A stretch of DNA of 64,000 bases from assembly GCA_016124805.1 (NCBI GenBank), contig WGND01000013.1:1-64000 (forward strand), written 5' to 3'. The position numbers and the translations under genes were made by a program. Positions 1 through 64,000 of this stretch are shown here, piece after piece. The notes below the pieces were generated by a model that was given only the letters and a program-made list of their open reading frames with translations, was not told where the DNA came from and ran no database searches. The DNA is from Hyphomicrobiales bacterium (GTDB lineage: Bacteria; Pseudomonadota; Alphaproteobacteria; Parvibaculales; Parvibaculaceae). How positions within the stretch are numbered: the first letter of the stretch is position 1; each line of letters starts with the position of its first letter.

Positions 1-89
1 CACGTCTTCTGTGCAGGGCATCACCCCCGCCTGTGGCACCTGCAATCGGAACCGGCTACCCTGCGCCTTAGAGCCTCAGGAGCCCCACC

Positions 90-647
90 ATGTCAGCCCC
101 GAAAACATCAGCAAACGTCACAGCCATCAGCCGCAGCGCCGGGCACCATTTCAGCAAGGCCAACGCGCCGGTGATCACGCTCCTCAAGGGTCTCGGTGTG
201 GAGGGCGATGCCCATGCCGGTCACACGGTGAAGCACCGCTCCCGCGTGAAGGCAAACCCCGAGGCGCCCAATCTGCGCCAGGTCCACCTCGTCATGGCCG
301 AAACACTCGACCGCCTCAACGCCGAAGGCTTCAGCCTCCGCGCAGGCGATATCGGCGAAAACATAACAACGACAGGCATTGATCTCTTCGCCCTGCCTTG
401 CGGCACGCGTCTCGCTATCGGTCCTGAAGCGATCATTGAGGTCACGGGGCTGCGCAATCCCTGCACCCAGCTCGACGCCTTTCAGGACGGTCTCATGGCC
501 GCCACCCTGACCCGCGATGACGAGGGCAGGCTGCAGCTCCGGGCCGGCATCATGGGCATCGTGCTGGCAGGCGGGCGCATCACCCCCGGCGATGCCATTG
601 CCGTCACCCTGCCACCCGAACCGCACTTGCCCCTGGCGCGTGTCTGA
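90..647 (+). CDS. MOSC domain-containing protein
   Basis: 185 aa. MOSC domains bind sulfur carried on a conserved cysteine, as in molybdenum cofactor sulfurases and the YiiM/YuaD proteins. Family marks seen here are GVEGDAHAG (36-44), RQVHL (63-67), GDIGEN (86-91) and the NPC cysteine at 125. The ATG follows an AGGAG seven bases upstream. The protein is a stand-alone MOSC domain without the beta-barrel partner, so the substrate is unknown; it probably acts in cytosolic sulfur transfer or detoxification of N-hydroxylated compounds. The gene converges on the next one across a bidirectional terminator. Confidence 0.9.
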   Translation: MSAPKTSANVTAISRSAGHHFSKANAPVITLLKGLGVEGDAHAGHTVKHRSRVKANPEAPNLRQVHLVMAETLDRLNAEGFSLRAGDIGENITTTGIDLFALPCGTRLAIGPEAIIEVTGLRNPCTQLDAFQDGLMAATLTRDDEGRLQLRAGIMGIVLAGGRITPGDAIAVTLPPEPHLPLARV

Positions 648-666
648 CACCCCCGCGCCTCAGGCA

Positions 667-706
667 CAAAAAACGGGGAGAGCTTTCGCACTCCCCGCCG
701 ATTTTC
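667..706. terminator. Bidirectional intrinsic terminator
   Basis: CGGGGAG (674-680) pairs with CTCCCCG (691-697), with an inner GC/GC pair around a TTTC loop. On the minus strand the stem is followed by TTTTTTG, so it mainly stops the Asn-repeat gene; the plus side has a weaker ATTTTCT tail for the MOSC gene. Confidence 0.75.
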
Positions 707-730
707 TGGATGCAGTCTCGTATCAGTCGG

Positions 731-1831
731 TCAGTAGCCCACGCCGCCACTGAACATCGTGGCCCCGGCATAGCTTGTTGTCTCACCCTCCACAATGCTG
801 TTCTTGGTGAGGAAGAGTTCGGCATAGCGCGCGCCTGCCAGACCATTCACGCGGGTCATGCCGCGCATATTGCTGTGGCCACCGGCCACGCAGGCCAGAC
901 GCCCCTCATCGCCATAATGCAGCGCTTCGCTGTCCTGGCATTCGATGACATAGCCACCGACATAATCAGGGGCCGAGCCATCGTCTTCGCTCATGGTGCC
1001 GACAGTGGCGACCAGCATTTCACCGGAGCGGCAATACATCAGCTCGCCGCGGCCCTTGCTGATATCCACGCGCTTGTCATCGATCGCGAGGAAGGCTGCA
1101 TCTTCATTGCCCTTGGCATCAACACAGATACCCTTGACGGGACGCACGCCCTTCTTGCTCTGGCGCACGACAACGGCAAGCGGGCCCATCGAAATCTGCG
1201 GCCGCGGGGCCTGATAGACCGTGCCACCGGCACCACGAACCTCATCACCAAACAGGGCCGAACGACGCGAACTGGCATCAGTCGAGCTGCGAACCCGCGC
1301 CGTGGCCGCGGCCTGCGCGGCGGCAGAGGCCGTTGCATCCGACATGCTGGAGCTGTTGCTCGAACTGTCGCTGCTGCTGTTGCTGTTGCTGCTCGCATCA
1401 ACCGTGATGTCGATATTGATCTCGTTGTTCACTTCGACATTGTTGTTGTTCGTGTTGTTATTGGTGTTGTTGTTCGTGTTGTTGTTGGTGTTGTTGTTCG
1501 TGTTGTTATTGGTGTTGTTATTGGTGTTGTTGTTTTCGTTGTGATTGTTGTTCTGGTTGTAATTCTTGTTCCAGTTGACATTGGTGTTCTTGCCACCGCC
1601 GCCACCATGGCCATGCCCGCCGCCGTGGCCATCGCCACCACCGCCATTGTCACAGCCGCAATCTTCTTCAGGCGGCGGGGTCGGTGTCCCGCAACCCGTA
1701 TCGCAGCCTGAGTCGGTCGTCGGGGCCTGATAACCGGCATAGGCAGGGCTGCTGCCCGCAAAGACGAAAATTCCAACGCCCATGACGCTGGCAATGGCTG
1801 CCCCGGCCAAATAGGTAAAAATCTGTTTCAT
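731..1831 (-). CDS. Exported Asn-repeat protein of unknown function
   Basis: 366 aa from the ATG at 1831, preceded by AGGAG at good spacing; an in-frame ATG ten codons upstream lacks such a site. Residues 1-32 form a signal peptide ending in AYA. The mature protein has a Cys/Pro/Gly-rich stretch, a His/Gly-rich stretch, a run of about seven NNNT units, a Ser/Asn-rich linker, then a C-terminal region of about 170 residues with mixed composition and several cysteines that looks folded. No family recognised. The layout (signal, low-complexity stalk, folded end) suggests a periplasmic or surface protein. Serine and asparagine codons are unusually repetitive. Confidence 0.8.
   Translation of the reverse strand: MKQIFTYLAGAAIASVMGVGIFVFAGSSPAYAGYQAPTTDSGCDTGCGTPTPPPEEDCGCDNGGGGDGHGGGHGHGGGGGKNTNVNWNKNYNQNNNHNENNNTNNNTNNNTNNNTNNNTNNNTNNNTNNNNVEVNNEINIDITVDASSNSNSSSDSSSNSSSMSDATASAAAQAAATARVRSSTDASSRRSALFGDEVRGAGGTVYQAPRPQISMGPLAVVVRQSKKGVRPVKGICVDAKGNEDAAFLAIDDKRVDISKGRGELMYCRSGEMLVATVGTMSEDDGSAPDYVGGYVIECQDSEALHYGDEGRLACVAGGHSNMRGMTRVNGLAGARYAELFLTKNSIVEGETTSYAGATMFSGGVGY
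1440..1535. repeat. 12-bp coding tandem repeat (NNNT units)
   Basis: On the plus strand, units of the form GTTGTTxTTxGT follow each other about eight times with a 12-bp period, alternating between two or three variants. They encode the NNNT repeats of the Asn-rich exported protein on the minus strand. In-frame length changes by slippage would alter the stalk without breaking the gene. Confidence 0.85.
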
Positions 1832-2294
1832 CGTGACACTCCTGGCCTCATTTAGGCTCATCGTCCTGCATCCAGAGAGGACTCATCACCTCCCGATGCG
1901 AAAGCCATGCCGAAATCTGTCGCAAGCTGCATCGTTTCAGAATGGCGATCTGGCGCAAATATCAGCGTCGCAAGAGCGCGGCCAGAGGCGCATGCCACCG
2001 AAATGTTAACGATTACGGGAAACCGATTTTCCCAGCAATAATTCTGCAAACCATTGTTATATATAGACTATTTCCACCAATTTGGACAGCTTTTTGATAC
2101 AGTCGCGGGAATGCCATTAACATCTGGCACAGTTTCTGCTCCTGCTGGCTCAACCGCAGGGCACGCCCCCGATCCCCGTTCCGGATCGATACGGCAGCCC
2201 CGAAGCGGGACGAAGTAGGTGAGACAAGGCCCGAAACGAGACAGTGGATCGGGCCGCGCAACGGGCAAATGATTTGCGCAGGGGAATGAGCGGC
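1832..2294. other. Divergent intergenic region, no gene seen
   Basis: About 460 bases between two divergent genes. The middle (about 2000-2090) is AT-rich and likely holds promoters. GGGAAA (2017-2022) and TTTCCC (2028-2033) form a short inverted repeat. Open frames here lack ribosome-binding sites and resemble no protein. Confidence 0.5.
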
Positions 2295-2969
2295 ATGAAA
2301 CACAGAACCAATCAGGCATTGTTCGATTACTGGAATGCCATGCGTGCAGGCCGTCTTGCCCCGAAGCGCAGCGAAATCGAACCCGGCGACATCAAGCGCC
2401 TCCTTCCCTATGTTTTCATTCTGGAACGCCAGGACGACTGGTCCTACAGCTTCCGTCTGGCCGGCACCGGCCTCTGCAGCGCCTATGGCATGGAGTTCCG
2501 CGGCCACAACATCCTCTCCATGTGGCAGGATGACTGCCTGGAAAATATCAAGCGCGCGCTGGAAGATGTCACCAATTCAGCAAATATCGCGATCGTGGAA
2601 TATACCGCCGCCACCAGCCAGCAGCGCGAAGCCAGCTTTGAAATGATCCTGATGCCGCTGGCACAGGAAAACGGCGCCATCACCCGCGTGCTTGGTGCCG
2701 CCGTCCCTGCCGAGCAGCACAGCTGGATCGGCGACCATCTTCTGGCCCGTCAGTGGATCGACCGTCTGCAGATCCTCAACCCTGAACGCATGCCAAAGCG
2801 CGACTACAAGCCGGAAACCGTGACCAATCGTATCCTGCGCGAAAAGCCGCCTGTCGCCACGACGGCGAGCATCGCCAGCATGGCCATGCGCCGCGCGCCG
2901 CTGCGCTCCGAACGTTCCTATCTGCGTCTGGTCAAGACAGCCCTGCAGCGCGGTGAAGAACTGAAATAG
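2295..2969 (+). CDS. PAS domain-containing protein (PAS_5 family)
   Basis: 224 aa from the ATG at 2295, with AGGGGA nine bases upstream; in-frame starts at 2244 and 2286 are less well placed. The N-terminal two thirds match the alphaproteobacterial PAS_5 family (PF07310): LFDYWNAMR, LLPYVFILE, FRLAGTGLC and a late LLMPL-like strand (here LMPLAQENG). The C-terminal tail is basic and shows no output domain. It is probably a soluble sensor or partner protein; ligand unknown. Members commonly occur as stand-alone proteins in these bacteria. Confidence 0.82.
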   Translation: MKHRTNQALFDYWNAMRAGRLAPKRSEIEPGDIKRLLPYVFILERQDDWSYSFRLAGTGLCSAYGMEFRGHNILSMWQDDCLENIKRALEDVTNSANIAIVEYTAATSQQREASFEMILMPLAQENGAITRVLGAAVPAEQHSWIGDHLLARQWIDRLQILNPERMPKRDYKPETVTNRILREKPPVATTASIASMAMRRAPLRSERSYLRLVKTALQRGEELK

Positions 2970-2986
2970 CCTCGGCCGAAACAAAA

Positions 2987-3018
2987 ATGGAGACCCCAAG
3001 GGGGTCTCCATAAATCTT
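2987..3018. terminator. Intrinsic terminator between convergent genes
   Basis: A perfect 11-bp stem (2987-2997 with 3001-3011) closes on a three-base loop. On the minus strand it is followed by TTTTTGT, ending the GMC oxidoreductase transcript; on the plus strand the tail is AAATCTTTG, which is weaker. Confidence 0.8.
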
Positions 3019-3042
3019 TGTGTGATGGCGAAAAGGTAAGGC

Positions 3043-4686
3043 TCAGGCCGCATTCCCCACGCGATCTTCGGCAAGCGTCACCTGTTCGGCTGGCAGCGGC
3101 GCCCGACCCAGAATGTCATCGGAAATCTTTTCCGCGATCATGATGGTCGGCGCATTGGTATTGCCGCCCACCAGTGTCGGCATGACCGAAGCATCCACCA
3201 CCCGCAGGCCTTCAAGGCCATGCACGCGACAGCGTGAATCCACAACCGCCATCGGGTCCGAACCCATCTTCGCCGTTCCCACCGGATGATAGATCGTCTC
3301 GGCGGCTTCACGAATCCAGGCATCAATATCCGCATCACTCTGCTTGTCGGCACCCGGCCAGAATTCCGGCCCGCGATAGGGATCCATCGCCCGCTGGCTG
3401 ACGATATTGCGCACAATGCGCACCCCTTCACGCATCACGACACGATCCGTTTCAGCCGCCAGATAATTCGGCTGGATCAGCGCGTGTTCGGACGGATTGG
3501 TCGATTTCAGGCCGATATAGCCGCGGCTTTCAGGACGCAGCTGGCAGACATGAACGGTGAAGCCATGACGATCCGATTTCGCACGCGCATGATCGCGCAT
3601 CATGGCAGCCACGAAATGAAGCTGAATGTCAGGCACTTCAAGTTCGGGACGCGTCTTCAGAAAAGCCCCGGCTTCCAGACCATTGGAGGTGCCCAGACCC
3701 GTCTTGAAGAAGGTGTACTGCATGCCGGTCATCAGCGCGCGCAGCGGATTGGTCTGCGAATGCAACGACACGGGCAGCTTGCATTCATAAAGCACTGTCG
3801 CGTCGAGATGGTCCTGCAGGTTCTGGCCGACGCCTGGCAGATCAGCGACAACATCAATGCCGAATTTCTTGAGATACTCGCCCTTGCCGATACCCGACAG
3901 CAGCAGCACCTGGGGTGAGTTCACCGCACCGCCCGACAGGATCACTTCCTTGTTGGCGCGCACGGTTTTGGTCACGCCGCCCTGCTCATATTCAACGCCG
4001 ACGGCCTTCTTGCCCTCGAAGAGAATGCGCGAGGTCAGCGCCTCGACTTCCACGCTCAGATTGTCGCGTGACAGCGCGGGCACCAGATAGCCGACAGCCG
4101 CGCTGCAGCGCTTGCCGTTCTTGATGGTCAGCTGATAGGGGCCGACGCCTTCCTGCTGGGGACCGTTGAAATCATCCGTATAGGCATGGCCTGCCTGCTT
4201 GCCGGCTTCGGTAAAAGCATCAAAGAGAATGTTTGTCTTCTGCACATTGGTCACGCCCAGCGGGCCATCACCACCATGAAAAGCGCTGTTGCCGTTTTCA
4301 TTGCCTTCCGAGCGACGGAAATAAGGCAGCACATCGGCAAAACCCCAGCCTTCAAGGCCCATCTGGCGCCACATGTCATAATCGCGCCCATGGCCGCGAA
4401 TATAGATCATGCCGTTGATGGAGGAGGAACCGCCCAGCACCTTGCCGCGCGGCCAGTACATTTTGCGATTGTTCAGATGCGGCTGGCCCTCGGACTCGTA
4501 ACACCAGTTTTCCTTGCCGCCGGAAATCAGGCTGCCGACACCGGCGGGCATGTGAATCATGAAATTCTTGTCCTTGCCGCCCGCTTCCAGCAGCAGAACC
4601 TTGTTGGCAGGGTTTTCTGAGAGACGGTTGGCCAGCACACAGCCCGCACTGCCGGCGCCAATGATGATGTAATCAAAGCTGCTCAT
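3043..4686 (-). CDS. GMC family FAD-dependent oxidoreductase (choline dehydrogenase-like)
   Basis: 547 aa from the ATG at 4686, with AGGAGC six bases upstream. An N-terminal FAD-binding GAGSAG (10-15) is followed by the GMC signature around [13 protein letters not shown]. The C-terminus has the catalytic [10 protein letters not shown] histidine and the GGNTNAPT asparagine. GMC enzymes oxidise alcohols with FAD. Many close relatives are annotated as choline dehydrogenase or alcohol dehydrogenase; no betaine pathway neighbour is present, so the substrate is probably an alcohol other than choline. Cytosolic or peripherally membrane-bound. The gene stands alone and ends at a terminator. Confidence 0.92.
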
Positions 4687-4988
4687 ACTCTGCTCCTGGA
4701 CCATTTTTGATCCTGTTATCTGTTTTTTGCGAGGAATTTTGGCCCCATTTCACATATGGAACGGGCGCCAATCAACCTCCCATTTTGATTGGATTCCGGC
4801 CATTCTCTGCAAACATAAAAGATGACGCAAGCGTCAATTTGTATTTGCCCATTTCCGCAGCGCCATGCGGGCCGCCATGACGAATTCAATATGGAGAAAT
4901 TTCTGTTTCGGAAGCCGTCAATCGTAGCCATTCGTTAACCTTGCGGGGGCTATTCTACGCTCTGGCAAATGACAACCATGTGCGTGTG
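4687..4988. other. Divergent promoter region, no gene seen
   Basis: About 300 bases between the divergent GMC and PilZ genes. It contains AT-rich stretches near 4700-4740 and a GTTAAC at 4935, but I see no convincing gene or operator. Confidence 0.4.
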
Positions 4989-5627
4989 ATGACACAGAAC
5001 CAGCTAGTGGCCGAACAAATGCAACCCGAAGGACATGAACGCAGGCAGCATCCCCGCTTCGCAATCACGGCGAAGGGGCGTTTTCTTGCAGGCGACGGCA
5101 CCGAGCATGACTGCTCGATCCGCGATATGTCACTTGGCGGCATTGCCCTCAACAGCGATGTGGAAGTCAGCATGGGCGACCACATCATCGTCTATCTGGA
5201 TGAATTTGGCCGTTTCGAAGGCAATATCGTTCGCATTTTCGGCGGCGGCTTTGCCATCACCACCGCCATCAGCGGCCCGCGTCGCGAGCGACTGCAAGCG
5301 CGTCTGGATTCAATCGCCAAGGGCGTCAGCCCGGCTGAAGCCGAAGCAGAGGCCAAGCGCGCTTTCCCGCGCTATGCCCCCAAAGAAGCCGGCATGGAGG
5401 AAAGCTCCGTCGTCACGCTTGAAGACGGACGCACCGCCCCCTGCCGCATTGTCGACATGTCGCTTGGCGGCGCCAATGTCGCCACCGAGCTCAAGGCCCC
5501 GCTGGGATCCAATGTCTCCATCGGTCGCATGAAAGGTCGCGTGGTTCGCCACACTGCCGAAGGCATCGCCATCGAATTCACCGATATTCCCGAGCGCGCC
5601 AGCGCCCTGTCGCGACCCTTCGGCTGA
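4989..5627 (+). CDS. Tandem PilZ domain protein (c-di-GMP binding)
   Basis: 212 aa from the ATG at 4989; an in-frame TTG at 4941 and ATG at 5019 are alternatives, and none has a strong ribosome-binding site. Two PilZ domains follow one another. The first has the RRQHPR arginines and DMSLGG; the second has KRAFPR and again DMSLGG. Both therefore keep the RxxxR and (D/N)xSxxG motifs that bind cyclic-di-GMP. There is no other domain or membrane segment, so it is a cytosolic c-di-GMP receptor, plausibly controlling motility, surface polysaccharide or adhesion. A strong terminator follows. Confidence 0.88.
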   Translation: MTQNQLVAEQMQPEGHERRQHPRFAITAKGRFLAGDGTEHDCSIRDMSLGGIALNSDVEVSMGDHIIVYLDEFGRFEGNIVRIFGGGFAITTAISGPRRERLQARLDSIAKGVSPAEAEAEAKRAFPRYAPKEAGMEESSVVTLEDGRTAPCRIVDMSLGGANVATELKAPLGSNVSIGRMKGRVVRHTAEGIAIEFTDIPERASALSRPFG

Positions 5628-5652
5628 TACATCTTTCTCCATCAAAACTTTG

Positions 5653-5690
5653 AAGTCGCCCGTCACTCAAAAGACCGGCGACTTTTTTGT
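5653..5690 (+). terminator. Intrinsic terminator after PilZ gene
   Basis: AAGTCGCC (5653-5660) pairs with GGCGACTT (5677-5684), followed immediately by a run of T to 5688. Confidence 0.85.
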
Positions 5691-6141
5691 GCGCACTCGC
5701 CAGGGCATCCCTCTCGCCTGAGCAGAAACACGCGCACTGGCCAGCCGGGCGCCCTCATAACAGGCACCTGCAAACGCATGAAATGTCCTCTTTCAGGACC
5801 GTCGTTCCTGTGCGGAAATCAAAAAAACGCTCAAAACACAAGACCAATTGCATTTTTTTTGAAAAAATTTTCATCCGTTTTGGAAATGGTCCGTATCGGG
5901 ATCAGCGCGTTGAAAAATGCCAGCAATACCAAGCTTCCAGAGCGTTTTCCAAGGCATTTCAAACCTTTCCATGGTGAAGAAATACTTCCCAATTCAATCA
6001 AATTGGATCGATTAGAATTTGAATTAAACACGTCTTAAAATTGGCGTGAATTCAATTCAAAACGACTATTCCCGTTTAAATCTCCTCACATCACTCCCTG
6101 ACACCTTGCACATCACAGAGTTGAATTTCTGGGTGGGCAAA
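5691..6141. other. AT-rich intergenic region, no gene seen
   Basis: About 450 bases, much richer in A and T than the flanks from about 5815 on. Near 5989-6060 there are overlapping copies of AATTCAA and its complement TTGAATT, which may be operator sites or fold into hairpins. It likely carries the promoter of the LapG-like lipoprotein gene. A small RNA cannot be excluded. Confidence 0.45.
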
Positions 6142-6930
6142 ATGTGGAACGTGAAAATCTTTGGAAGCTTGTTACTCGTCGCGGCCCTTGGCGGATGCCA
6201 GGTCACAGGCAGCACATCATCAAAATCGCTGATGGAGATGGGGCCTGACGGGAATCTCGTAATGGTCAAGTCCGGCGTCGACATGCCCGTCGGACAGCAG
6301 GTCGTGCCGCCGGTCGGCTATATCGGCTTCTGTCTCCGCAACAAGGCCGACTGCGCCGGCGGCAGCGATCAGCCCTCGAACATCGCCATGACGCCGGAGC
6401 GCTGGTCGCAGCTCAATGAAGTGAATGAATATGTGAACCGCAACATCCCGCAGGTCGAGGATGAGGAGCTCTATCATCGCGCCGAGTGGTGGGCCTATGC
6501 CGACGCACGTGGCGGTGACTGCGAGGACCTTGCCCTTCTCAAGCAGAAGATGCTGGTCGAGCGCGGCTGGCCTGCCGACAGCCTGCTCCTTGCCGTCGTG
6601 CGCGAATGGAACGGTGATGGTCATGCCGTGCTGATCGCCAAGACCGCCAATGGCGAATATGTGCTCGACAACAAGAACTGGGCGATCGTCGCCTGGCAGG
6701 ACGCGCCCTATACATGGATCAAGCGCCAGTCGCGCGAACGGCCTTATATCTGGGTCAATCTGGATGAGCGCAGCTTCCGCCAACTCGCTGCCGCGCCGCT
6801 GCCACCGGTTGGCACCGTCGCCCCCTTCGTGACGGCAGCGCTGGGCGCATCGGCCACAGACAATCCCGTTTCGCTGGCCGAGCTGCGCCCGGCCCAGCTT
6901 GCCGGTGACACCTCTTCCCTGCGCGAATAG
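6142..6930 (+). CDS. LapG-like transglutaminase-like cysteine protease, lipoprotein
   Basis: 262 aa. The ATG at 6142 gives a lipoprotein signal with lipobox LGGC (Cys19), which favours it over an in-frame ATG 96 bases upstream. The BTLCP family (PF06035, which includes LapG) is shown by the catalytic triad Cys127 (GGDCED), His161 (GDGHAVLIA) and Asp176 (LDNKNW). LapG cleaves surface adhesins in the periplasm under c-di-GMP control. Here no adhesin or LapD receptor is adjacent, although a tandem PilZ protein lies just upstream. Being lipid-anchored differs from classical soluble LapG. The target is unknown. Confidence 0.87.
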   Translation: MWNVKIFGSLLLVAALGGCQVTGSTSSKSLMEMGPDGNLVMVKSGVDMPVGQQVVPPVGYIGFCLRNKADCAGGSDQPSNIAMTPERWSQLNEVNEYVNRNIPQVEDEELYHRAEWWAYADARGGDCEDLALLKQKMLVERGWPADSLLLAVVREWNGDGHAVLIAKTANGEYVLDNKNWAIVAWQDAPYTWIKRQSRERPYIWVNLDERSFRQLAAAPLPPVGTVAPFVTAALGASATDNPVSLAELRPAQLAGDTSSLRE

Positions 6931-7033
6931 GCGCGGCGAACCCCACTGGAAAGACACCGCCGACATGCGTCTTTCCGACCTTCCCCCCCGATCGGGCCCA
7001 ATTGCCCCCCTTTAGGGTCCGATCCTGTCGAGG

Positions 7034-7064
7034 CCGGTCCTGTCGCGTTCCACGGCAGGACCGG
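7034..7064. terminator. Possible hairpin between convergent genes
   Basis: CCGGTCCTG (7034-7042) pairs with CAGGACCGG (7056-7064) across a 13-base loop. No strong T run follows on either strand, so termination is uncertain. Confidence 0.4.
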
Positions 7065-7090
7065 TTGGCGTTTGGGAGGCGTTGGCAGGC

Positions 7091-7867
7091 TTACTTGCCC
7101 TTCCACACCGGCTTGCGCTTCTGGGCAAAAGCCATCGGCCCCTCCACCAGATCTTCGCTGCGGAACAGCGCCTTCACCGCGTCATAGGGTGTCGAGATCG
7201 CCTCTTCCAGCGTCGGCTTGTCCAGCCCCTGATTGATGGCTTCCTTGGACGCCCGCAGCGACATCGGTGAACATTCCAGCATCAGCCCGGCCCAGCGATG
7301 CGCGGCTGCCATCAGCTCCGCCTGTGGCACGACCTCATTGACGAAACCAAGCTCGCGCCCCTCCTGCGCATCCACACGGCGCCCCGTCAGGATCATGCCC
7401 AGCGCCTGCTTGCGGGGGATCTCGCGCACCAGGCGATGCAGACCACCTGCCAGAGCGGCCAGACCCACACGCGGCTCCGGCAGCGCGAAGATGGCATTGT
7501 CAGATGCAATGATGATGTCGCAGGCCAGCGCGATCTCGAAGCCGCCGCCCATGGCCATGCCGTTTACCGCGGCAATCAGCGGCTTGTTCAGGTTGAAGCG
7601 TGAGGTCAGACCCGCAAAACCGGTCTTCGGCACCTCGATCTTGTTGCCTTCCGCCTGATAGCGAAGGTCATTGCCCGCCGAAAAGGCCCGGTCGCCCTCG
7701 CCCGTGATGATGGCAATCCACAGATCATCATCCTTGGCGAAATCATCAAAGACCTTTTCAAGCTCGAAATTGGCCGGCGGATGAAGCGCATTCATGCGTT
7801 CGGGGCGGTTCATGCGGACCGTCAGCACATGGCCATCGCGCTCAACCTTGCAAAATTCCGTTTCCAT
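7091..7867 (-). CDS. Enoyl-CoA hydratase/isomerase family protein
   Basis: 258 aa from the ATG at 7867, preceded by AAGGA; the open frame runs further upstream without a better start. Crotonase fold: oxyanion-hole elements FSAGNDL (62-68) and GMAMGGGF (103-110). The first catalytic glutamate of enoyl-CoA hydratases is kept (E131 in LPEPRVGL), but the second is glycine (G157 in ALGMILTG). It may therefore do an isomerase, hydrolase or other crotonase reaction rather than classical hydration. The gene stands alone. It probably belongs to fatty or aromatic acyl-CoA breakdown. Confidence 0.88.
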   Translation of the reverse strand: METEFCKVERDGHVLTVRMNRPERMNALHPPANFELEKVFDDFAKDDDLWIAIITGEGDRAFSAGNDLRYQAEGNKIEVPKTGFAGLTSRFNLNKPLIAAVNGMAMGGGFEIALACDIIIASDNAIFALPEPRVGLAALAGGLHRLVREIPRKQALGMILTGRRVDAQEGRELGFVNEVVPQAELMAAAHRWAGLMLECSPMSLRASKEAINQGLDKPTLEEAISTPYDAVKALFRSEDLVEGPMAFAQKRKPVWKGK

Positions 7868-8070
7868 TTTTCTTTTCCTTGTTGGTGAGACGGGAGCTTT
7901 TGCGACGAAATGTGCCCTTTTCAGACACGGGGAACAAGCGCGCTGCCGACCGGAATTTTTAGCCCCCTGTTGACGTTTCAGTAACCAAGACTGCCTATCC
8001 TTGACCTCAACCCGACCAGTCCAAAGAAAACGCGACGTCTTTCCGCGGACCAACCTCGAACTGCATCAAC

Positions 8071-8916
8071 ATGCGCACTGCAACAGAGACCAAAATCGAT
8101 CACGCCGCTGCAGACGGATTTGACACCTCTGCTGGCCTTGGCGCGTCTGATCCGCGCCGGGCAACGCGCTGGGTCCTCAAATACAGTGACCGAATCTATG
8201 GCCCCTACAGCTTCGAGGCCATGACCAGCTACATCGCCGAAGGCCGCGTGGCCGCGCACAGCCTGATTGCGCCGGAAGGCACACCGGCTGGCGCGCTGAT
8301 GTGGCAATATGCCGAAAACACACCTGCTTTTTTTGAATATTTTGGCCGCGCACCGGCACCTGTTGAGCAGCCCGCCGCCGAACCCGTCGCCGAGGAAACC
8401 GCACCTGAAGCCGCAGCCGAACCGGCAGTCGACTCCGATCAGGTCGCGCAGCTCAAAAACATCATTTCATCCGTCACCGCAGAACCGCATGCCGGGGAAG
8501 CCGAAGCGGACGAGATCGCCTTCGAGCCGACCACGGAAGCCGTCGCGCCTGTCGGCCCCGGCAGCACCGATCAGGGCGCAGAGCGCCGCACCTATGGTAC
8601 CGCCAAGGGCCAGATCGATCGCCGTGCGCAGCCCGAGTCATCAAATTTCGTCGTCATCACGGACGTCAAGAGCCGCTATGCCGGCCAGCTTGAGCAGGCA
8701 ATCATGTCGGCAGGTCCCGCCTACAAGCTCGCGGCCAATGTCTGGTGCCTGAACGCAGACGCCACGGCAGCCGCCCTTCTCAACGATTTGTCACGCCATA
8801 TCGGCAAGAGCGACAGCCTTGTCGTCGTCGATGCCACGCGTGATCGCGCCGTCTGGACCACGCTGGGTCCCGAAACAGAGGCCAAAATGCGCCGCGTCTG
8901 GCGCCGCAACTTCTAA
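8071..8916 (+). CDS. GYF_2 (DUF4339) domain protein
   Basis: 281 aa. Residues about 33-85 match the GYF_2/DUF4339 fold (WVLKYSDRIYGPYS, later a YIAEGRV helix and SLIAPEG turn), a small presumed peptide-binding module. An Ala/Pro/Glu-rich linker runs to about 190. The last 90 residues form a separate folded-looking domain (VITDVKSRYAGQLEQAI to the end) that I do not recognise. There is no signal peptide. Divergent from the enoyl-CoA hydratase gene and followed by a strong terminator. Confidence 0.75.
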   Translation: MRTATETKIDHAAADGFDTSAGLGASDPRRATRWVLKYSDRIYGPYSFEAMTSYIAEGRVAAHSLIAPEGTPAGALMWQYAENTPAFFEYFGRAPAPVEQPAAEPVAEETAPEAAAEPAVDSDQVAQLKNIISSVTAEPHAGEAEADEIAFEPTTEAVAPVGPGSTDQGAERRTYGTAKGQIDRRAQPESSNFVVITDVKSRYAGQLEQAIMSAGPAYKLAANVWCLNADATAAALLNDLSRHIGKSDSLVVVDATRDRAVWTTLGPETEAKMRRVWRRNF

Positions 8917-8978
8917 TCCTCTTCAGGCCGAAGGGTAGCATCGCACAGCTCAGGATGTTACGCTCTGCACATGACCCA

Positions 8979-9014
8979 AGGGTCTTCCGGCTTCACGCCT
9001 GAAGACCCTTTTTT
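8979..9014 (+). terminator. Intrinsic terminator after GYF_2 gene
   Basis: AGGGTCTTC (8979-8987) pairs with GAAGACCCT (9001-9009), with an inner GGC/GCC pairing, and ends in six T residues (9009-9014). Confidence 0.88.
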
Positions 9015-9064
9015 ACATTCTGGACACAGCATTGGTCCGCAAGGGCATGCAGAAAGGCAATTCA

Positions 9065-9490
9065 GTGGCAGCAGCAAGCGGCGATACCGTGAAAATTCAC
9101 TACACAGGCACATTGAGCGATGGCTCCGTTTTCGACAGCAGCGCCAATCGTGAACCCATCGAATTTGCCATCGGCTCGCAGTCGGTCATTCCCGGATTTG
9201 AATCAGCCGTCCTGGGCATGAATCCCGGCGACAGCAAGAAGGTCACCATTCCGAGCGCCGAAGCCTATGGCGAGCACGATCCGCGCATGGTGCAGGAAGT
9301 CCCCCGCGCTGAACTTCCCCCCGAGATGCAGCTGGAGCTTGGCATGCGTCTGGCCGCACGCGGCGAGAATGGTCAGGAAATTCCGCTCGTCGTCACCGCC
9401 CTCAATGACGAGACCGTGCGCCTCGACGCCAATCACCCGCTCGCCGGTCAGGATCTGACCTTCGAGATCACGCTCGTTTCAGTGGCCTGA
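9065..9490 (+). CDS. FKBP-type peptidyl-prolyl cis-trans isomerase (SlyD-like)
   Basis: 141 aa from the GTG at 9065, which has AAAGG seven bases upstream and gives the usual family N-terminus; an ATG at 9047 in the same frame is the alternative. The FKBP fold is clear: DTVKIHYTG, DGSVFDSS, a VIPGFE core and the inserted flap with AYGEHDPRMVQEVPR as in SlyD. The His/Cys-rich metal-binding tail of enterobacterial SlyD is absent. It assists proline isomerisation of folding proteins in the cytosol. It converges on the next gene with a 15-base gap. Confidence 0.9.
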   Translation: MAAASGDTVKIHYTGTLSDGSVFDSSANREPIEFAIGSQSVIPGFESAVLGMNPGDSKKVTIPSAEAYGEHDPRMVQEVPRAELPPEMQLELGMRLAARGENGQEIPLVVTALNDETVRLDANHPLAGQDLTFEITLVSVA

Positions 9491-9505
9491 GCCAATTGAA
9501 ATGAG

Positions 9506-10714
9506 CTAGCGATCAGGTCTAGCGAGGGGCAATGTGAAAGCCGCGTTCCTCGCCACTTCATCGCCTGTTGCGGGCCTATCGGCCTGATCAGTCGCGGGTG
9601 CCTCTCGCGTCGCCGATGCGACTTCTGGCGGTGGACTTTCAGCCCCGTTGCGATCAGGTCGCGCCAGCGGCACCATGATCATGGTTGCCGCCCTGCCGGT
9701 CGTCTCATCCACAGAAGCACGCAAAGGCAGGTTGGCATCGGGCGGTGTCGTATCCGGTAGAGCAGTCTCTGGCAGACCCGTCAGGGCTTCACGCACTTCG
9801 GACTGCGCTTGCGCCTTCGCCTCAGCCTGCGGCGCGCCGCCTGCAATTTCCGTCATGATCGACATGGCATCCCGCCAGCGCAGGATCAGCGGCGTACTGA
9901 GCGCCGCCACATCATTGCATTTCTCGCCGGGCTCCTCTCCGCGATGGCAAAGAACCGTGGCCCGCACAAGTTCGAACTGGAAGCGGGCGCGCCGCTGAAA
10001 TTCAGGAAAGAGACTGCTGGCGCGTGCTTTCGCCGCCACCGGGCCGAATGTCGCGCAATCCATCGGCTGGCGTTCCAGTATTTCGGAAATGATCGCGGCG
10101 GGCACATCCATTTGCGTTGTCGCGGCACATAGCCGCCACAGAATATCCGCTGTTGCATAGTCATAAAGCAGGATCAATCCGCGCGACTGGCTGTCAAGCC
10201 TCGCATAGAGCCGCGTCACATCGCGCGCAGTCCAGTCCCTGTATTGGTCAATAAAGTCGACAACATCAATCGGCCCCTCAGGCGCAGGCGACGTGACCTT
10301 CTCCCGCGCGATGGGCACATCAGGCGACACGCCATCACGCAGCAGGGAATATTGCTGTCCCGCAGCGGCATCCGGCGAGCCATCAGCCTTGGGGGGCATC
10401 ACCAAAATCTGCAACCCGCGCGGTCGTTCTTCCAGCAGGAAGAAACCATTGTCGATGCTCGACCCCTTCGCCCGCAGCCCGCCCTGCGCGCCATTCTTTG
10501 AACGTTCGCCATTCACGGCAAAACTCTTCCCGTCCGTCAGCACAAGACGACCGACCACGCGACCGGCACTTTCCTGAAGTGTCATCACCATACCGGCCGC
10601 CTCACCAATGCCCTGATAGTGCCCGCTGAGATTGCGGGCAGCATCTTCAGCCCGCGCGGCAAAAGCCGCGAGAAGAACCAGAGACATCAGAACGGACAGA
10701 AAGCGAAAATTCAA
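9506..10714 (-). CDS. Exported protein of unknown function
   Basis: 402 aa if read from the TTG at 10714, which has GAGGG about ten bases upstream and gives a proper signal peptide (charged start, then LSVLMSLVLLAAFAARA). The ATG at 10687 would give a very short signal. After cleavage comes a domain of about 110 residues starting LSGHYQGIGEA, which looks like a beta-rich ligand-binding domain, then a helical domain with conserved-looking cysteines, then a Pro/Ala/Glu-rich tail in which PLARPDR occurs twice. Periplasmic. The start lies beside the stop of the gamma-carbonic anhydrase gene, so the two are probably co-transcribed. Confidence 0.75.
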   Translation of the reverse strand: MNFRFLSVLMSLVLLAAFAARAEDAARNLSGHYQGIGEAAGMVMTLQESAGRVVGRLVLTDGKSFAVNGERSKNGAQGGLRAKGSSIDNGFFLLEERPRGLQILVMPPKADGSPDAAAGQQYSLLRDGVSPDVPIAREKVTSPAPEGPIDVVDFIDQYRDWTARDVTRLYARLDSQSRGLILLYDYATADILWRLCAATTQMDVPAAIISEILERQPMDCATFGPVAAKARASSLFPEFQRRARFQFELVRATVLCHRGEEPGEKCNDVAALSTPLILRWRDAMSIMTEIAGGAPQAEAKAQAQSEVREALTGLPETALPDTTPPDANLPLRASVDETTGRAATMIMVPLARPDRNGAESPPPEVASATREAPATDQADRPATGDEVARNAAFTLPLARPDR

Positions 10715-10727
10715 AACGATGGCGCCC

Positions 10728-11258
10728 TCAATCAATCGGCTTGAGTTCAGAGGAAAAGCGCTTCCAGTTCTCGACATAATGGGTCGCGGAGGCACGCAGC
10801 ATCTCCACAACATTTTCTTCGAGCGTTTTGACCACACGACCGGGCGATCCCAGCACCATGGAGTAATCGGGAATCTCCTTGCTTTCGGCAATCAGCGTAT
10901 GGGCGCCGATAATGCAACCCTTGCCGATCTTCGTGTTGTTCAGCACCGTGCTGCCAATGCCGATCAGCGTGTCGTCGCCAATCGTGCAGCCATGCAGCAT
11001 CACCATATGGCCGATGGTCACATTGGCGCCCACGGTCAGCGGCGAGCCCATATCGGTATGGAAAACCGAGCCATCCTGCACATTGGAATTTTCACCAATG
11101 GTGATGAGTTCATTGTCGCCACGCAGCACGGCACCCCACCAGACACTGGCATTCCGCTCCAGCTTCACATGGCCCATCACCTGCGCATTGGGGGCAATCC
11201 AGTATTCGCCATCGGCAGGCAGTTGGGGGCGGGCGGCGCCCAATGCATAAAGTGCCAT
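10728..11258 (-). CDS. Gamma-carbonic anhydrase family protein
   Basis: 176 aa. The whole protein is a left-handed beta-helix of hexapeptide repeats. The three metal-binding histidines of the family are at 67 (VFHTD), 84 and 89 (IGHMVMLHG). Family members (YrdA, PaaY, CaiE, mitochondrial gamma-CA) bind zinc and some hydrate carbon dioxide or hydrolyse thioesters. The ATG has GAGGAGA upstream. First gene of a probable two-gene operon with the exported protein. Confidence 0.9.
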
Positions 11259-11438
11259 TCAGTCGTCTCCTCGGTCTGTTCGATATGTCAATGTCGCGAC
11301 TATGCCATGATGCCCGGCCTGAAACGAGGCCGGATCAGGCGATCTTGTCACGCGAATGACAATGCCCAAGGATAGCATCGATATCGAACCCGTGGATAAG
11401 TCGACGGGAAATCCCCATGCCGATCAGGATGACGCCGC

Positions 11439-13457
11439 ATGACGAAGCACCCCTCATTCGAAGAAGAGCTTGAATCAGCCGACGACACACCCGTCGCGCG
11501 CCAAACGGCTCCAAGCCTCGATCATATCTGGCAGCGCCGTCTGGCGCGCCGCAGCGTTCTCAAGGGTTTCGCGCAGGCTGGTCTCCTGGCGGGCGCATCC
11601 ACCAGCATATTGGCACTTGCGGCCTGCGATGATGACAACGGCAAGCAGGCAGATGCCGCCACCGAACCCGCGGTCGATGCCTCTCGTTTCAACTTTGAAG
11701 AAATTGCCCATGGCGTCGATGAAACCCACCACGTCGCACCGGGCTATGACGCCGCCATCCTCATCCGTTGGGGCGATGCCGTTGTGCCCGGCGCCCCGCC
11801 CTTCGATCCGCTGAACCAGTCTGCCGCCGCCCAGCGCCTGCAGTTTGGCTACAACAATGATTATGTCGGCTTCATCCCGCTCCCCTATGGCACGACATCA
11901 AGTGATCGCGGCCTGCTCTGCGTCAATCACGAATATACCAATGATGATCTCATGTTCCCCGGTCTCGCGGGCACGGATTTCCGCGAAACGGAAACCGCCG
12001 AACAGGTCGAAATCGCCATGGCCGCCCATGGCGGTTCCATCATCGAGATCGCCCGCAAGGCGGACGGGGCATGGGAAGTCGTCAAGGACAGCAGCTACAA
12101 TCGCCGTATCACCCTGCTCGACACGGAAATGACGATCGGTGGTCCCGCCGCCGGTCATCCACGCATGCAGACGAGCGAAGATCCCACCGGCCTGCGCGTC
12201 ATCGGCACCGTGAATAATTGCGCCGGCGGCATCACGCCGTGGGGCACCTATCTCATGGCCGAGGAAAATGTGAACATGTATTTCCGCGGACATCTCGTAC
12301 CCGGCCCCGAGCAGATGTCGCAATTCCGCATGTCCATTCCGGGCAACCGCTTTCCCTGGGGCAAGTTCCACAAGCGCTTCGATGTGAATGCCGAACCGCG
12401 CGAGCCCAACCGCTTCGGCTGGATCGTCGAAGTCAATCCGCTTGACCCCAGCTCAATGCCCGTCAAACGCACCGCGCTTGGCCGCTTCAAGCATGAGGGC
12501 GCGGAAACAACCCAATCAAAAGATGGCCATGTTGTGATCTATATGGGCGACGATCAGGCCAATGAATATCTCTACAAATATGTCTCCCGCGACCCGATCA
12601 ACCTGAAGGATCGCGCGGCCAATCAGCATCTGCTGGATGACGGCACGCTTTATGTAGCGCGCTTTGCCGAAGACGGCACGGGCCAGTGGATGCCACTCAT
12701 CCATGGCGAGAACGGCCTTGATGCGAGCAATGGCTTCAACGACATGGCCGACATCCTGATCGAAGCCCGCCGCGCCGCCGACATTCTGGGCGCAACGCCG
12801 CTCGACCGCCCCGAGGATGTGCAACCTGATGCCGCGACCGGCAAAGTCTATATGGCGCTGACCAACAACAAGGGCCGACGACCGGAAAATATCGATGCCG
12901 TCAATCCGCGCGCGAAAAATGAATGGGGCCAGATTGTCGAGCTGACACCTCATGATGGCGACCACGCCAATAGCGGTTTTGACTGGGACCTTCTCGTCAA
13001 ATGCGGCAATCCCGCTGACGCTGCTGTTGATGCGGAATGGAACAAGGCAACGTCGGAAAATGGCTGGTTTGCCTGCCCCGACAATATGGCAACGGACAGC
13101 AAGGGCCGTCTCTGGGTCGCCACCGACCAGGGATCGGCCTGGTCGGCAACCACCGGCTCAGCCGATGGCATCTATGCGCTGGAGACGGAAGGGGCCGAGC
13201 GCGGCACCGGTCACATGTTCTTCCGTGTACCCGTGGGCGCGGAAATGTGTGGTCCCTGCTTCACGCCGGATTCCACCACGTTCTTTGTCGCCGTCCAGCA
13301 TCCGGCCGCCGATGGCACCAAGGATTTTGCCGGTTTTGAACGGGAGTCAAGCTTTGAAGACCCCGCCACACGCTGGCCGGACTTCACAGCCGGCATGCCG
13401 CCCCGTCCCTCCGTGGTCGTCATAACGGCAAAAGACAAAGGCGTGATTGGCGGCTGA
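11439..13457 (+). CDS. PhoX family alkaline phosphatase (DUF839)
   Basis: 672 aa. A long N-terminus carries a twin-arginine-like signal (ARRSVLKG, 36-43, then a hydrophobic stretch ending LALAAC), so it is folded before export by Tat. The body matches PhoX (PF05787): blocks such as CVNHEYTND, NNCAGGITPWGTYLMAEEN, YMGDDQANEYLYKYVS and the GADW-like CPDNMATDSKGRLWVATDQG. PhoX enzymes use calcium and iron to release phosphate from organic esters in the periplasm. The Cys at the end of the signal could also be lipidated. Single gene; no Pho box verified. Confidence 0.92.
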   Translation: MTKHPSFEEELESADDTPVARQTAPSLDHIWQRRLARRSVLKGFAQAGLLAGASTSILALAACDDDNGKQADAATEPAVDASRFNFEEIAHGVDETHHVAPGYDAAILIRWGDAVVPGAPPFDPLNQSAAAQRLQFGYNNDYVGFIPLPYGTTSSDRGLLCVNHEYTNDDLMFPGLAGTDFRETETAEQVEIAMAAHGGSIIEIARKADGAWEVVKDSSYNRRITLLDTEMTIGGPAAGHPRMQTSEDPTGLRVIGTVNNCAGGITPWGTYLMAEENVNMYFRGHLVPGPEQMSQFRMSIPGNRFPWGKFHKRFDVNAEPREPNRFGWIVEVNPLDPSSMPVKRTALGRFKHEGAETTQSKDGHVVIYMGDDQANEYLYKYVSRDPINLKDRAANQHLLDDGTLYVARFAEDGTGQWMPLIHGENGLDASNGFNDMADILIEARRAADILGATPLDRPEDVQPDAATGKVYMALTNNKGRRPENIDAVNPRAKNEWGQIVELTPHDGDHANSGFDWDLLVKCGNPADAAVDAEWNKATSENGWFACPDNMATDSKGRLWVATDQGSAWSATTGSADGIYALETEGAERGTGHMFFRVPVGAEMCGPCFTPDSTTFFVAVQHPAADGTKDFAGFERESSFEDPATRWPDFTAGMPPRPSVVVITAKDKGVIGG

Positions 13458-13574
13458 ACAGACGCCGGTTCAGGGGGCAAAACTTGCACTCAGCGGCTCA
13501 ATAGCCCAAGCTTCCTGTGACTGGCGGTGTTTCCGCCATTTCTGCAGACGTTGCGCGATGGGGGCGCTTTGGGC

Positions 13575-14630
13575 ATGCGTGTTGTTGCTTTTGTCATTTT
13601 CCTGCTTCTGTTTCCGGTGGCTTTTGTCGCCGTCTATCAACAGGGCTGGCTGGATAAATACATTCCCGAAGACGCTATACCTGCCGATCCCTTCATCAAG
13701 GCCGAACTCGCCACCAAAACGAATGCCGATGATCTGGCCACGCGCATCAACACCGCACTCGACAATGGCGATTATGACGATGCCCTCATGTATGCCGACA
13801 TCGCGCAGTATATGGTGGTGAAACTCGACCCGGAAACGCAGGCGCGCCTTGATGCGGAGAAAACAATGAGCCGCAGCGTCGTGCGCAACACAGGTGGCTT
13901 CTTTGAAGGTTTCGTCACCGGTCAGGGCAACAGCACCGCCGCCTTCATGGGCGCGATCACCTCCGACTTCACCGTTGTTGGCGATGTGCGCGACATTGGC
14001 CGCGAAGGCAGCAAAATGGTCGTCGGCGAGGATTATTCCAAACTTATTCTGGGTCTCTCGGTTGTCGGCCTCGCCGCCACCACGGCCACCGTGGCGACAG
14101 GTGGCGGCGGCCTGCCCGCCCGTATCGGAGTGTCGCTTCTGAAAGTGGCTGAAAAAGCCGGCACGATTACGGTGCGTTTTGCTCGCAACATCACGCGTCT
14201 GCTCGGCGAAGCGGTAAACTTTGAACGTCTGCGCGGCACGCTACGTACGGTCGATCTGAGCAACACCGCTGCCACGCGCCGCGCTGTCACCGGCTATGCC
14301 GATTCAATCTCATTTGCCAAGCTCGCACCCGTTGTGGATGACATGGCCGCACTCAACAAGACCATGGGGCCTGCCGAATCCGTGCGTGTTCTCAAATATG
14401 TGGACAATACGGATGATCTTGCCCGCGTCGCCAAGATGGGTGGCAAGATGGGCTCCAAGACCCGCGGCATCATCGAAATCACCGGCAAGACCAGCCTGCG
14501 CGCCTTCAAGACGGTCACCAATCTCGTACGTCTGGCACTGGAATGGATCTGGGCCATTGTCGCGGGCATCGGCACGATGCTCTTCGGCACAGCCACGCGG
14601 GCTGTGACAAGGCGCAGCCGCACAGCCTGA
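13575..14630 (+). CDS. Membrane protein of unknown function
   Basis: 351 aa from the ATG at 13575 (an in-frame GTG at 13527 is possible). An N-terminal transmembrane helix (VVAFVIFLLLFPVAFVAVY) is followed by a soluble helical part (NADDLATRINTALDNGDYDDA), a Gly/Ala-rich hydrophobic segment (LILGLSVVGLAATTATVATGG, about 155-180) and a third near the C-terminus (ALEWIWAIVAGIGTMLFGTA). No family recognised. The Gly-rich middle resembles membrane-inserting or phage-type inner-membrane proteins, but this is a guess. Converges on the next operon. Confidence 0.72.
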   Translation: MRVVAFVIFLLLFPVAFVAVYQQGWLDKYIPEDAIPADPFIKAELATKTNADDLATRINTALDNGDYDDALMYADIAQYMVVKLDPETQARLDAEKTMSRSVVRNTGGFFEGFVTGQGNSTAAFMGAITSDFTVVGDVRDIGREGSKMVVGEDYSKLILGLSVVGLAATTATVATGGGGLPARIGVSLLKVAEKAGTITVRFARNITRLLGEAVNFERLRGTLRTVDLSNTAATRRAVTGYADSISFAKLAPVVDDMAALNKTMGPAESVRVLKYVDNTDDLARVAKMGGKMGSKTRGIIEITGKTSLRAFKTVTNLVRLALEWIWAIVAGIGTMLFGTATRAVTRRSRTA

Positions 14631-14643
14631 ACGGCTGCGATTT

Positions 14644-14973
14644 TCAGAGCGTCAGGAGAATGCTGAGCAGCAGGATGCCGGAGAGAAAGGCCCAGCCGAG
14701 CGAGATCATGGCCGAGAGAAAGAGCCATGCCGGCGGACGGTTTTCAAAAACCTGAGCCCGCAGCGCGTTGCGCAGAATGACCAGCGGCCCGGCAAAGATC
14801 AGCATGAAAATCGCCGCCAGCAACCCGAGGGTCGTTTCGGCAGGCATCGAAAAGCTTGGTGGCTTGTTCGTGATCAGGCGATAGAAACTGCCTGTCAGCC
14901 CGGAAGCAACGATCCCGGTTGCAACCGTCAGCGCAAAAATTGTCAAAGTCAGCATCAGCCCCGCCCCTGCCAT
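14644..14973 (-). CDS. Small three-helix membrane protein
   Basis: 109 aa with three predicted transmembrane helices: residues about 5-25, 48-68 and 84-106. Between helices one and two is a conserved-looking FYRLITNKPPSFS loop. Function unknown. Its ATG lies two bases past the stop of the upstream exported-protein gene, so both are translated from one message. Confidence 0.7.
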   Translation of the reverse strand: MAGAGLMLTLTIFALTVATGIVASGLTGSFYRLITNKPPSFSMPAETTLGLLAAIFMLIFAGPLVILRNALRAQVFENRPPAWLFLSAMISLGWAFLSGILLLSILLTL

Positions 14974-14974
14974 T

Positions 14975-15382
14975 CTAGTTCATTCGCGGCGCGGCTTCAG
15001 CCGACACCGGTTCAAGCCATTTGGTCTCGACGGCCTTCACCAGGCCGCCAAGTTGATGTCGTGCTGCCGAAACAAGAAATTCGGGCACCACCTTATTGTC
15101 GAGAAGCGCCACCACACCCGGCGCACGCATGTCAGCCGCCAGCCGTTCTGCTGTGGCCTGCTGGGCCGAGGCAATCAGCGAACCCATCACGGAGCTGTCG
15201 TCACCGCCGAGCGTCAGCCCGGCCACATCGCAGCGCCCCTGCACATGGCTGCAATGAAGCGCCGCATCACGCAGAAGCGCCCCGCCCTGCGGGCCGGCCA
15301 GCGAGCCGAGATTGCCCATATGGCCCGCAAGGCCAAGAACAACGCCGCCCAGAAACAGTGATCGAATGGCAAAATGTGTCAT
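14975..15382 (-). CDS. Small exported protein of unknown function
   Basis: 135 aa. Residues 1-20 are hydrophobic (IRSLFLGGVVLGLAGHMG) and look like a signal peptide or anchor. The rest is helical, with two cysteines (CSHVQGRC) that could form a disulfide. No family recognised. It heads a two-gene operon with the three-helix membrane protein, which suggests they work together at the envelope. Confidence 0.65.
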   Translation of the reverse strand: MTHFAIRSLFLGGVVLGLAGHMGNLGSLAGPQGGALLRDAALHCSHVQGRCDVAGLTLGGDDSSVMGSLIASAQQATAERLAADMRAPGVVALLDNKVVPEFLVSAARHQLGGLVKAVETKWLEPVSAEAAPRMN

Positions 15383-15656
15383 GCCAGCTGTTTCGCAAGC
15401 GCCGTACCACGGCGCAAAGCGCAGGCAACTTTTGACCGGAATTGAAATAGTCTTTTAATTACAGTCGATTATAGATAGAGCGGTGGAAAGGATCGCGCGG
15501 ATCATCAGGCCCCGAAGCGGAGCCTACGTGCCGCTTTGCATCGCGGTGTGCCAGCACGAAACACTCCGGCACCCCCGGCTTGCTGATCGGGACATGAAAG
15601 ATATGATGCGGATTGTCGTCGGCACCTGCCGGCGGCTCCAAGGGGAAGGAAGAAGC

Positions 15657-16424
15657 GTGGCGCGGCGTAACAAGAATTCGGGTGATGAGCTGGTTCATGA
15701 ACGGCCGGCCTGGATCATCCCGGCACTGGTGATTGCAGCGGTGCTCTGCTTCTCAGCCTTCTTCCTCTATTATTATTTTGGCCCGACTCCCAACGAGATC
15801 CTTGGCCTCGACCCGCGCGCCAGCGCCGACAGCCGCCGGATTGAAACGGTGGTGGCGGGATCCCGTTTCATGATCCCTGAAAACTACACCCGCTATCCCT
15901 CGCAGCGCGGGGGCGGCGCCCATACACGCATCGACATGCATGCGCTCCTGCCGGGTTTTGCCCCCTTCAGCATGGCGCGGCAACAGGAATTCAATGATAA
16001 CGGCCCCAAATCGCAGGTGATCTATTTCACACTGCGCGAAACCGTCACGCCCCTGCCCGCCGACCGGCGCCTGAAAGACATCTATTCAAAATATCTGGTA
16101 TCACCGACGCCCGATCACGACCCCGCCGGTCTCGACCGCTTTCACTTCCGCCCCGATTCCGGCTATCGCGATCAGGACCTGCTTGTCGGCACAGACGCCA
16201 ATGGCCACATGACGCTGCTCATCTGCGAATTGACCACGCCCAAGCTGGATAGCCCGAACTGCACGCGCTCCATGCTGCTTTCGCCCACGCTGGAACTGGT
16301 CTATCGCTACAAGCGGGCCAATTTGCCGAACTGGCGCGAGATCGACAGCACCGTAACCCAGCTGATTGAGAGCTTTGAAGTGCCCGGCCTGCCCAATGAT
16401 CTGGCAGGCTCCATCACCGATTGA
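15657..16424 (+). CDS. Single-span membrane protein of unknown function
   Basis: 255 aa from the GTG at 15657, chosen because GGAAGGA lies six bases upstream; the open frame starts earlier but has no such site. One transmembrane helix (WIIPALVIAAVLCFSAFFLYYYF, about 20-42) anchors a periplasmic domain of about 210 residues containing RFMIPENYTRYP and a late LLICELTTPKLDSPNCTR segment. Family not recognised. Its stop codon touches the stop of the convergent DUF3126 gene. Confidence 0.75.
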   Translation: MARRNKNSGDELVHERPAWIIPALVIAAVLCFSAFFLYYYFGPTPNEILGLDPRASADSRRIETVVAGSRFMIPENYTRYPSQRGGGAHTRIDMHALLPGFAPFSMARQQEFNDNGPKSQVIYFTLRETVTPLPADRRLKDIYSKYLVSPTPDHDPAGLDRFHFRPDSGYRDQDLLVGTDANGHMTLLICELTTPKLDSPNCTRSMLLSPTLELVYRYKRANLPNWREIDSTVTQLIESFEVPGLPNDLAGSITD

Positions 16425-16649
16425 TTATTCCGGCAGATCGATATCCAGAATGGCCATGTTGAAGGCGTAGGAGACTTCGCCTTCTTCATCATCCTTGAAC
16501 AGCACGCCAATAAATTCGCTGCCGATATTGACTTCCACGGAGTCATCCTTGTTGGGACGCGTCACGAGGTTGATCGTGGGCAAACCAAATTTCTCGCGGA
16601 AATAAGTTTCGAGGCGCTTGATTTCGGTCTTGTCCAAGGAAGTCTCCAT
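16425..16649 (-). CDS. DUF3126 family protein
   Basis: 74 aa, the usual length of this small alphaproteobacterial family (PF11324). The sequence has the helix LDKTEIKRLETYFREKFG, then beta strands with EVNIGSEFIGVLFKDDEEGE and ends in DIDLPE. Function unknown; cytosolic. The gene abuts the convergent gene without any spacer. Confidence 0.88.
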   Translation of the reverse strand: METSLDKTEIKRLETYFREKFGLPTINLVTRPNKDDSVEVNIGSEFIGVLFKDDEEGEVSYAFNMAILDIDLPE

Positions 16650-16822
16650 TTATCTGTCAGGGCCGCCTGCGCGACCACGGGGCCTGCGACCTTTTAACCA
16701 TTTGCAGCCCCTGGCGCAAACCGGGGGCTCCGGCCCGGCTCGCCAGGACTGCGGCGCTACGTCCCGTTGGCGGACATCATAGCTTGTGTCAGCGTCGCTT
16801 CATCAGGGATGCAGGACAGGCC

Positions 16823-16954
16823 ATGTCAAAACGAAGCCTCAAATGGCTCATCATATTCACCATACTGCTCACAGCCGGGGCGCTGCTGACGCTCGCCATG
16901 CATGTTGGCGAAACGCCTGCCGCACAGACCGCCAGCTATGAGAATCCCCTCTAG
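16823..16954 (+). CDS. Tiny single-span membrane protein (43 aa)
   Basis: ATG at 16823 with AGGACAGG directly upstream at a suitable distance, stop at 16954. The product starts MSKRSLK (basic) and continues with one hydrophobic helix (WLIIFTILLTAGALLTLAM), then a short polar tail ending in ENPL. It fits the pattern of small bacterial membrane proteins. The reading frame is supported only by the start context and composition. Confidence 0.45.
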   Translation: MSKRSLKWLIIFTILLTAGALLTLAMHVGETPAAQTASYENPL

Positions 16955-16967
16955 CAGGGATTCTGGA

Positions 16968-17771
16968 TCAGCGGCAGGTATAGCCGCCATCCACCACCAT
17001 TTCAGAGCCTGTGGTAAAGCTTGACTCATCGCTTGCCAGATAAAGCGCGGCACTGGCAATTTCATCGGCAATACCAAGGCGTCCGATCGGATGCGCCGTG
17101 ACCAGCATATCAAGCACGGCATTGGCCCCTGCCGCATCACCCCCGCCCATACTATTGGCGGCATTGCGCACCAGCGGCGTATCGATATAACCGGGATGAA
17201 TCGAATTCACACGAATGCGATAGCCAGCCTCGGCGCATTCAAGTGCCACGCATTTTGTCAGCAGGCGCACACCACCCTTGGCCGAATTATAGTCTGCGCT
17301 ATTGGCATTGCCCACGAGCCCCAGTATGGACGAGACATTGATGATGGAACCACCGGGGCCACCCTTGGCTGTGGTTTCCTTGATCGCGCGCACGCCATGT
17401 TTGCAGCCGAGAAAAACACCATCGAGATTAACAGCCAGTGTGTGACGCCACTGCTCTATCGTCATGTCTTCAACAGGTGCACCAGGCGTGGCAATGCCCG
17501 CATTGTTGAGCACCACATGGAGCCCGCCAAACTTGTGCCGGGCCAGCGCCACCGCCGCTTCCCACTCGATTTCGTCGGTCACCTGATGCCGCATGAATAC
17601 GGCAAGCCCACCCTTGGCATTGATATCGGCGACCACGGCCTCGCCTGCCTCCTCATCAAGATCGGTGCAGACGATCTTGGCCCCTTCGCGCGCAAACATG
17701 CGGGCCGATGCCGCCCCGATGCCTTTGCCAGCACCCGTGATCAGCGCCACTTTTCCATCCAGGCGTCCCAT
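16968..17771 (-). CDS. SDR family oxidoreductase
   Basis: 267 aa classical short-chain dehydrogenase. NAD(P) motif TGAGKGIG (12-19), an acidic CTDLDEE after strand two that favours NAD, NNAG in the middle, and the catalytic Ser with YNSAK. The C-terminus has the usual substrate loop and VDGGYTC end. Relatives oxidise hydroxysteroids, cyclic alcohols or 3-hydroxyacyl groups. Single gene here; no partner decides its substrate. Confidence 0.9.
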   Translation of the reverse strand: MGRLDGKVALITGAGKGIGAASARMFAREGAKIVCTDLDEEAGEAVVADINAKGGLAVFMRHQVTDEIEWEAAVALARHKFGGLHVVLNNAGIATPGAPVEDMTIEQWRHTLAVNLDGVFLGCKHGVRAIKETTAKGGPGGSIINVSSILGLVGNANSADYNSAKGGVRLLTKCVALECAEAGYRIRVNSIHPGYIDTPLVRNAANSMGGGDAAGANAVLDMLVTAHPIGRLGIADEIASAALYLASDESSFTTGSEMVVDGGYTCR

Positions 17772-17942
17772 TTTCCCATCCTTTTCTTATTGTTTTTGAG
17801 TCTGGCGCTTATTCTGCCGCTTTGAGGGCCATGCGCCTAGTGGGAACCTCCCTTGAACCCATGCTATACAGGGCCACCGCAAGCCAGCCCCCTTCTTTCG
17901 ACCAGTACCCGGCAAAGATCGGGCCGTAACAGTGAGGAAAAC

Positions 17943-18227
17943 ATGGCCGTCGCCTATACCGTCACCTTCAAGACGACCAAAACCGACCAGATCACATCGC
18001 AGCTTCAGGGCTACAAGGAACGCGAACTCGACCGCAATCCGCCGCCCGGCTTCCGATCCGCCGTGATCGAGGAACATGCGACCAAAGGCGTCGTCCACTT
18101 CCGCACCGAATGGGCCGATGATGAGTCACTTGACGATGTGCGCGACGGTGCTCCCTGGGAGGCCTGTATGGATCTCTGCGGCATCTATGCCGACGGCGAA
18201 GAAGAAACGCGCCAGACCATCGACTGA
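17943..18227 (+). CDS. Conserved hypothetical protein
   Basis: 94 aa from the ATG at 17943, which has GAGGAAAAC upstream; the open frame extends 30 codons further without support. Contains an alpha/beta-looking VAYTVTFKTTKTDQITSQL start and an acidic second half. Family not recognised. The FAD oxidoreductase gene starts 20 bases downstream, so the two probably form an operon. Confidence 0.7.
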   Translation: MAVAYTVTFKTTKTDQITSQLQGYKERELDRNPPPGFRSAVIEEHATKGVVHFRTEWADDESLDDVRDGAPWEACMDLCGIYADGEEETRQTID

Positions 18228-18247
18228 AGCCAACCCTCTGAGGATTC

Positions 18248-19531
18248 ATGCCAGACCCCAAACACGCCCCCTCCTACTACGCCGCCACCGCCAATGAAAT
18301 CGCGGCCATGCCGCCCCTGATGGGCGACCAGAAAGCGGATGTCTGCATTATTGGCGCCGGCTATACAGGCCTGTCAGCAGCGCTTCATCTCGCCGAACGT
18401 GGCTATGACGTGGTGGTACTGGAAGCGGAAAAAGTCGGCTGGGGCGCATCGGGCCGCAATGGCGGACAGCTTGGCACCGGTCAGCGCAAAGACCAGCAGG
18501 ACCTCGAAGCCGCCTTGGGCAAGGAATGGGCGGCCCGCATGTGGGAGCTGGCCAGAGACAGTGTCGAAACCGTCAAGGACATTATCGCCCGCTACGGCAT
18601 TGAATGCGATCTGAAGCCCGGCGTGCTTCATGCCGGCTGGAAGGCAAGCGATGTTGCATGGCTGCGCGACGAAGTCAGCCATATGCGCGACACCTATGGC
18701 TATGACGCCATGCGCTATATCGAACGCGACGAAATGCGCGAAATGGTGCGCACCGACCGCTATCATGGCGGCGTGCTGGACATGAATGGCGCCCATCTCC
18801 ACCCGCTCAATTATGCCCAAGGCATGGCCCAGGCCGCCATGCTGCGCGGTGCACGCATCCATGAAGCCAGCCGCGTCACCTCGATCTCGCAGACCGACCC
18901 CGCCACCATCAAAACGGCCACCGGCAGCATCACCGCCAATCATGTGGTGCTCGCGACCAATGGCTATCTCGGATCGCTGGAGCCGCGCATGGCTGGCCGC
19001 ATCATGCCGATCAATAATTTCATCATCGCCACCGAGCCGCTCGGCGAAGATGGAGCGCGCGCGCTTATCCGGGATGACGTCGCCATTCAGGACACCAAAT
19101 TCGTCATCGATTATTACCGCATGTCCGCCGACCACCGCCTGCTCTTTGGCGGTGGCGAAAACTATTCGGCGACCTTCCCGCGCGACATTGCGGCCTTCGT
19201 CTCCAAGCCCATGCTGCGCGTCTTCCCGCAGCTCAAAGGTGTCAAGATCGATTACGCCTGGGGCGGCACGCTTGCCATCACACTCAAGCGTATGCCCCAT
19301 TTTGGACGCCTCGCGCCCAACATCATCTTCGCGCATGGCTATTCAGGTCAGGGCATCAATATCGCCACACTTGGCGGCAAGCTCGTCGCCCAAGCCATTG
19401 CCGGACAGGCCGAACGCTTCGACTGGATGGCCGATCTCAAGACACCGGTCTTTCCCGGTGGCACATTGCTGCGCTATCCGGGACTCGTCGCGGGCATGCT
19501 CTTCTATGCACTGAAAGACCGGTTGCCATAA
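18248..19531 (+). CDS. FAD-dependent oxidoreductase, PuuB/DAO family
   Basis: 427 aa, DAO superfamily (PF01266). The dinucleotide motif GAGYTG (36-41) and the following VVLEAEKVGWGASGRNGGQ are typical of gamma-glutamylputrescine oxidase-like (PuuB/OrdL) enzymes that oxidise secondary or primary amines with FAD. A late HGYSGQGIN segment is also as in that group. GAGG lies five bases before the ATG. No polyamine catabolic genes are adjacent, so the substrate is uncertain. A convergent lipoprotein gene follows. Confidence 0.9.
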   Translation: MPDPKHAPSYYAATANEIAAMPPLMGDQKADVCIIGAGYTGLSAALHLAERGYDVVVLEAEKVGWGASGRNGGQLGTGQRKDQQDLEAALGKEWAARMWELARDSVETVKDIIARYGIECDLKPGVLHAGWKASDVAWLRDEVSHMRDTYGYDAMRYIERDEMREMVRTDRYHGGVLDMNGAHLHPLNYAQGMAQAAMLRGARIHEASRVTSISQTDPATIKTATGSITANHVVLATNGYLGSLEPRMAGRIMPINNFIIATEPLGEDGARALIRDDVAIQDTKFVIDYYRMSADHRLLFGGGENYSATFPRDIAAFVSKPMLRVFPQLKGVKIDYAWGGTLAITLKRMPHFGRLAPNIIFAHGYSGQGINIATLGGKLVAQAIAGQAERFDWMADLKTPVFPGGTLLRYPGLVAGMLFYALKDRLP

Positions 19532-19560
19532 TCATCACTTTTTGTGAAGTGGCAGCTGTT

Positions 19561-20706
19561 TCATTTCGCAATGGCAGCGCCTGCAACAGGTAGTGCGTAA
19601 ATACTCCAGGAAGACTTATCAATCAGCTCCAGACTCTCTCGCGCGCTATTGCACAATTTCACATCTGCAGCGCTTGACTTTGTACAGTGCTCGCTAAGGC
19701 TCGCATAGAGCTGGGTGCGTTGGTTAGCGGCAGCTTCCTGAGCCTCCAGGACAGCCGTACAATAATTCAATAAAGTCGTATTATATTCTCTGTTCAAGCG
19801 CAGATGGGAGAAACACATTTGTGGTGAATAGTTTCCATTCACCACCTGCAATGCAATCTCCTTCGCCGCATTCACAGCAGCAACTTTCACGTCGCTATCA
19901 ACTGTTTTGCTTTCTGCAGGTGTTATCGAAGGTTTCGTTGCTGCCGTTAGCGCAGCAGCCTTCTCATTAAGGGCAGTCTGCGCTTTCTCGACTTTCGGTT
20001 TGTTGTCAGCAACTGCTTTGTCAGCTGCTGCCTTGTCTGCCGCAGCAACATTTTTTGCGACCGCTTCCAGCTCTGTCTGCTTTTTAGTAGCCGCCTCAAG
20101 GTCCTTGTTGGCTGCCGCCAGTTCAGATTGCAATTTACCCAGATCAGGGGTTTTGACTTCTGGAGTCGCCCCGCGAACACTTTCGGTTATCGATTCAATT
20201 GCAAGATATGCTATCGCCTGATTGTTCAGTCGGCGGATCAGAACGTCGTAAGTCTCGTCATCGATGAAATGACCAAGCCGTGCTTCGCAGGCGCGATAAT
20301 AGGCGTCACGCAACAACTGGATGGATTGTGTACGTAGCCCAAAAGCGCTTGCGGCTTCGGAACTGGAAAAATTGGCAGAGCCACCAACCCCTGAGGGATT
20401 GGAAACCTCTGCTGACAAGGCGGTAGCATAAACGGCCAAAGCATCCGGGCTCGGCTCAGCGCAGACAGCAGGCATTGTAACGGCTTGCTGACCAACGCCG
20501 CGCTTAAGGACCGTCGCAACACTCCCGTCCGAATTCCTCACGACCTCGCGCCCTACCAGAATGGAGCGCTGTTTCACGTCAACGAACTGGCTCTTGTTGC
20601 TGTCCAGGTCGAATGTACGATGAATGGAATTGAAATTGCCCGCCGTGCAGCCGGCAAGCGCCAGCGGCAAGGTCGCGATTATCAGCAACCGATGAACACA
20701 AGACAT
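19561..20706 (-). CDS. Lipoprotein with central coiled coil
   Basis: 381 aa from the ATG at 20706 (GAGGGA upstream), which gives a signal with lipobox LAGC (Cys20). The mature N-terminal part includes SIHRTFDLDSNKSQFVDVKQRSILV. The centre (about 205-290) is an Ala/Lys/Glu-rich coiled coil (LQSELAAANKDLEAATKKQTELEAV). Five cysteines lie in the C-terminal third. Function unknown; outer or inner membrane anchored in the periplasm. It is A/T-richer than its neighbours, which may indicate transfer. Confidence 0.75.
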   Translation of the reverse strand: MSCVHRLLIIATLPLALAGCTAGNFNSIHRTFDLDSNKSQFVDVKQRSILVGREVVRNSDGSVATVLKRGVGQQAVTMPAVCAEPSPDALAVYATALSAEVSNPSGVGGSANFSSSEAASAFGLRTQSIQLLRDAYYRACEARLGHFIDDETYDVLIRRLNNQAIAYLAIESITESVRGATPEVKTPDLGKLQSELAAANKDLEAATKKQTELEAVAKNVAAADKAAADKAVADNKPKVEKAQTALNEKAAALTAATKPSITPAESKTVDSDVKVAAVNAAKEIALQVVNGNYSPQMCFSHLRLNREYNTTLLNYCTAVLEAQEAAANQRTQLYASLSEHCTKSSAADVKLCNSARESLELIDKSSWSIYALPVAGAAIAK

Positions 20707-20805
20707 ATCAAAATCCCTCGACCGGGCAGCCGAAGTCAAATATCGACTGCAACAAAGGCAGACGCTCAATTATCGTTACATGACAAATAATAAGGGATAT
20801 TTCAG

Positions 20806-20844
20806 AAGTGTACGCACTCACTGATTATGTGAAACAGTACACTT
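20806..20844. repeat. Inverted repeat in intergenic region
   Basis: AAGTGTAC (20806-20813) and GTACACTT (20837-20844) are perfect complements 23 bases apart, in the AT-rich region upstream of the lipoprotein gene. It could be an operator or hairpin. Confidence 0.4.
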
Positions 20845-20902
20845 CCATTTATGAAAATCAAGGTTTTTCAAAACATGATGGCAACCTATACCGATTGCAA
20901 CC

Positions 20903-21637
20903 TCACCGCATAATGCGCGCCGCAAGCCATGGTGACAGCCGGTTGAGGCGGCGCAGCAGTCTGGTTTTCCCGACCCAGATTTCATTGTGATTTGCCGTGA
21001 TGCCGTCAATCACTTCCGCAGCTGCCTGAGCCGGTGAAATTTTCCCCGTCCCGCGGCCCGCTGTCATGCCCGTATCAACCAGCGTCATGATGGCATCCAC
21101 CATTTTGACTCTGTTGCGTGCATCCTCGCACTGATAGCGCATCGAACGTGTAAAGCTGCGCAGTGCTGCCTTGGCCGCGCAATAGGCAGGTGATGCCGCC
21201 TTGGGATGAACACCAAGCCCCGAACTGATATTCACGATCATGCCACCGCCTTGCCCCGCGATGCCCGGTATCAGGCCGATGGTGACCGCCATCACCGCAT
21301 CAAGATTGACGGCCATCTCCTTGCGGATGACCGGCATCATGTCCAAACCATGCACAAGCTCCATCTCCTGTTGCACGCCTGCATTGTTGATGACCAGAGA
21401 CAGATCGGGATAGTCCCGCGCCATCTCACGCACGAAACGGTCGACCTCTGTCGTCACCGCCAAATCCACCTGACACGGGATGATGCTGTCATGCCAGGCC
21501 GACATCTCATCAAGTCGTGCCCTGTCACGCCCCGTGATGACAACGCGCGCACCACGTTCCACCAATTGTCTGGCCAGCTCTCGCCCGATCCCCGCCGTCC
21601 CGCCTGTGACAAGCGCCGTGCATCCGTTGAGTTTCAT
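20903..21637 (-). CDS. SDR family oxidoreductase (DltE-like)
   Basis: 244 aa. Motifs: TGGTAGIG (13-20), NNAG with VQQEMELVHG after it, and catalytic Ser plus YCAAK. A DltE-type short-chain dehydrogenase has the same layout. The start overlaps the stop of the darcynin-like gene by four bases (ATGA), so translation is coupled. The pair is divergent from a TetR regulator that may control it. Substrate unknown. Confidence 0.88.
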   Translation of the reverse strand: MKLNGCTALVTGGTAGIGRELARQLVERGARVVITGRDRARLDEMSAWHDSIIPCQVDLAVTTEVDRFVREMARDYPDLSLVINNAGVQQEMELVHGLDMMPVIRKEMAVNLDAVMAVTIGLIPGIAGQGGGMIVNISSGLGVHPKAASPAYCAAKAALRSFTRSMRYQCEDARNRVKMVDAIMTLVDTGMTAGRGTGKISPAQAAAEVIDGITANHNEIWVGKTRLLRRLNRLSPWLAARIMR

Positions 21638-21978
21638 GACCGCGCCTCATCTGCCTCGAAGCGCCGATAGCCCTCCTCAATCGTCGGGATGATATCCACC
21701 ACTTCGAAATAGGGTTCGGTGAACAGGGCGGAGTCCCTGAGGCGTTCCACAACGGCATAATAGGCATAAAGATCGATGGTGCGGAAAACAGCCACATCCG
21801 TTGCGCGACCGGAGAAAGCTTCCGCATCGTGATAGCTCATCGTCACCGCATCGCCCTTCATTGCCGTCTCAAAGGCATGGCCGGCAATCGCATTGCGCCG
21901 CTCGCGCGTCAGGCGCAGCCAGGCAGGCGTCGTCCTCAGCAGCATAAAAACCGTATAACTGACATCTGTCTGGCTCAT
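21634..21978 (-). CDS. Darcynin-like small protein
   Basis: 114 aa. The pattern YTVFMLLRTTPAWLRLTRERR, then a strand with DVAVFRTIDLYAYYAVVERLRDS and FEVVDIIPTIEEGYRRFE resembles the darcynin family (PF17074), a ferredoxin-like fold of unknown role; this assignment is from memory of the pattern. Coupled to the following SDR by a four-base overlap and divergent from a TetR gene. Confidence 0.6.
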   Translation of the reverse strand: MSQTDVSYTVFMLLRTTPAWLRLTRERRNAIAGHAFETAMKGDAVTMSYHDAEAFSGRATDVAVFRTIDLYAYYAVVERLRDSALFTEPYFEVVDIIPTIEEGYRRFEADEARS

Positions 21979-22053
21979 CTCTTTGATCTCCCTTGCATCT
22001 CAAATCCGGCACGGGATAAAATATGAGCAATCCATCACTTTCGAAACTCGCAT

Positions 22054-22683
22054 ATGGAGCCGATGCCGCCGATGCCCATTGAGCCAAGAAAAACCCCGCG
22101 TCAGGCCCGCTCCGCCGCCACGGTCGATGCCATCCTCGAGGCCGCTGCTCACATTCTGCGCGAGAGCGGGCTCCACGCGCTCAACACCAATGCCGTTGCC
22201 CAGCGCGCCGGGGCCAGCATCGGCTCGCTCTATCAGTATTTCCCCAACAAGGATTCCATCCTGACCGAACTCATCCGGCGCAAACGCCAGATCATGCTGG
22301 ATCAAATTCGCGCCGCCGCGCGCGACACGCGAGGCAAGCCCTTTGCCCGCGCGATCGACCGCCTTGTCGCCGCCGGCATCGCCCACCAGCTCGACGAACC
22401 CACCGTCTCGCTGGCGCTTGAATATGCGGAAGTCATGCTCCCCATCCATGAGGAAACCGAAGCGCTCAAAATCGCGATTATCACGGAGGTGGCCGGGGTC
22501 TTTGCGCGGCACGGCATCATCGACGCCGAAACGGCCGCGCGCGATGTGGTCGCCCTGACGCGCGGCATGATCGACACGGCCGGTCTCTATGGCGAAAGCG
22601 ACCCGGCCTCATTGACGCAAAGGGTGACGCGCGCCGTCACAGGCTATCTGCGAACGGCGCCAAAGATCAAAAAGGCAGGTTAG
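22054..22683 (+). CDS. TetR family transcriptional regulator
   Basis: 209 aa; starts at 22054, 22063 and 22072 are all possible and none has a clear ribosome-binding site. The N-terminal helix-turn-helix is plain: TVDAILEAAAHILRESG, then VAQRAGASIGSLYQYFPNKDSIL. The C-terminal ligand domain is unassigned. The 75-base gap to the divergent darcynin-SDR pair suggests it represses that pair and itself. It converges on the serine acetyltransferase gene with three bases between stops. Confidence 0.88.
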   Translation: MEPMPPMPIEPRKTPRQARSAATVDAILEAAAHILRESGLHALNTNAVAQRAGASIGSLYQYFPNKDSILTELIRRKRQIMLDQIRAAARDTRGKPFARAIDRLVAAGIAHQLDEPTVSLALEYAEVMLPIHEETEALKIAIITEVAGVFARHGIIDAETAARDVVALTRGMIDTAGLYGESDPASLTQRVTRAVTGYLRTAPKIKKAG

Positions 22684-22686
22684 GGG

Positions 22687-23520
22687 TCAGTCGTCGTCTT
22701 CTGCGTCACGAATGATGTGATCCATCGAATGGCTGGGCTGGTCGCAGCCCGCGCAGCCGACGATCTTGGCAGGCACACCCACCGCCGTGCAATGCGGCGG
22801 CACGGCATGCAGCACCACGGAGCCCGCCCCGATGCGGCTATATTCGCCGATCTCGATATTGCCGAGCACCTTGGCGCCCACCGAAATCAGCACGCCCCGA
22901 CGGATCTTGGGATGACGGTCGCCCGTCTCCTTGCCCGTGCCGCCCAGCGTCACGCCATGCAGCATCGAAACATCATCTTCCACCACCGCCGTCTCGCCGA
23001 TGACGATACCCGTGGCGTGATCGATGAAGACACCCTTGCCGATCCGGGCGGCAGGATGAATATCCACGGCAAAAAGATCGGACATCCGGTTCTGCAGGAA
23101 GAGCGCCATGTCGCGGCGGTCATTCATCCACAGCCAATGGGCAATGCGGTTGGTCTGCAGCGCATGGAAGCCCTTATAGTGGAGCACCGGCTGGATATAG
23201 GCATGGCAGGCCGGATCACGGTCATAATAGGCCACCACATCGGCGCGATAGGCCTCGCCGATTTCCGGCGCCGCGCGCAGCACCTCATCCAGCAGCTCGC
23301 GCAACTGGATCGGCCGCACATCGGCATTGCCGAGCTTCTGCGCCAGATGAAATGCCATGGCGTCGTCAAAACTGCGATGATTGAGAATGGTCGAATGGAG
23401 AAAGCCCGAGAGGATCGATTCCTTGGCCGCCATTTCCTGCGCTTCCACGCGGATGCGGTGCCACACCGGGTCAACCATGGCGAGCGAGCCCGCGGCGGTC
23501 GTTTCATAGGCCTTTGACAT
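22687..23520 (-). CDS. cysE: Serine O-acetyltransferase
   Basis: 277 aa from the ATG at 23520 with GGAGGAGC upstream; an open extension of 23 codons is not used. Residues 1-150 form the helical N-terminal SATase domain (VWHRIRVEAQEMAAKES, FLHSTILNH, AVDIHPAARIG). The C-terminal hexapeptide beta-helix includes GIVIGETAVVEDDV, HGVTLGGTGKETGDRHP with the catalytic His, and GAKVLGNIEIG. The enzyme acetylates serine with acetyl-CoA in the first step of cysteine synthesis. The extreme C-terminus (HSMDHIIRDAEDDD) ends acidic. A cysteine synthase partner is not in the window. Confidence 0.93.
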   Translation of the reverse strand: MSKAYETTAAGSLAMVDPVWHRIRVEAQEMAAKESILSGFLHSTILNHRSFDDAMAFHLAQKLGNADVRPIQLRELLDEVLRAAPEIGEAYRADVVAYYDRDPACHAYIQPVLHYKGFHALQTNRIAHWLWMNDRRDMALFLQNRMSDLFAVDIHPAARIGKGVFIDHATGIVIGETAVVEDDVSMLHGVTLGGTGKETGDRHPKIRRGVLISVGAKVLGNIEIGEYSRIGAGSVVLHAVPPHCTAVGVPAKIVGCAGCDQPSHSMDHIIRDAEDDD

Positions 23521-23720
23521 GCTCGCTCCTCCCGACCCGCCTTGCGCACCCCGCAGAAACCGGCCAACAGCTTTCTCAAGCGCGAGCAAATCATGCCCGC
23601 TGTTTCAACGAACTTAACACATAGGGAGAAATCGGGCGAGTTCAACAAAAGAACGCACGGCCTTGCCACAGCCTTGAAGGCCCATGATAGGCTGGCAAAA
23701 AACGCAAAGGACGCCAGCCC

Positions 23721-24533
23721 ATGCCCTTCATCCAGACCGCCGGAATCAGGCTTTATTACGAGCGCAAGGGGCCGGACGGGTCAAATGCCGAACCATTGCT
23801 GTTAATTTCCGGCTCCGGCGGCGATCTGCGTAAAAAGCCGGGCCTCATGGAAAGCCCGCTCCCCAAGCATTTCGACACGGTCTGTTATGACCAGCGCGGC
23901 CTCGGCCAGAGCGACAAGCCCCCGGCTCCCAGCATGGCGGATTATGCGCAGGATGCCGCCGACCTCATGGCGGCGCTGGGCTGGACATCAGCGAAAGTCA
24001 TTGGCATTTCATTTGGCGGCATGGTCGCCCAGGAACTGGCGATCCGTCATCCCGCGCGCGTCTCTCGGCTGGTACTTTGCTGCACCTCGCCCGGTGGCGA
24101 AGGCGGGGCCTCCTATCCGCTGCATGAGGTCGCTGCCATGCCACCCGTCGAGCGGGCGAAATTCATGATGCCCATTTCCGATACCCGCAATGATGCCGCG
24201 TGGCAGGCAGCCAATCCGGAAGCCGTCAAGGCCATGATCGACTACGCTACCAATGATCCCTATACCGATGAACCCAACCACACCGAGGGCATCATCGCCC
24301 AGCTCATGGCGCGCAAGGATCACGACACCTGGGACCGGCTGGACCAGATCACCTGCCCGACGCTCATCTGCGGTGGCAAATATGACGGCATCGCCCTGCC
24401 AGAAACGCAGGAAAAAATGCGCTCACGCATTCCCAACGCGGAGCTCAAAATGTTCGAGGGCGGACATCTGTTTATGATTCAGGACCGCGAAGCTTTCCCC
24501 GCGATGGTGGGGTTTTTGGAAGGCGGCGCCTGA
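23721..24533 (+). CDS. Alpha/beta fold hydrolase
   Basis: 270 aa. Catalytic nucleophile in GISFGGM (Ser), preceded by YDQRGLGQSDKP, and a late GGHLFM histidine. The order matches small-molecule esterases, lactonases and C-C hydrolases. No lid domain of note beyond the normal cap (HEVAAMPPVERAKFMM). Divergent from cysE. Substrate unknown. Confidence 0.85.
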   Translation: MPFIQTAGIRLYYERKGPDGSNAEPLLLISGSGGDLRKKPGLMESPLPKHFDTVCYDQRGLGQSDKPPAPSMADYAQDAADLMAALGWTSAKVIGISFGGMVAQELAIRHPARVSRLVLCCTSPGGEGGASYPLHEVAAMPPVERAKFMMPISDTRNDAAWQAANPEAVKAMIDYATNDPYTDEPNHTEGIIAQLMARKDHDTWDRLDQITCPTLICGGKYDGIALPETQEKMRSRIPNAELKMFEGGHLFMIQDREAFPAMVGFLEGGA

Positions 24534-24559
24534 TGCAATCTACGTTTCCGGCTGAAAGG

Positions 24560-24691
24560 ACATGGACCCAGGAATAAATCCGGGGTGACGGATTTTGTTT
24601 TCTGAACCACAACCACCATCAACTGTCATCCCGGGCCTGTCCCGGGATCCATCTGCCCGTTCGTCATGGCCCGGTTTATCCGGGCCATCCA
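24560..24691. repeat. Cluster of dispersed palindromic repeats
   Basis: Three related CCCGG/CCGGG hairpin units in a row: GGACCCAGGAATAAATCC (about 24564-24592), TGTCATCCCGGGCCTGTCC to GGGATCCATC (24623-24653), and a GGCCCGGTTTATCCGGGCC unit (about 24668-24688). Very similar units recur at 28521-28612. This style of GTCATCCCGG-GGGATCCAT repeat is common between genes in alphaproteobacteria. Confidence 0.75.
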
Positions 24692-24696
24692 CGCCG

Positions 24697-25980
24697 TCAC
24701 TGCATCGAAAAGCGGATCGGCACTGATTTCGGGCCGCTCACAAATTCCGATTGCGAAGTCTGCGCTTCACCGGCCATCTCCACACTGTTCAGACGCGGGA
24801 AAAGCTCCTCCCAGAAGCAGCGCATCTCCAGACGTGCCAGATGCTGCCCCAGGCAGACATGCCCCCCATAGCCAAAACCCACATGGCGGTTTGGCTTGCG
24901 TTCCAGCTTGAAGGTGAAGGGATCGTCAAAGACGTCTTCATCACGATTGGCCGAGAGATAGGAGAGATAGAGCAGATCGCCCTTCTTGATCTCGCGCCCG
25001 CGCAGATTGTAATCCTCGGTGGCCGAGCGAATGAAATGCTGCACGGGCGATGTCCAGCGGATCGACTCTTCCACAAACGCCGGAATGAGGGATGTGTCCT
25101 CCTTTAATCGCCGCAGCAGGTCGGGTTGCTCGGCCAGCAGCCACATGGAGGTCGCCGTCGTGGCGGACGTTGTGTCATGCCCCGCTGTCGAGGTGATGAT
25201 GTAATAGGAAATCATGGCGCGCTCTTCCATCGGGCAGCCATTGATCTTGCCATTGGCAATCATTGAGGCGACATCGTTGCGCGGACATCCGCGCCTGTCC
25301 GCAATGATGGGCTCGTAATAATCCTTGAATTCGTTGAAAACGATATTCCAGGTCTTGGCGATCTCCGCCGGGTCCGTCGGATCAGAGCCCGGACGGCAGA
25401 GATCAGGATCGGCATAGGTGAAGAGCCACTGCGTGAGACGCAACATGGTGGCGTGGTCTTCAGGCGGCACACCGATCAGGTCAAGCACCACCTTGAGTGG
25501 ATAGTGAAAAGCGACATCGCTCGCAAAATCACAAGACGGGCCCAGTGAGGCGAGCTTGTCGACATAATGCCGCGCGGTCTCGCGCACGCCGGCTTCAAGC
25601 GGTGAAACAGATTGCGGCGTGAAGGCATCCGCCGTCACCGCGCGATAGAGCCCATGCTCGGGCGGATTAAGCTGCACCAGCGAGCGAAAGATATTGGACT
25701 GCGCGCCCGTATATTCCTTCACCATCTGTTCGCCACCCTGCGAAATCAGGGTCTTGGAGCGATCGCCGCCATGGAAAATATCATCCTGCCGCGAAATTTC
25801 GCGCACGTCGCTATGCTTGGTCACGATCCAGTGCGGGTCATAGCCGGGCACCTCGACCACGGCGAGCGGATAGTCCTTTCGCAGCCGGGTGAAAATCGCC
25901 TCAACATTCTGGCGCCTGGCAAAACTGGCGGGATTGAAAACCGGCGCGACCAGCTCAGCCGGAATGATGGGTCTGCTCAT
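24697..25980 (-). CDS. Cytochrome P450
   Basis: 427 aa from the ATG at 25980 with GAGGAGAC upstream. All core motifs are seen: I-helix TAGHDTTSA, K-helix EESIRW (ExxR), and the heme loop FGYGGHVCLGQHLAR with the iron ligand Cys376. Soluble, class I bacterial type, so it needs ferredoxin and reductase partners, which are not adjacent. Relatives hydroxylate terpenes, steroids, fatty or aromatic acids. A MerR regulator is divergent and probably controls it. Confidence 0.93.
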   Translation of the reverse strand: MSRPIIPAELVAPVFNPASFARRQNVEAIFTRLRKDYPLAVVEVPGYDPHWIVTKHSDVREISRQDDIFHGGDRSKTLISQGGEQMVKEYTGAQSNIFRSLVQLNPPEHGLYRAVTADAFTPQSVSPLEAGVRETARHYVDKLASLGPSCDFASDVAFHYPLKVVLDLIGVPPEDHATMLRLTQWLFTYADPDLCRPGSDPTDPAEIAKTWNIVFNEFKDYYEPIIADRRGCPRNDVASMIANGKINGCPMEERAMISYYIITSTAGHDTTSATTATSMWLLAEQPDLLRRLKEDTSLIPAFVEESIRWTSPVQHFIRSATEDYNLRGREIKKGDLLYLSYLSANRDEDVFDDPFTFKLERKPNRHVGFGYGGHVCLGQHLARLEMRCFWEELFPRLNSVEMAGEAQTSQSEFVSGPKSVPIRFSMQ

Positions 25981-26053
25981 GATATGTCTCCTCCTCACAG
26001 GCTGTTGCGCCTGACACGCCTCTCCCGGCGACAGGGACAAGACTACATATTTT

Positions 26054-26109
26054 TGCGTTTATTTAATACGCATTAATACGTTTCTTTTATCCGCATTTTT
26101 TGCGTATTC
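26054..26109. promoter_or_regulatory. P450/MerR operator candidate with repeated AATACG sites
   Basis: In the 136-base divergent gap, TTAATACG occurs at 26063-26070 and again at 26073-26080, exactly one helical turn apart. TGCGTATT at 26101-26108 is the reverse complement of AATACGCA (26065-26072). TGCGT (26054-26058) and ACGCA (26068-26072) form a further inverted repeat. This is a plausible binding region for the MerR-type protein. Confidence 0.5.
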
Positions 26110-26116
26110 TGCACAC

Positions 26117-26851
26117 ATGAAAATGCGTGACCTGGAAAAACTGACCGGCGTAAACCGCGAGACGATCCGGGTCTATCTGCGCGAGGGGCTGCTGCCGGAG
26201 CCTGCCCGTCCCAAACCCAATGTCGCCGATTATGACGATGCCCATGTGCGCGGCGTCATGGCCATCCGCAAGCTGCAGCTGGAGCGGCGATTGCCGCTTG
26301 CACAGATCAGGCGGGCGCTGGAAGGCGATACACTGGCGACACCATCCGACGCCCATGCGCTGACCCATATTGACGAGTTGCTCGCCACACGCGTCGGCGT
26401 CGATAACTCACTGGTCCCTCTCGCCACGCTGAAGGCCCGCAACCCGCAGGCCGAGAGTGATGCGCGCATCTTCGCCAAGCGCGGGGCCATCACACTGAAA
26501 CGGCGCAAGGGTGACATCATGCTGAGCCGGGCGGATGCGCAACTGATAGGTCTCTGGGGCGACATGCGCGCCGCAGGTTTCAACGAAGCGAACGGGTTTC
26601 CACCCGATGTCATCGACATGTATGTTGAATATGCAAATGACCTTGCCCGCATCGAAGTGCAGCGTTTCCTCGCCATCCTCGGCGGTAGCCTGGATCGTGA
26701 ACCCACCGCCGCCATGGCTCAGACAGCCATCAATGTAATGCTGGATTTCTTTGGGCTGCTGCGCCAGAAAGCCGTGATCCGCGAATTTGGCGAACAGACA
26801 CAGGCAAAACCCGCGCGAAGGGCATCCAGAAAAAGAGCAAAAAGACCATAA
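26117..26851 (+). CDS. MerR family transcriptional regulator
   Basis: 244 aa. The first 70 residues are a MerR winged helix (LEKLTGVNRETIRVYLREGLLP, then a YDDAHVRGVMAIRKLQLERR wing and helix). The C-terminal 170 residues are longer than in classical metal-sensing MerR proteins and lack the cysteine metal site, suggesting an organic effector. Divergent from the P450 gene across a gap with repeated motifs. Confidence 0.87.
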   Translation: MKMRDLEKLTGVNRETIRVYLREGLLPEPARPKPNVADYDDAHVRGVMAIRKLQLERRLPLAQIRRALEGDTLATPSDAHALTHIDELLATRVGVDNSLVPLATLKARNPQAESDARIFAKRGAITLKRRKGDIMLSRADAQLIGLWGDMRAAGFNEANGFPPDVIDMYVEYANDLARIEVQRFLAILGGSLDREPTAAMAQTAINVMLDFFGLLRQKAVIREFGEQTQAKPARRASRKRAKRP

Positions 26852-26933
26852 TCCGCTGCAACGAAAGCAGACTTGCTCCCCTCCCCATCTCCGCTACACT
26901 ACCTGAAAAACAAGTGACACGGGGAGCGCCATC

Positions 26934-28472
26934 ATGGGTCGTAAAATACTTTTCATCACCACCGACCAGATGCGCTTTGACGCCATCGGCGCGAACGGCC
27001 AGAAAGTCGCACGCACCCCCGCCATTGATGCGCTCGCCGCCAACGGCATCAACTATACCCGCGCGCATAACCAGAATGTCGTCTGCATGCCCGCCCGCTC
27101 CACCATGATCTCGGGGCAATATGTCTCGACCCATGGCGTCTGGATGAATGGCGTGCCCCTGCCCGTCGATGCGCCCAGCGTCGCGCGCTATCTCCATGAT
27201 GTTGGCGGCTATCGCACAGCCTTGATCGGCAAGGCACATTTCGAGCCCTTCATGGATCTGCATCAGCAATTTTATGAAAGCCAGATGGCACGCAAGGGCG
27301 AGAACGGCCCCCATCGCGGCTTCGAACATATGGAGCTTGCCACCCACTCCCCGCTCATCCTGCATTACAATGAATGGCTGAAGAAAAATGATCCTGCCGC
27401 CATCGGCATGTTCTACCAAAACCTCACCGACAAGTTTCAGGTGAATTCGGCAGGCGGTGGCGAGACCGGCGGCTGCCAGCTGCATTTCAACGACATCTCG
27501 CGCGAGCATTATCACACCGACTGGGTGGCTGATCGCACCATCAACTGGCTCGACAGCGTGAAGGCGGAGGAAGACTGGTTCTGCTGGATGAGCTTCCCCG
27601 ATCCGCATCACCCCTGGGACCCGCCCAAATCCGAACTGCACCGCCACAACTGGCGCGACCAGCCCGCCCCCGAATTCTATCCGGGCAGCCATGAGAAAAT
27701 CCGCGACATTCTGGGCGGCAAGCCGCGCCACTGGATGGAATGGTATGAGGGCAAGCGCACCACCAATTTCGAAGCCCCGCCCGATTTCCGCGCCTGCGAC
27801 ATGACCGAAGATCAGGTGCGCGAAATCAACGCCTTCACCCATGTGGAAAACGAGCTGATTGACGAAGCCGTCGCCAAGGTGATGGCCCATATCGAGGCGC
27901 GCGGCTGGGGCGATGATGTGGATGTGGTCTTCACCACCGACCACGGTGAGTTTCAGGGCGAATTCGGCCTGCTCTTCAAGGGCCCCTATCATGTCGACGC
28001 GCTGATGCGCCTGCCCATGATCTGGCGACCGGCCAAGTCGGCCGGCGTCGCGCCCGCCACCGTCGGCAAACCCGTGGGACAGGTTGATCTCGCGCCCACC
28101 TTCTGCGCCATTGCCGGTCTGCCCGTTGCCGATTTCATGCAGGGCAAACCCATGCCGGTGAGCGATGCGGAAGGCGAGAAACAGGGCCGCGAACGCGTCT
28201 TCACCGAATGGGACTGCACCCATGTTGATGGCACGACGGTCGGCCTGCGCACCATCTATCGCGACGGCTACACCATCACGGCCTATATGCCCGGCACGAT
28301 CTATGATGGCAGCGAGGGCGAGCTTTATGATCACGCCAATGATCCGCAGCAATGGCGCAATCTCTGGAACGACCCGGCCTATGCCGCGCTCAAATCCGAC
28401 CTGCTGGCCGACCTGCACGACAATCTGCCGCCAGTGCATGAACCAAAGCTCGACTGCGTCGCGCCCGTCTAG
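26934..28472 (+). CDS. Type I sulfatase (FGly-dependent)
   Basis: 512 aa. Metal-binding TTDQMRFD near the start (Asp11) and the sulfatase signature with the formylglycine cysteine: Cys51 in CMPARS (CxPxR). Later TTDHGEF supplies further metal ligands, with a lysine in LLFKGPYH. The enzyme hydrolyses sulfate or related esters and needs an anaerobic or FGE-type maturase, not in the window. No signal peptide, so cytosolic. It resembles choline-sulfatase or arylsulfatase groups; the substrate is not evident. SD is weak (GGGGAG, six bases from the ATG). Confidence 0.92.
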   Translation: MGRKILFITTDQMRFDAIGANGQKVARTPAIDALAANGINYTRAHNQNVVCMPARSTMISGQYVSTHGVWMNGVPLPVDAPSVARYLHDVGGYRTALIGKAHFEPFMDLHQQFYESQMARKGENGPHRGFEHMELATHSPLILHYNEWLKKNDPAAIGMFYQNLTDKFQVNSAGGGETGGCQLHFNDISREHYHTDWVADRTINWLDSVKAEEDWFCWMSFPDPHHPWDPPKSELHRHNWRDQPAPEFYPGSHEKIRDILGGKPRHWMEWYEGKRTTNFEAPPDFRACDMTEDQVREINAFTHVENELIDEAVAKVMAHIEARGWGDDVDVVFTTDHGEFQGEFGLLFKGPYHVDALMRLPMIWRPAKSAGVAPATVGKPVGQVDLAPTFCAIAGLPVADFMQGKPMPVSDAEGEKQGRERVFTEWDCTHVDGTTVGLRTIYRDGYTITAYMPGTIYDGSEGELYDHANDPQQWRNLWNDPAYAALKSDLLADLHDNLPPVHEPKLDCVAPV

Positions 28473-28520
28473 CCCCGCATCCGGTTCGGTCAGCCATCTA
28501 CGTCTTGGCCCTTGATTTCA

Positions 28521-28612
28521 TGGACCCCGGACTAAATCCGGGGTGCCGGCCGCAAGTTGTTGGCCCGCAATCAATTAAGACCTGTCATCCCGGCCTTGTG
28601 CCGGGATCCATC
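28521..28612. repeat. Second copy of the dispersed palindromic repeat
   Basis: GGACCCCGGACTAAATCCG to GGGGTGCCG (28522-28548) and TGTCATCCCGGCCTTGTGC to GGGATCCATC (28583-28612) closely match the units at 24560-24653. The copies sit in the gap between the sulfatase and enoyl-CoA hydratase genes and may double as terminators. Confidence 0.75.
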
Positions 28613-28702
28613 TTTGGTCGTTTCGGATGACACGTGAATAGCGGGGTGACGCGACATCACGCGGCGGGCACAATGCGGCCACCCGAATCTCAAGGAGCGC
28701 CC

Positions 28703-29497
28703 ATGCCCAAACTGACAGACAAGATGATCGTCAAGAAAGACGGTGCCATCGGCTGGATGATTTTCAACAATCCCGACCGCCTCAATGCTGTCAGCATGGA
28801 GATGTGGGAGGCCGTGCCCTCAATCATGCAATATCTGCATGAGGACCCCGCCATCCGCGTCATCGTGCTCAAGGGTGCGGGCGACAAGGCCTTCGTGGCC
28901 GGTGCCGACATCTCGCAGTTTGAAACATCGCGTTCCTCACCAGACAGCGTGGACGCCTATGAGAATGCGACAACAGCCGCCTTTGACTGCATCGCGGCGT
29001 CTACGCTGCCCACCATCGCCATGATCGATGGCTATTGCATTGGTGGCGGGCTCGGCATCGCGCTTTCCTGCGACATGCGCATCGCCTCGGAGGGTTCGAC
29101 CTTCGGCATTCCCGCCGCCAAGCTCGGCCTTGCCTATCCGCCCATGGGCACGCGCCGTCTGGTCAATATTGTCGGCCCGTCTTTTGCCAAGGAAATCTTC
29201 TTCACCGCGCGCCGCTTCACCCATGACGAGGCTCTCGCCATGGGTCTCATCAATCGCGTGACAACACGCGAGGCGCTGGACGCGCATATCCGCGACACCT
29301 GCGATCTCATCGCGCGGAACGCACCGCTCACCGTGCAGAATGAAAAACGCATTGTCGATGAATGCATCAAGCCTGCGGAAAATTTCGACGCCGCGCGTTG
29401 CGATGCGCTGGCCGCGGAATGTTTTGCCAGCGAGGACTACAAGGAAGGCCGCGCGGCCTTCATGGCCAAGCGCAAACCGGTCTTTCAGGGTCGCTAG
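28703..29497 (+). CDS. Enoyl-CoA hydratase/isomerase family protein
   Basis: 264 aa from the ATG at 28703, with AAGGAG six bases upstream. Crotonase fold with oxyanion elements VAGADI (65-70) and GYCIGGGLG (110-118). The residue matching the first hydratase glutamate is Ala138 (GIPAAKLGL), while the second is kept as Glu164 (FAKEIFFTAR). That is the reverse of the other crotonase in this window. The chemistry may be isomerisation, hydrolysis or ring opening rather than simple hydration. An SDR gene follows. Confidence 0.88.
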   Translation: MPKLTDKMIVKKDGAIGWMIFNNPDRLNAVSMEMWEAVPSIMQYLHEDPAIRVIVLKGAGDKAFVAGADISQFETSRSSPDSVDAYENATTAAFDCIAASTLPTIAMIDGYCIGGGLGIALSCDMRIASEGSTFGIPAAKLGLAYPPMGTRRLVNIVGPSFAKEIFFTARRFTHDEALAMGLINRVTTREALDAHIRDTCDLIARNAPLTVQNEKRIVDECIKPAENFDAARCDALAAECFASEDYKEGRAAFMAKRKPVFQGR

Positions 29498-29580
29498 CGC
29501 CCAACCCCACCCTAAATGATGGCTGCCGTCATGGTCGCGCCTCCCTAAGCTGCCCCCTTTCACAAGGCAGGGAGGCCCAA

Positions 29581-30429
29581 ATGAGCGGAAGACTCGAAGG
29601 CAAAATCGCGATCATCACCGGCGGCACCAGCGGCATTGGCCGCGGCACCGTGGAACTCTTTCTCAAGGAAGGCGCCAAGGTCGTCGTCGGCGATGTGCAG
29701 GACCACAAGGGCGAGGCCATGGCTCGTGAACTGGGCGCATCCTTTTCCTATTGCCGCACCAATGTGGCCGAAGAAGCCGACATCAAGGCACTTGTCGATC
29801 ACTGCCTCTCGAAATTCGGTCGTCTCGACGTGATGTTCAACAATGCGGGCTTTGTGGGCGCGACCGGTTACATCGACGAACTCGATGTGGCCGCCTTTGA
29901 CGAGACAATCGCCGTGCTGCTGCGGGCCGTCTTTCTCGGCTACAAATATGCCGTGCCGCCCATGAAGGAACAGAAATCCGGCAGCATCATTTCAACATCC
30001 AGCGTGGCCGGGCTGCAGGCCGGCATGGCGCCCCACACCTATAGTGTCTGCAAGGCAGGCGTGCGGCACCTGGCCCGCGTCGCGTCAATCGAGCTGGCGC
30101 CTTACAATATCCGTTCCAATGCAATCTGCCCCGGCGGCATCATGACCTCCATTTTTGGGGGGCTGGCGGGCATGGGCACACAGGTGGCCGATCAGTTTGC
30201 CGTCTTCCTGCAATCCCGCCTCGCCAAGGTGCAGCCAATCGCGCGCGCAGGTGTCCCTGCTGACATTGCCGAAGCCGCCCTCTATCTCGCATCGGATGCG
30301 TCCACCTTCATCACGGGTCAGGACATCACGGTGGATGGCGGCCTGACCGCGGGCCCGCCCACAAATCTTGCCGAACTGCTCGATCTGGAAAATGCAGTTG
30401 CGGAATTCATGGCCGAAAACAGGGCCTGA
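29581..30429 (+). CDS. SDR family oxidoreductase
   Basis: 282 aa from the ATG at 29581 (GGGAGG upstream). Motifs: TGGTSGIG (13-20), an acidic GDVQDHKG after strand two that favours NAD, NNAG, and Ser with YSVCK. The end is extended beyond the usual VDGGLTAG by about 30 residues with LAELLDLENAVAEF. Probably oxidises a hydroxyl group in lipid or cyclic alcohol breakdown, in line with the upstream crotonase. Confidence 0.9.
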   Translation: MSGRLEGKIAIITGGTSGIGRGTVELFLKEGAKVVVGDVQDHKGEAMARELGASFSYCRTNVAEEADIKALVDHCLSKFGRLDVMFNNAGFVGATGYIDELDVAAFDETIAVLLRAVFLGYKYAVPPMKEQKSGSIISTSSVAGLQAGMAPHTYSVCKAGVRHLARVASIELAPYNIRSNAICPGGIMTSIFGGLAGMGTQVADQFAVFLQSRLAKVQPIARAGVPADIAEAALYLASDASTFITGQDITVDGGLTAGPPTNLAELLDLENAVAEFMAENRA

Positions 30430-30503
30430 TGGCCCGGTAAGAGATTGGCAAGTCTCCGCCGCTAGGCTCTCTCCCTTCAGACCCCGCTGGCTGGAGAGGG
30501 CCC

Positions 30504-30839
30504 ATGGCGCAAACGACAGAAACGAGATCAGCACCCGAGCGTCGTCGCTTCCGCCGCATCGGCACGCGCATTGAGGGCCGGGTCGTCTTTGCGGGCGTCG
30601 ACGCCGACTGCCTGATCCATGAAATGTCTGCCGCCGGTGCCATCATCGAAGTCAGCCCGCGTCCCAAGGCCGGCACCCCCATCGCCCTTGACGTGCCCGG
30701 CGTCGGCTTCACCCTGGGTCACGCCCGCCGCCATCTGGCAGATGGACTGCTGAGCGTCGAGCTCCCCGCCGAAGAGACACAGACCGGCCGTTTTGCCGAT
30801 CGTCTGATCCTCGCCGCCTTCCGCAACCCGCCCGAATAG
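30504..30839 (+). CDS. Single PilZ domain protein
   Basis: 111 aa. The N-terminus has ERRRFRRIGTRI, supplying the PilZ arginines. The second motif reads HEMSAAG, with Glu in place of the usual Asp or Asn of (D/N)xSxxG, so c-di-GMP binding may be weak or lost. Cytosolic. Lies between two SDR genes without an obvious link to them. Confidence 0.8.
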   Translation: MAQTTETRSAPERRRFRRIGTRIEGRVVFAGVDADCLIHEMSAAGAIIEVSPRPKAGTPIALDVPGVGFTLGHARRHLADGLLSVELPAEETQTGRFADRLILAAFRNPPE

Positions 30840-30904
30840 GGCTAGTCTCTCCCCATCAGAAAACAGGCCACTCTGGCCGCAAGAAATGATGCAGGGAGAA
30901 ACAC

Positions 30905-31696
30905 ATGTCATCGCTCAAGGATCACGTCGCCATCGTCACGGGTTCCGCCACCGGCCTTGGCGCCGCCGTCGCGCTGCGCCTTGCCGAACGCGGCTGCAAT
31001 GTCGTCATCAACTACACAAAGAGCGAAACGGAAGCGCGTGAAACGCTTGCCGCCTGTGAATCCAAGGGCGTGGAAGCCCTGCTTGCCCAGGGGGATGTGT
31101 CGGAAGATGCCGATTGCAAACGCATCGTCGAAGCGACACTGGCCAAATGGGGGCGCGTCGACATCCTCGTCAACAATGCGGGCGGCACAAAATTCGCCAA
31201 TCACGCCGATCTTGACGAGCTCAATGCAGAAGACTTCCTCTGGATCTACAAGGTCAATGTTGTCGGCGCCTATCAGATGATCCGCGCCTGCGCCGAGCCC
31301 ATGAAAAAACAGGGCAAGGGCAAGGTGGTGAATGTCTCCTCCATTGCCGGCGTCACCGGCATCGGCTCTTCCGTCGCCTACGCCGCCTCCAAAGGCGCGC
31401 TCAACACCATGACACTGTCGCTGGCCCGCTCGCTGGCGCCTTCCATCCGCGTCAATGCGGTTTGCCCCGGCTTCATCGGCACACGCTGGTTCTCGGATCG
31501 TTTCGGCAGCCAGACCTTCGAAGGCATCAAGCGCCAGCAGATTGAGACAACGCCGCTCGCCCGCGCCGGCACCGCCGAAGACATTGCCACATCCGTCGTC
31601 TTCTTCTGCGATGAAGGCGGCGAACACATCACCGGCGAAACGCTGATAACCGATGCAGGGCTTCACCTGGGCTTTGCGCCGCTCACCGCCCGCTGA
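30905..31696 (+). CDS. SDR family oxidoreductase (FabG-like)
   Basis: 263 aa. TGSATGLG (12-19) and a basic NYTKSE after strand two suggest NADP; NNAGGT and Ser with YAASK complete the active site. It resembles 3-oxoacyl-ACP/CoA reductases but lies away from other fatty acid synthesis genes, so a catabolic ketoreductase is equally likely. GGGAGA precedes the ATG. Converges on the hydrolase operon with five bases between stops. Confidence 0.9.
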   Translation: MSSLKDHVAIVTGSATGLGAAVALRLAERGCNVVINYTKSETEARETLAACESKGVEALLAQGDVSEDADCKRIVEATLAKWGRVDILVNNAGGTKFANHADLDELNAEDFLWIYKVNVVGAYQMIRACAEPMKKQGKGKVVNVSSIAGVTGIGSSVAYAASKGALNTMTLSLARSLAPSIRVNAVCPGFIGTRWFSDRFGSQTFEGIKRQQIETTPLARAGTAEDIATSVVFFCDEGGEHITGETLITDAGLHLGFAPLTAR

Positions 31697-31701
31697 AGCA
31701 A

Positions 31702-32451
31702 TCAGATGTCGGCTTCAAGAAATTTGAGGACGGCATTTTTGTAATCCTTGTCGCCCACGGTGCGCATATGGTCGCGCCGTGGCACGACATGGGAAGACGC
31801 CCCTGAAATCCGCGCCGCAAGGGCAGCCGGTGAGCCGACCGGGTCGTTCTCTCCGGCCACCACCAGCACAGGCCGCGTAATCTGCTCAAGAAGCTCGACA
31901 GGATAGGGCGCCCGTACTGCGGCAAAGCAGGCGGCCAGTGCTTCGCGATCCTGTCCGTTCTGATCTGCAAACACGCGATAGACGCGCGCCTCGGGATCAG
32001 CAATGTCGTCAGCCGATGGTGCCAGCAGGGCCGCCACAACCGCATCGGGACTCTTGGGTGGCAGCAGCAAATTCTCACCCACACCGGCTGCAATGGCGCG
32101 ATCAAAGCGTTCCGGATGACGGGCAAGCGCCACCAGTGTCACCATCGCCCCCATGGAATAGCCCATGATGTCGACACCCGGCTCACCGAGATGATCAAGC
32201 AGCTCGATAATATCTTCCGTCATGGCGTCCAGCGCATAGTCACCGGCATCATGCGGCTTGTCGCTCGCCCCATGCCCGCGCCCATCGGCCATGATGATGC
32301 GAAAGCCGGCATCCATCAGGGTCCGCGTCCAGCCTGTCTCCACCCAGTTCACATGATGGGTTGAGCCAAAGCCATGCACCAGCAGGATCGGCGTGCCCTC
32401 ACCTTCCATGCTGTAGGCAAGCTTCAACCCGTCTGAGGTAAAATATTTCAA
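31702..32451 (-). CDS. Alpha/beta hydrolase (tandem paralogue 2)
   Basis: 249 aa. Oxyanion HGFGSTH near 27, ADGRGHGASDKP, nucleophile Ser in GYSMGAM, and a late His in VPRRDHMR. Clearly related along its length to the neighbouring hydrolase at 32473, so the pair arose by tandem duplication. Last gene of a three-gene operon with a GPH/MelB-type transporter. Probably hydrolyses an ester or lactone brought in by that transporter. Confidence 0.87.
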   Translation of the reverse strand: MKYFTSDGLKLAYSMEGEGTPILLVHGFGSTHHVNWVETGWTRTLMDAGFRIIMADGRGHGASDKPHDAGDYALDAMTEDIIELLDHLGEPGVDIMGYSMGAMVTLVALARHPERFDRAIAAGVGENLLLPPKSPDAVVAALLAPSADDIADPEARVYRVFADQNGQDREALAACFAAVRAPYPVELLEQITRPVLVVAGENDPVGSPAALAARISGASSHVVPRRDHMRTVGDKDYKNAVLKFLEADI

Positions 32452-32472
32452 CGCCGTCTCCCGCGAATGGGG

Positions 32473-33228
32473 TCAGACCCATCCCATCAGAAAATCCACC
32501 ACAATGCCCTTAAGCACGGGATTGGGCAGGATGAACATGTGATCCGCCCCCGGCACGATCTCGCCCTGCGCGTCGCCCATCAGTTCGGCGAGTTCATTGG
32601 GGTCACCTGCCAGATCATCGCGCGATCCGGCCACAATGAGTGTTTCGGTCTTGATGCTGCGCACCATGGCTTCCATGTCGTCGGTGTCGCGCGGGGCACG
32701 GACGGAAGCGGCAAGTGCCTCGCGGTCCTGCCCGAGCTTTTCAGCGTAAAGCCGGAAACCGCGCGCCATTTCATGCTCGACATCATCAGCATCATCGGCC
32801 AGCAGCGCACTGGCCAGCGCTTCGCCATTGTCGCTGCGTTTGAGCGACTTGCCGCCAACGCCAAGCAGCACCAGAAGCTTGATGCGGTCGGCATGATGGG
32901 CGGCCAGATACATGGCCACGCCCGCCCCCATGGAAAAACCCATCAGTTCCGTGCGCTCAATGCCCAGATGTTCCAGCAGCGCCAGCGCATCGGCGGCATG
33001 TTTTGCCGTGCCGTAATCGGCCGGATCATGCGACTTGCCGCTTTCGCCATGCCCGCGGAAATCCATGGCAATGACCTGGCGACCAGCCTTCACCAGCGCG
33101 TCATACCAGCCCGTGCGACGCCAGTTATCAATGCGTGTCGAGGCAAAGCCATGCAGCAGCAGGATCGGTTTGCCCTCGCCCACCACGTCATAGGCAATCT
33201 GGGTGCCGTTCACATCAATCACCGGCAT
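32473..33228 (-). CDS. Alpha/beta hydrolase (tandem paralogue 1)
   Basis: 251 aa. HGFASTR, MDFRGHGESGKS, nucleophile Ser in GFSMGAG, and the late GADHMFI histidine. It shares the same segment order and many residues with the downstream hydrolase. The gaps are 15 bases to the transporter gene and 21 bases to the second hydrolase, so the three are co-transcribed. Confidence 0.87.
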   Translation of the reverse strand: MPVIDVNGTQIAYDVVGEGKPILLLHGFASTRIDNWRRTGWYDALVKAGRQVIAMDFRGHGESGKSHDPADYGTAKHAADALALLEHLGIERTELMGFSMGAGVAMYLAAHHADRIKLLVLLGVGGKSLKRSDNGEALASALLADDADDVEHEMARGFRLYAEKLGQDREALAASVRAPRDTDDMEAMVRSIKTETLIVAGSRDDLAGDPNELAELMGDAQGEIVPGADHMFILPNPVLKGIVVDFLMGWV

Positions 33229-33243
33229 GGCGTCAGCCTCTCT

Positions 33244-34698
33244 TTAATCGGCAGCCCGGCCCGTCGACGTCCCATCACCGGATGACTGGGGATCGGAAGG
33301 TTGCATGGTGCGAGTTTCAAGCGCACCCGCGGCAATATCAAGTGTGGATGTGCGCTGACGGCCTTCAAGAATATCGCGATTGGCCTTCTGCTTCACCTCA
33401 TCAATCGGGAAATTCCAGACACAGAAGAGAACCAGAAAACCGACAAGGAAGGTTGGCGTCACATAGACCATCCGAAGCCCGTCAAGAGCGGCCTGCGTAT
33501 TCTCACCGCCGGGCACATAGCCGATCAGATCAAGCATGAGATAGGTGAAGCCGATCGCAAGCGCCGCACCGAATTTATTGGTCATAGTAAGCATCGCAAA
33601 GAAAAGACCCGTGCGCTGCTGGCCGGTTTCAACGGCATCATGATCGGCCACATCCGCCATGATGGAGCGGAACAGGAAGGGCGAGGCCGCCATATTGAGG
33701 CCCAGCAGCACCATGACGACGCCGGCAAAGACGACATCATGGGCGGGGATGAACAGAATGATGGGAATGGTGACGGTGTTGAACATGGACGACAGCGCGG
33801 CGGCCTTGTGTTTGCCCACGCGACGGCTGACCCACATCACGACGGGTACGAAAACCACACCGGCGATGAAGTAAACCAGCAGACCGAGATTGGCGAATTT
33901 GCCGAGCATCAGCGCGTCACGCGTGACGAAAAGAAAGAGGCTCGCCACCGTGCCGCCCGAAACGCCAAGCGCCAGATCAGCGATCAACACACGGCGCAGC
34001 GGGCTGCTGGCAGCCAGCACGGCCACGGCCTGTTTGAAAGGCACATGCTTGGGTCGGGGCGTCTTGTGTTCCGGCACCCGCCACACGGCCAGACCCACCG
34101 TAATCGGCAACAGGATGAGCACGAACCAGCCCATTGAGGCGACACCTGCCGCCTCGCCATCGACCGGGTTAATGTTTTCAATAATGGCAGGGAGCAGCAG
34201 AACAAAGACCATGCCCAGAATAAGCATGACTTCGCGCGCGCTCTGCACCCGTGTTCGCTCATGATAGTCGGGCGTCAGTTCCGCCCCCCAGGAGAGATGC
34301 GAAATGGTGAGCAGTGTCCAGCCGATGAACAGGAAGAACATCCAGAACATCAGATAGCCTCCGGTCACGGAGGCAGCATTCGGCATGAACACCATGACGA
34401 CGGAGAGCATCATCAAAGGTACGGAAGCCACAATCCAGTGGCGGCGACGCCCCCAGCGGGTCTCGAATTTGTCGGAGAGAATGCCGATCACAGGATCGGT
34501 GAACACGTCCCAGAAGCGGGCGAGCATGAAAATCGCCCCGACAAGGCTCAGCCCCAGTCCCATCGGACCGGCATAGAAAGGCGGCAGGTGAACCACAAGC
34601 GGCAGCCCCATGGCGGAAATCGGAACCGCCGGGCCTGCATAGAAAAAAATCGTGGAAAAAGACAGCGGCTTGCGTTGCTGCGCCTCAGGTGCCGACAT
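33244..34698 (-). CDS. MFS transporter, GPH/MelB-like (MFS_2)
   Basis: 484 aa with about twelve hydrophobic helices. The early DPVIGILSDKFETRWGRRRHWI stretch is the signature of the glycoside-pentoside-hexuronide cation symporters (MFS_2). Members move sugars, glycosides or, in some alphaproteobacteria, steroids and other hydrophobic compounds with Na+ or H+. The C-terminus is a long polar tail rich in Ser/Asp. It heads the operon with two hydrolases, which suggests uptake of an ester or conjugate that they cleave. Confidence 0.9.
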   Translation of the reverse strand: MSAPEAQQRKPLSFSTIFFYAGPAVPISAMGLPLVVHLPPFYAGPMGLGLSLVGAIFMLARFWDVFTDPVIGILSDKFETRWGRRRHWIVASVPLMMLSVVMVFMPNAASVTGGYLMFWMFFLFIGWTLLTISHLSWGAELTPDYHERTRVQSAREVMLILGMVFVLLLPAIIENINPVDGEAAGVASMGWFVLILLPITVGLAVWRVPEHKTPRPKHVPFKQAVAVLAASSPLRRVLIADLALGVSGGTVASLFLFVTRDALMLGKFANLGLLVYFIAGVVFVPVVMWVSRRVGKHKAAALSSMFNTVTIPIILFIPAHDVVFAGVVMVLLGLNMAASPFLFRSIMADVADHDAVETGQQRTGLFFAMLTMTNKFGAALAIGFTYLMLDLIGYVPGGENTQAALDGLRMVYVTPTFLVGFLVLFCVWNFPIDEVKQKANRDILEGRQRTSTLDIAAGALETRTMQPSDPQSSGDGTSTGRAAD

Positions 34699-34930
34699 TC
34701 AAAGACCCTCCCAGATCAACTGGTGCACCATGAGCGGGCTTTTTGGCTCTCATCCACACGGCACTTATGTTTTATACTTATATCATTACCCAATTTATAG
34801 AGACAGACAGGCCTCTTGAACACCAATCTGTCGCTATCTGGTGGGACTATGAATTAAGTTTAATTCAGTCTAATTTCGGCCCATCCATATGATGGACTCT
34901 AAAGTTCCATAAGCAGTTGCGGAGAATTCC

Positions 34931-35179
34931 ATGCATTCCAAAGGCACGCCGAAATTCCAGAATGATGCTGGCTCGCGCGAAATCGGGATCGGGGTCAAGG
35001 AATTCGAATGCATGGGCGCCAATCCGCCCTTCGATCATCCCCATATTTATCTCGATATGGGCCGCGATTCCGAGATCATCTGCCCCTATTGCTCAACACT
35101 CTACAAGTTTGACGCCAAGCTGCATGATGACGAAACCGTCCCCTCAGGCGCGCTTTTCACCGAAAAGCTGACCGCCTGA
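34931..35179 (+). CDS. Zinc-finger domain protein (zf-CHCC)
   Basis: 82 aa, the usual length of this small family (PF10276, related to the NDUFS6/13-kDa subunit of complex I). Metal ligands are Cys27 (FECMG), a His in DHPHIY (36-38), and Cys51 and Cys54 (CPYC). CGGAGA lies six bases before the ATG. Role in bacteria unclear, probably in complex I or envelope maintenance. Divergent from the transporter operon. Confidence 0.9.
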   Translation: MHSKGTPKFQNDAGSREIGIGVKEFECMGANPPFDHPHIYLDMGRDSEIICPYCSTLYKFDAKLHDDETVPSGALFTEKLTA

Positions 35180-35204
35180 GAGATATGGCTGGTCGCGGGG
35201 CGCT

Positions 35205-36686
35205 TCAGGCCCCCACCGCCTCACGCTTTGTTACCACGTAATCATTCAGCACCACCTCGGCAGTCGCCTTGGCATAGTCACGCGTATGCGATGACCAGTT
35301 CTGGGTAATGCGGCCATCGGCAGTCTTGTACCAGCTGTGGCACCCCGGATCGGCCCATGTGGTTTTAGCCAGCGCTTCCTGCAACTTCTTGTTGAAGTCC
35401 GCCTGCGCCTTCGGGCTCACTTCCATCGCCGCCAGCCCCTTGGCCTGCATGGCCTGAAGCGCCTTCACCGTATAGCCCACCTGCTGCTCGATCATGAAGG
35501 TGATGGTGTTGTGGCCGAGATTGGTATTCGGGCCATAAAGCATGAACATGTTGGGAAAGCCGGTCGTGGTGATGCCGAGATAGGCTTCAGGGGCTTCCGC
35601 CCAGACATCATTGAGATGATGGCCATCGCGCCCGACCACATCCATCGACCAGTGCCAGCCGGTCGTCTCAAAACCGGTCGCATAGATGATGACGTCAAGC
35701 GCGTGGCTGGCGCCGTCTTTTGTCTCCACGCCCGTCTCCGTGATCTGCGAAATGCCTTCCGTCACCAGCGAGACATTGTCGCGCATCAGGGCCGGATAGA
35801 AATCATCGGTGATCAGGATGCGCTTGCAGCCGATCGGATAATCCGGCGTCAGCTTCTTGCGCATTTCGGGATCGGGAATCTGGTCCTCAAGCTGGTTGAG
35901 CGCAATCCGCGTATAGGCAGCGCGCCCCTCTTTGGTCCAGCTGAACGCCTGCCAGAACAGATAATCGGCACCGGCATAAATCTGATCGCGCCCCATCTGC
36001 GCAATCTGCGGCTCGGTCATCATCAGCGCCTTTTCTTCTTCCGTGATCGGGCGGTCAAGACGCGGAATGACCCAGTTTGGCGTGCGCTGGAAAACACTGA
36101 GATGCTTGGCCACCTTGGCAACTTCCGGGATCATCTGAACGGCGCTTGCCGCCGAGCCGATGACGCCGACCCGCTTGCCCGTCAGATCAACGGCATGGTT
36201 CCAGCGGGCGGTGTGCCATGACGGCCCCTTGAAGGATTTCTGCCCCTTGATCTCGGGGATAGTTGGCCGGTTCAACTGACCAAGGGCCGGCACAATCGCA
36301 TCAACCTCATAACTCTCGCCCTGGGCCGTTGAAATCTTCCATTTGGACTTGGCCTCATCCCACACCGCTGAGGTCGGCTCGGTCTTCATGCGCAGATTGC
36401 TCCGTACACCGAAATTATCGGCCAGATCTTCCGCATAGGCCTGAACTTCGGCAGCACGCGGAAACAGATGGCTCCAGCGAAGGCTCGGCGCGAATGAAAA
36501 CTGATACATCGCCACCGGCGTGTCGCAGGCGCAGCCCGGATAGGAATTGTCGCGCCAGGTGCCGCCTACCTTCTCGGCTTTTTCCAGCACCACCAGATCG
36601 TCGAAACCTGCTTCCTTGAGCTTTATGGCAGCACACAAGCCGCCAAGACCCGCACCAATCACCGCAACGCTCGGCTTGCCACTCAT
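35205..36686 (-). CDS. FAD-dependent monooxygenase, Baeyer-Villiger type
   Basis: 493 aa. FAD site GAGLGG (11-16); the type I Baeyer-Villiger fingerprint FxGxxxHxxxW is read as Phe152, Gly154, His158 and Trp162, followed by Asn163 in place of the usual Pro or Asp. The NADPH Rossmann motif VGVIGSAASAVQ is at 173-184. Such enzymes insert oxygen next to ketones to give esters or lactones, which fits the nearby SDRs (making ketones) and hydrolases (opening lactones). Substrate could be a steroid or cyclic ketone. No signal peptide. Confidence 0.9.
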   Translation of the reverse strand: MSGKPSVAVIGAGLGGLCAAIKLKEAGFDDLVVLEKAEKVGGTWRDNSYPGCACDTPVAMYQFSFAPSLRWSHLFPRAAEVQAYAEDLADNFGVRSNLRMKTEPTSAVWDEAKSKWKISTAQGESYEVDAIVPALGQLNRPTIPEIKGQKSFKGPSWHTARWNHAVDLTGKRVGVIGSAASAVQMIPEVAKVAKHLSVFQRTPNWVIPRLDRPITEEEKALMMTEPQIAQMGRDQIYAGADYLFWQAFSWTKEGRAAYTRIALNQLEDQIPDPEMRKKLTPDYPIGCKRILITDDFYPALMRDNVSLVTEGISQITETGVETKDGASHALDVIIYATGFETTGWHWSMDVVGRDGHHLNDVWAEAPEAYLGITTTGFPNMFMLYGPNTNLGHNTITFMIEQQVGYTVKALQAMQAKGLAAMEVSPKAQADFNKKLQEALAKTTWADPGCHSWYKTADGRITQNWSSHTRDYAKATAEVVLNDYVVTKREAVGA

Positions 36687-36869
36687 ACCGGGTTCCTCCT
36701 TTTTGTTCTTCTTTTTGGGACGCGTCGGGGCGCCCTTGCCTTTTGGCTCTTACAAAAGCCTAAACGAGCAAAACAGCCGATGCCAGTGGTCAAATCAGGT
36801 CAAAAAGGCAACCGGACCGGAATGGCGCCGCAGAAAGTTAGAAAAAGTGAAGAAAATCGCCCATCTGAA

Positions 36870-36922
36870 TTGGTTGACATTGTCTACTTTCACCGCCTAG
36901 ATTGGTAGACATCGTCTACCAA
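36870..36922 (+). promoter_or_regulatory. Promoter with two palindromic TetR-type operators
   Basis: A perfect 21-bp palindrome, TTGGTAGAC-ATC-GTCTACCAA, lies at 36902-36922. A close copy (TTGGTTGAC-ATT-GTCTAC) sits at 36870-36887, 32 bases upstream. TTGACA (36874-36879) and TAGATT (36898-36903) form a -35/-10 pair with an 18-base spacer, so one operator covers the -35 and the other covers the start of transcription. The TetR gene at the end of this operon is the obvious ligand, giving self-repression. Confidence 0.72.
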
Positions 36923-36933
36923 AGGATCGATTT

Positions 36934-37371
36934 ATGAAACGGCACCTCAGACTGACATTCATCACGACTTGCGCATTTTTTGGCGCCGTTCCGCTCGCCA
37001 CGGCGTCAGAAATCATGATCGATGTGACCGGCGCGACCCATGACAGCGGCCAGATAGGTTGCGCACTCTATGCCGGTGAAGCCGGCTTTCCGATGGACAG
37101 CACCCAGTCGACACAAATCTGGCAGCCAACCGAAAATGGTGGCACGCAGTGCCGCTTCACCGACCTCCCGGCCGGCACCTATGCGGTCGCTGTTTCCCAT
37201 GACTTGAATGGCAACCGGAAAACCGACACCAACTTTCTCGGTATTCCAAAAGAAGCATGGGGCGTGTCGAACAATGTGCGCCCGAATTTGCGGGCACCAC
37301 GTTTCGATGAAGCCGCGTTCAATCTCGCGGCTGATGAGAATCTGAAACTCGACATAACGTTGGATAAATAA
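36934..37371 (+). CDS. DUF2141 domain exported protein
   Basis: 145 aa. Signal peptide of about 25 residues (FITTCAFFGAVPLATAS). The rest is the DUF2141 fold (PF09912): IMIDVTGATHDSGQIGCALYA, QCRFTDLPAGTYAVAVSHDLNGNRKTD and LGIPKEAWGVSNN. DUF2141 proteins are periplasmic and sit in operons with lipid or SDR genes; no enzyme activity is established. First gene of the operon controlled by the double palindromic operator; its stop overlaps the next ATG by one base. Confidence 0.9.
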   Translation: MKRHLRLTFITTCAFFGAVPLATASEIMIDVTGATHDSGQIGCALYAGEAGFPMDSTQSTQIWQPTENGGTQCRFTDLPAGTYAVAVSHDLNGNRKTDTNFLGIPKEAWGVSNNVRPNLRAPRFDEAAFNLAADENLKLDITLDK

Positions 37372-38222
37372 TGGCCATATCAAGAAAGCTCAAACTCTCT
37401 GCCTCTGGCCGCGAATGGCAGACACGATATGGTCCATGGGCAGTCGTAACCGGTTCTTCAAACGGGATCGGCCTTGAAATCGCAAAAGGTCTGGCCCGGC
37501 GTGGCCTGAACCTGGTCTTGCTGGCCCGCAACGGCGAGGCATTGAAAGCCATCAGCACCGATCTCGAAGCAAAATATGGCATCGAAACCCGACCTGTCCC
37601 CGCCGACCTGAGCGAAGCTGCCGGGTTTAAAGCCATGGTCGAGGCGACATGTGATCTGGATATCGGCCTGTTAATCGCCAATGCAGGGTTTGGAACGTCT
37701 GGTCCCTTCATAGATAGCGATCTTGCAACCGAACTTTCCATGATCGATCTCAATATCCGTGCGCTCGCCGAACAGACCCATCATTTTGCCCGCAGACTTC
37801 GCGCACGCAAGACAGGCGGAATAATCCTTCTCAGCTCAATTGTCTCCTGGCAGGGCGTACCGGGGGCTGCAAATTACGCTGCAACAAAAGCCTATGTGCA
37901 ATCCCTAGCCGAGGCGCTGAACCGGGAATTGAAACCACTGGGCATTGATGTACTCGCAAGCGCCCCGGCCCAAGTCAGCACAGGATTCAATGAACGTGCC
38001 AATATGCAGGGAGATGGAGCCAGTCCATCCGTCGTTGCTGAAAATACGCTCAAGGCGCTTGGTAAAAGGGTCACCACCTATCCGCATTTCATGAGCTGGT
38101 TCCTGTCGACATCATTATCGTTTCTGCCGCGCTCGTTCCGTGTTTCCATTCTGGCAGGCGTCATGGACGGCATGACAAAGCATCAATCAGTGCCTGCAAA
38201 AACGGCCACGACGGCGGACTGA
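37371..38222 (+). CDS. SDR family oxidoreductase
   Basis: 283 aa. TGSSNGIG (27-34) follows a leader of about 25 residues, LLARNGEAL gives a basic residue for NADP, then NAGFGTSG and Ser with YAATK. The C-terminal part (SWFLSTSLSFLPRSFRVSILAGVM) is hydrophobic and may contact membrane, as in retinol- or ketosteroid-reducing SDRs of the DltE/YqjQ group. Translationally coupled to the DUF2141 gene. Confidence 0.88.
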   Translation: MAISRKLKLSASGREWQTRYGPWAVVTGSSNGIGLEIAKGLARRGLNLVLLARNGEALKAISTDLEAKYGIETRPVPADLSEAAGFKAMVEATCDLDIGLLIANAGFGTSGPFIDSDLATELSMIDLNIRALAEQTHHFARRLRARKTGGIILLSSIVSWQGVPGAANYAATKAYVQSLAEALNRELKPLGIDVLASAPAQVSTGFNERANMQGDGASPSVVAENTLKALGKRVTTYPHFMSWFLSTSLSFLPRSFRVSILAGVMDGMTKHQSVPAKTATTAD

Positions 38223-38340
38223 GGCAGACGCGGCCCGATTGCCGTGGCCATTGTTCCAAAACACCGCGGGGGCGTCAGCCCCTTTTCTGCGGTTTCGGCA
38301 TCAATCAATGATATGCCGGGTGCGGAAATATCCGCCTATA

Positions 38341-39018
38341 ATGAACTTCATGACAAAAAAATTGAAACCCGTAGATGACGTGCGCGAGGCCGTTATCGCT
38401 GAAGCCCTCAAGATCGTCGAGAAACAGGGCGTGGAGGCGCTCAGCATGCGCGCGGTCGCACGTCGCCTCGGTCTCTCGCATCAGGCCCCCTACAAGCATT
38501 TCGAGAGCCGGGACCATATCCTGGCCGAGATTGTGTCACGCGCCTATGACAGCTTTGCCGAACATCTGGAAAAGCGATCCCGAATTCCAGGCCTTGACGA
38601 CGAAATGTTGCATATGGGGCTGGCCTATTTTGAATATGCGGCCAAACATCCCCTGCAATACAGGTTGATGTTTTCAACACCCCTCCCCAATCTTGCTGAC
38701 CATCCCGGCATGATGGAGCGCGCCAGCCGGAGCTATGCCCTGCTGCGCGAGAGTATTTCCAAATTGCCCTCGACGCAGATGGCCAAAGACCCCGAGCAGC
38801 TTGTGGAACGCGATGCGCTGTTTGTCTGGGCGCTCATTCACGGCCTGTCCAGCGCCCTCCAATCCGACGCCATCAAGACCATGAATCTGTCCCAGGAAAC
38901 ATTCGACAGCGCCATCCCCCACATTCTGACGCGGATCGGAAATGCACTGGAAAGCGGACCACCGGACCCAGAGACAACCCATCGCAAGAAACAGGCAATG
39001 CTGAAGCCAAAGAATTGA
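38341..39018 (+). CDS. TetR family regulator (WHG-type C-terminus)
   Basis: 225 aa; start at 38341 or nine bases later at 38350. DNA-binding domain: VIAEALKIVEKQGVEALSM, VARRLGLSHQAPYKHFESRDHIL. The ligand domain includes LAYFEYAAKHPLQYRLMFSTPLP, typical of the WHG TetR C-terminal family. Third gene of the DUF2141-SDR-TetR operon, whose promoter carries two palindromes of the right size for a TetR dimer; probable autorepressor sensing a lipophilic ligand. Confidence 0.88.
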   Translation: MNFMTKKLKPVDDVREAVIAEALKIVEKQGVEALSMRAVARRLGLSHQAPYKHFESRDHILAEIVSRAYDSFAEHLEKRSRIPGLDDEMLHMGLAYFEYAAKHPLQYRLMFSTPLPNLADHPGMMERASRSYALLRESISKLPSTQMAKDPEQLVERDALFVWALIHGLSSALQSDAIKTMNLSQETFDSAIPHILTRIGNALESGPPDPETTHRKKQAMLKPKN

Positions 39019-39048
39019 CGGGCGGGCGGCGGAGCGGCTTCCAACGCC

Positions 39049-39582
39049 TCAGGCTGGTTCCACCGGATGATCGAGCGCTTCCTTGGCCTCCAGCATGGCC
39101 CGCTTGAAGGCGAGGGGCCGCGAAATCATCTTCAGATCGTTCACCACGGCCTCGCTCGCCGTCAGGATCACAATATTGCCATAGCCCAGAATGCGCCCCA
39201 GCAGGCTCTGCTCGGTCTTCACATCATTCAGCTTTTCCAGCAGCGAGTCCGACACCGTCTTGTCAAAAACGCCATGCATCTGGATCACGCGGCGGCTGGT
39301 CATGACAAAGCAGTGATTATGCCAGCTCATGTAGCGCCAGATGAGCGGCACCGCTGGCAGGATGATCAGGCCATAGGCATAAAAGAGCTGGGGCGGCTCG
39401 GCATAGCCAAAGAGCTGGGTGGCGCCCACGCCAAAGAAAATGACGGCGCACCAGAACAGCGGAAAGAAGATACGGCCCAGCAACACCAGCCAGTGCTGGC
39501 GGGTGACAAATTCGATTTTTTCGTCCCGACCCAGAATATTCTTCAGATAACCCGTCGGCCGAATGATATGTGCCGCCATCAT
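39049..39582 (-). CDS. Bacterial PH domain membrane protein
   Basis: 177 aa from the ATG at 39582 with AGAGGG five bases upstream (an in-frame TTG lies five codons earlier). Two transmembrane helices (about 29-52 and 61-80) precede a bPH2 domain (PF03703): CFVMTSRRVIQMHGVFDKTVSDSLLEKLNDVK, then an ILGYGNIVILTASE strand pair. Function unknown; the PH domain faces the cytosol or membrane surface. Confidence 0.85.
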   Translation of the reverse strand: MMAAHIIRPTGYLKNILGRDEKIEFVTRQHWLVLLGRIFFPLFWCAVIFFGVGATQLFGYAEPPQLFYAYGLIILPAVPLIWRYMSWHNHCFVMTSRRVIQMHGVFDKTVSDSLLEKLNDVKTEQSLLGRILGYGNIVILTASEAVVNDLKMISRPLAFKRAMLEAKEALDHPVEPA

Positions 39583-39680
39583 GCTGCCCTCTGCCAAGAC
39601 CTGTCCGTCCAGACTATGCTGGTTTCAGCATCGCGTCTTGCTAGAATGCACCGTCCATTTGCAGTCCCGGGAGGGCGATC

Positions 39681-39965
39681 ATGCGCCTGCGCATTCTTTC
39701 TGCCGCTTTTCTGGCTCTCGCCTGGCCGGGGTCAGCGCAGGCGGCAACGCTTGCCAGGCCCGAACCGGTCGCCACCGGCGCCTGCGAAATGACCTGCAGC
39801 AAAAGGCAGCCCGATATGAGCTGGACGAGCCGCCGCGACTGTTTTGAGAAAATGAACAGCACCCAATGCGACGCCCTCGCCGACCACCGCAACAAGAACG
39901 ACGCCTATCCCCAGCGCTATAAATGCGAGGCGAAAATTATTGAGAGCTGTGAAGTGCCTTACTGA
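39681..39965 (+). CDS. Small secreted cysteine-rich protein
   Basis: 94 aa. Signal peptide of 21 residues ending in AQA. Mature part of about 73 residues with six cysteines (CEMTC, CFEKMNSTQC, CEAKIIESC), which would form three disulfides. GGGAGGG lies upstream of the ATG. Family not recognised. Last chromosomal gene before the tRNA-Leu scar. Confidence 0.75.
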   Translation: MRLRILSAAFLALAWPGSAQAATLARPEPVATGACEMTCSKRQPDMSWTSRRDCFEKMNSTQCDALADHRNKNDAYPQRYKCEAKIIESCEVPY

Positions 39966-39986
39966 GCAGGCTAACCAGGAAAAAAG

Positions 39987-40042
39987 TGGTGGCCCCTGCG
40001 GGGGTCGAACCCGCACTCCCTTTCGAGAAACAGATTTTAAGT
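39987..40042 (-). tRNA. Partial tRNA-Leu(UAA): 3' fragment, attachment-site duplicate
   Basis: On the minus strand the sequence runs from the anticodon loop (CTTAAAA, anticodon UAA) through a long class II variable arm (CTCGAAAGGG), the T arm (GCGGG-TTCGACC-CCCGC) and acceptor half AGGGGCC to an encoded ACCA end at 39987. Upstream of the loop the sequence diverges into AT-rich DNA: no D arm or 5' acceptor exists. This is the displaced 3' end left when an element integrates into a tRNA gene. Confidence 0.85.
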
Positions 40043-40316
40043 CCTAATTAAAAACATCTAAGTTATTGATATAAATAACATATTTTAACAGTCAATGCGT
40101 TAATGTGCTAGCTGATGTGCTAATAGACCCTTTTTTGACCTCTTTGGCGCAACGGACCGCCTATCCGGCTCGACAATCCACAAATTATTGATTCGACATA
40201 CTGATTTTAAGCGTCAGCCAGTATGTGTGACGAGCGTGCTAGATTTTGTGCTGACGCGGCACCGCACTACGTCTCGGGATATTGCGTTGGATTTCTATTT
40301 GGCGGCAAAGTGACGA

Positions 40317-40949
40317 ATGACACGCTCAATCGACCATGCCGCGAAAGAACATGCTGTCCGCAGTATCGGCATGCCGGAGTGTTTGCATGTGCCAATCGCC
40401 GCCATCGATGAGGCAGCAATTGGCACCTATGTTGGCGATATCATCAAAGAACTGGGAACAGGATCGCCACCAAAAGCATTTTTGGTTCGCATAGATGAAC
40501 CACCTCCAAGGGACGCGCGCCTGCCCATCTGGGACCAAGAAGGATCGAAGATATTTTACCAGCGCGAGCAGGTGTGGGTTCGGGTTGAGTACACGCGCTA
40601 TCGGGAGGCATATCGAAGGGCTTTTCCCACTGAGGATATTGCGGACAAGATTTTGAGCCATTGCATGAACCGTCGCATAGCAGCCCTCAAAGGGTTTCAA
40701 TATGTACGGATTACACCGACCACTCGCGGAGCCAATTCAAGCAGCGGATTTTCTGAAAGCTGGGGTGTAGCGCTCTGGTCCAAACCCGATGAATTAGCAT
40801 CATTTAAACGGCGGGGCGTCGCCATCCAATATGCCGACCTTAGCGACCTGATGCTGATGTTGGATATGAAGCTAGGTGGTGGAATCATGGAAGCAGTGAA
40901 TGCTGGCCAGAAATTGATACTTCCATCAGCGCAAGTCACGCTCAAATGA
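40317..40949 (+). CDS. Orphan protein of unknown function
   Basis: 210 aa, first gene of the island. It starts with a short helical part, then a mixed alpha/beta region with PPKAFLVRIDEPPPRDARLP, YTRYREAYRRAFP and IQYADLSDLMLMLDM. No signal peptide or membrane segment; family not recognised. Preceded by 270 bases of AT-rich DNA without a gene. Codon use looks AT-richer than the chromosome. It is 300 bases upstream of the methyltransferase operon and might belong to the same defence locus. Confidence 0.65.
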   Translation: MTRSIDHAAKEHAVRSIGMPECLHVPIAAIDEAAIGTYVGDIIKELGTGSPPKAFLVRIDEPPPRDARLPIWDQEGSKIFYQREQVWVRVEYTRYREAYRRAFPTEDIADKILSHCMNRRIAALKGFQYVRITPTTRGANSSSGFSESWGVALWSKPDELASFKRRGVAIQYADLSDLMLMLDMKLGGGIMEAVNAGQKLILPSAQVTLK

Positions 40950-41260
40950 CTGATAGACTAATGCAAGAATGTGTTTCCAGCTTGGGGAAAATTTGCGAAT
41001 GCAAACTTCGCCAGCCCCGCATCAATGAGCGAGAATGATTGCTAGGATCGGCAACTACTGTTGGCACGGGCCGGAGCATATCGGCTACCAGGAAGTACTC
41101 CCTGCTTGATAAACCCTTGACCGTCAAGGCCCGTCGGTCTTTAGGTTTCTGAAACTTCTCCAAATCATCAGTTCATATTCACGGTAGCGCGTGCAAATAG
41201 TTCTGCTAGCTTGACTACCACAAACACTGTCTACACCGCAGCGGGGGCTGCCTTCAACGT
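40950..41260. other. Intergenic region upstream of defence operon
   Basis: About 310 bases without a convincing gene. It probably contains the promoter of the methyltransferase operon; I see no clear -35/-10 pair or operator. Confidence 0.4.
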
Positions 41261-42316
41261 ATGCCAACATCAAAACAACCAAAACATCGAAGCGCTCCAT
41301 CTCGTTCGGCGGCGAAGCCTCTGCACGTTCCATCCGTCAAGGAGGCATATAAGTCCTCTCACGGACGAATGTTGATTGGACGAATAGAAGACGCACTGGA
41401 TAGCAAAGACTTGTCGCCATTGCGCGGGAAGACGAATCTCATTTTTACGTCTCCCCCATTTCCACTTGTTCGTAAGAAGCGTTACGGCAACGAAACTGGA
41501 ACCACCTATCTGCGATGGTTGGAATCGCTCGCGCCGCGACTATGTGACCTGCTTGCACCTGACGGTTCCATTGTCATAGAGATAGGAAACTCGTGGGAAC
41601 CCGGCACGCCGGTCATGTCCACACTGGGCCTCGAAGCCCTGCTTGCATTCAAACGCGCAGGCAACCTTCACTTGTCCCAGCACATTATATGCCACAACCC
41701 AGCTCGCCTCCCAAGCCCGGCACAATGGGTCAACATCAATCGAGAACGGCTCAAGGATTCTTTTACGCATGTCTGGTGGATGTCACGTGCTGAACATCCG
41801 AAAGCAGACAATCGAAGGGTGCTGCTGCCGTATAGCCAGCATATGAAAGGACTTCTAAAATCGCAAAAGTACAATGCTGGCGCCCGCCCGTCAGGGCACG
41901 TCATTTCAAGCACTGGATTTTTGACCGATCATGGCGGTGCAATAGCCCCCAATGTAATTAGCATGGATGAGCAATCGCCTTCGCTACCCGAATCCCTACT
42001 GAAATTCTCTGGCACATCGGCCGACGCAAAATATCGTCAGTATTGTGAAGAAATGGGATATGAGGCACACCCTGCGCGCATGCAAATGGGTCTCGCAAGT
42101 TTCTTCATTCAGTTTTTGACAGAACCTAGTGATGTTGTATTCGACCCGTTCGGAGGTTCAAACACGACTGGCTACGCCGCCGAAGCGCTCGATCGCAAAT
42201 GGGTGTCGGTGGAAGCGAATGAGGAATATGCGCTCGGATCAAAGGGTCGTTTTGAAATGGACGCTACGGAGACACATAAGACCAAAGTGAAGGGGCGGAA
42301 AAATGCAACCAAGTGA
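41261..42316 (+). CDS. DNA methyltransferase, SPPY-type (likely N4-cytosine)
   Basis: 351 aa. The catalytic motif TSPPF is at 63-67 and the AdoMet motif DPFGGSNTTG at 295-304 near the C-terminus, with SVEANEEY after it. This order (catalytic before AdoMet-binding) marks the beta class; SPP(Y/F) suggests N4-cytosine rather than N6-adenine methylation, but that is inference. No separate specificity domain is obvious, so recognition lies between the motifs. Overlaps the next gene by 14 bases. It would protect the host genome in the operon described under findings. Confidence 0.9.
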   Translation: MPTSKQPKHRSAPSRSAAKPLHVPSVKEAYKSSHGRMLIGRIEDALDSKDLSPLRGKTNLIFTSPPFPLVRKKRYGNETGTTYLRWLESLAPRLCDLLAPDGSIVIEIGNSWEPGTPVMSTLGLEALLAFKRAGNLHLSQHIICHNPARLPSPAQWVNINRERLKDSFTHVWWMSRAEHPKADNRRVLLPYSQHMKGLLKSQKYNAGARPSGHVISSTGFLTDHGGAIAPNVISMDEQSPSLPESLLKFSGTSADAKYRQYCEEMGYEAHPARMQMGLASFFIQFLTEPSDVVFDPFGGSNTTGYAAEALDRKWVSVEANEEYALGSKGRFEMDATETHKTKVKGRKNATK

Positions 42317-43868
42317 TTTTGGGGAAGTTACTATCGGGTCGGCTGCGATAAAGAACTACGCGCGCATGCCATATACGATGTGGTTTGCTCTGGCCGAATT
42401 CATTGATAACTCCACCCAATCTCGCCTCAACTACCCCGATCTCGTCGATGAAGCCCTGAAAAAAGAAGGAACCCCGCTCGTCGTTCAAATCGATTACAAC
42501 ACGACAAAACGCGAATTCATAATATCAGACAACTCAATTGGAATGTCGAAGGATGACCTACTCGCGGCGCTAAAAATAGCCGAGCCAACCAAAGATAGCA
42601 AAGGTCGTTCTAAGTACGGCATGGGTATGAAAACAGCTGCTTGCTGGATTGGCAATCACTGGACGATCGAGACGGCAGAGCTGACGAGTGGCGAGGAGTG
42701 GACCGCAGAAATCGATGTCGAGAAGATCGCAAGCGGCGACCCGAAGGTTCCGCTCACGATGAAGCCGGTGGACGGCAACGCACATTACACGCGTATCACT
42801 ATCAAGGATTTGAATCGCAATCTTCAAGCACGGACAGACGAAACGATAAAGGCATACCTGAGTTCTATCTACCGGTTCGATTTGCAGGAAGGAATTCTGA
42901 AGATTGTGTATCGTGGCGAAGAAATTCCCGCGCCACCGGACGACAATTTCGATACGGACATGGAAGGCAAGCCCATGATGCTACCTTTCGAAACCAAAAT
43001 CGGAGATAAGGAAGTAAAGGGATTTGTCGGCGTGCTGAAACAAGGCGCTGGCGGTCGCAAATTCGCGGGTTTTTCGCTCTATCAAAACCGGCGCCAGATC
43101 AAAGGATTTCCCACCGCTTGGAAACCAAGCAATATTTTCGGTGGCATCAACGACGAAGGCGCCAACAACCTTGTATCGCAGCGCTTGATGGGCGTTATCG
43201 AATTGGACAAGGGATTCAACGTCTCCCATACGAAAGACGCGGTGTTGTTTGCAGCGAGCGAAGAAGAACATCTCGAGGATTTTCTGTTCACTCTCACAAA
43301 AGAGTATCAGGAATTTGCGAGTACCCGGCGCGGCAGTGAACGCGACCCGATCAAGCGCGAAAAACTCAAGCAAATGGTCGCTGATCTCAAATCGGAATTT
43401 ATCAATGACGAAATGAAAGATGTGATCAACGCGTCGGTTTTGCCACCCCTTGAGATGATCCTTGCCAACAACGCCAAGCAAGCCGAAGGCGTTTCAGAGG
43501 ACGAAAAAGCAGCCTCTTGGCAAATCAATGCGGACTTGCGGGTCGATATCTGGATTCAGGACAAGAGTGAGAACGACCCTTATGTCGTACGTTATGCCGC
43601 CGCCGAGAAAGGCGTAGTGCACATCATCATCAACCGGCTTCATCCTTACTACGCCTGCCGACCGACGATTGAAGCCATCTATGAATGTTTCCGGCAGTAC
43701 ATCTATGATGCGGTCGCAGAGTATCGCGTCGCTCAGATGATGAATGTTACACCTGACAGCGTTCGTCGAATGAAAGACAACCTCCTTCGGGCTGAAGCAA
43801 ATCGCGTCGATAATCTTGAAGCGCCGCCAGCGGCAAAAGTTGCCAACGGCATCGCGGAAGCCGGTTAA
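42303..43868 (+). CDS. GHKL ATPase, MutL/MORC-like
   Basis: 521 aa. The Bergerat ATP fold is intact: N box EFIDN (32-36), G1 DNSIGM (76-81) and G2 GRSKYGMGMKTA (101-112). It is followed by a ribosomal-S5-like domain with AGFSLYQNRRQIKGFP and a conserved lysine in HTKDAV, the layout of MutL, Hsp90 and MORC ATPases. The C-terminal 190 residues are not recognised. Prokaryotic MORC-like proteins are known in restriction-type operons with methyltransferase, helicase and nuclease, exactly the neighbours here. It probably clamps DNA and couples recognition to cleavage. Confidence 0.85.
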   Translation: MQPSDFGEVTIGSAAIKNYARMPYTMWFALAEFIDNSTQSRLNYPDLVDEALKKEGTPLVVQIDYNTTKREFIISDNSIGMSKDDLLAALKIAEPTKDSKGRSKYGMGMKTAACWIGNHWTIETAELTSGEEWTAEIDVEKIASGDPKVPLTMKPVDGNAHYTRITIKDLNRNLQARTDETIKAYLSSIYRFDLQEGILKIVYRGEEIPAPPDDNFDTDMEGKPMMLPFETKIGDKEVKGFVGVLKQGAGGRKFAGFSLYQNRRQIKGFPTAWKPSNIFGGINDEGANNLVSQRLMGVIELDKGFNVSHTKDAVLFAASEEEHLEDFLFTLTKEYQEFASTRRGSERDPIKREKLKQMVADLKSEFINDEMKDVINASVLPPLEMILANNAKQAEGVSEDEKAASWQINADLRVDIWIQDKSENDPYVVRYAAAEKGVVHIIINRLHPYYACRPTIEAIYECFRQYIYDAVAEYRVAQMMNVTPDSVRRMKDNLLRAEANRVDNLEAPPAAKVANGIAEAG

Positions 43869-43873
43869 GAATC

Positions 43874-45028
43874 GTGACTGAGTTCGCACTCCGAGCTTGG
43901 CAGAGAGAAGCGCTCACGCTATGGAAAAGCGCGAGCCACAGAGGAATCGTCGAGGTCGTCACTGGTGGTGGAAAAACCGTCTTTGCTCTCTCCTGTATCA
44001 AAGAACTTGGTGCTGATACGACGTTGGTAGTCGTGCCAACTGTCGCACTCCTCGACCAGTGGTGGGAAGAGGCAGCCGCATTCTTCGATCTGTCGTTGGA
44101 CGAAATCAACATCATATCGTCAGCGGGCAATATCCGTCCGGGGACGATAAATCTCGCGGTGCTGAACACCGCGTCTAAGATCACACCGGATCGACGCAAA
44201 GCGCCGTACTTCCTGATCGTTGACGAGTGCCACAAAGCGGCCAGCGAAAAATTCCGAACGGCTTTGGATGGCACGCCGATCGCAACGCTAGGTCTCTCTG
44301 CCACGCCCGACCGCCCCTATGATGAAGGTCTGAGCGAGGTCCTCATTCCTAAGCTTGGGGACATCATTTACAGCTACACCTATAAGGATGCTCTGCGCGA
44401 CAAGGTGATCGTTCCATTCGAACTCAAAAATATTGTGTTTGAACTCGAACCAGAGCGACAGGCTGATTACAACAAGCTGACAAAAGCCATTGCAAGGTCC
44501 ATGAGCCACAACGGGGCTGACGACGAAAAGACAATCGCACTACTTCTTCGGCGCGCCAGGGTTATGAATCTGAGCATCAATCGTATTCGGCTGACCCTTC
44601 GATTGATCCGAGCACATAAGGGAGCGCGAACAATTGTATTTCATGAGGACATCGAGGCCTGCGATGTCATTCAAGAAATACTCAACGAAGCCGGGATTCG
44701 AGCCGGGGTGTATCACTCTAAACTAAAATTACGCCAGCGTGCCGAAGTATTGGCCGCGTATCGGCATGGCGAGATTGATGTTCTGGTCACATGCCGCGCG
44801 TTGGACGAAGGTTTCAACGTTCCAGAAACAGAAATTGGAATTATCGCAGCGAGCACGGCAACGCGGCGACAGCGCATCCAGCGCTTGGGACGCGTACTGA
44901 GACCGGTAAAGGGAAAGGACAGCGCGATCATCTACAGCCTTGTTGCTACCGAACCGGAGATAAAGCGATTGCGCGAGGAAGAGGCGGAATTGGAAGGCGT
45001 TGCGGAAGTGACGTGGGCTCAAGCATGA
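43874..45028 (+). CDS. SF2 DEAD/DEAH-type helicase (SSL2/COG1061-like)
   Basis: 384 aa; GTG start at 43874, five bases after the ATPase stop. Motifs in order: RAWQREAL (Q-like), Walker A TGGGKT, DECH Walker B, SATPDRP (motif III), and ATRRQRIQRLGRVLRP (motif VI). It is a compact two-RecA core without large accessory domains. It should translocate on or open DNA in the operon's response. The last bases overlap the next start as ATGA, so translation is coupled. Confidence 0.9.
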   Translation: MTEFALRAWQREALTLWKSASHRGIVEVVTGGGKTVFALSCIKELGADTTLVVVPTVALLDQWWEEAAAFFDLSLDEINIISSAGNIRPGTINLAVLNTASKITPDRRKAPYFLIVDECHKAASEKFRTALDGTPIATLGLSATPDRPYDEGLSEVLIPKLGDIIYSYTYKDALRDKVIVPFELKNIVFELEPERQADYNKLTKAIARSMSHNGADDEKTIALLLRRARVMNLSINRIRLTLRLIRAHKGARTIVFHEDIEACDVIQEILNEAGIRAGVYHSKLKLRQRAEVLAAYRHGEIDVLVTCRALDEGFNVPETEIGIIAASTATRRQRIQRLGRVLRPVKGKDSAIIYSLVATEPEIKRLREEEAELEGVAEVTWAQA

Positions 45029-45813
45029 CAACAATTCTTGTGGGCGAATGCGATAAACTGAATCTGTTTCAAATCTGGGACGCAGATGCCGCGCTTGAAA
45101 CTGAATTTGAGTTGATCGTTGCTAAGGCACTTCTGTGCATTTACCCGAACTACCACTGCTTTCCTTTCGGAGGCACATTCAAGCTCGAAGATAACGTCCG
45201 ACGCCCGGATTTGGCACTGGTAGCAAAGGACATGTCTCATTGGTTCGTTATTGAGGTAGAACTTGTTTCGCACTCGCTTGATGGGCATGTCCTTCCGCAA
45301 GTCCGAACATTCCGGTACGGCGAGCCGCAGCGCGACTGTATCTCCGTACTTTCGAAAGCACTTTCGATGGACCGGAATCGAATCGAGACATTCCTGCTAT
45401 CGGTCCCGCGAACGGTTGCTGTCATTGCTAATAAGCGGCACCGCGATTGGGAAATCGCCCTACGCTCACTGGAAGTCCAGATGCTGACGGTTTTGGCGTT
45501 CAACTCGCCCGGCGGAATCCAAGCAGTTGAGATTGATGGCAAACTTATTGCTCATCAAGAACATATTGGATTCGGCGAGTACGTTGCCACCGACCGCGCC
45601 ATCCGGTTTCATAGAGGAGTACGATTGCCTGACGGCGAAATCATGGTGGACGATTTCACCGGTGCTGGCAGCACTTGGACCGTGCGGCGCGACGGCATCT
45701 CCGCGTGGGCTGCCAAGAACAGAGGTGCACCAGATATTATCAATGGTTCTTGGGTTCAGATCATGCAAGCGTTCGACGGGCGCTTCTCAATCCGACGTTC
45801 TCCCGGAGCATAA
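45025..45813 (+). CDS. PD-(D/E)xK-like nuclease with EVE variant
   Basis: 262 aa from the ATG at 45025, overlapping the helicase stop. A helix with acidic ETEFELIVAKAL (25-36) is followed by RRPDLALV (Asp62) and, on the next strand, FVIEVEL (Glu77, Glu79). This is the PD-(D/E)xK restriction fold with Glu where Lys is usual. The second half is unassigned, with FHRGVRLPDGEIMVDDF and ending in IRRSPGA. Likely the cleaving subunit of the four-gene system; activity is inferred. Confidence 0.72.
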   Translation: MTTILVGECDKLNLFQIWDADAALETEFELIVAKALLCIYPNYHCFPFGGTFKLEDNVRRPDLALVAKDMSHWFVIEVELVSHSLDGHVLPQVRTFRYGEPQRDCISVLSKALSMDRNRIETFLLSVPRTVAVIANKRHRDWEIALRSLEVQMLTVLAFNSPGGIQAVEIDGKLIAHQEHIGFGEYVATDRAIRFHRGVRLPDGEIMVDDFTGAGSTWTVRRDGISAWAAKNRGAPDIINGSWVQIMQAFDGRFSIRRSPGA

Positions 45814-45984
45814 TGGGCGATGGATTCGCCTAACTTCTTGCAAAAATGAGCAACGGCCCAAAGTGATGATTGTCTGCTGCTTTGAGTGCGTCGATATAGC
45901 CGCGTGATGTGAGAAACTGGAATATCTGCGGGTGTCGAGCGTTTGGTTCGGGAGGCAATTGACAATTTGACCGATCGGCAGCCC

Positions 45985-46299
45985 TCAAAACAAAGACATC
46001 TGGCGCGCAGCCTCCATATGCTTACGCCATTCCGGGCTCTGCGCGGCATAGTCCAACCATGCGCGGGCATAAGCAACTGCCCCACCCGCTTCGGTGATTT
46101 CCTCGGGTGAGAGGAAATGTGAGCGGTAGCCGGTCTCGGTGATGGGCAGAGGCGCGCGCTCGGGCGCGACGGCCTCGATCTGCAAATGCGCGACGGTATA
46201 TTCCCCTTCCATAGACAGCCAATTGGGTTCGTAGGCGACTGACAGGGCGATGCCCTGCCAGTCGATGGTTTCGATGATGATGTGACATTGCTTGGTCAT
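45985..46299 (-). CDS. Plasmid-type conserved hypothetical protein
   Basis: 104 aa from the ATG at 46299 (four codons inside the open frame). Begins with HIIIETIDWQGIALSV and has an acidic, helical second half (AYARAWLDYAAQSPEW). It lies eight bases after the DUF3768 stop, in a three-gene unit that I associate with alphaproteobacterial plasmids and ICEs. Function unknown. Confidence 0.7.
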   Translation of the reverse strand: MTKQCHIIIETIDWQGIALSVAYEPNWLSMEGEYTVAHLQIEAVAPERAPLPITETGYRSHFLSPEEITEAGGAVAYARAWLDYAAQSPEWRKHMEAARQMSLF

Positions 46300-46307
46300 G
46301 GCAGGCC

Positions 46308-46646
46308 TCAATATTCTGAGGCCAGCATGATCGTCAGAACACGGCGGGTAACGGTAGGATCGGATGGATCGTCCGAACCATAGGTCAGTGTCGTATCGTA
46401 GCAGTCGATCTTCCAGAACAGCGTTTCACCGCAAAGGTTGAAAGAACCAAAATCGTGCTCACCGTATGGATCATTATCCGGGGTGAAGCCGTCAAAACCC
46501 TGCACAGCTTGTGTGACGAGTGTAATGAAGTCTGGGCCCAAAGCGACGACGCCCCGGGTCAGCATCCATTGGCCGGTTGAGAATCCACCAATGCGGAAAG
46601 CATCGTTGAGTTCACGGACGCGGATTGCTGAAAGGGTGGAAGTCAT
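46308..46646 (-). CDS. DUF3768 domain protein
   Basis: 112 aa from the ATG at 46646, with GGAGG seven bases upstream. The sequence IRVRELNDAFR, GQWMLTRGVVAL, EHDFGSFNLCGETLFWKID and YDTTLTYGSDDP is characteristic of DUF3768 (PF12599), found mainly on plasmids and conjugative elements of alphaproteobacteria. Role unknown. Its start overlaps the stop of the gene before it (ATGA). Confidence 0.88.
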   Translation of the reverse strand: MTSTLSAIRVRELNDAFRIGGFSTGQWMLTRGVVALGPDFITLVTQAVQGFDGFTPDNDPYGEHDFGSFNLCGETLFWKIDCYDTTLTYGSDDPSDPTVTRRVLTIMLASEY

Positions 46647-46864
46647 TTCGAGCCTCCTTCGAGAGCGGTGCGCTCGGTGATGACCCGCAAGATCAGGCGG
46701 CCCTGAAGCGGGATGGCATCGCATGAGAGGCTAAAGCCCATGCCGTCTTTGTTCGGCCAAGCGGCACCGATGGGTGTCCAGCTTGAGGCGTCACCGTCGC
46801 CGACAACGCGGTAAAGACGATGAGTAGGTTTGCGGCCCTGAGGTTTGGGTGATTGTTTGGGCAT
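46643..46864 (-). CDS. Small plasmid-type conserved protein
   Basis: 73 aa. A basic start (MPKQSPKPQGRKPTHRLY) leads to a beta-rich core with VGDGDASSWTPIGAAWPNKDG and LQGRLILRV. It has the look of the small DUF736-like proteins that accompany DUF3768 on plasmids. AAGGAGAA precedes the ATG. First gene of the unit. Confidence 0.72.
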   Translation of the reverse strand: MPKQSPKPQGRKPTHRLYRVVGDGDASSWTPIGAAWPNKDGMGFSLSCDAIPLQGRLILRVITERTALEGGSK

Positions 46865-47372
46865 GATGGTTCTCCTTCATTTCAGCCGCGGGACCATCCC
46901 GCGGCTTCATGGGGAGAGGGGGGAGCAAGCCATTAAGCTGCCGGTCATACCCCGTGCGAAAGCACGCCCGGAGAGGGCGGAGCTGCACTAAGCGCAAGCG
47001 AAGGAAGCGAGCCGGGTTGACTGGTGGCGGGCTTGATCCAAAACGCGCCCATAAAGAAGCCGCATATGGTCTTGGCTCGAAGAAGAGACTTACCTGCAAA
47101 TGCCCCAACCCCGGCGCTAAACATCCTTAGTGCTTAGCCCGCGCGGGATTTCGGTCTCTTGGATACATCGTTGGCAGTCCGGCAGCCATTGACCTCGTGG
47201 GCTAATATTTTTCTGAGAAAAAATGTCATGGGCAAAGCGCCCAAGAACCTTTTGACACGGCCAGAATGCCTGATCATATGGGTAGAGTCAGCAGCGCTGC
47301 ATCAGGGCCGCCACGATTTGACGGCAATCGAAGCCGACTGCCGTAAGTCAGAACCGATTGAATGATGTTACG
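46865..47372. other. Intergenic region with GNRA-loop hairpin
   Basis: About 510 bases, no convincing gene. CGTGC (46953-46957) and GCACG (46962-46966) form a hairpin with a GAAA tetraloop, next to GC-rich repeats. CCCGCGCGGG at about 47137 is a 10-base palindrome. It likely holds the promoter of the DUF3768 unit; an RNA or a second origin-type site is possible. Confidence 0.4.
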
Positions 47373-49001
47373 ATGAGCTTGAGCTTCAGTCGATATATGG
47401 ACGTCCGCAAATTCACGCGCGAATTGGAGGCGCTACGCGCCTTTCGTGGAGAACATGTCGGAAGCAACCTTCTTGAAGCGCTCGAAAAATCGCGCCTGCT
47501 GATTCCACAAATCCGGATTCGCTATCCTGATCCTGTCGCACGCCGCTTTTGGGCCGAAGCGCATGACGAACGGATGCACCAACTGAAACTTCCAATGGAG
47601 CCCGATAGCCCCCGTTGGGAGAACGCAGTTGAATTGAGCAATCGCATCTATCGTGGGCGCAACCGCAGCGCCTACGGTCCTTCAGTTCATCCATTAGACA
47701 AGCCGGAACCACATTTTGCAGAGTTCATACAATACCCGGCGATGATGGATTTTGAGCCTTGGCTCGATACGCGCATCGACGTGAGCAACGATGTGTATCC
47801 GGAACTTCTCGATAATGGAAATGTCGAGACCTATTACACCACCTGGCAAATTCTCGTCGCAGCAGAAGTCGCCGATGCGGGGGTTCATTTCCGTATCAAT
47901 TTAGCCGATGACGATATTTTTCATGCCGTTCAAGAAGCTCTTCACAACGGTCTGGCTCCAGCAAATTCATTTTCACTCAATTTTCTCCCTGTACATGTGG
48001 CCAGAGACTTCGCGCAAAACGAGCCCGCTCTCAATGCGGTGGTCTGGTTTGCAGAAGAATGCGAATACACCCTGACGGAAATTCTTAAAGGTCAAGGGGG
48101 CGGGCGTTTCCGTTTAAGCGAACAGCAGGAAACAACGTACCAACAAGCATGCAGGGATGCTGCTAAAGCGGCGACCAACCAATATCAGATCAGCACTGAT
48201 GAGTTGGTCGCGCTATGTCGCCTCTTGGCGAGGCGCTGGTTGGACTGGAATCGTCAAGGTCGCCCGCTAATTGCCGATGCCTACAAGGATTTTCTTGGTG
48301 AATCTGTTCAGTTGACCAAGCTAATAGGTGATCTCACATTCGTTGAAATACGGGACCGCGTGGAACATGCCAGCACTCGGGGCCGACCAATCCTAGATGA
48401 GATTTGGCCAAATTGGAGCGAGCGGGAAAAGGATCGCGTTCGACTAACGCTGAAAGCCGCCCTCAAACAACAAGACACCAATGACGTCAGCGAAGCAGAC
48501 ATCGATGCTTTTGTGAACTTCCTCGAAGAGAGAGGATTGGAAGCCTTTTTCTGGCGCCTAAATTCATTTGAGAGTCACGCATTCCGAGGGAATGAATTTG
48601 CCCTTGAGGGAATGAAGAGCGATCTACAGGGCATGGCTGTGGCAGTCGAGCATGTTGCTGGCGCTCTAGGCGGCACTGAGACGCAACTCTACGAAAAGTT
48701 CAAGCAGCTATGGCGCAATCCCAACGTATTGCGGCTCTTGAAGAGAGTGGATATTTCGAGTTTGGCCCGCCAGAAGCGTAATTGGGCCGAGTTCAAGGTG
48801 CAGCTTGAGGCGCTCCGTCAAGAACAGGGTGGAAAAACCGCCGCTGATTTGGTCTTGGCGTACCGTATCCGTGGTGGCGTCCATACGACGCTGCCGGAGG
48901 ATGATCAGTTCGAGCTACAAGGTTTATTCGTAGCGCTTATGCGCGCCGCCGTTCTGACTTTTGTCGAAGTAAGAAGAAGTCCCGCTATAGCTCTCAGGTG
49001 A
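47373..49001 (+). CDS. Large orphan protein of unknown function
   Basis: 542 aa from the ATG at 47373 (a TTG five codons earlier is possible). Largely helical, with acidic YPDPVARRFWAEAHDERMHQL, FHAVQEALHNGL and LVALCRLLARRWLDWNRQGRP. No nuclease, ATPase or membrane motif seen. The final stretch is basic (VEVRRSPAIALR). It stands alone between the plasmid module and the Fic gene in a cargo region, where unrecognised proteins often serve in defence, but nothing in the sequence proves that. Confidence 0.6.
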   Translation: MSLSFSRYMDVRKFTRELEALRAFRGEHVGSNLLEALEKSRLLIPQIRIRYPDPVARRFWAEAHDERMHQLKLPMEPDSPRWENAVELSNRIYRGRNRSAYGPSVHPLDKPEPHFAEFIQYPAMMDFEPWLDTRIDVSNDVYPELLDNGNVETYYTTWQILVAAEVADAGVHFRINLADDDIFHAVQEALHNGLAPANSFSLNFLPVHVARDFAQNEPALNAVVWFAEECEYTLTEILKGQGGGRFRLSEQQETTYQQACRDAAKAATNQYQISTDELVALCRLLARRWLDWNRQGRPLIADAYKDFLGESVQLTKLIGDLTFVEIRDRVEHASTRGRPILDEIWPNWSEREKDRVRLTLKAALKQQDTNDVSEADIDAFVNFLEERGLEAFFWRLNSFESHAFRGNEFALEGMKSDLQGMAVAVEHVAGALGGTETQLYEKFKQLWRNPNVLRLLKRVDISSLARQKRNWAEFKVQLEALRQEQGGKTAADLVLAYRIRGGVHTTLPEDDQFELQGLFVALMRAAVLTFVEVRRSPAIALR

Positions 49002-49191
49002 TTAAGTGGACATTGCAGTGTTTACGGCGACAACAGCTTTTTTACGCGATCAGCTTGTCTGATATGCCGACTAGTTGAACAACTATCGGGTGAAGCGCTC
49101 CGTAAATCTGCCCATGCGACATCTGCGCGCCGCCATGAAAAAGCGCGTTTCGGTCTGCAATTATTCTTTTACATACGTCTGGCGTAATTGG

Positions 49192-49962
49192 CTAAAAACC
49201 TCCACCAAGCACACTTTTTACCTCGGTCACACCGATTGCGTGGAGAATTTCGCTCAACTTCTCATGTCGGGATTTTTCGGTACGCGTCTCGAATACACCA
49301 GCGACACGCCCCCATTTTTTCGGATATTTCGCGCCAAAGTTCTTTATTTCCGCCCGTTCTATTTCCGAGAACAGAAGTTCAAAATTCTTGTTCAAAGGCA
49401 TATTGTTTTCGACAAATTCTTCAATGATGATGAACCAATTGAGGAACTTGGCTTCGGGAGTGGACGCTCTTGACCCTGCAAAAAACAAATCGACGATTGC
49501 ATTGAAACGCAATTTATCTAGGTCGGCCTGAGCAAGCGAGAGGCTAGTAGATATCTCGATCGCTAGGCTATCAGAGACATGCATTGCCGCTGCTCCTCCA
49601 CCAGAACTCGAACTCGCGGACGGGGTAATTTGCAAAGCATACAGATCAATTTCGATAAAAACCCCTCCGTAGTGGGGGTTTCCTTGAGTGAGACCGAAGT
49701 GAGATGAGACTGCGGATTCAAATCGTACCAGGAAATTTAGAACCTCGTTTTCATCTTGAAATCCCGATGAAACGCCCTTTAGAAGGCCGCCATTAGGCGT
49801 GGGAACAATTTTTATCTCTTCCCAGATGACGCCAAGGACATCGATATTTTTTGCATCAACGGCATTCGTGATTTCAAATTTCGACTCACCTTTGAAACCG
49901 TGCTCAACAATGTTATGCGACGTCCGCAACGCAAATGGCGCTTCAATATTAAAGGTGGGCAT
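49192..49962 (-). CDS. Orphan protein of unknown function
   Basis: 256 aa. N-terminal half is beta-rich (FNIEAPFALRTSHNIVEH, FVRFESAVSSHFG). A Ser/Gly/Ala linker (ASSSSGGGAAAMH) separates a helical half with EAKFLNWFIIIEEFVENNMPLNKNF, which faintly recalls ApeA-type HEPN proteins; the RxxxxH catalytic motif is not evident. It lies in cargo DNA next to Fic. Function unknown. Confidence 0.6.
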   Translation of the reverse strand: MPTFNIEAPFALRTSHNIVEHGFKGESKFEITNAVDAKNIDVLGVIWEEIKIVPTPNGGLLKGVSSGFQDENEVLNFLVRFESAVSSHFGLTQGNPHYGGVFIEIDLYALQITPSASSSSGGGAAAMHVSDSLAIEISTSLSLAQADLDKLRFNAIVDLFFAGSRASTPEAKFLNWFIIIEEFVENNMPLNKNFELLFSEIERAEIKNFGAKYPKKWGRVAGVFETRTEKSRHEKLSEILHAIGVTEVKSVLGGGF

Positions 49963-50058
49963 ATTCTCTCCATTTGAAGGCGGGACAAAGGCAGGCAGCC
50001 TTAGGGAACACTATAATCGCCCGTCAATCCGAATTACTTAGACGCTCGTGCTCAGTCA

Positions 50059-51174
50059 TCAGGAAATAGATTTAATTGCCAACGAATAACTCGTGCTGCG
50101 CCCGCCCGCAGCGTCCTTCTGCAAAACGCCACGCTTTTGCAAGTCGTCTATGTCGCGCAATGCAGTATCCTGCGAGCATTTAGCCAGCTTTGCATATTTG
50201 GATGAAGTGAGCTTGCCTTCAAATCCGTCGAGCAGCCGATTGATGACGAGACGCTGCCTGTCATTGAAAGACTGGCCACCATACGTTTCCCAAAAGCGCG
50301 CTTTCTTCATGACGGTGGCGAGGATCGCCTCTGCACCGTCAAAAGCACGGTCAAAGCAGCCGAGGAACCATTCAAGCCACAGCGTAATGTCGAGGTCACC
50401 TTTCTGCGTTGCTTCGAGAATATCGTAATAGGCCTTCCGCTCTTCGCGGATTTGAGCTGACATGCTGTAGAAGCGCTGCGTGCTGTTTTCTGAACGCGCA
50501 AGCAAAAGGTCGGCGATGGCACGCGCTATGCGGCCATTGCCATCTTCAAAGGGATGGATAGTCACAAACCATAAATGGGCAACGGCGGCTTTCAGGACGA
50601 GGTCAGTCGCCTCGTCCTTGTTGAACCAGTCCAGCAAGCCGGTCATTTCGGATTCGAGGCGATCTGCGGCGGGAGCCTCATAATGGACATGCTCACGGCC
50701 CATTGGACCGGAGATAACCTGCATCGGGCCACTTTTCTCGTCTCGCCACGCCCCGACCCTGATTTTAGACATGCCGCTTCGTCCGGTGGGAAACAAAGCA
50801 GAGTGCCAGGCGAACAAGCGCTCGGCGGCCAACGGATCGGCAAACCTCTGGGTTGCGTCGAGCATCATTTCAACAACACCTTCGACGTTGCGGTCAGCAG
50901 GCGTCAGCGCACCGATATCCATACCCAACCGCCGCGCGATCGAGGAGCGAACCTGATCTTTATCCAAGACCTCGCCTTCAATCTCGCTGGACTTGATGAC
51001 TTCCTCGGTAAGGGTCGCCAAGGCGGCTTCCGCACGCAACGTGAAGCCAAGCGCCTCCATCCGGCCAATAAGTCGCCCTTGCCGATGCCGGGCGGCTGCG
51101 AGCTTGTCGGCGAGCCGATCCTGGTCCCACCGGAAGGCAGGCCAAGCTTTGAGTTCGTGAATGTAGGTAGCCAT
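50059..51174 (-). CDS. Fic family protein (AMPylase), with HTH tail
   Basis: 371 aa from the ATG at 51174; the frame stays open 11 codons further upstream, through an operator. N-terminal DUF4172-type segment YIHELKAWPAFRWD. Inhibitory helix SSEIEGE (62-68, class II (S/T)xxxEG). Fic motif HPFEDGNGRIAR (207-218) with the catalytic His. The C-terminus is a winged helix (SSKYAKLAKCSQDTALRDIDDLQKRGVL), so it probably binds DNA. Fic proteins transfer AMP from ATP to target proteins. Palindromes beside the start suggest it regulates itself. It may act as a stress or toxin-like factor. Confidence 0.92.
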   Translation of the reverse strand: MATYIHELKAWPAFRWDQDRLADKLAAARHRQGRLIGRMEALGFTLRAEAALATLTEEVIKSSEIEGEVLDKDQVRSSIARRLGMDIGALTPADRNVEGVVEMMLDATQRFADPLAAERLFAWHSALFPTGRSGMSKIRVGAWRDEKSGPMQVISGPMGREHVHYEAPAADRLESEMTGLLDWFNKDEATDLVLKAAVAHLWFVTIHPFEDGNGRIARAIADLLLARSENSTQRFYSMSAQIREERKAYYDILEATQKGDLDITLWLEWFLGCFDRAFDGAEAILATVMKKARFWETYGGQSFNDRQRLVINRLLDGFEGKLTSSKYAKLAKCSQDTALRDIDDLQKRGVLQKDAAGGRSTSYSLAIKSIS

Positions 51175-51271
51175 AATCTCCGCACTTTCTACGGAGATTA
51201 TTAGCATTATTCACCGCAAAGGCAAGAACAAACTCCGCACATTTTGCGGAGATTAACCGACCTAATCTCCG
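51175..51271. promoter_or_regulatory. Repeated palindromic operators at Fic start
   Basis: AATCTCCG-N9-CGGAGATT at 51175-51199 directly abuts the Fic start codon. A second copy, AAACTCCG-N9-CGGAGATT, is at 51230-51254, with centres 55 bases apart. A half-site AATCTCCG lies at 51264-51271. Arms and spacing are identical (8-9-8), fitting a dimeric DNA-binding protein such as the Fic protein's own winged helix. Confidence 0.65.
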
Positions 51272-51274
51272 CAT

Positions 51275-51704
51275 CCCCTAAAGGCGTGGGGTGTCGGGGG
51301 TGCGTAACCCGCCGACTAGGTACGGGATTGGTCCCGTTCCGCACGCCAGCAGGCAGAGCCGGGCGGAGAGGAGGGCCCGGGGTCTTGGGTGGCGGCCTGA
51401 GCCCCCAAGCTGGGATTGCGGGACTGGTCCCGCTCCGCCGGAGTGATCCGTGGGCAGATGGCCTAAGTGGTCCGCAGGCGGATCGCCGGGGGTTTGGGGT
51501 GGGCGTGAACATCCCCGCTCCATCCTTCCCCATCGGACTGTGTGGGCTCGATGCCACCACAGGGCGAATTCTCGACGCCGAACTCAACCGAAAAGCGAGT
51601 ACTTGAAGGCACCACGTCGCGTAGCGATGTATAAGTGCACACATAGCAACTTTGCTTCCTTTTTTTTACTCGCTTCGGCAGGCGTCTATTAGGGGAGATG
51701 GAGC
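51275..51704. other. GC-rich intergenic region with hairpins (oriT region)
   Basis: About 430 bases with no gene between divergent fic and the relaxase. CGGGA-TTGG-TCCCG at 51323-51336 and GCGGGAC-TG-GTCCCGC at 51418-51433 are similar hairpins about 95 bases apart. The right end holds the candidate nic site. Confidence 0.55.
51611..51650 (+). other. Candidate oriT: hairpin plus MobQ/IncQ-like nic sequence
   Basis: CGTCGC (51615-51620) pairs with GCGATG (51624-51629, one G-T wobble) around GTA. One base later comes ATAAGTGCACAC (51631-51642), close to the IncQ/pSK41 nic core TAAGTGCGCCCT. The hairpin-then-nic order and the position about 60 bases upstream of a MobA/MobL relaxase fit an origin of transfer. 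No nick site is proven. Confidence 0.6.
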
Positions 51705-52697
51705 TTGGCAATTTATCACCTCCGGCTAAAGGTGATCTCTCGCGCCCTCGGCAGAGCTGCCAAACCGGGCGGTGCAACACGTCGCTCAGCGGTAGCAGCG
51801 GCTGCCTATCGCTCCGGGGAAAGACTATACGACACTTCCCAAGGCAAGTGGTTTGAGTTCGACAAACCCGACGTGATCCACACCGAGATCATGGCTCCCG
51901 ACCATGAGCCGGTGCCGGAATGGCTCTTCAACCGGCAGACACTCTGGAACATGGCCGAGCGGGCGGAGAAGCGGGCGGACGCCCAACTCGCCCGCGAGGT
52001 CGAAATCACCCTGCCCCGCGAACTTACGAAAGATCAGCATGTTGCGCTGGTCCGTTCTTTCGTCCGCGACCAGTTCGTCAGCAAGGGAATGGTTGCGGAC
52101 ATCGCCATCCATATGCCTTCGGCCTCGGACGGCGAGGACCAGCCCCATGCCCATATCATGCTCCTCCTGCGGAGGCTCGACCCCGGCTCAGAAACCGGAT
52201 TTTCCGCCAAGAAGGAGCGCGACTGGAACGAGCGCGAGGACATTGCGCGGGCCGTTTCTGAGGCGCGCAAGCGTTTCAACAACACCGGCCTGGCCGGGGA
52301 CAAAGCCGCCCTTGAGGCTGCCGAGGCCCGGCGCAATGTGAATGTATGGCGGCGCGAATGGGCGGGTTATGCCAACCACGCGCTTGAGGAGGTCGGCTCG
52401 ACGGCGCGCATCGACCACCGGACGCTTGAGGCCCAGGGCATCATGCGCGAGCCGCAACCGCATCTCGGTCTCGCCCGCCATATCGAGAAGGCTTACGTCT
52501 ACCTGAAGGACCGCCTCACGCAGTGGGTGGCGGTCAAGAAACGCTCGCAACTCTACCAAGAGGTCGAGCAGTACCGCCGCCGCGACCCGGTGAAGGTCGC
52601 GGAATTCATCCTGCGGCTGACGGACATGGCCGAGGACATGGCAACGCATTACCGACGAACAACCCCTATCCCGGAGGTGCCGCATGACCGCCAGTGA
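51705..52697 (+). CDS. MobA/MobL family relaxase
   Basis: 330 aa from the TTG at 51705, which has AGGGGAG seven bases upstream and starts the conserved AIYHLR. Family (PF03389, MobQ) marks: SAVAAAAYRSGERL with the probable nicking Tyr35, and the three-His metal site HMPSASDGEDQPHAH (His136, 148, 150). It should nick oriT and carry the strand. At 330 residues it is the relaxase core only, without the primase or helicase tails seen in longer MobA/TraA. Overlaps the next gene by 14 bases. Confidence 0.9.
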   Translation: MAIYHLRLKVISRALGRAAKPGGATRRSAVAAAAYRSGERLYDTSQGKWFEFDKPDVIHTEIMAPDHEPVPEWLFNRQTLWNMAERAEKRADAQLAREVEITLPRELTKDQHVALVRSFVRDQFVSKGMVADIAIHMPSASDGEDQPHAHIMLLLRRLDPGSETGFSAKKERDWNEREDIARAVSEARKRFNNTGLAGDKAALEAAEARRNVNVWRREWAGYANHALEEVGSTARIDHRTLEAQGIMREPQPHLGLARHIEKAYVYLKDRLTQWVAVKKRSQLYQEVEQYRRRDPVKVAEFILRLTDMAEDMATHYRRTTPIPEVPHDRQ

Positions 52698-53163
52698 CTT
52701 TGACAGGACGACCGGAGCGCCGAAACCATCCTTCGCCGAGCGGCTGGGCCGCGCCGAGCCGCCGCCCGCGAACGGCGAAGCGCCCGAGGCCAGCGCCGGA
52801 ACAGGGCCGTACCGGGCCTTCGGCTTCCTGCCGACCGGCAATGTCGGCGAGACATGCGAGGTTACGCGATGGATCGAGGGAACGGAGATTCCCGAGGGAA
52901 TCGAGTTCCAGTACCGGTTCCTGATGCAGGTCGGCTATGTCGGCGATGAACAGCTACGGCTGTTCCTGCCCGACTGCATCGTGGTCATCGAGGGCCGCAA
53001 CCTGCGGGAGCTTCGCAAGAAACTGGCGCGACGGCGGGCGACGTTCGTCCAGCAATATTCACGGAAGGTCTGGCCTGAAGTGCCACCGAACGGTGAAACG
53101 GTGGTGGAGAAGATTGAGGTGGTGCGGCCTGAGCCGGTGCGGCTATATCGGAGAAGCGACTAG
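52684..53163 (+). CDS. Conserved protein next to relaxase
   Basis: 159 aa. The first 40 residues are a disordered Pro/Ala-rich stretch; then a beta-rich VTRWIEGTEIPEGIEFQYRF core, a LFLPDCIVVIEGRNLRELRKKL helix and a basic arm rich in arginine. It overlaps the relaxase by 14 bases and is probably co-translated. It could be a relaxosome accessory protein; no specific family recognised. Confidence 0.7.
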   Translation: MTASDFDRTTGAPKPSFAERLGRAEPPPANGEAPEASAGTGPYRAFGFLPTGNVGETCEVTRWIEGTEIPEGIEFQYRFLMQVGYVGDEQLRLFLPDCIVVIEGRNLRELRKKLARRRATFVQQYSRKVWPEVPPNGETVVEKIEVVRPEPVRLYRRSD

Positions 53164-53242
53164 CAAACCACCCGGCAACTTCCAATGATTTATGGAAGAG
53201 ACAACTACGCTGCCCACAGAAATATCGATCTAAAGGAAGCGA

Positions 53243-53626
53243 TTAGTGAGTGAAGAAATCTCTTATCGCGCCCAGCAGCGTACTAGCAGTATCCGCGATA
53301 GCCTCCGCACCTGTTGCGTCAAATCCATCCCCTAAGTTCGAGTCTACATCGCTACTCTCAACATTGGGCACATCGGTTATGGGGGGAGGACTCCCATCAG
53401 AGGAATGATGGTGTAGCATCTCATCCGCAGCAACGGTTCCAAGAATCACTGACGTTACAGCATCAAGACGTCTTGTCTGGCTTAGCTCCGTCCGCACTTC
53501 TGTCTCAAACGTATTGGCACGACGAAAAGGAAGGAGTCTTAGGTCCTTGAGAATCGCAATAATTGCCGCAACGCCACTGATGACCCCAGCAATTCCGGCC
53601 CATACCACCAATGAAGAAAAATCCAT
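53243..53626 (-). CDS. Small single-span membrane protein
   Basis: 127 aa from the ATG at 53626 with GAGG eight bases upstream. One helix (SLVVWAGIAGVISGVAAIIAIL, about 5-26) then a cytosolic or periplasmic helical part (FETEVRTELSQTRRLDAVTSVIL) and an acidic tail (ESSDVDSNLGDGFD). Unknown. Last gene of a minus-strand unit of four. Confidence 0.62.
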   Translation of the reverse strand: MDFSSLVVWAGIAGVISGVAAIIAILKDLRLLPFRRANTFETEVRTELSQTRRLDAVTSVILGTVAADEMLHHHSSDGSPPPITDVPNVESSDVDSNLGDGFDATGAEAIADTASTLLGAIRDFFTH

Positions 53627-53678
53627 GACCGGCGACCTCGCTGACCAATCCAAATCAAAACTCAAACTCATGGGCAGA

Positions 53679-53927
53679 TCATGGCGCGTAAGGGTCCCCA
53701 GCTTCAAGTTCCCCAATAAGCCGTCGGTAGTGATCTCGTTCAAGCTCAAGGTCAGCTATCATCGCATTCATCATCGCAAGTTCGCCCAAGCGAACCAGGA
53801 GCTTCCGCCTGCAATACGCAAGTCTCATGGAGGAGTACACGTTCAGCACAAGGTACATGATGATCAGAATCAGCGCAGCACTGATAACAATCTCAAAAAG
53901 AGAGAAATGAAATGCAACCTCATTCAT
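53679..53927 (-). CDS. Small single-span membrane protein
   Basis: 82 aa from the ATG at 53927, which overlaps the stop of the preceding gene (ATGAATGA). A membrane helix (LFEIVISAALILIIMYLVLNVY) precedes a charged helical end (LVRLGELAMMNAMIADLELERDHYRR). Unknown function; translation is coupled to the 75-aa gene. Confidence 0.6.
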   Translation of the reverse strand: MNEVAFHFSLFEIVISAALILIIMYLVLNVYSSMRLAYCRRKLLVRLGELAMMNAMIADLELERDHYRRLIGELEAGDPYAP

Positions 53928-54147
53928 CGGGAGATACCCGGCTTTTTTCCTTCGCCCAAAACAGTGTCTGCGCGCACATATCCAAGGACTGTATTTCTTT
54001 TCGCAAAGACGATTGACGTTTCTTCCCGTCTCGAATCTGAGCTTCAATCTCCAAGACCCGCGTGCGAATCTCTTTCGCCTCCGCGAATCGCCTGAGCAAT
54101 CTGCTCAATAATGTCCCATCGGCATTCTGCCGAACATCCACCGTCAT
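53920..54147 (-). CDS. Small coiled-coil protein
   Basis: 75 aa, mostly one charged helix (LLSRLLRRFAEAKEIRTRVLEIEAQIRDG, then KRQSSLRKEIQSLD). AAGGCAG lies upstream. Coupled to the next gene by overlap, and 36 bases after the 308-aa gene. Probable structural partner of the membrane proteins downstream. Confidence 0.6.
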   Translation of the reverse strand: MTVDVRQNADGTLLSRLLRRFAEAKEIRTRVLEIEAQIRDGKKRQSSLRKEIQSLDMCAQTLFWAKEKSRVSPDE

Positions 54148-54183
54148 TTTGGTCTGCCTTCAACCAGTCCATCATGGTCGTGC

Positions 54184-55110
54184 CTAAGCAGGCAGCGCCA
54201 CCTCATGCACCGAGCCTTCCTTTTCCAGCAGAGGAATATTTAGATAGGTCCAGAATCGACACGCCGCTTGCCCGAACGAGTCAAAAATTTTCTTCTCTGC
54301 CTGGGCGCGATGACCGGACCGACGCTCCGCAAGTATTTGCTGAGTTGCCCAAGCCCATTTAAATGTCTCGTAAGACGTGGCGTCGAGACCTTCGTTGAGT
54401 TCGATCGCGCGAACTTTAACCGCCTTTATCGCACTCAAATTTCTCTTTGCTTCCTCCAATTCGCTCTTGAGTGAAGCGGAGGCATCTCGCGTCTCTCCAG
54501 TTTTGTACAAATTGTACAAAGCCCTCAAGACGCCATAGATCACAAAGGCTTCGCCGAGCGCGTCGGCTACACTAAGTTCCCCAAAACTACCTAGGTCATG
54601 CGGGGCCACGTCAAGGTTATCCAAATGCGCGTCGGCGATCACATCGTTCAGACGCTCCCTGAGCAAGGGAATATCTACGATATGCAAGTGATCCAACCCT
54701 TCTAGGCCTTGAATTACCAAAATGCCACCTGAGAGCAATGGGATTGCATTGTCGAAATTCTTCGTCAGTGGTTCGTATAGACCATAAGCTGTCTTGATGA
54801 GTTCTTTGATTTCGCGAAAGCTTTTGCCGCTGAACCAACCATTTTTTGTGTCAAATGCTGGGCAATCCGGGCCTAATTTTGCGGCCACTCCATTCACTCG
54901 TTCCATGAGCCGCCGCACATACCCCAATCGATGATTGCCTAGATCATCCATCGTCTTGAGCAAGTATCCCGTTTCCCGCCGGAGGTTTTCTTGAACTCGT
55001 TTATATTCCTCAGCAAATTCGGAATACTCCCTCTGCGCCCGTTGCCTGTTGCGCGCGATGCCCCTCCTGAGCATAAGAAATGCAATGGTGATCGAGAGTG
55101 GATCGATCAT
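54184..55110 (-). CDS. Unknown protein with N-terminal hydrophobic segment
   Basis: 308 aa from the ATG at 55110 (AAGG upstream). A short hydrophobic start (IDPLSITIAFLMLRRG) leads into a long charged helix (RNRQRAQREYSEFAEEYKRVQENL). The middle has LLSGGILVIQGLEGLDHLHIVDIPLLRERLNDVI; the end contains coiled-coil KSELEEAKRNLSAIKAV. Family not recognised. First gene of the four-gene unit; possibly membrane-linked like its neighbours. Confidence 0.62.
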   Translation of the reverse strand: MIDPLSITIAFLMLRRGIARNRQRAQREYSEFAEEYKRVQENLRRETGYLLKTMDDLGNHRLGYVRRLMERVNGVAAKLGPDCPAFDTKNGWFSGKSFREIKELIKTAYGLYEPLTKNFDNAIPLLSGGILVIQGLEGLDHLHIVDIPLLRERLNDVIADAHLDNLDVAPHDLGSFGELSVADALGEAFVIYGVLRALYNLYKTGETRDASASLKSELEEAKRNLSAIKAVKVRAIELNEGLDATSYETFKWAWATQQILAERRSGHRAQAEKKIFDSFGQAACRFWTYLNIPLLEKEGSVHEVALPA

Positions 55111-55425
55111 GACGTTGCCTTGCTCCCTAGCAGAGACCCGATCTACGCAAAGTAACAACGCGAGTGACGCCGGTCTATCCACGCAGCTATCTCAACGCTG
55201 GCTTTGGAGATCCAATAACCTCAACATTTCATGGTAACAGCATCTCCTCAAGCGCTCCCCCGCACGATCTCACCTCAAATGCTGCTTCTGCGAAGGCCCT
55301 GCATCTACCCAGATGATGTCGTAACCGATTGAATTCATGGGGTTTGAATAGACAAGAATCTTCTCGCAACTGTAACAAACAAAAAAGTCACAACATGCTA
55401 AAAATCAAAATACACAGGATTGGAT
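55111..55425. other. Intergenic region, promoter likely
   Basis: About 315 bases without a convincing gene. TGTAACAAA at 55371-55379 matches motifs at 59719 and 60901, all shortly upstream of starts. Confidence 0.4.
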
Positions 55426-55821
55426 ATGACGTACGCCACGCAAAATAGAAAAGAAGAAAGGCCGAATGCTTGGCTTACCGCGTTTCTGACTTTTGCGCGC
55501 AACTCTGCACTAGCTCATGTTGCGGCGTCGGCGTTTGGTGAAATTGACGGTTATGGCTTTATCGAATGTCTCAAAAGCCGCAGGTTGATGACCTTATCGT
55601 TGGCGTTCGGTGCGATCACTGCGGCCATCGGATTTAGGCGTTCCAGCCCTGTTTCCACAGGATGCAATCCTTCGGCTGAGCGAGATGAACGCTCACAGAA
55701 CGACAGATTTCAACTCACTTCGTTAAATCTTGGCACTTTTAATTCCGAGTCAATTACCCACGCAGCGCGCATTCGCGCTCAAGAGGCGGCGCGCTCCACG
55801 AGCGAGCAACACATTGTCTAA
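55426..55821 (+). CDS. Uncertain small ORF
   Basis: 131 aa from the ATG at 55426 (no clear ribosome-binding site). It has a moderately hydrophobic stretch (RLMTLSLAFGAITAAIGF) and a polar tail. Its stop ends beside the convergent gene at 55822. The coding signal is weak; it may be spurious. Confidence 0.35.
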   Translation: MTYATQNRKEERPNAWLTAFLTFARNSALAHVAASAFGEIDGYGFIECLKSRRLMTLSLAFGAITAAIGFRRSSPVSTGCNPSAERDERSQNDRFQLTSLNLGTFNSESITHAARIRAQEAARSTSEQHIV

Positions 55822-56370
55822 CTAGACAACCATCGGGCAATAGTCCGGCAGCGCCGCAAGTGCCTGAGCGAGGCCCGGCGATTGCTGCGACACAGGCAAA
55901 CACTGCGTCACCGGCACATCACGGATTTCCTGAGGCTTTGGTTTCGCGCGGTTGCGGCGCGCAAATCGATAGATACGCCTAGCAATCAGCCCCATCGTAC
56001 CGAGCCAGAAAAGCCCCGCGACGGCCTGCATCCCCTGCTGATTTCCCGCAGTGATCGCAGCATAGGCAAAGGCGCACCAGATGATCCCGCCAACAACAAA
56101 CCGCACCACCCTGCTGCGAAAGAGCGCGTTGATAACACTTGCGCCGCCTTCGCCACCAACCGCCTGCCACTCACGCTTCCACTGGCGGTATTCGCCGAGA
56201 TGCTCGTTAGCGTTAAGGGATGACAATGCGACAACAGCAGCAACAATCGGAAACAGTACGGGCGCTTGCCATGCGTACCACGCATAGGCAAGGAAGGCGG
56301 TCAGCAGCCACATGCCAATGAGGCTGAGCGGATTGCCAATGAGCCAGGTGAGGAACCCGGGACGGTTCAT
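55822..56370 (-). CDS. Membrane protein coupled to T4CP gene
   Basis: 182 aa with about four hydrophobic helices: LLTAFLAYAWYAW, VLFPIVAAVVALSSL, FVVGGIIWCAFAYAAITAG and AGLFWLGTMGLIARRIYRF. Its start overlaps the coupling ATPase stop (ATGA), so the two are made together. Because the ATPase has no membrane helices, this protein may supply its membrane anchor. Confidence 0.75.
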   Translation of the reverse strand: MNRPGFLTWLIGNPLSLIGMWLLTAFLAYAWYAWQAPVLFPIVAAVVALSSLNANEHLGEYRQWKREWQAVGGEGGASVINALFRSRVVRFVVGGIIWCAFAYAAITAGNQQGMQAVAGLFWLGTMGLIARRIYRFARRNRAKPKPQEIRDVPVTQCLPVSQQSPGLAQALAALPDYCPMVV

Positions 56371-57941
56371 TGCTCAAACCTCGTCACCAGATAGTTGCGG
56401 CCACTGTCGCTGAAGGTCTTGCCCGCCTGAAACCAGATAGCGGTGACATTGCCGCCATTGGCGGTGCCGCCGGTCTTCAGCCCACGGGCAAAATCGGCGG
56501 GCTCGATCTCATAGTCCATCGTCTCGCTATAGCCGCCGCTGACGCTTTCGCCACTGTTGATGCCGCGATTGCGGCCCCAATTCTCTCCACCACCATAATT
56601 GCCGCCGGAGCTTGAATTGGTCGAGACATTGCCACGACCGTCGCTCGACGAGCCGTGACCGGAGTTGCTGCCCCAACTGCTGTTGCCGCCGCTGCTCATG
56701 CCACGCGAGCGGCCATAGGACTCGCCCTCGCTATAAGTCCCCCGGCGCTGGATGCTGCGACCGATAGTGTCGGCGGCCCAGCGGTTCGTCTCCGGATCGG
56801 CGTTGTTGTGGAATATCTTGGTGATGAAATTGCCAAGCAGCATGTCGGTTTTGTGCTTTGGATTGTCGCTGCCCATTTTGGCGTAATAGGTCGGCAGGGA
56901 CTGGGTGAGATAGACGGTGCAGGCCCTTGCCGAACGGCAGGCCGACTGGAAGTCGCTGTCGAAGGAATTGACGAAATACTGCGCCTCGTCCACCCACAGA
57001 AAGACGGGCCGGTCGAGATGCTTCGGCCCCAACCTTTCACGCGCCAACACGGCACGCTGCCACATGAACTTGAAAAGCTGCTGGGCGACGATGCCATCTT
57101 CGTTCCAAGTCAGCGCCGACATATCCATGACGATGATCGCGCCGTGGAAGGTCAGTTCGGGAACAAGCGTCGTCTCAGTGCAAAAGGCCTGATGGAGCCG
57201 CCCGCGATTGAAGCGGTCAAGCGCGGTCGAAAGCGAGATGGCGATATTACTGCGGGTTTTAGGATCGAGCTGGGCGAATTCGTCGTGCCAGTAGCTGCCG
57301 ATCTTGTCGAGATCGTCCGTGTCGAGCCGGTGGGTGGGCTCCTTCTCGGCCTTCCACATCATGGCGAACATGAAGGACGACTTCTGCCATTCCACGCTTT
57401 GCGCCTGTTGCAGGCTCATGGGCGCGGAGGCGACAAAGCGGATGATGTCGCTGATCCGTACGGTGCCGGAGGCCGCATAGAGGATGGGGATGGTGTTTCG
57501 CAGGACCTGACGGCTGGAGTCCTCCCAGAACTGGTTGCCGCCCCGGTCGCCACCTGAGCCGGAGAGGCGGCATGCCTCCAAGATACGCATCAGGCATTCC
57601 ACGACACTACCCGTGCCGGCAGTGCCCTGCCGGGCCAGTTCATAGGTAATGAAATTGAAGCCACCGCCGTGGCTCTCGCCAAACAGGATCAGCGAATTGG
57701 CGCGGCCATTTTCCTCGGCGTAGCGTACCCATGTGCTTACCTCGTCCGGCTTGGCGCAGAGCACCAGCCCGCCGAAACCGGCGCGTAAATAGGCAGCGGC
57801 GAGGGCGCGCCCGGAACCAGAAGTCTTGCCGGAACCGATGCCGCCAAAAACATGCACCCCCTGACAGGCATCGCGCAGGGTAAATCGGTCCGCTGCCGAA
57901 AGTTGTAGCAGCGGCGTATCCAGCTCACTCACATAGTCCAT
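56367..57941 (-). CDS. Type IV coupling protein-like ATPase (TraG/VirD4/TraM-recognition type)
   Basis: 524 aa from the ATG at 57941 (GTG at 57962 possible). Walker A GGIGSGKT (33-40) starts almost at once, with no N-terminal helices; Walker B is VFLWVDEA (313-320), then QSLPTYY and a FHNNADPETNRWAADTIG motif as in TraG-like proteins. A Gly/Ser/Asn-rich insertion (about 403-472) splits the C-terminal TraM-recognition part, which resumes at EIEPADFARGL. It should bring the relaxase-DNA complex to a transfer channel. Coupled to the following membrane-protein gene. Confidence 0.87.
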   Translation of the reverse strand: MDYVSELDTPLLQLSAADRFTLRDACQGVHVFGGIGSGKTSGSGRALAAAYLRAGFGGLVLCAKPDEVSTWVRYAEENGRANSLILFGESHGGGFNFITYELARQGTAGTGSVVECLMRILEACRLSGSGGDRGGNQFWEDSSRQVLRNTIPILYAASGTVRISDIIRFVASAPMSLQQAQSVEWQKSSFMFAMMWKAEKEPTHRLDTDDLDKIGSYWHDEFAQLDPKTRSNIAISLSTALDRFNRGRLHQAFCTETTLVPELTFHGAIIVMDMSALTWNEDGIVAQQLFKFMWQRAVLARERLGPKHLDRPVFLWVDEAQYFVNSFDSDFQSACRSARACTVYLTQSLPTYYAKMGSDNPKHKTDMLLGNFITKIFHNNADPETNRWAADTIGRSIQRRGTYSEGESYGRSRGMSSGGNSSWGSNSGHGSSSDGRGNVSTNSSSGGNYGGGENWGRNRGINSGESVSGGYSETMDYEIEPADFARGLKTGGTANGGNVTAIWFQAGKTFSDSGRNYLVTRFEQ

Positions 57942-58062
57942 TGCCCCACCCCCGGCGACCACTCCCGAACAGAAACTCTATGCAGAAAATATCTTCTAGA
58001 AAAGCGGCGGATGATAGGCTTAGTATTTGCGTATACGGACCGTCTGTTAACGGAGTGGATGG

Positions 58063-58386
58063 TTGGATACTGAACCGCGCGCAAAGCCGGAAGGCATTGC
58101 GGAGTATCTATTCAACGAGCTGCGCTACGCCCTGCGGGATATCCGGCAGAAGGTGGTGGAAGAAGGCTGGTTTGGCAGGATTGTGACGCCGACCGGCGAG
58201 ACAGGGGCGTCGCCCGAGTTCACCAAATCCGAAAGTCTCTATGGGGATGACCACCAGCCCATGCAGGCCACGCAGGCAGAAGCGCCGGAGCGCCGCCCTT
58301 CCTTCGAGGAGCGATGGGCGGTGAGGGAGGGGCCGGAAGCGCCCGCCACACTTGAACAGAGCCATGAGATCGACTTCGACCGCTAG
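58063..58386 (+). CDS. Small conserved protein of mobile elements
   Basis: 107 aa from the TTG at 58063, supported by GGAG eight bases upstream. A helical IAEYLFNELRYALRDIRQKVVEEGWFGR segment is followed by a disordered, acidic, Pro-rich tail that ends in EIDFDR. Divergent from the coupling ATPase. Function unknown. Confidence 0.65.
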   Translation: MDTEPRAKPEGIAEYLFNELRYALRDIRQKVVEEGWFGRIVTPTGETGASPEFTKSESLYGDDHQPMQATQAEAPERRPSFEERWAVREGPEAPATLEQSHEIDFDR

Positions 58387-58406
58387 GCATTTTGGGGACC
58401 GACACT

Positions 58407-58925
58407 ATGGACACCGCACCTTCCGTTACGCCAGATCCCGGCGCAATCAAGCTCTGGTTCGCACAGGTTAATGGCAAGATTGATGAGATACACGCGGCAA
58501 TTTTTGCCACGTCGGGCTGGCTGGTCTTCAAGACCCATACGCATTCGACAGAGGACCTGCTGAGCAACAACCCGACGCTTGAGGGCATTCGGTCGCTGCT
58601 GGGGCAGATCGACAATGTCGTGCAGAGCTGGTTGCAAAGCGACACAGCGGATGCACCGCTGGCACAATTTTATTATGACAACCGCATCCTTGTAGAACAA
58701 AGGCTGAGCAGTCTTCGTGCAGAAATCATCGCGCGCAAGCCGACCTTCTGGGAAGCCATACTCCATACAATCGGGCACCTGCTGCAACTGGTCCGTAAGC
58801 TGCTGCCTGCCCTGCCTGCGATGTTGCTTCGTAGTCTTGGCATCCGCGTCGATGCCATGCAGCAACACCTGCAAGAGCGCTCGGACGATCTTGACGATCT
58901 AATTGATGGCTTGCTGCGGCGATGA
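58407..58925 (+). CDS. Helical protein of unknown function
   Basis: 172 aa from the ATG at 58407. Helical throughout, with LWFAQVNGKIDEIHAAIFAT, then FWEAILHTIGHLLQLVRKLLPALPAMLLRSLG (a possible membrane-associated helix) and an acidic C-terminal coil. Its end overlaps the next start by four bases. Unknown; conjugation-linked by position. Confidence 0.65.
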   Translation: MDTAPSVTPDPGAIKLWFAQVNGKIDEIHAAIFATSGWLVFKTHTHSTEDLLSNNPTLEGIRSLLGQIDNVVQSWLQSDTADAPLAQFYYDNRILVEQRLSSLRAEIIARKPTFWEAILHTIGHLLQLVRKLLPALPAMLLRSLGIRVDAMQQHLQERSDDLDDLIDGLLRR

Positions 58926-59650
58926 GCGGGCCCGCGAGTTTCGCAACCCTGTTCGTGAGCGCCTGCCACGCCAAGAACTATGCGACAGCAAGTGATATTG
59001 CCGTAAAGGACGGAAACGGCTTGCCAGGAGAACCACTTATCACTTGCGGTTCCGGCGAGCAGGCACTGACCTTCTCCGACACGGGACTTTGGTTCAAGGG
59101 CCCGAACGGCGCAGCGGTCGAATACACGTGGCTTGATCTAGACTTCATCCTACCTAGCGACCTTACGCTAGTGAGCAGCATGGTTTACACCTTCACCGAC
59201 ATGGATTTGCTGGCCGAGCGCATCGCCCTTGTCACGGGCCGCGCTTTCGCCGTGGCAGCGGTGGCCGGACTAGCCTTCCTGATAATAGCCACCGTCTACA
59301 GCAGCATCGCGCCCATTGTAGGCACACTACATGCCTATCTCGGCATCGTCGGCGACGCACTTTCATTATTGGGTTTCTTCATGCTGGTCATGGTTCTCAG
59401 TCCGGTCATTATTCCCATAGCGCTTGGTGCAATGGCCACCGGCGGAGCGGTCGCCATGCTGGGAAACGCAGTGGGTAAACAGGTCCGTCCGCTGGCGCGG
59501 TGGGGACTCTCGCTCATATTTCGGGACTTTCCCAATGGCGTCCAAATCATCAAATCGCGTTGGGTGAAACCGCCTTGGGGCACGCCGACAACCAGCTTGC
59601 GTGACATGATCCTTCTCGGAGTGAAATTACAACGGCGTGGCTTCACATGA
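58922..59650 (+). CDS. Polytopic membrane protein of unknown function
   Basis: 242 aa. A soluble N-terminal half (PH- or DUF-like strands with ALTFSDTGLWFKGPNG) is followed by two or three helices: FAVAAVAGLAFLIIATVY, ALSLLGFFMLVMVLSPVIIPIALGAMATGG. The basic C-terminus stays inside. Coupled to the upstream gene by an ATGA overlap. Family not recognised. Confidence 0.7.
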   Translation: MSGPASFATLFVSACHAKNYATASDIAVKDGNGLPGEPLITCGSGEQALTFSDTGLWFKGPNGAAVEYTWLDLDFILPSDLTLVSSMVYTFTDMDLLAERIALVTGRAFAVAAVAGLAFLIIATVYSSIAPIVGTLHAYLGIVGDALSLLGFFMLVMVLSPVIIPIALGAMATGGAVAMLGNAVGKQVRPLARWGLSLIFRDFPNGVQIIKSRWVKPPWGTPTTSLRDMILLGVKLQRRGFT

Positions 59651-59760
59651 TGGAAAAGCCTTGAAAGACAAAGGCTTGATACACCAGTACGGTGCACTTC
59701 CCGCAAACTTCTCGGGAATGTAACAAACGCCAATAGCCGTGGGCCTTATAATGCCAAGAC

Positions 59761-60120
59761 ATGTCGAATCTTGGAAACAACATCTCGGACCTTACGCATC
59801 GCTCCGCTGAACTGGACAAGCTGATCGACAGTCTGCTGCCGTCGGGAAGCGAAAGCGCGGCCAATGCCGCGCACAATATGAACACTCCATTGCTTGGCCC
59901 CACCATCGACCGAATGAAGCAAGGGTGGCAAGGAGTAAGCCAAGCAAAACTTCCGAATGGAATCAGCGGCAGCAAAGCAGCCGCAATCGTGGCCGGAATT
60001 GCCGTCGCGGGTGGTGCGCTTTACGCGCTCACGCGCAAAAAGAAAGAACCGGTCAGCACATGGACGGGCCGCGTTGACGCCGAACGCGCCAGCGCGCCGG
60101 GCCAGAACACGGGTCGATAA
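59761..60120 (+). CDS. Small tail-anchored-type membrane protein
   Basis: 119 aa. Polar first part, a hydrophobic stretch (AAAIVAGIAVAGGALYALT, about 72-90), then KKKEPVSTWTGR. TATAAT at 59747-59752 sits so close to the ATG that transcription might start only about two bases upstream (possibly leaderless). Unknown function. Confidence 0.65.
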   Translation: MSNLGNNISDLTHRSAELDKLIDSLLPSGSESAANAAHNMNTPLLGPTIDRMKQGWQGVSQAKLPNGISGSKAAAIVAGIAVAGGALYALTRKKKEPVSTWTGRVDAERASAPGQNTGR

Positions 60121-60139
60121 TCTCTCTGCATCAATGACA

Positions 60140-60718
60140 CTATCGCCATTTACGCCAGAGCCTACGGGCGAAGGCGCGTTCCTCGCGGCCAACCGCCTGC
60201 TGATAAATGGCGGTCGTCTCAAGCCGCGCATGGCCCAGCCATTTCTGCGTGGTCGCCATCGGTACATTTTCCTCGGCATTAGCGACACCGAAAGCGTGGC
60301 GTAAACCCTTCGGCATGGCCTGCGGGCCGTCGATGCTTGCGCTGTCCATCACCGCCTTGACCCGCCGCCACGCGGTTTGGCGGCACCAACGCCAGAGCGG
60401 TGCATCATCCGGCCCGTCGCCGCCCATGCGACGCAGCGCCGCCATTAACTCCGGCGGCACGGGCACAGCGCGGAATAGCTGGCGGCGGCGCTTCAGGGTA
60501 CGAAAGACCACACGCCCCGTTTCTCCATCGAGCTGGGCGGATGTCAGCGCCAGTGCCTCGCTGATGCGACAGCCTGTGAAGGCAAGCAAACAGCAGAATG
60601 TGCAGGTCTCAACATCCGCATGGCGCGCGGCTTCAAGGAAACGCGGCAACTCACTGCCGCAAAGATATTTGCGGCCTCCAGTTTCATCGAAAAGTGATAG
60701 CGGATCGGATGAGCGCAT
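60140..60718 (-). CDS. Minimal tyrosine recombinase
   Basis: 192 aa from the ATG at 60718 (GGAGG upstream). Only the catalytic domain of the phage integrase family is present: Arg51 (TGCRISEAL), Lys76, the KGLRH box (Arg140, with Lys137 where His is usual), His163 (WLGHA) and Tyr172 (TAIYQ). There is no N-terminal core-binding domain, and length is about half of a normal integrase. It may resolve or invert a local site instead of integrating the island. A perfect inverted repeat lies just upstream of it. Confidence 0.85.
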   Translation of the reverse strand: MRSSDPLSLFDETGGRKYLCGSELPRFLEAARHADVETCTFCCLLAFTGCRISEALALTSAQLDGETGRVVFRTLKRRRQLFRAVPVPPELMAALRRMGGDGPDDAPLWRWCRQTAWRRVKAVMDSASIDGPQAMPKGLRHAFGVANAEENVPMATTQKWLGHARLETTAIYQQAVGREERAFARRLWRKWR

Positions 60719-60740
60719 CACGCCTCCGAAGCCGCAACAG

Positions 60741-60899
60741 TATGCGGAATAAAGTTGCAAGATGGAGAAGCGCGAAAACGCGCTCTGGCCCTGACAAAAA
60801 GCAGCCTTACGCCAATGTCGGGTTCACAATGCTCTTGAGGCAAAAACACACCGCCAGCTTTGGAATAAGCTGACGTTCACCGCAACTTTATTCCGCATA
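60741..60899. repeat. 18-bp perfect inverted repeat upstream of recombinase
   Basis: TATGCGGAATAAAGTTGC at 60741-60758 and its exact complement GCAACTTTATTCCGCATA at 60882-60899, 123 bases apart, occupy the gap between the divergent recombinase and small His-rich gene. They look like recombinase binding sites, a crossover region or a large hairpin. Confidence 0.7.
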
Positions 60900-60944
60900 G
60901 TGTAACAAATTCCTTGGGTATTTTGGGCTCCAAGGGAGACGGCA

Positions 60945-61127
60945 ATGGCGAATGTCTACGAAGTGCGCCACAGCAACGGTCAAACCTATGATGTGACGAC
61001 CGACCGCCATCATGACGATCATCACGAAGATGATTTCAAAGCGATCCTACTAAACATTGTGGAAAGAAGCGCCGGGACTGCAATTGGCGGCGTGGTGCTG
61101 CACTTCATCCTCAAAGGCCGTAGGTAA
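60945..61127 (+). CDS. Small His-rich protein
   Basis: 60 aa; AGGGAGA precedes the ATG. The centre is DRHHDDHHEDD, which could bind metal, followed by a short hydrophobic helix (GTAIGGVVLHFIL) and a basic end. Close to the next gene (six bases). Unknown. Confidence 0.6.
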   Translation: MANVYEVRHSNGQTYDVTTDRHHDDHHEDDFKAILLNIVERSAGTAIGGVVLHFILKGRR

Positions 61128-61133
61128 ACGGCC

Positions 61134-61535
61134 ATGAGAGGGAAACAGAGATTGGCTGTGCGCCTGACGGCAGCGCTGGCGGTATACGCCTGCGCCTCCA
61201 TATCCGGCAACGTGACGGCACGGGCGGAAGAGGACGCCACGACGCAGGCCAATCGGACGGCCTACAGCGCGCTGATGAAGTGCTTTGTGGCAAACGGCTT
61301 TGCGAATGGTGAGCGGCTAGATGCTGGTGATGCTGCCAAAGCGGCTATCTATGACAGGCAAGCTCGTCGGTCATACGATTTGGCATACACTGCCGGGCAG
61401 AAGCTTGGATTAAGCGAGGAACAGGTCACGCGGGACATCAATTTCGTCCAGGCAACAGAGCTTCCGAAGATGGTTCGTGATCAGCAATATTTCATCAGCG
61501 CGGTCGCAACTTGCAAGGCACTCCATCTAATGTAG
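61134..61535 (+). CDS. Small exported protein
   Basis: 133 aa. Signal peptide of about 31 residues ending in ARA. Mature protein is helical with two cysteines (KCFVANGF and ATCKALHLM) likely to pair. No family recognised. In an operon with the His-rich gene. Confidence 0.65.
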   Translation: MRGKQRLAVRLTAALAVYACASISGNVTARAEEDATTQANRTAYSALMKCFVANGFANGERLDAGDAAKAAIYDRQARRSYDLAYTAGQKLGLSEEQVTRDINFVQATELPKMVRDQQYFISAVATCKALHLM

Positions 61536-61543
61536 GCCTCGCG

Positions 61544-62512
61544 CTAGCCCCGCCCGCGCACCGTACTTTGACTGTCCCGAACAGTAAGGCCATGCCCATC
61601 ATCATTCTGCTGGGCACCCGTGACACCCGACGCCCGCAAACTAGCGATGACATCTGCCGGGACGTGCTGGTCGGGTTGGACATTATCGGCGGGATCGGCT
61701 TTAGCCGTTTCGTGGTCATCTTTCGTTTTGGTCGTTTTTCCCAACTGTTGAGAGAGCCTCTCACGCTGCGCCCTGAGTGTCGAAAGAGTTGACTTATACT
61801 TGGAACTTCTATCCGCACCATGAGCACCGGCATCTTCCAACTGTTCGATAGCCATGTCGCTCGCCCGCAATTCGCCTTCGGGCGTATGCTCGGCGCGCGC
61901 TTTCTCTATTTCCTGCTTCCATGTTTCCTCGCGGCGGAAGTATTCCTCTTTGTCCTTCTCCGACGCGAATTTGAGGTACGGGTCGAAGATGCGGCGGTCG
62001 TAGAAGTCATGCATAAAATCGCCGACAGCGCGATGCGCTTCCGCACTCGCCTGCTGCAACGAGGTCTCGGTCGCCGCGCGGTCTGACGCGGGGCTGGTCG
62101 AAGCGGCGCGGACATCCGATGTATAAGCGCGTATGTCCGAGACAGCGGACGTGATTTCGGCGCGAAGGGCGGCCAGCGGCAAGCCATTTGCGCCTGAGAC
62201 CAATTGGTCTCGCAAAAAATTGAGATGTTTCAGACGGGCGCTGCCCTGCTCCTGCATATCGCCACCGGAAAGCGCGCCGGACGAACGAAGCCCCTCCAAC
62301 TGACTTTCGAGCGCATGCTGAGCGGCATCAAGTTGCTGAAGAAGTTCGGCACGGGAAGGCTCGGCGCTCGATGGCGCGCTGGCTTCTCCAGTTTGAATGA
62401 CTGGGCGAAGCAAGGGATTTCCGATTGCGAGATAGCCCTCTGCACGGCCACTTTCGTCACTCTGTGAAACTGTATCGTCCTGCGAAATACGCACTCCCTC
62501 AAACTCAATCAT
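61544..62512 (-). CDS. Helical cargo protein of unknown function
   Basis: 322 aa. After a short acidic N-terminus it is Ala/Glu/Gln-rich and helical throughout (LLQQLDAAQHALESQLEGL, FRREETWKQEIEKARAEH, LSTLRAQRERLSQQLG). A central FMHDFYDRRIFDPYLKFAS stretch may be a more specific fold. No signal peptide; function unknown. Converges on the small exported protein gene. Confidence 0.62.
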   Translation of the reverse strand: MIEFEGVRISQDDTVSQSDESGRAEGYLAIGNPLLRPVIQTGEASAPSSAEPSRAELLQQLDAAQHALESQLEGLRSSGALSGGDMQEQGSARLKHLNFLRDQLVSGANGLPLAALRAEITSAVSDIRAYTSDVRAASTSPASDRAATETSLQQASAEAHRAVGDFMHDFYDRRIFDPYLKFASEKDKEEYFRREETWKQEIEKARAEHTPEGELRASDMAIEQLEDAGAHGADRSSKYKSTLSTLRAQRERLSQQLGKTTKTKDDHETAKADPADNVQPDQHVPADVIASLRASGVTGAQQNDDGHGLTVRDSQSTVRGRG

Positions 62513-62807
62513 TCTCGCATGTGCGCGTTAACATCTCGTTAACTTTATATTGCTCCGTAAGCAGTTGAAATACATACCAAGATACGTTGATCGAACGACA
62601 AGAGAAAATTTGTGGTTGCGGCACGGCCCCACCGTTTCCACACACCATTCGTGGCATTGCTTAATCAAAGCACCTTGGTCGGTTGAGGCAGCAAGCGCTG
62701 AAGCGCTCCTCCTCTGACGTTGCGGTCGCAAGCGATGCAGCCACCTCCTTCGGTGCGGTTCTCCGCGCATAGCCGCGATGGTCGCGGTCGGAAACGAAGG
62801 AGGACTT
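62513..62807. other. Intergenic region with short palindrome
   Basis: About 295 bases with no convincing gene. AGCGCT-GA-AGCGCT is at 62694-62707. It probably contains the promoters of both flanking genes. Confidence 0.35.
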
Positions 62808-62990
62808 ATGAAGCCGCTGAGCACCATTGAACTCGACACCAGCACCCGGCTTGAGCTTCTAGCCATACTTAACGCGATTGAGCTTGAGCTATGGGTTGGC
62901 GTGGAAGACCCACAAGAACGGCTCATCAATTTAACGAACCAAGAAATGGTGCGCCATATTCTTTCCCGACACCAAAACCGTTCAAGGTGA
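62808..62990 (+). CDS. Very small protein of unknown function
   Basis: 60 aa; ATG at 62808 with an ideal AAGGAGGA six bases upstream. Helical, amphipathic (TRLELLAILNAIELELWVGV). No recognised family. The strong ribosome site supports translation. Confidence 0.62.
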   Translation: MKPLSTIELDTSTRLELLAILNAIELELWVGVEDPQERLINLTNQEMVRHILSRHQNRSR

Positions 62991-63035
62991 AAGAGGCTTT
63001 ACCTTGGCGTCGGGCAACTCAAACAAATATTTAGC

Positions 63036-64000
63036 CTAAATGTAGCTCTTCCGCGAAATTTGGTACTTCTTTTTGCGCTGATTAAACGCTGGTTCGCCAC
63101 CTTCAAGAATCCCACACACTTGTTCGATTATTCCATCTTCTAGGTCTTCTACGGGGACATCGGGAATGTATCTGGCATGATCCTCCAAAGAGCCTGATGC
63201 GTAAACCATCCGAGGCGACCTATCACCATCATAGTTTGCTAGGACGACTTGCTCTGCGTCGGTATTCACGACCAGATTGGGGTTATGCGTGACCATAATA
63301 ATCTGACGAAATCGTTTTCTATCTCGGAAATATCCCATGAGGTCTGCATAGATTGAAAGATTGTCGAGATTTTCCTCTGGTTGGTCGATAATAAGTGGCC
63401 TGTCGTCTGCCTTGTCAATTTCAAGGTACAACATCAGCAGAATAATGCCTTTTTGTCCTGGGGACAGGACATACAATTCGGAACCTTCAAATTTGAGAGA
63501 AGAGACAATTTCAAAGTTCGTTGGATCAAAGAGCCAGTTGTAGAATTCCTCTAGGCCGCAGTTCTCTCGAAGCTGTTGCTGAATTTCTACATTTGTGCCG
63601 TCGAAATTCGTGAATGCATCAAGCAGCTTTTGAATTTCGCTTTGAATGGCAGCGGGATCAAAGTCAGAGCGAGATAATTGTTCAAACATCTCGCCTAATG
63701 CTTTCTTGAGATTGGGCTGATCTCGAAAATTGCCTTTGCGGGTACGGTCGATGATATCGTGACCTGCGCGGCAATGTGCTTCTATGCGGTAGCCAATACG
63801 AGCCTCGAAGGTCAGCTTTTTGTCTGTTTCAGTACCCGCGCCAAGAGAATCCTGAAGAGGTTTATATAGCTCCTCAATCTTCGACTTCTCACGTCCGCAA
63901 ATCTCAAAATAAGAGATGTATGCGGCGGACCGTTCATTCTCCAACCGCGCAAGCTCGGGCTTAAGCTCGGCATCGATTTTTGCGATTTCACTTTCGAGCG
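63036..64000 (-). CDS. SMC/TrlF-like AAA ATPase, C-terminal part (gene runs past edge)
   Basis: Frame is open from the right edge to the stop at 63036, so the N-terminus is missing. The start of what is visible is coiled coil (ESEIAKIDAELKPELARLENE). The ABC-type signature LSPGQKG and Walker B LIIDQPEENLDN are followed by IIMVTHNPNLVV. This arrangement matches ATPases of the SMC/RecF type and strongly resembles the TrlF (Spaf_1101) family, linked to defence islands. Walker A lies outside the window. Confidence 0.78.
   Translation of the reverse strand, partial: LESEIAKIDAELKPELARLENERSAAYISYFEICGREKSKIEELYKPLQDSLGAGTETDKKLTFEARIGYRIEAHCRAGHDIIDRTRKGNFRDQPNLKKALGEMFEQLSRSDFDPAAIQSEIQKLLDAFTNFDGTNVEIQQQLRENCGLEEFYNWLFDPTNFEIVSSLKFEGSELYVLSPGQKGIILLMLYLEIDKADDRPLIIDQPEENLDNLSIYADLMGYFRDRKRFRQIIMVTHNPNLVVNTDAEQVVLANYDGDRSPRMVYASGSLEDHARYIPDVPVEDLEDGIIEQVCGILEGGEPAFNQRKKKYQISRKSYI

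Follow-up and report, generated by a model that had tools for sequence, protein, structure and literature searches.

A compact operon of four genes from a Hyphomicrobiales bacterium probably encodes an ATP-dependent restriction–modification system with a MORC-type clamp. The window, the whole stretch of 64,000 nucleotides that was analysed, carries four co-directional genes that occupy 4.55 kb of the forward strand (41261–45813). They encode a predicted M.PvuII-like β-class cytosine-N4 DNA methyltransferase (MT; 41261–42316, 351 amino acids), a MORC-like GHKL ATPase (GH; 42303–43868, 521 amino acids) that overlaps MT by 14 nt, an XPB/Rad25-class SF2 helicase or translocase (HE; 43874–45028, 384 amino acids, GTG start) after a gap of 5 nt, and a putative restriction-fold nuclease (NU; 45025–45813, 262 amino acids) that shares an ATGA overlap with HE. 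On rechecking, these coordinates and spacings matched exactly those given in a sequence-only reading of the same DNA. Promoter and terminator scans of the locus returned no more than is expected by chance.

Sequence comparison and analogy argue for the restriction–modification reading through the conserved module, the co-divergence of its parts, the lack of a recurrent fifth gene, the catalytic residues, an apparent methylase dependence, the defence neighbourhoods and the precedents in other systems. Against it stand the Foldseek E values of a B3-like domain assignment, two incomplete loci (L041 and L034) and the finding that CAGCTG is not notably avoided.

The complete set, with all four genes adjacent and on one strand, recurs in 19 further genomes that span at least four phyla, making 20 sets with that of the window, and the grouping is therefore not due to chance. 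The complete sets belong to Pseudomonadota, Acidobacteriota, Actinomycetota and Chloroflexota. Two gene orders occur, MT-GH-HE-NU and MT-HE-NU-GH, and the junctions in the 19 other sets range from −23 to +54 nt. The sequence-only reading had treated the four genes as one unit and had staked its proposal on the set being conserved elsewhere; these 19 genomes bear it out. GH, HE and NU co-diverge (r of 0.94–0.97), HE and GH are both kept in all 20 complete sets and catalytic residues are conserved in all four enzymes. A search of the ORFs flanking 23 loci for a recurrent fifth gene (E ≤ 1e-8) found none shared by at least three loci. The four genes are inherited as a fixed module. The parts are not absolutely obligate: MT, NU and MORC occur with no helicase on a prophage-like contig (L041), and an archaeal set (L034) consists of HE-NU-GH with no methylase detected.

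MT matches the Pfam family N6_N4_Mtase (7.8e-29), the PADLOC profile MTase_II (PDLC03323; 6e-75) and, in the PDB, M.PvuII (1boo; 9.6e-63 across residues 27–332). The SPPF methyltransferase motif noticed earlier is present as TSPPF (motif IV, residues 63–67) and, like DPFGGSN (motif I region, residues 295–301), is kept in 19 sets. MT is accordingly a predicted PvuII-type cytosine-N4 methylase. Two operons have no adjacent MT (L012 and L023), and in both a PvuII-like MT is found on the same plasmid or contig; such an enzyme (E ≤ 1e-30) occurs in only one of 396 genomes of the phylum that lack the operon, which points to a dependence on the methylase. CAGCTG, the M.PvuII site, has an observed-to-expected ratio of 0.61 in the window, a rank of about 24 among 64 palindromes and no notable avoidance. 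This null result is uninformative if the target of MT differs from the M.PvuII site.

NU gave no match to Pfam, PADLOC or NCBIfam profiles, and sequence-only searches of the PDB and Pfam with the protein or its C-terminal domain gave no credible match. The AlphaFold model (pLDDT of 93) displays an α-β-β-β-α-β core with the PD-(D/E)xK fold, which places NU in that superfamily by predicted fold, and comparison with BFVD returned PD-(D/E)xK matches. The putative active site is E25-D62-E77xE79, with the acidic residues on core strands of the model. The motif D62-x14-E77-x-E79 is followed by an invariant H83-x4-HVxPQ (His83, His88, Pro91 and Gln92), and across the 21 sequences compared the active-site residues form the invariant core of the protein. 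Glutamate replaces the lysine of PD-(D/E)xK in 21 of 21 aligned members, a variant like that of BamHI. Of the PD-(D/E)xK-like nuclease proposed earlier, the fold is supported by the AlphaFold model but the motif is not, being ExE rather than ExK.

The C-terminal all-β domain of NU (approximately residues 151–262; 45475–45810) was matched by Foldseek to the B3 domains of LEC2, NGA1, TEM1 and ARF1, a domain type defined as a seven-stranded pseudobarrel, and also to BfiI. For the B3 structures the probability is 0.9–1.0 in most cases, with E values of only 5e-3 to 0.1, and no sequence-profile match to B3 was obtained for this domain. The model suggests that NU probably carries a second, B3-like domain with a putative role in DNA recognition, a feature absent from the earlier description. 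With a nuclease and a probable DNA-reading domain of its own, NU might form a PvuII-type Type II pair with MT, itself a typical Type II methylase; the two would protect and cut alone, and the helicase and MORC would later process ends or clear the enzyme. The helicase-less contig L041 is in keeping with such a pair. However, no part of the operon tracks the divergence of NU more closely than the helicase and MORC do and neither is missing from a complete set, and we regard a self-sufficient pair as distinctly unlikely.

HE matches ResIII and Helicase_C in Pfam, and the main SF2 motifs reported earlier (GGGKT, DECH, SATP and QRxGR) are all intact and conserved. The score against NCBIfam TIGR04095 is 206 bits, under the 600-bit cutoff. 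In PADLOC the match is to PbeA (PDLC02707; 1e-78) over profile positions 250–641 only, and by sequence HE appears to correspond to the helicase half of PbeA, minus the HKD nuclease half. The closest entries in the PDB are archaeal XPB structures (2fwr/6p66; 1.7e-35). XPB and Bax1 are a helicase–nuclease pair, and Bax1 is among the weak fold matches of NU, so the operon might instead be a MutL/XPB/Bax1-like module for DNA repair or genome maintenance that lies on an island, with the methylase providing strand or self marking. The distribution argues otherwise: NU is absent from 39 other genomes of the host family (present in one of 40) and full-length NU is found in two of 398 genomes of the phylum. 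Related operons have neighbourhoods of defence or mobile type, with an integrase together with HerA and SIR2, AbiEi/AbiEii and, in one case, a prophage-like contig. Because the distribution is patchy and the neighbourhoods are of this kind, a housekeeping repair function is very improbable.

The GC content is about 50–53%, compared with mostly 56–60% before the locus, and this low value and the absence of NU from the 39 family genomes fit a horizontally acquired island. The sequence-only reading had set the island beside a tRNA scar. GC content and patchiness fit the island; the scar is plausible only. The candidate attachment site, seen by eye and serving as context outside the system, is a possible 3′ remnant of tRNA-Leu(UAA) on the reverse strand (39990–40047). 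Neither ARAGORN nor Rfam called a tRNA there, no tRNA was called around it or in the rest of the contig, and no second copy of the remnant was found in the assembly. Of the restriction proposal made earlier, the restriction-like four-gene unit is well supported, both by the comparison of genomes and by the predicted structures; the tRNA scar was not confirmed. Searches for NU in viral contigs and plasmids and for GH in phage records found none; the relatives of GH in IMG/VR belong mostly to other MORC families (22–34% identity).

GH matches HATPase_c_3 in Pfam (9e-25), and the best Foldseek matches of its predicted structure are MORC2, MORC3 and MORC4 (about 1e-15). The motifs E32xxDN, D76NSIGM and G106MGMK, the S5-domain lysine K311 and a conserved C-terminal region extending to about residue 505 were identified. 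Residues Glu32/Asp35/Asn36, Asp76/Gly80/Met81, Gly106–Lys110, Thr163 and Lys311 are conserved in 24 sequences, in agreement with the intact GHKL ATPase recognized earlier. GH has the four intact GHKL ATP-binding motifs and the S5 domain with catalytic lysine by which the MORC family was defined (Iyer, 2008). The S5 signature GhXhhpXXRhl is exact in nine of nine members of the MT-HE-NU-GH clade and holds at ten of 11 positions in GH of the window (GFSLYQNRRQI, with Gln at a hydrophobic position). In humans, MORC2 clamps and compacts DNA in an ATP-dependent manner (PMC12216690). The proposal that GH acts as a clamp controlling the helicase and nuclease is consistent with the predicted MORC-like fold.

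Restriction systems combining a MORC with an SF2 helicase, a nuclease and a methylase were predicted in 2008 by Iyer, Abhiman and Aravind (PMC2292703), whose account agrees with the earlier statement that MutL/MORC-like ATPases occur in restriction operons. Like their type 1 operons, the present one combines a GHKL and S5 MORC ATPase, a Rad25-class SF2 helicase (XPB best in the PDB, adjacent in 20 of 20 sets), a restriction-fold nuclease and a methylase. In those operons the helicase commonly carries a fused nuclease or HKD domain, whereas NU is separate and is predicted to be of PD-(D/E)xE type with a B3-like domain, and the methylase is of PvuII-type N4 class. What appears new is this separate nuclease, which has no named profile; the exact layout may already be drawn in PMC2292703. 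As remarked earlier, the arrangement matches no named system in PADLOC v2, NCBIfam or the literature that was retrieved; its general kind, however, is already described in that paper. In the literature searched, we came across no multi-gene MORC operon that had been put to an experimental test.

The dcm-MORC-Z1-PD-(D/E)XK operons (MZA-like, for example on a Rathayibacter festucae plasmid) bring the same four functional roles together in one operon. They differ in having a C5-methylase, a Z1-type helicase and another nuclease family, with MORCs about 30% identical. MZA (mzaA–E including Z1) was ruled out by the lack of a Z1 domain in the operon proteins; similarity to MzaB is weak (12 of 24 GH relatives, best 7e-6), with none for GH of the window, and the NCBIfam MzaB score is 14 bits against a cutoff of 850. 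A Type I or III enzyme (nuclease and motor fused in HsdR or Res, with HsdS or Mod) was rejected in view of the separate 384- and 262-residue proteins and the Type II PvuII-like methylase.

CglI and NgoAVII (PMC4267653) likewise have a separate methylase, a B3-containing nuclease (R) and an SF2 ATPase (N), and the R- and N-proteins must interact for ATP-dependent cleavage. The described three-gene systems differ in their PLD nuclease, Z1 helicase, C5-methylase and lack of a MORC; the PD-(D/E)xK fold, XPB-type helicase and N4-type methylase exclude this type here. In VcSduA (paraMORC3 Shedu; PMC12137116) a GHKL ATPase is proposed to control a PD-(D/E)xK nuclease, and phage defence, shown experimentally, needs residues of both. 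VcSduA is a single fused protein with no helicase or methylase. Shedu was ruled out by the lack of a DUF4263 match and by NU being a separate protein.

The PbeABCD and CxC ABC-ATPase–DndE systems (PMC6459918; PMC10853773) resemble the operon in a PbeA-class helicase and an ATPase that handles DNA superstructure, and N4-cytosine methylases accompany some of them. In PbeABCD, however, PbeC (an ABC ATPase) and PbeD (DndE) hold the place of the MORC, and the fused HKD nuclease of PbeA is missing here; the partial PbeA match and the absence of a PbeC or PbeD match in the operon rule this system out. The likeness does raise methylation-guided exclusion without cleavage (cf. PbeABCD and BREX), in which MORC and helicase would compact or block an unmethylated invader and stop its replication, with NU secondary. 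PbeABCD reportedly halts virus replication without cutting DNA (PMC6459918), MORC2 compacts DNA (PMC12216690) and in Variovorax a MORC module shares a contig with a PbeA/PbeC system that has a PvuII-like methylase. Yet the no-cleavage claim for Pbe is disputed by Iyer and colleagues (PMC10853773), the residues of the active site constitute the invariant core of NU and NU is retained in every complete set and in the helicase-less prophage version (L041). We consider exclusion without cleavage unlikely.

For the restriction–modification system that we favour, we propose that MT would mark a short target in host DNA and that the B3-like domain of NU would read the same target when unmethylated. 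Bound NU would then recruit HE, which would translocate along or remodel DNA with ATP, much as the R- and N-proteins of CglI and NgoAVII. Lastly, the MORC dimer would close on DNA upon ATP binding and hold or bridge loops made by the motor, double-strand cleavage being licensed only when one complex meets another or the clamp stays in place. This last step is the least certain, and those preceding it are likelier.

A broader reading, which we offer tentatively and at low confidence, is a distinct MORC-based immunity in which a DNA-closing clamp, and not the motor alone, would decide between cutting and silencing of unmethylated DNA. The PvuII-type methylase and PbeA-type motor would be shared with PbeC/DndE systems, MORC and ABC-ATPase/DndE would be interchangeable sensors of DNA superstructure, and the operon would represent, in a living prokaryote, the counterpart of the MORC silencing that eukaryotes direct at foreign DNA. 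On the main reading, the operon most likely protects against viruses, with relatives of human gene-silencing MORC proteins helping to destroy unmarked foreign DNA. The module is compact, its genes are well delimited and its catalytic residues clear, and it should be easy to clone. It could serve to test whether closure of a MORC around DNA licenses restriction, and could tell of the roles MORCs had before eukaryotes used them against transposons and viruses.

The four-gene unit claimed by the sequence-only reading is present with its junctions as described. On the forward strand, the methylase MT (41261-42316) overlaps the GHKL ATPase GH (42303-43868) by 14 nt; the helicase HE (43874-45028, GTG start) follows after a 5-nt gap and shares an ATGA overlap with the nuclease NU (45025-45813). 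G+C content is 50-53% over 40-46 kb, against mostly 56-60% in the preceding 40 kb. An apparent 3' fragment of tRNA-Leu(UAA), ending in CCA, lies at 39990-40047 on the reverse strand; no intact copy was found in the searched assembly. Within the low-GC island are a DUF3768 protein (46308-46724; 4.6e-34) and an adjoining 108-aa ORF. The flanking ORFs at 40317-40949 (210 aa) and 47358-49001 (547 aa) match no family in Pfam, PADLOC or NCBIfam.

Profile matches mark MT as a Type II-like amino-methylase (Pfam N6_N4_Mtase; PADLOC MTase_II, 6e-75). Its closest solved relative, the cytosine-N4 methylase M.PvuII, aligns over residues 27-332, TSPPF included (9.6e-63). The GHKL module of GH is intact (Pfam HATPase_c_3, 9e-25), and the AlphaFold model (pLDDT 77 on average, with lower values in the C-terminal part) places the predicted fold nearest the ATPase structures of MORC2, MORC3 and MORC4, slightly ahead of Hsp90/TRAP1. 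HE is an SF2 motor with archaeal XPB/RAD25 as its best solved relatives (1.7e-35). In the defence libraries it matches PbeA over the helicase half only (1e-78, positions 250-641 of a 672-position profile); the score against TIGR04095, a phosphorothioation restriction family, is 206 bits, far under the 600-bit cutoff.

NU has no match in Pfam, PADLOC or NCBIfam. Alignment of 21 homologues revealed invariant E25, D62, E77-x-E79, H83, H88, P91 and Q92. The AlphaFold model is confident (pLDDT 93) and its core comprises helix 25-39 and strands, with D62 immediately before strand 63-67, the ExE in strand 73-79, and helix 85-98. Since the invariant residues fall on this modelled restriction-endonuclease core, the model identifies NU as a PD-(D/E)xK-fold enzyme with E in place of K. 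Its BFVD matches are PD-(D/E)XK proteins. From about residue 150 the model forms an all-beta domain, for which Foldseek returned the plant B3 domains LEC2, NGA1, TEM1, ARF1 and RAV1 together with the B3-containing enzyme BfiI, at probabilities mostly of 0.9-1.0 for the B3 entries and E-values of only 0.005 to 0.1. Sequence profiles lend no support to the assignment, and a B3 identity is likely from the modelled fold, not established. Stand-alone proteins of 308-335 aa (L074:7003-8007 and L075:1150-2073) carry an NU-like nuclease motif (EVELISHSLKKHVLPQ and EAELLKHSVWHHIAPQ); no MORC, helicase or methylase homologue accompanies them in the inspected stretches of 12 kb and 8 kb.

A two-sequence GHKL profile was searched against 84,980 species genomes and gave 30 loci. 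The order MT-GH-HE-NU, adjacent and co-directional, recurs in 11 further genomes (L011, L013-L022; in L014 a contig end cuts NU), and MT-HE-NU-GH, likewise arranged, in eight (L025, L027-L033). By their titles, the hosts are Alpha-, Beta- and Gammaproteobacteria, Acidobacteriota, Actinomycetota and Chloroflexota. On a Planctomycetota contig (L024) MT precedes a GH interrupted by the contig end. Across the sets, junctions run from -23 to +54 nt. GH, HE and NU diverge in step, with correlations of 0.94-0.97 between their pairwise distances; the correlation for MT is weaker across the two clades (0.62-0.67) and good inside each. In the flanks, no gene family is shared by three or more loci. NU occurs in one of 40 genomes of the family, that of the window, and full-length NU in two of 398 genomes of the phylum, both operon carriers. 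A Poseidoniales archaeon has an HE-NU-GH set (L034:7851-11500), preceded by a peptidase S51 gene and followed by an unannotated protein of 672 aa; no methylase was detected with it.

Several settings are mobile and defensive. Behind the relative in Zavarzinia (L007) lie a tyrosine integrase and a HerA/SIR2 pair, AbiEi/AbiEii lie upstream in L018, and integrases are near the operon in L028 and L012. In a prophage-like viral contig (L041:1322-4685) an integrase is followed by MT-NU-MORC, which is the system pared down to three genes, without the helicase.

MORC operons that include SF2 helicases, nucleases and methylases were described by Iyer and colleagues; among them is a Rad25-like type in which the nuclease is usually fused to the helicase (PMC2292703). 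The window operon belongs to this kind but, compared with that account, its nuclease, a predicted PD-(D/E)xE enzyme that also has a second domain, is a separate protein, and its methylase is of the PvuII type. We found no name for it in PADLOC, NCBIfam or the papers searched; a figure of that paper may already draw the exact layout, unnamed. Assignment as PbeABCD, CglI, MZA, Shedu or a Type I/III enzyme was rejected by the criteria of each system. Plasmids of Rathayibacter (L010) and Hymenobacter (L009) carry dcm-MORC-Z1-nuclease operons, a parallel version built from other enzyme families.

Because of their enzyme families, MT would mark DNA and NU would cut it, with the beta-domain perhaps reading the target, as its modelled fold suggests. 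In CglI/NgoAVII, R- and N-proteins work together, first hydrolysing ATP at unmethylated sites and cutting afterwards (PMC4267653); we propose the same design, a B3-domain nuclease with a separate SF2 ATPase, for NU and HE. The added MORC protein would hold DNA and gate the nuclease, by analogy with MutL and with MORC2, which clamps and compacts DNA in an ATP-dependent manner (PMC12216690). The nearest experimental support is by analogy with VcSduA, in which a GHKL ATPase and a PD-(D/E)xK nuclease form one fused protein and phage defence requires both active sites (PMC12137116).

GH-HE-NU lacks an adjacent MT on Pararhizobium plasmid pF5.1c (L012) and in Variovorax sp. dw_308 (L023). Both genomes carry another PvuII-like methylase (E 1e-70 and 1e-75, respectively): the Pararhizobium plasmid has it about 4 kb from the operon, and in Variovorax the two share a contig, about 27 kb apart. 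The Variovorax methylase locus encodes PbeC (2e-151), an AAA_5 protein and a protein of PbeA size whose helicase region is of the PbeA type (2e-56 to the HE profile), and the MORC module probably adjoins a sister system. The Pbe-like genes (L081:11159-15446 and L078:1-8644; contig of 133,962 bases) comprise a PbeA-like helicase, PbeC, a small DndE-like ORF and AAA_5 genes; their methylase, on the contig of the MT-less operon, has an N-terminal extension. Directly after the Pararhizobium operon (L012:14242-18444) are an AAA_5 gene similar to that of Variovorax, another gene of unknown function and the PvuII-like methylase, which has a MobC-like N-terminal extension. These genes resemble the Variovorax arrangement and are possibly a system of their own. 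Among 396 genomes of the phylum that lack the operon, only one has a PvuII-like methylase at E<=1e-30. The pattern fits a rule by which the restriction part depends on a PvuII-type methylase being present in the cell, although two cases, in large genomes rich in mobile elements, make it only suggestive.
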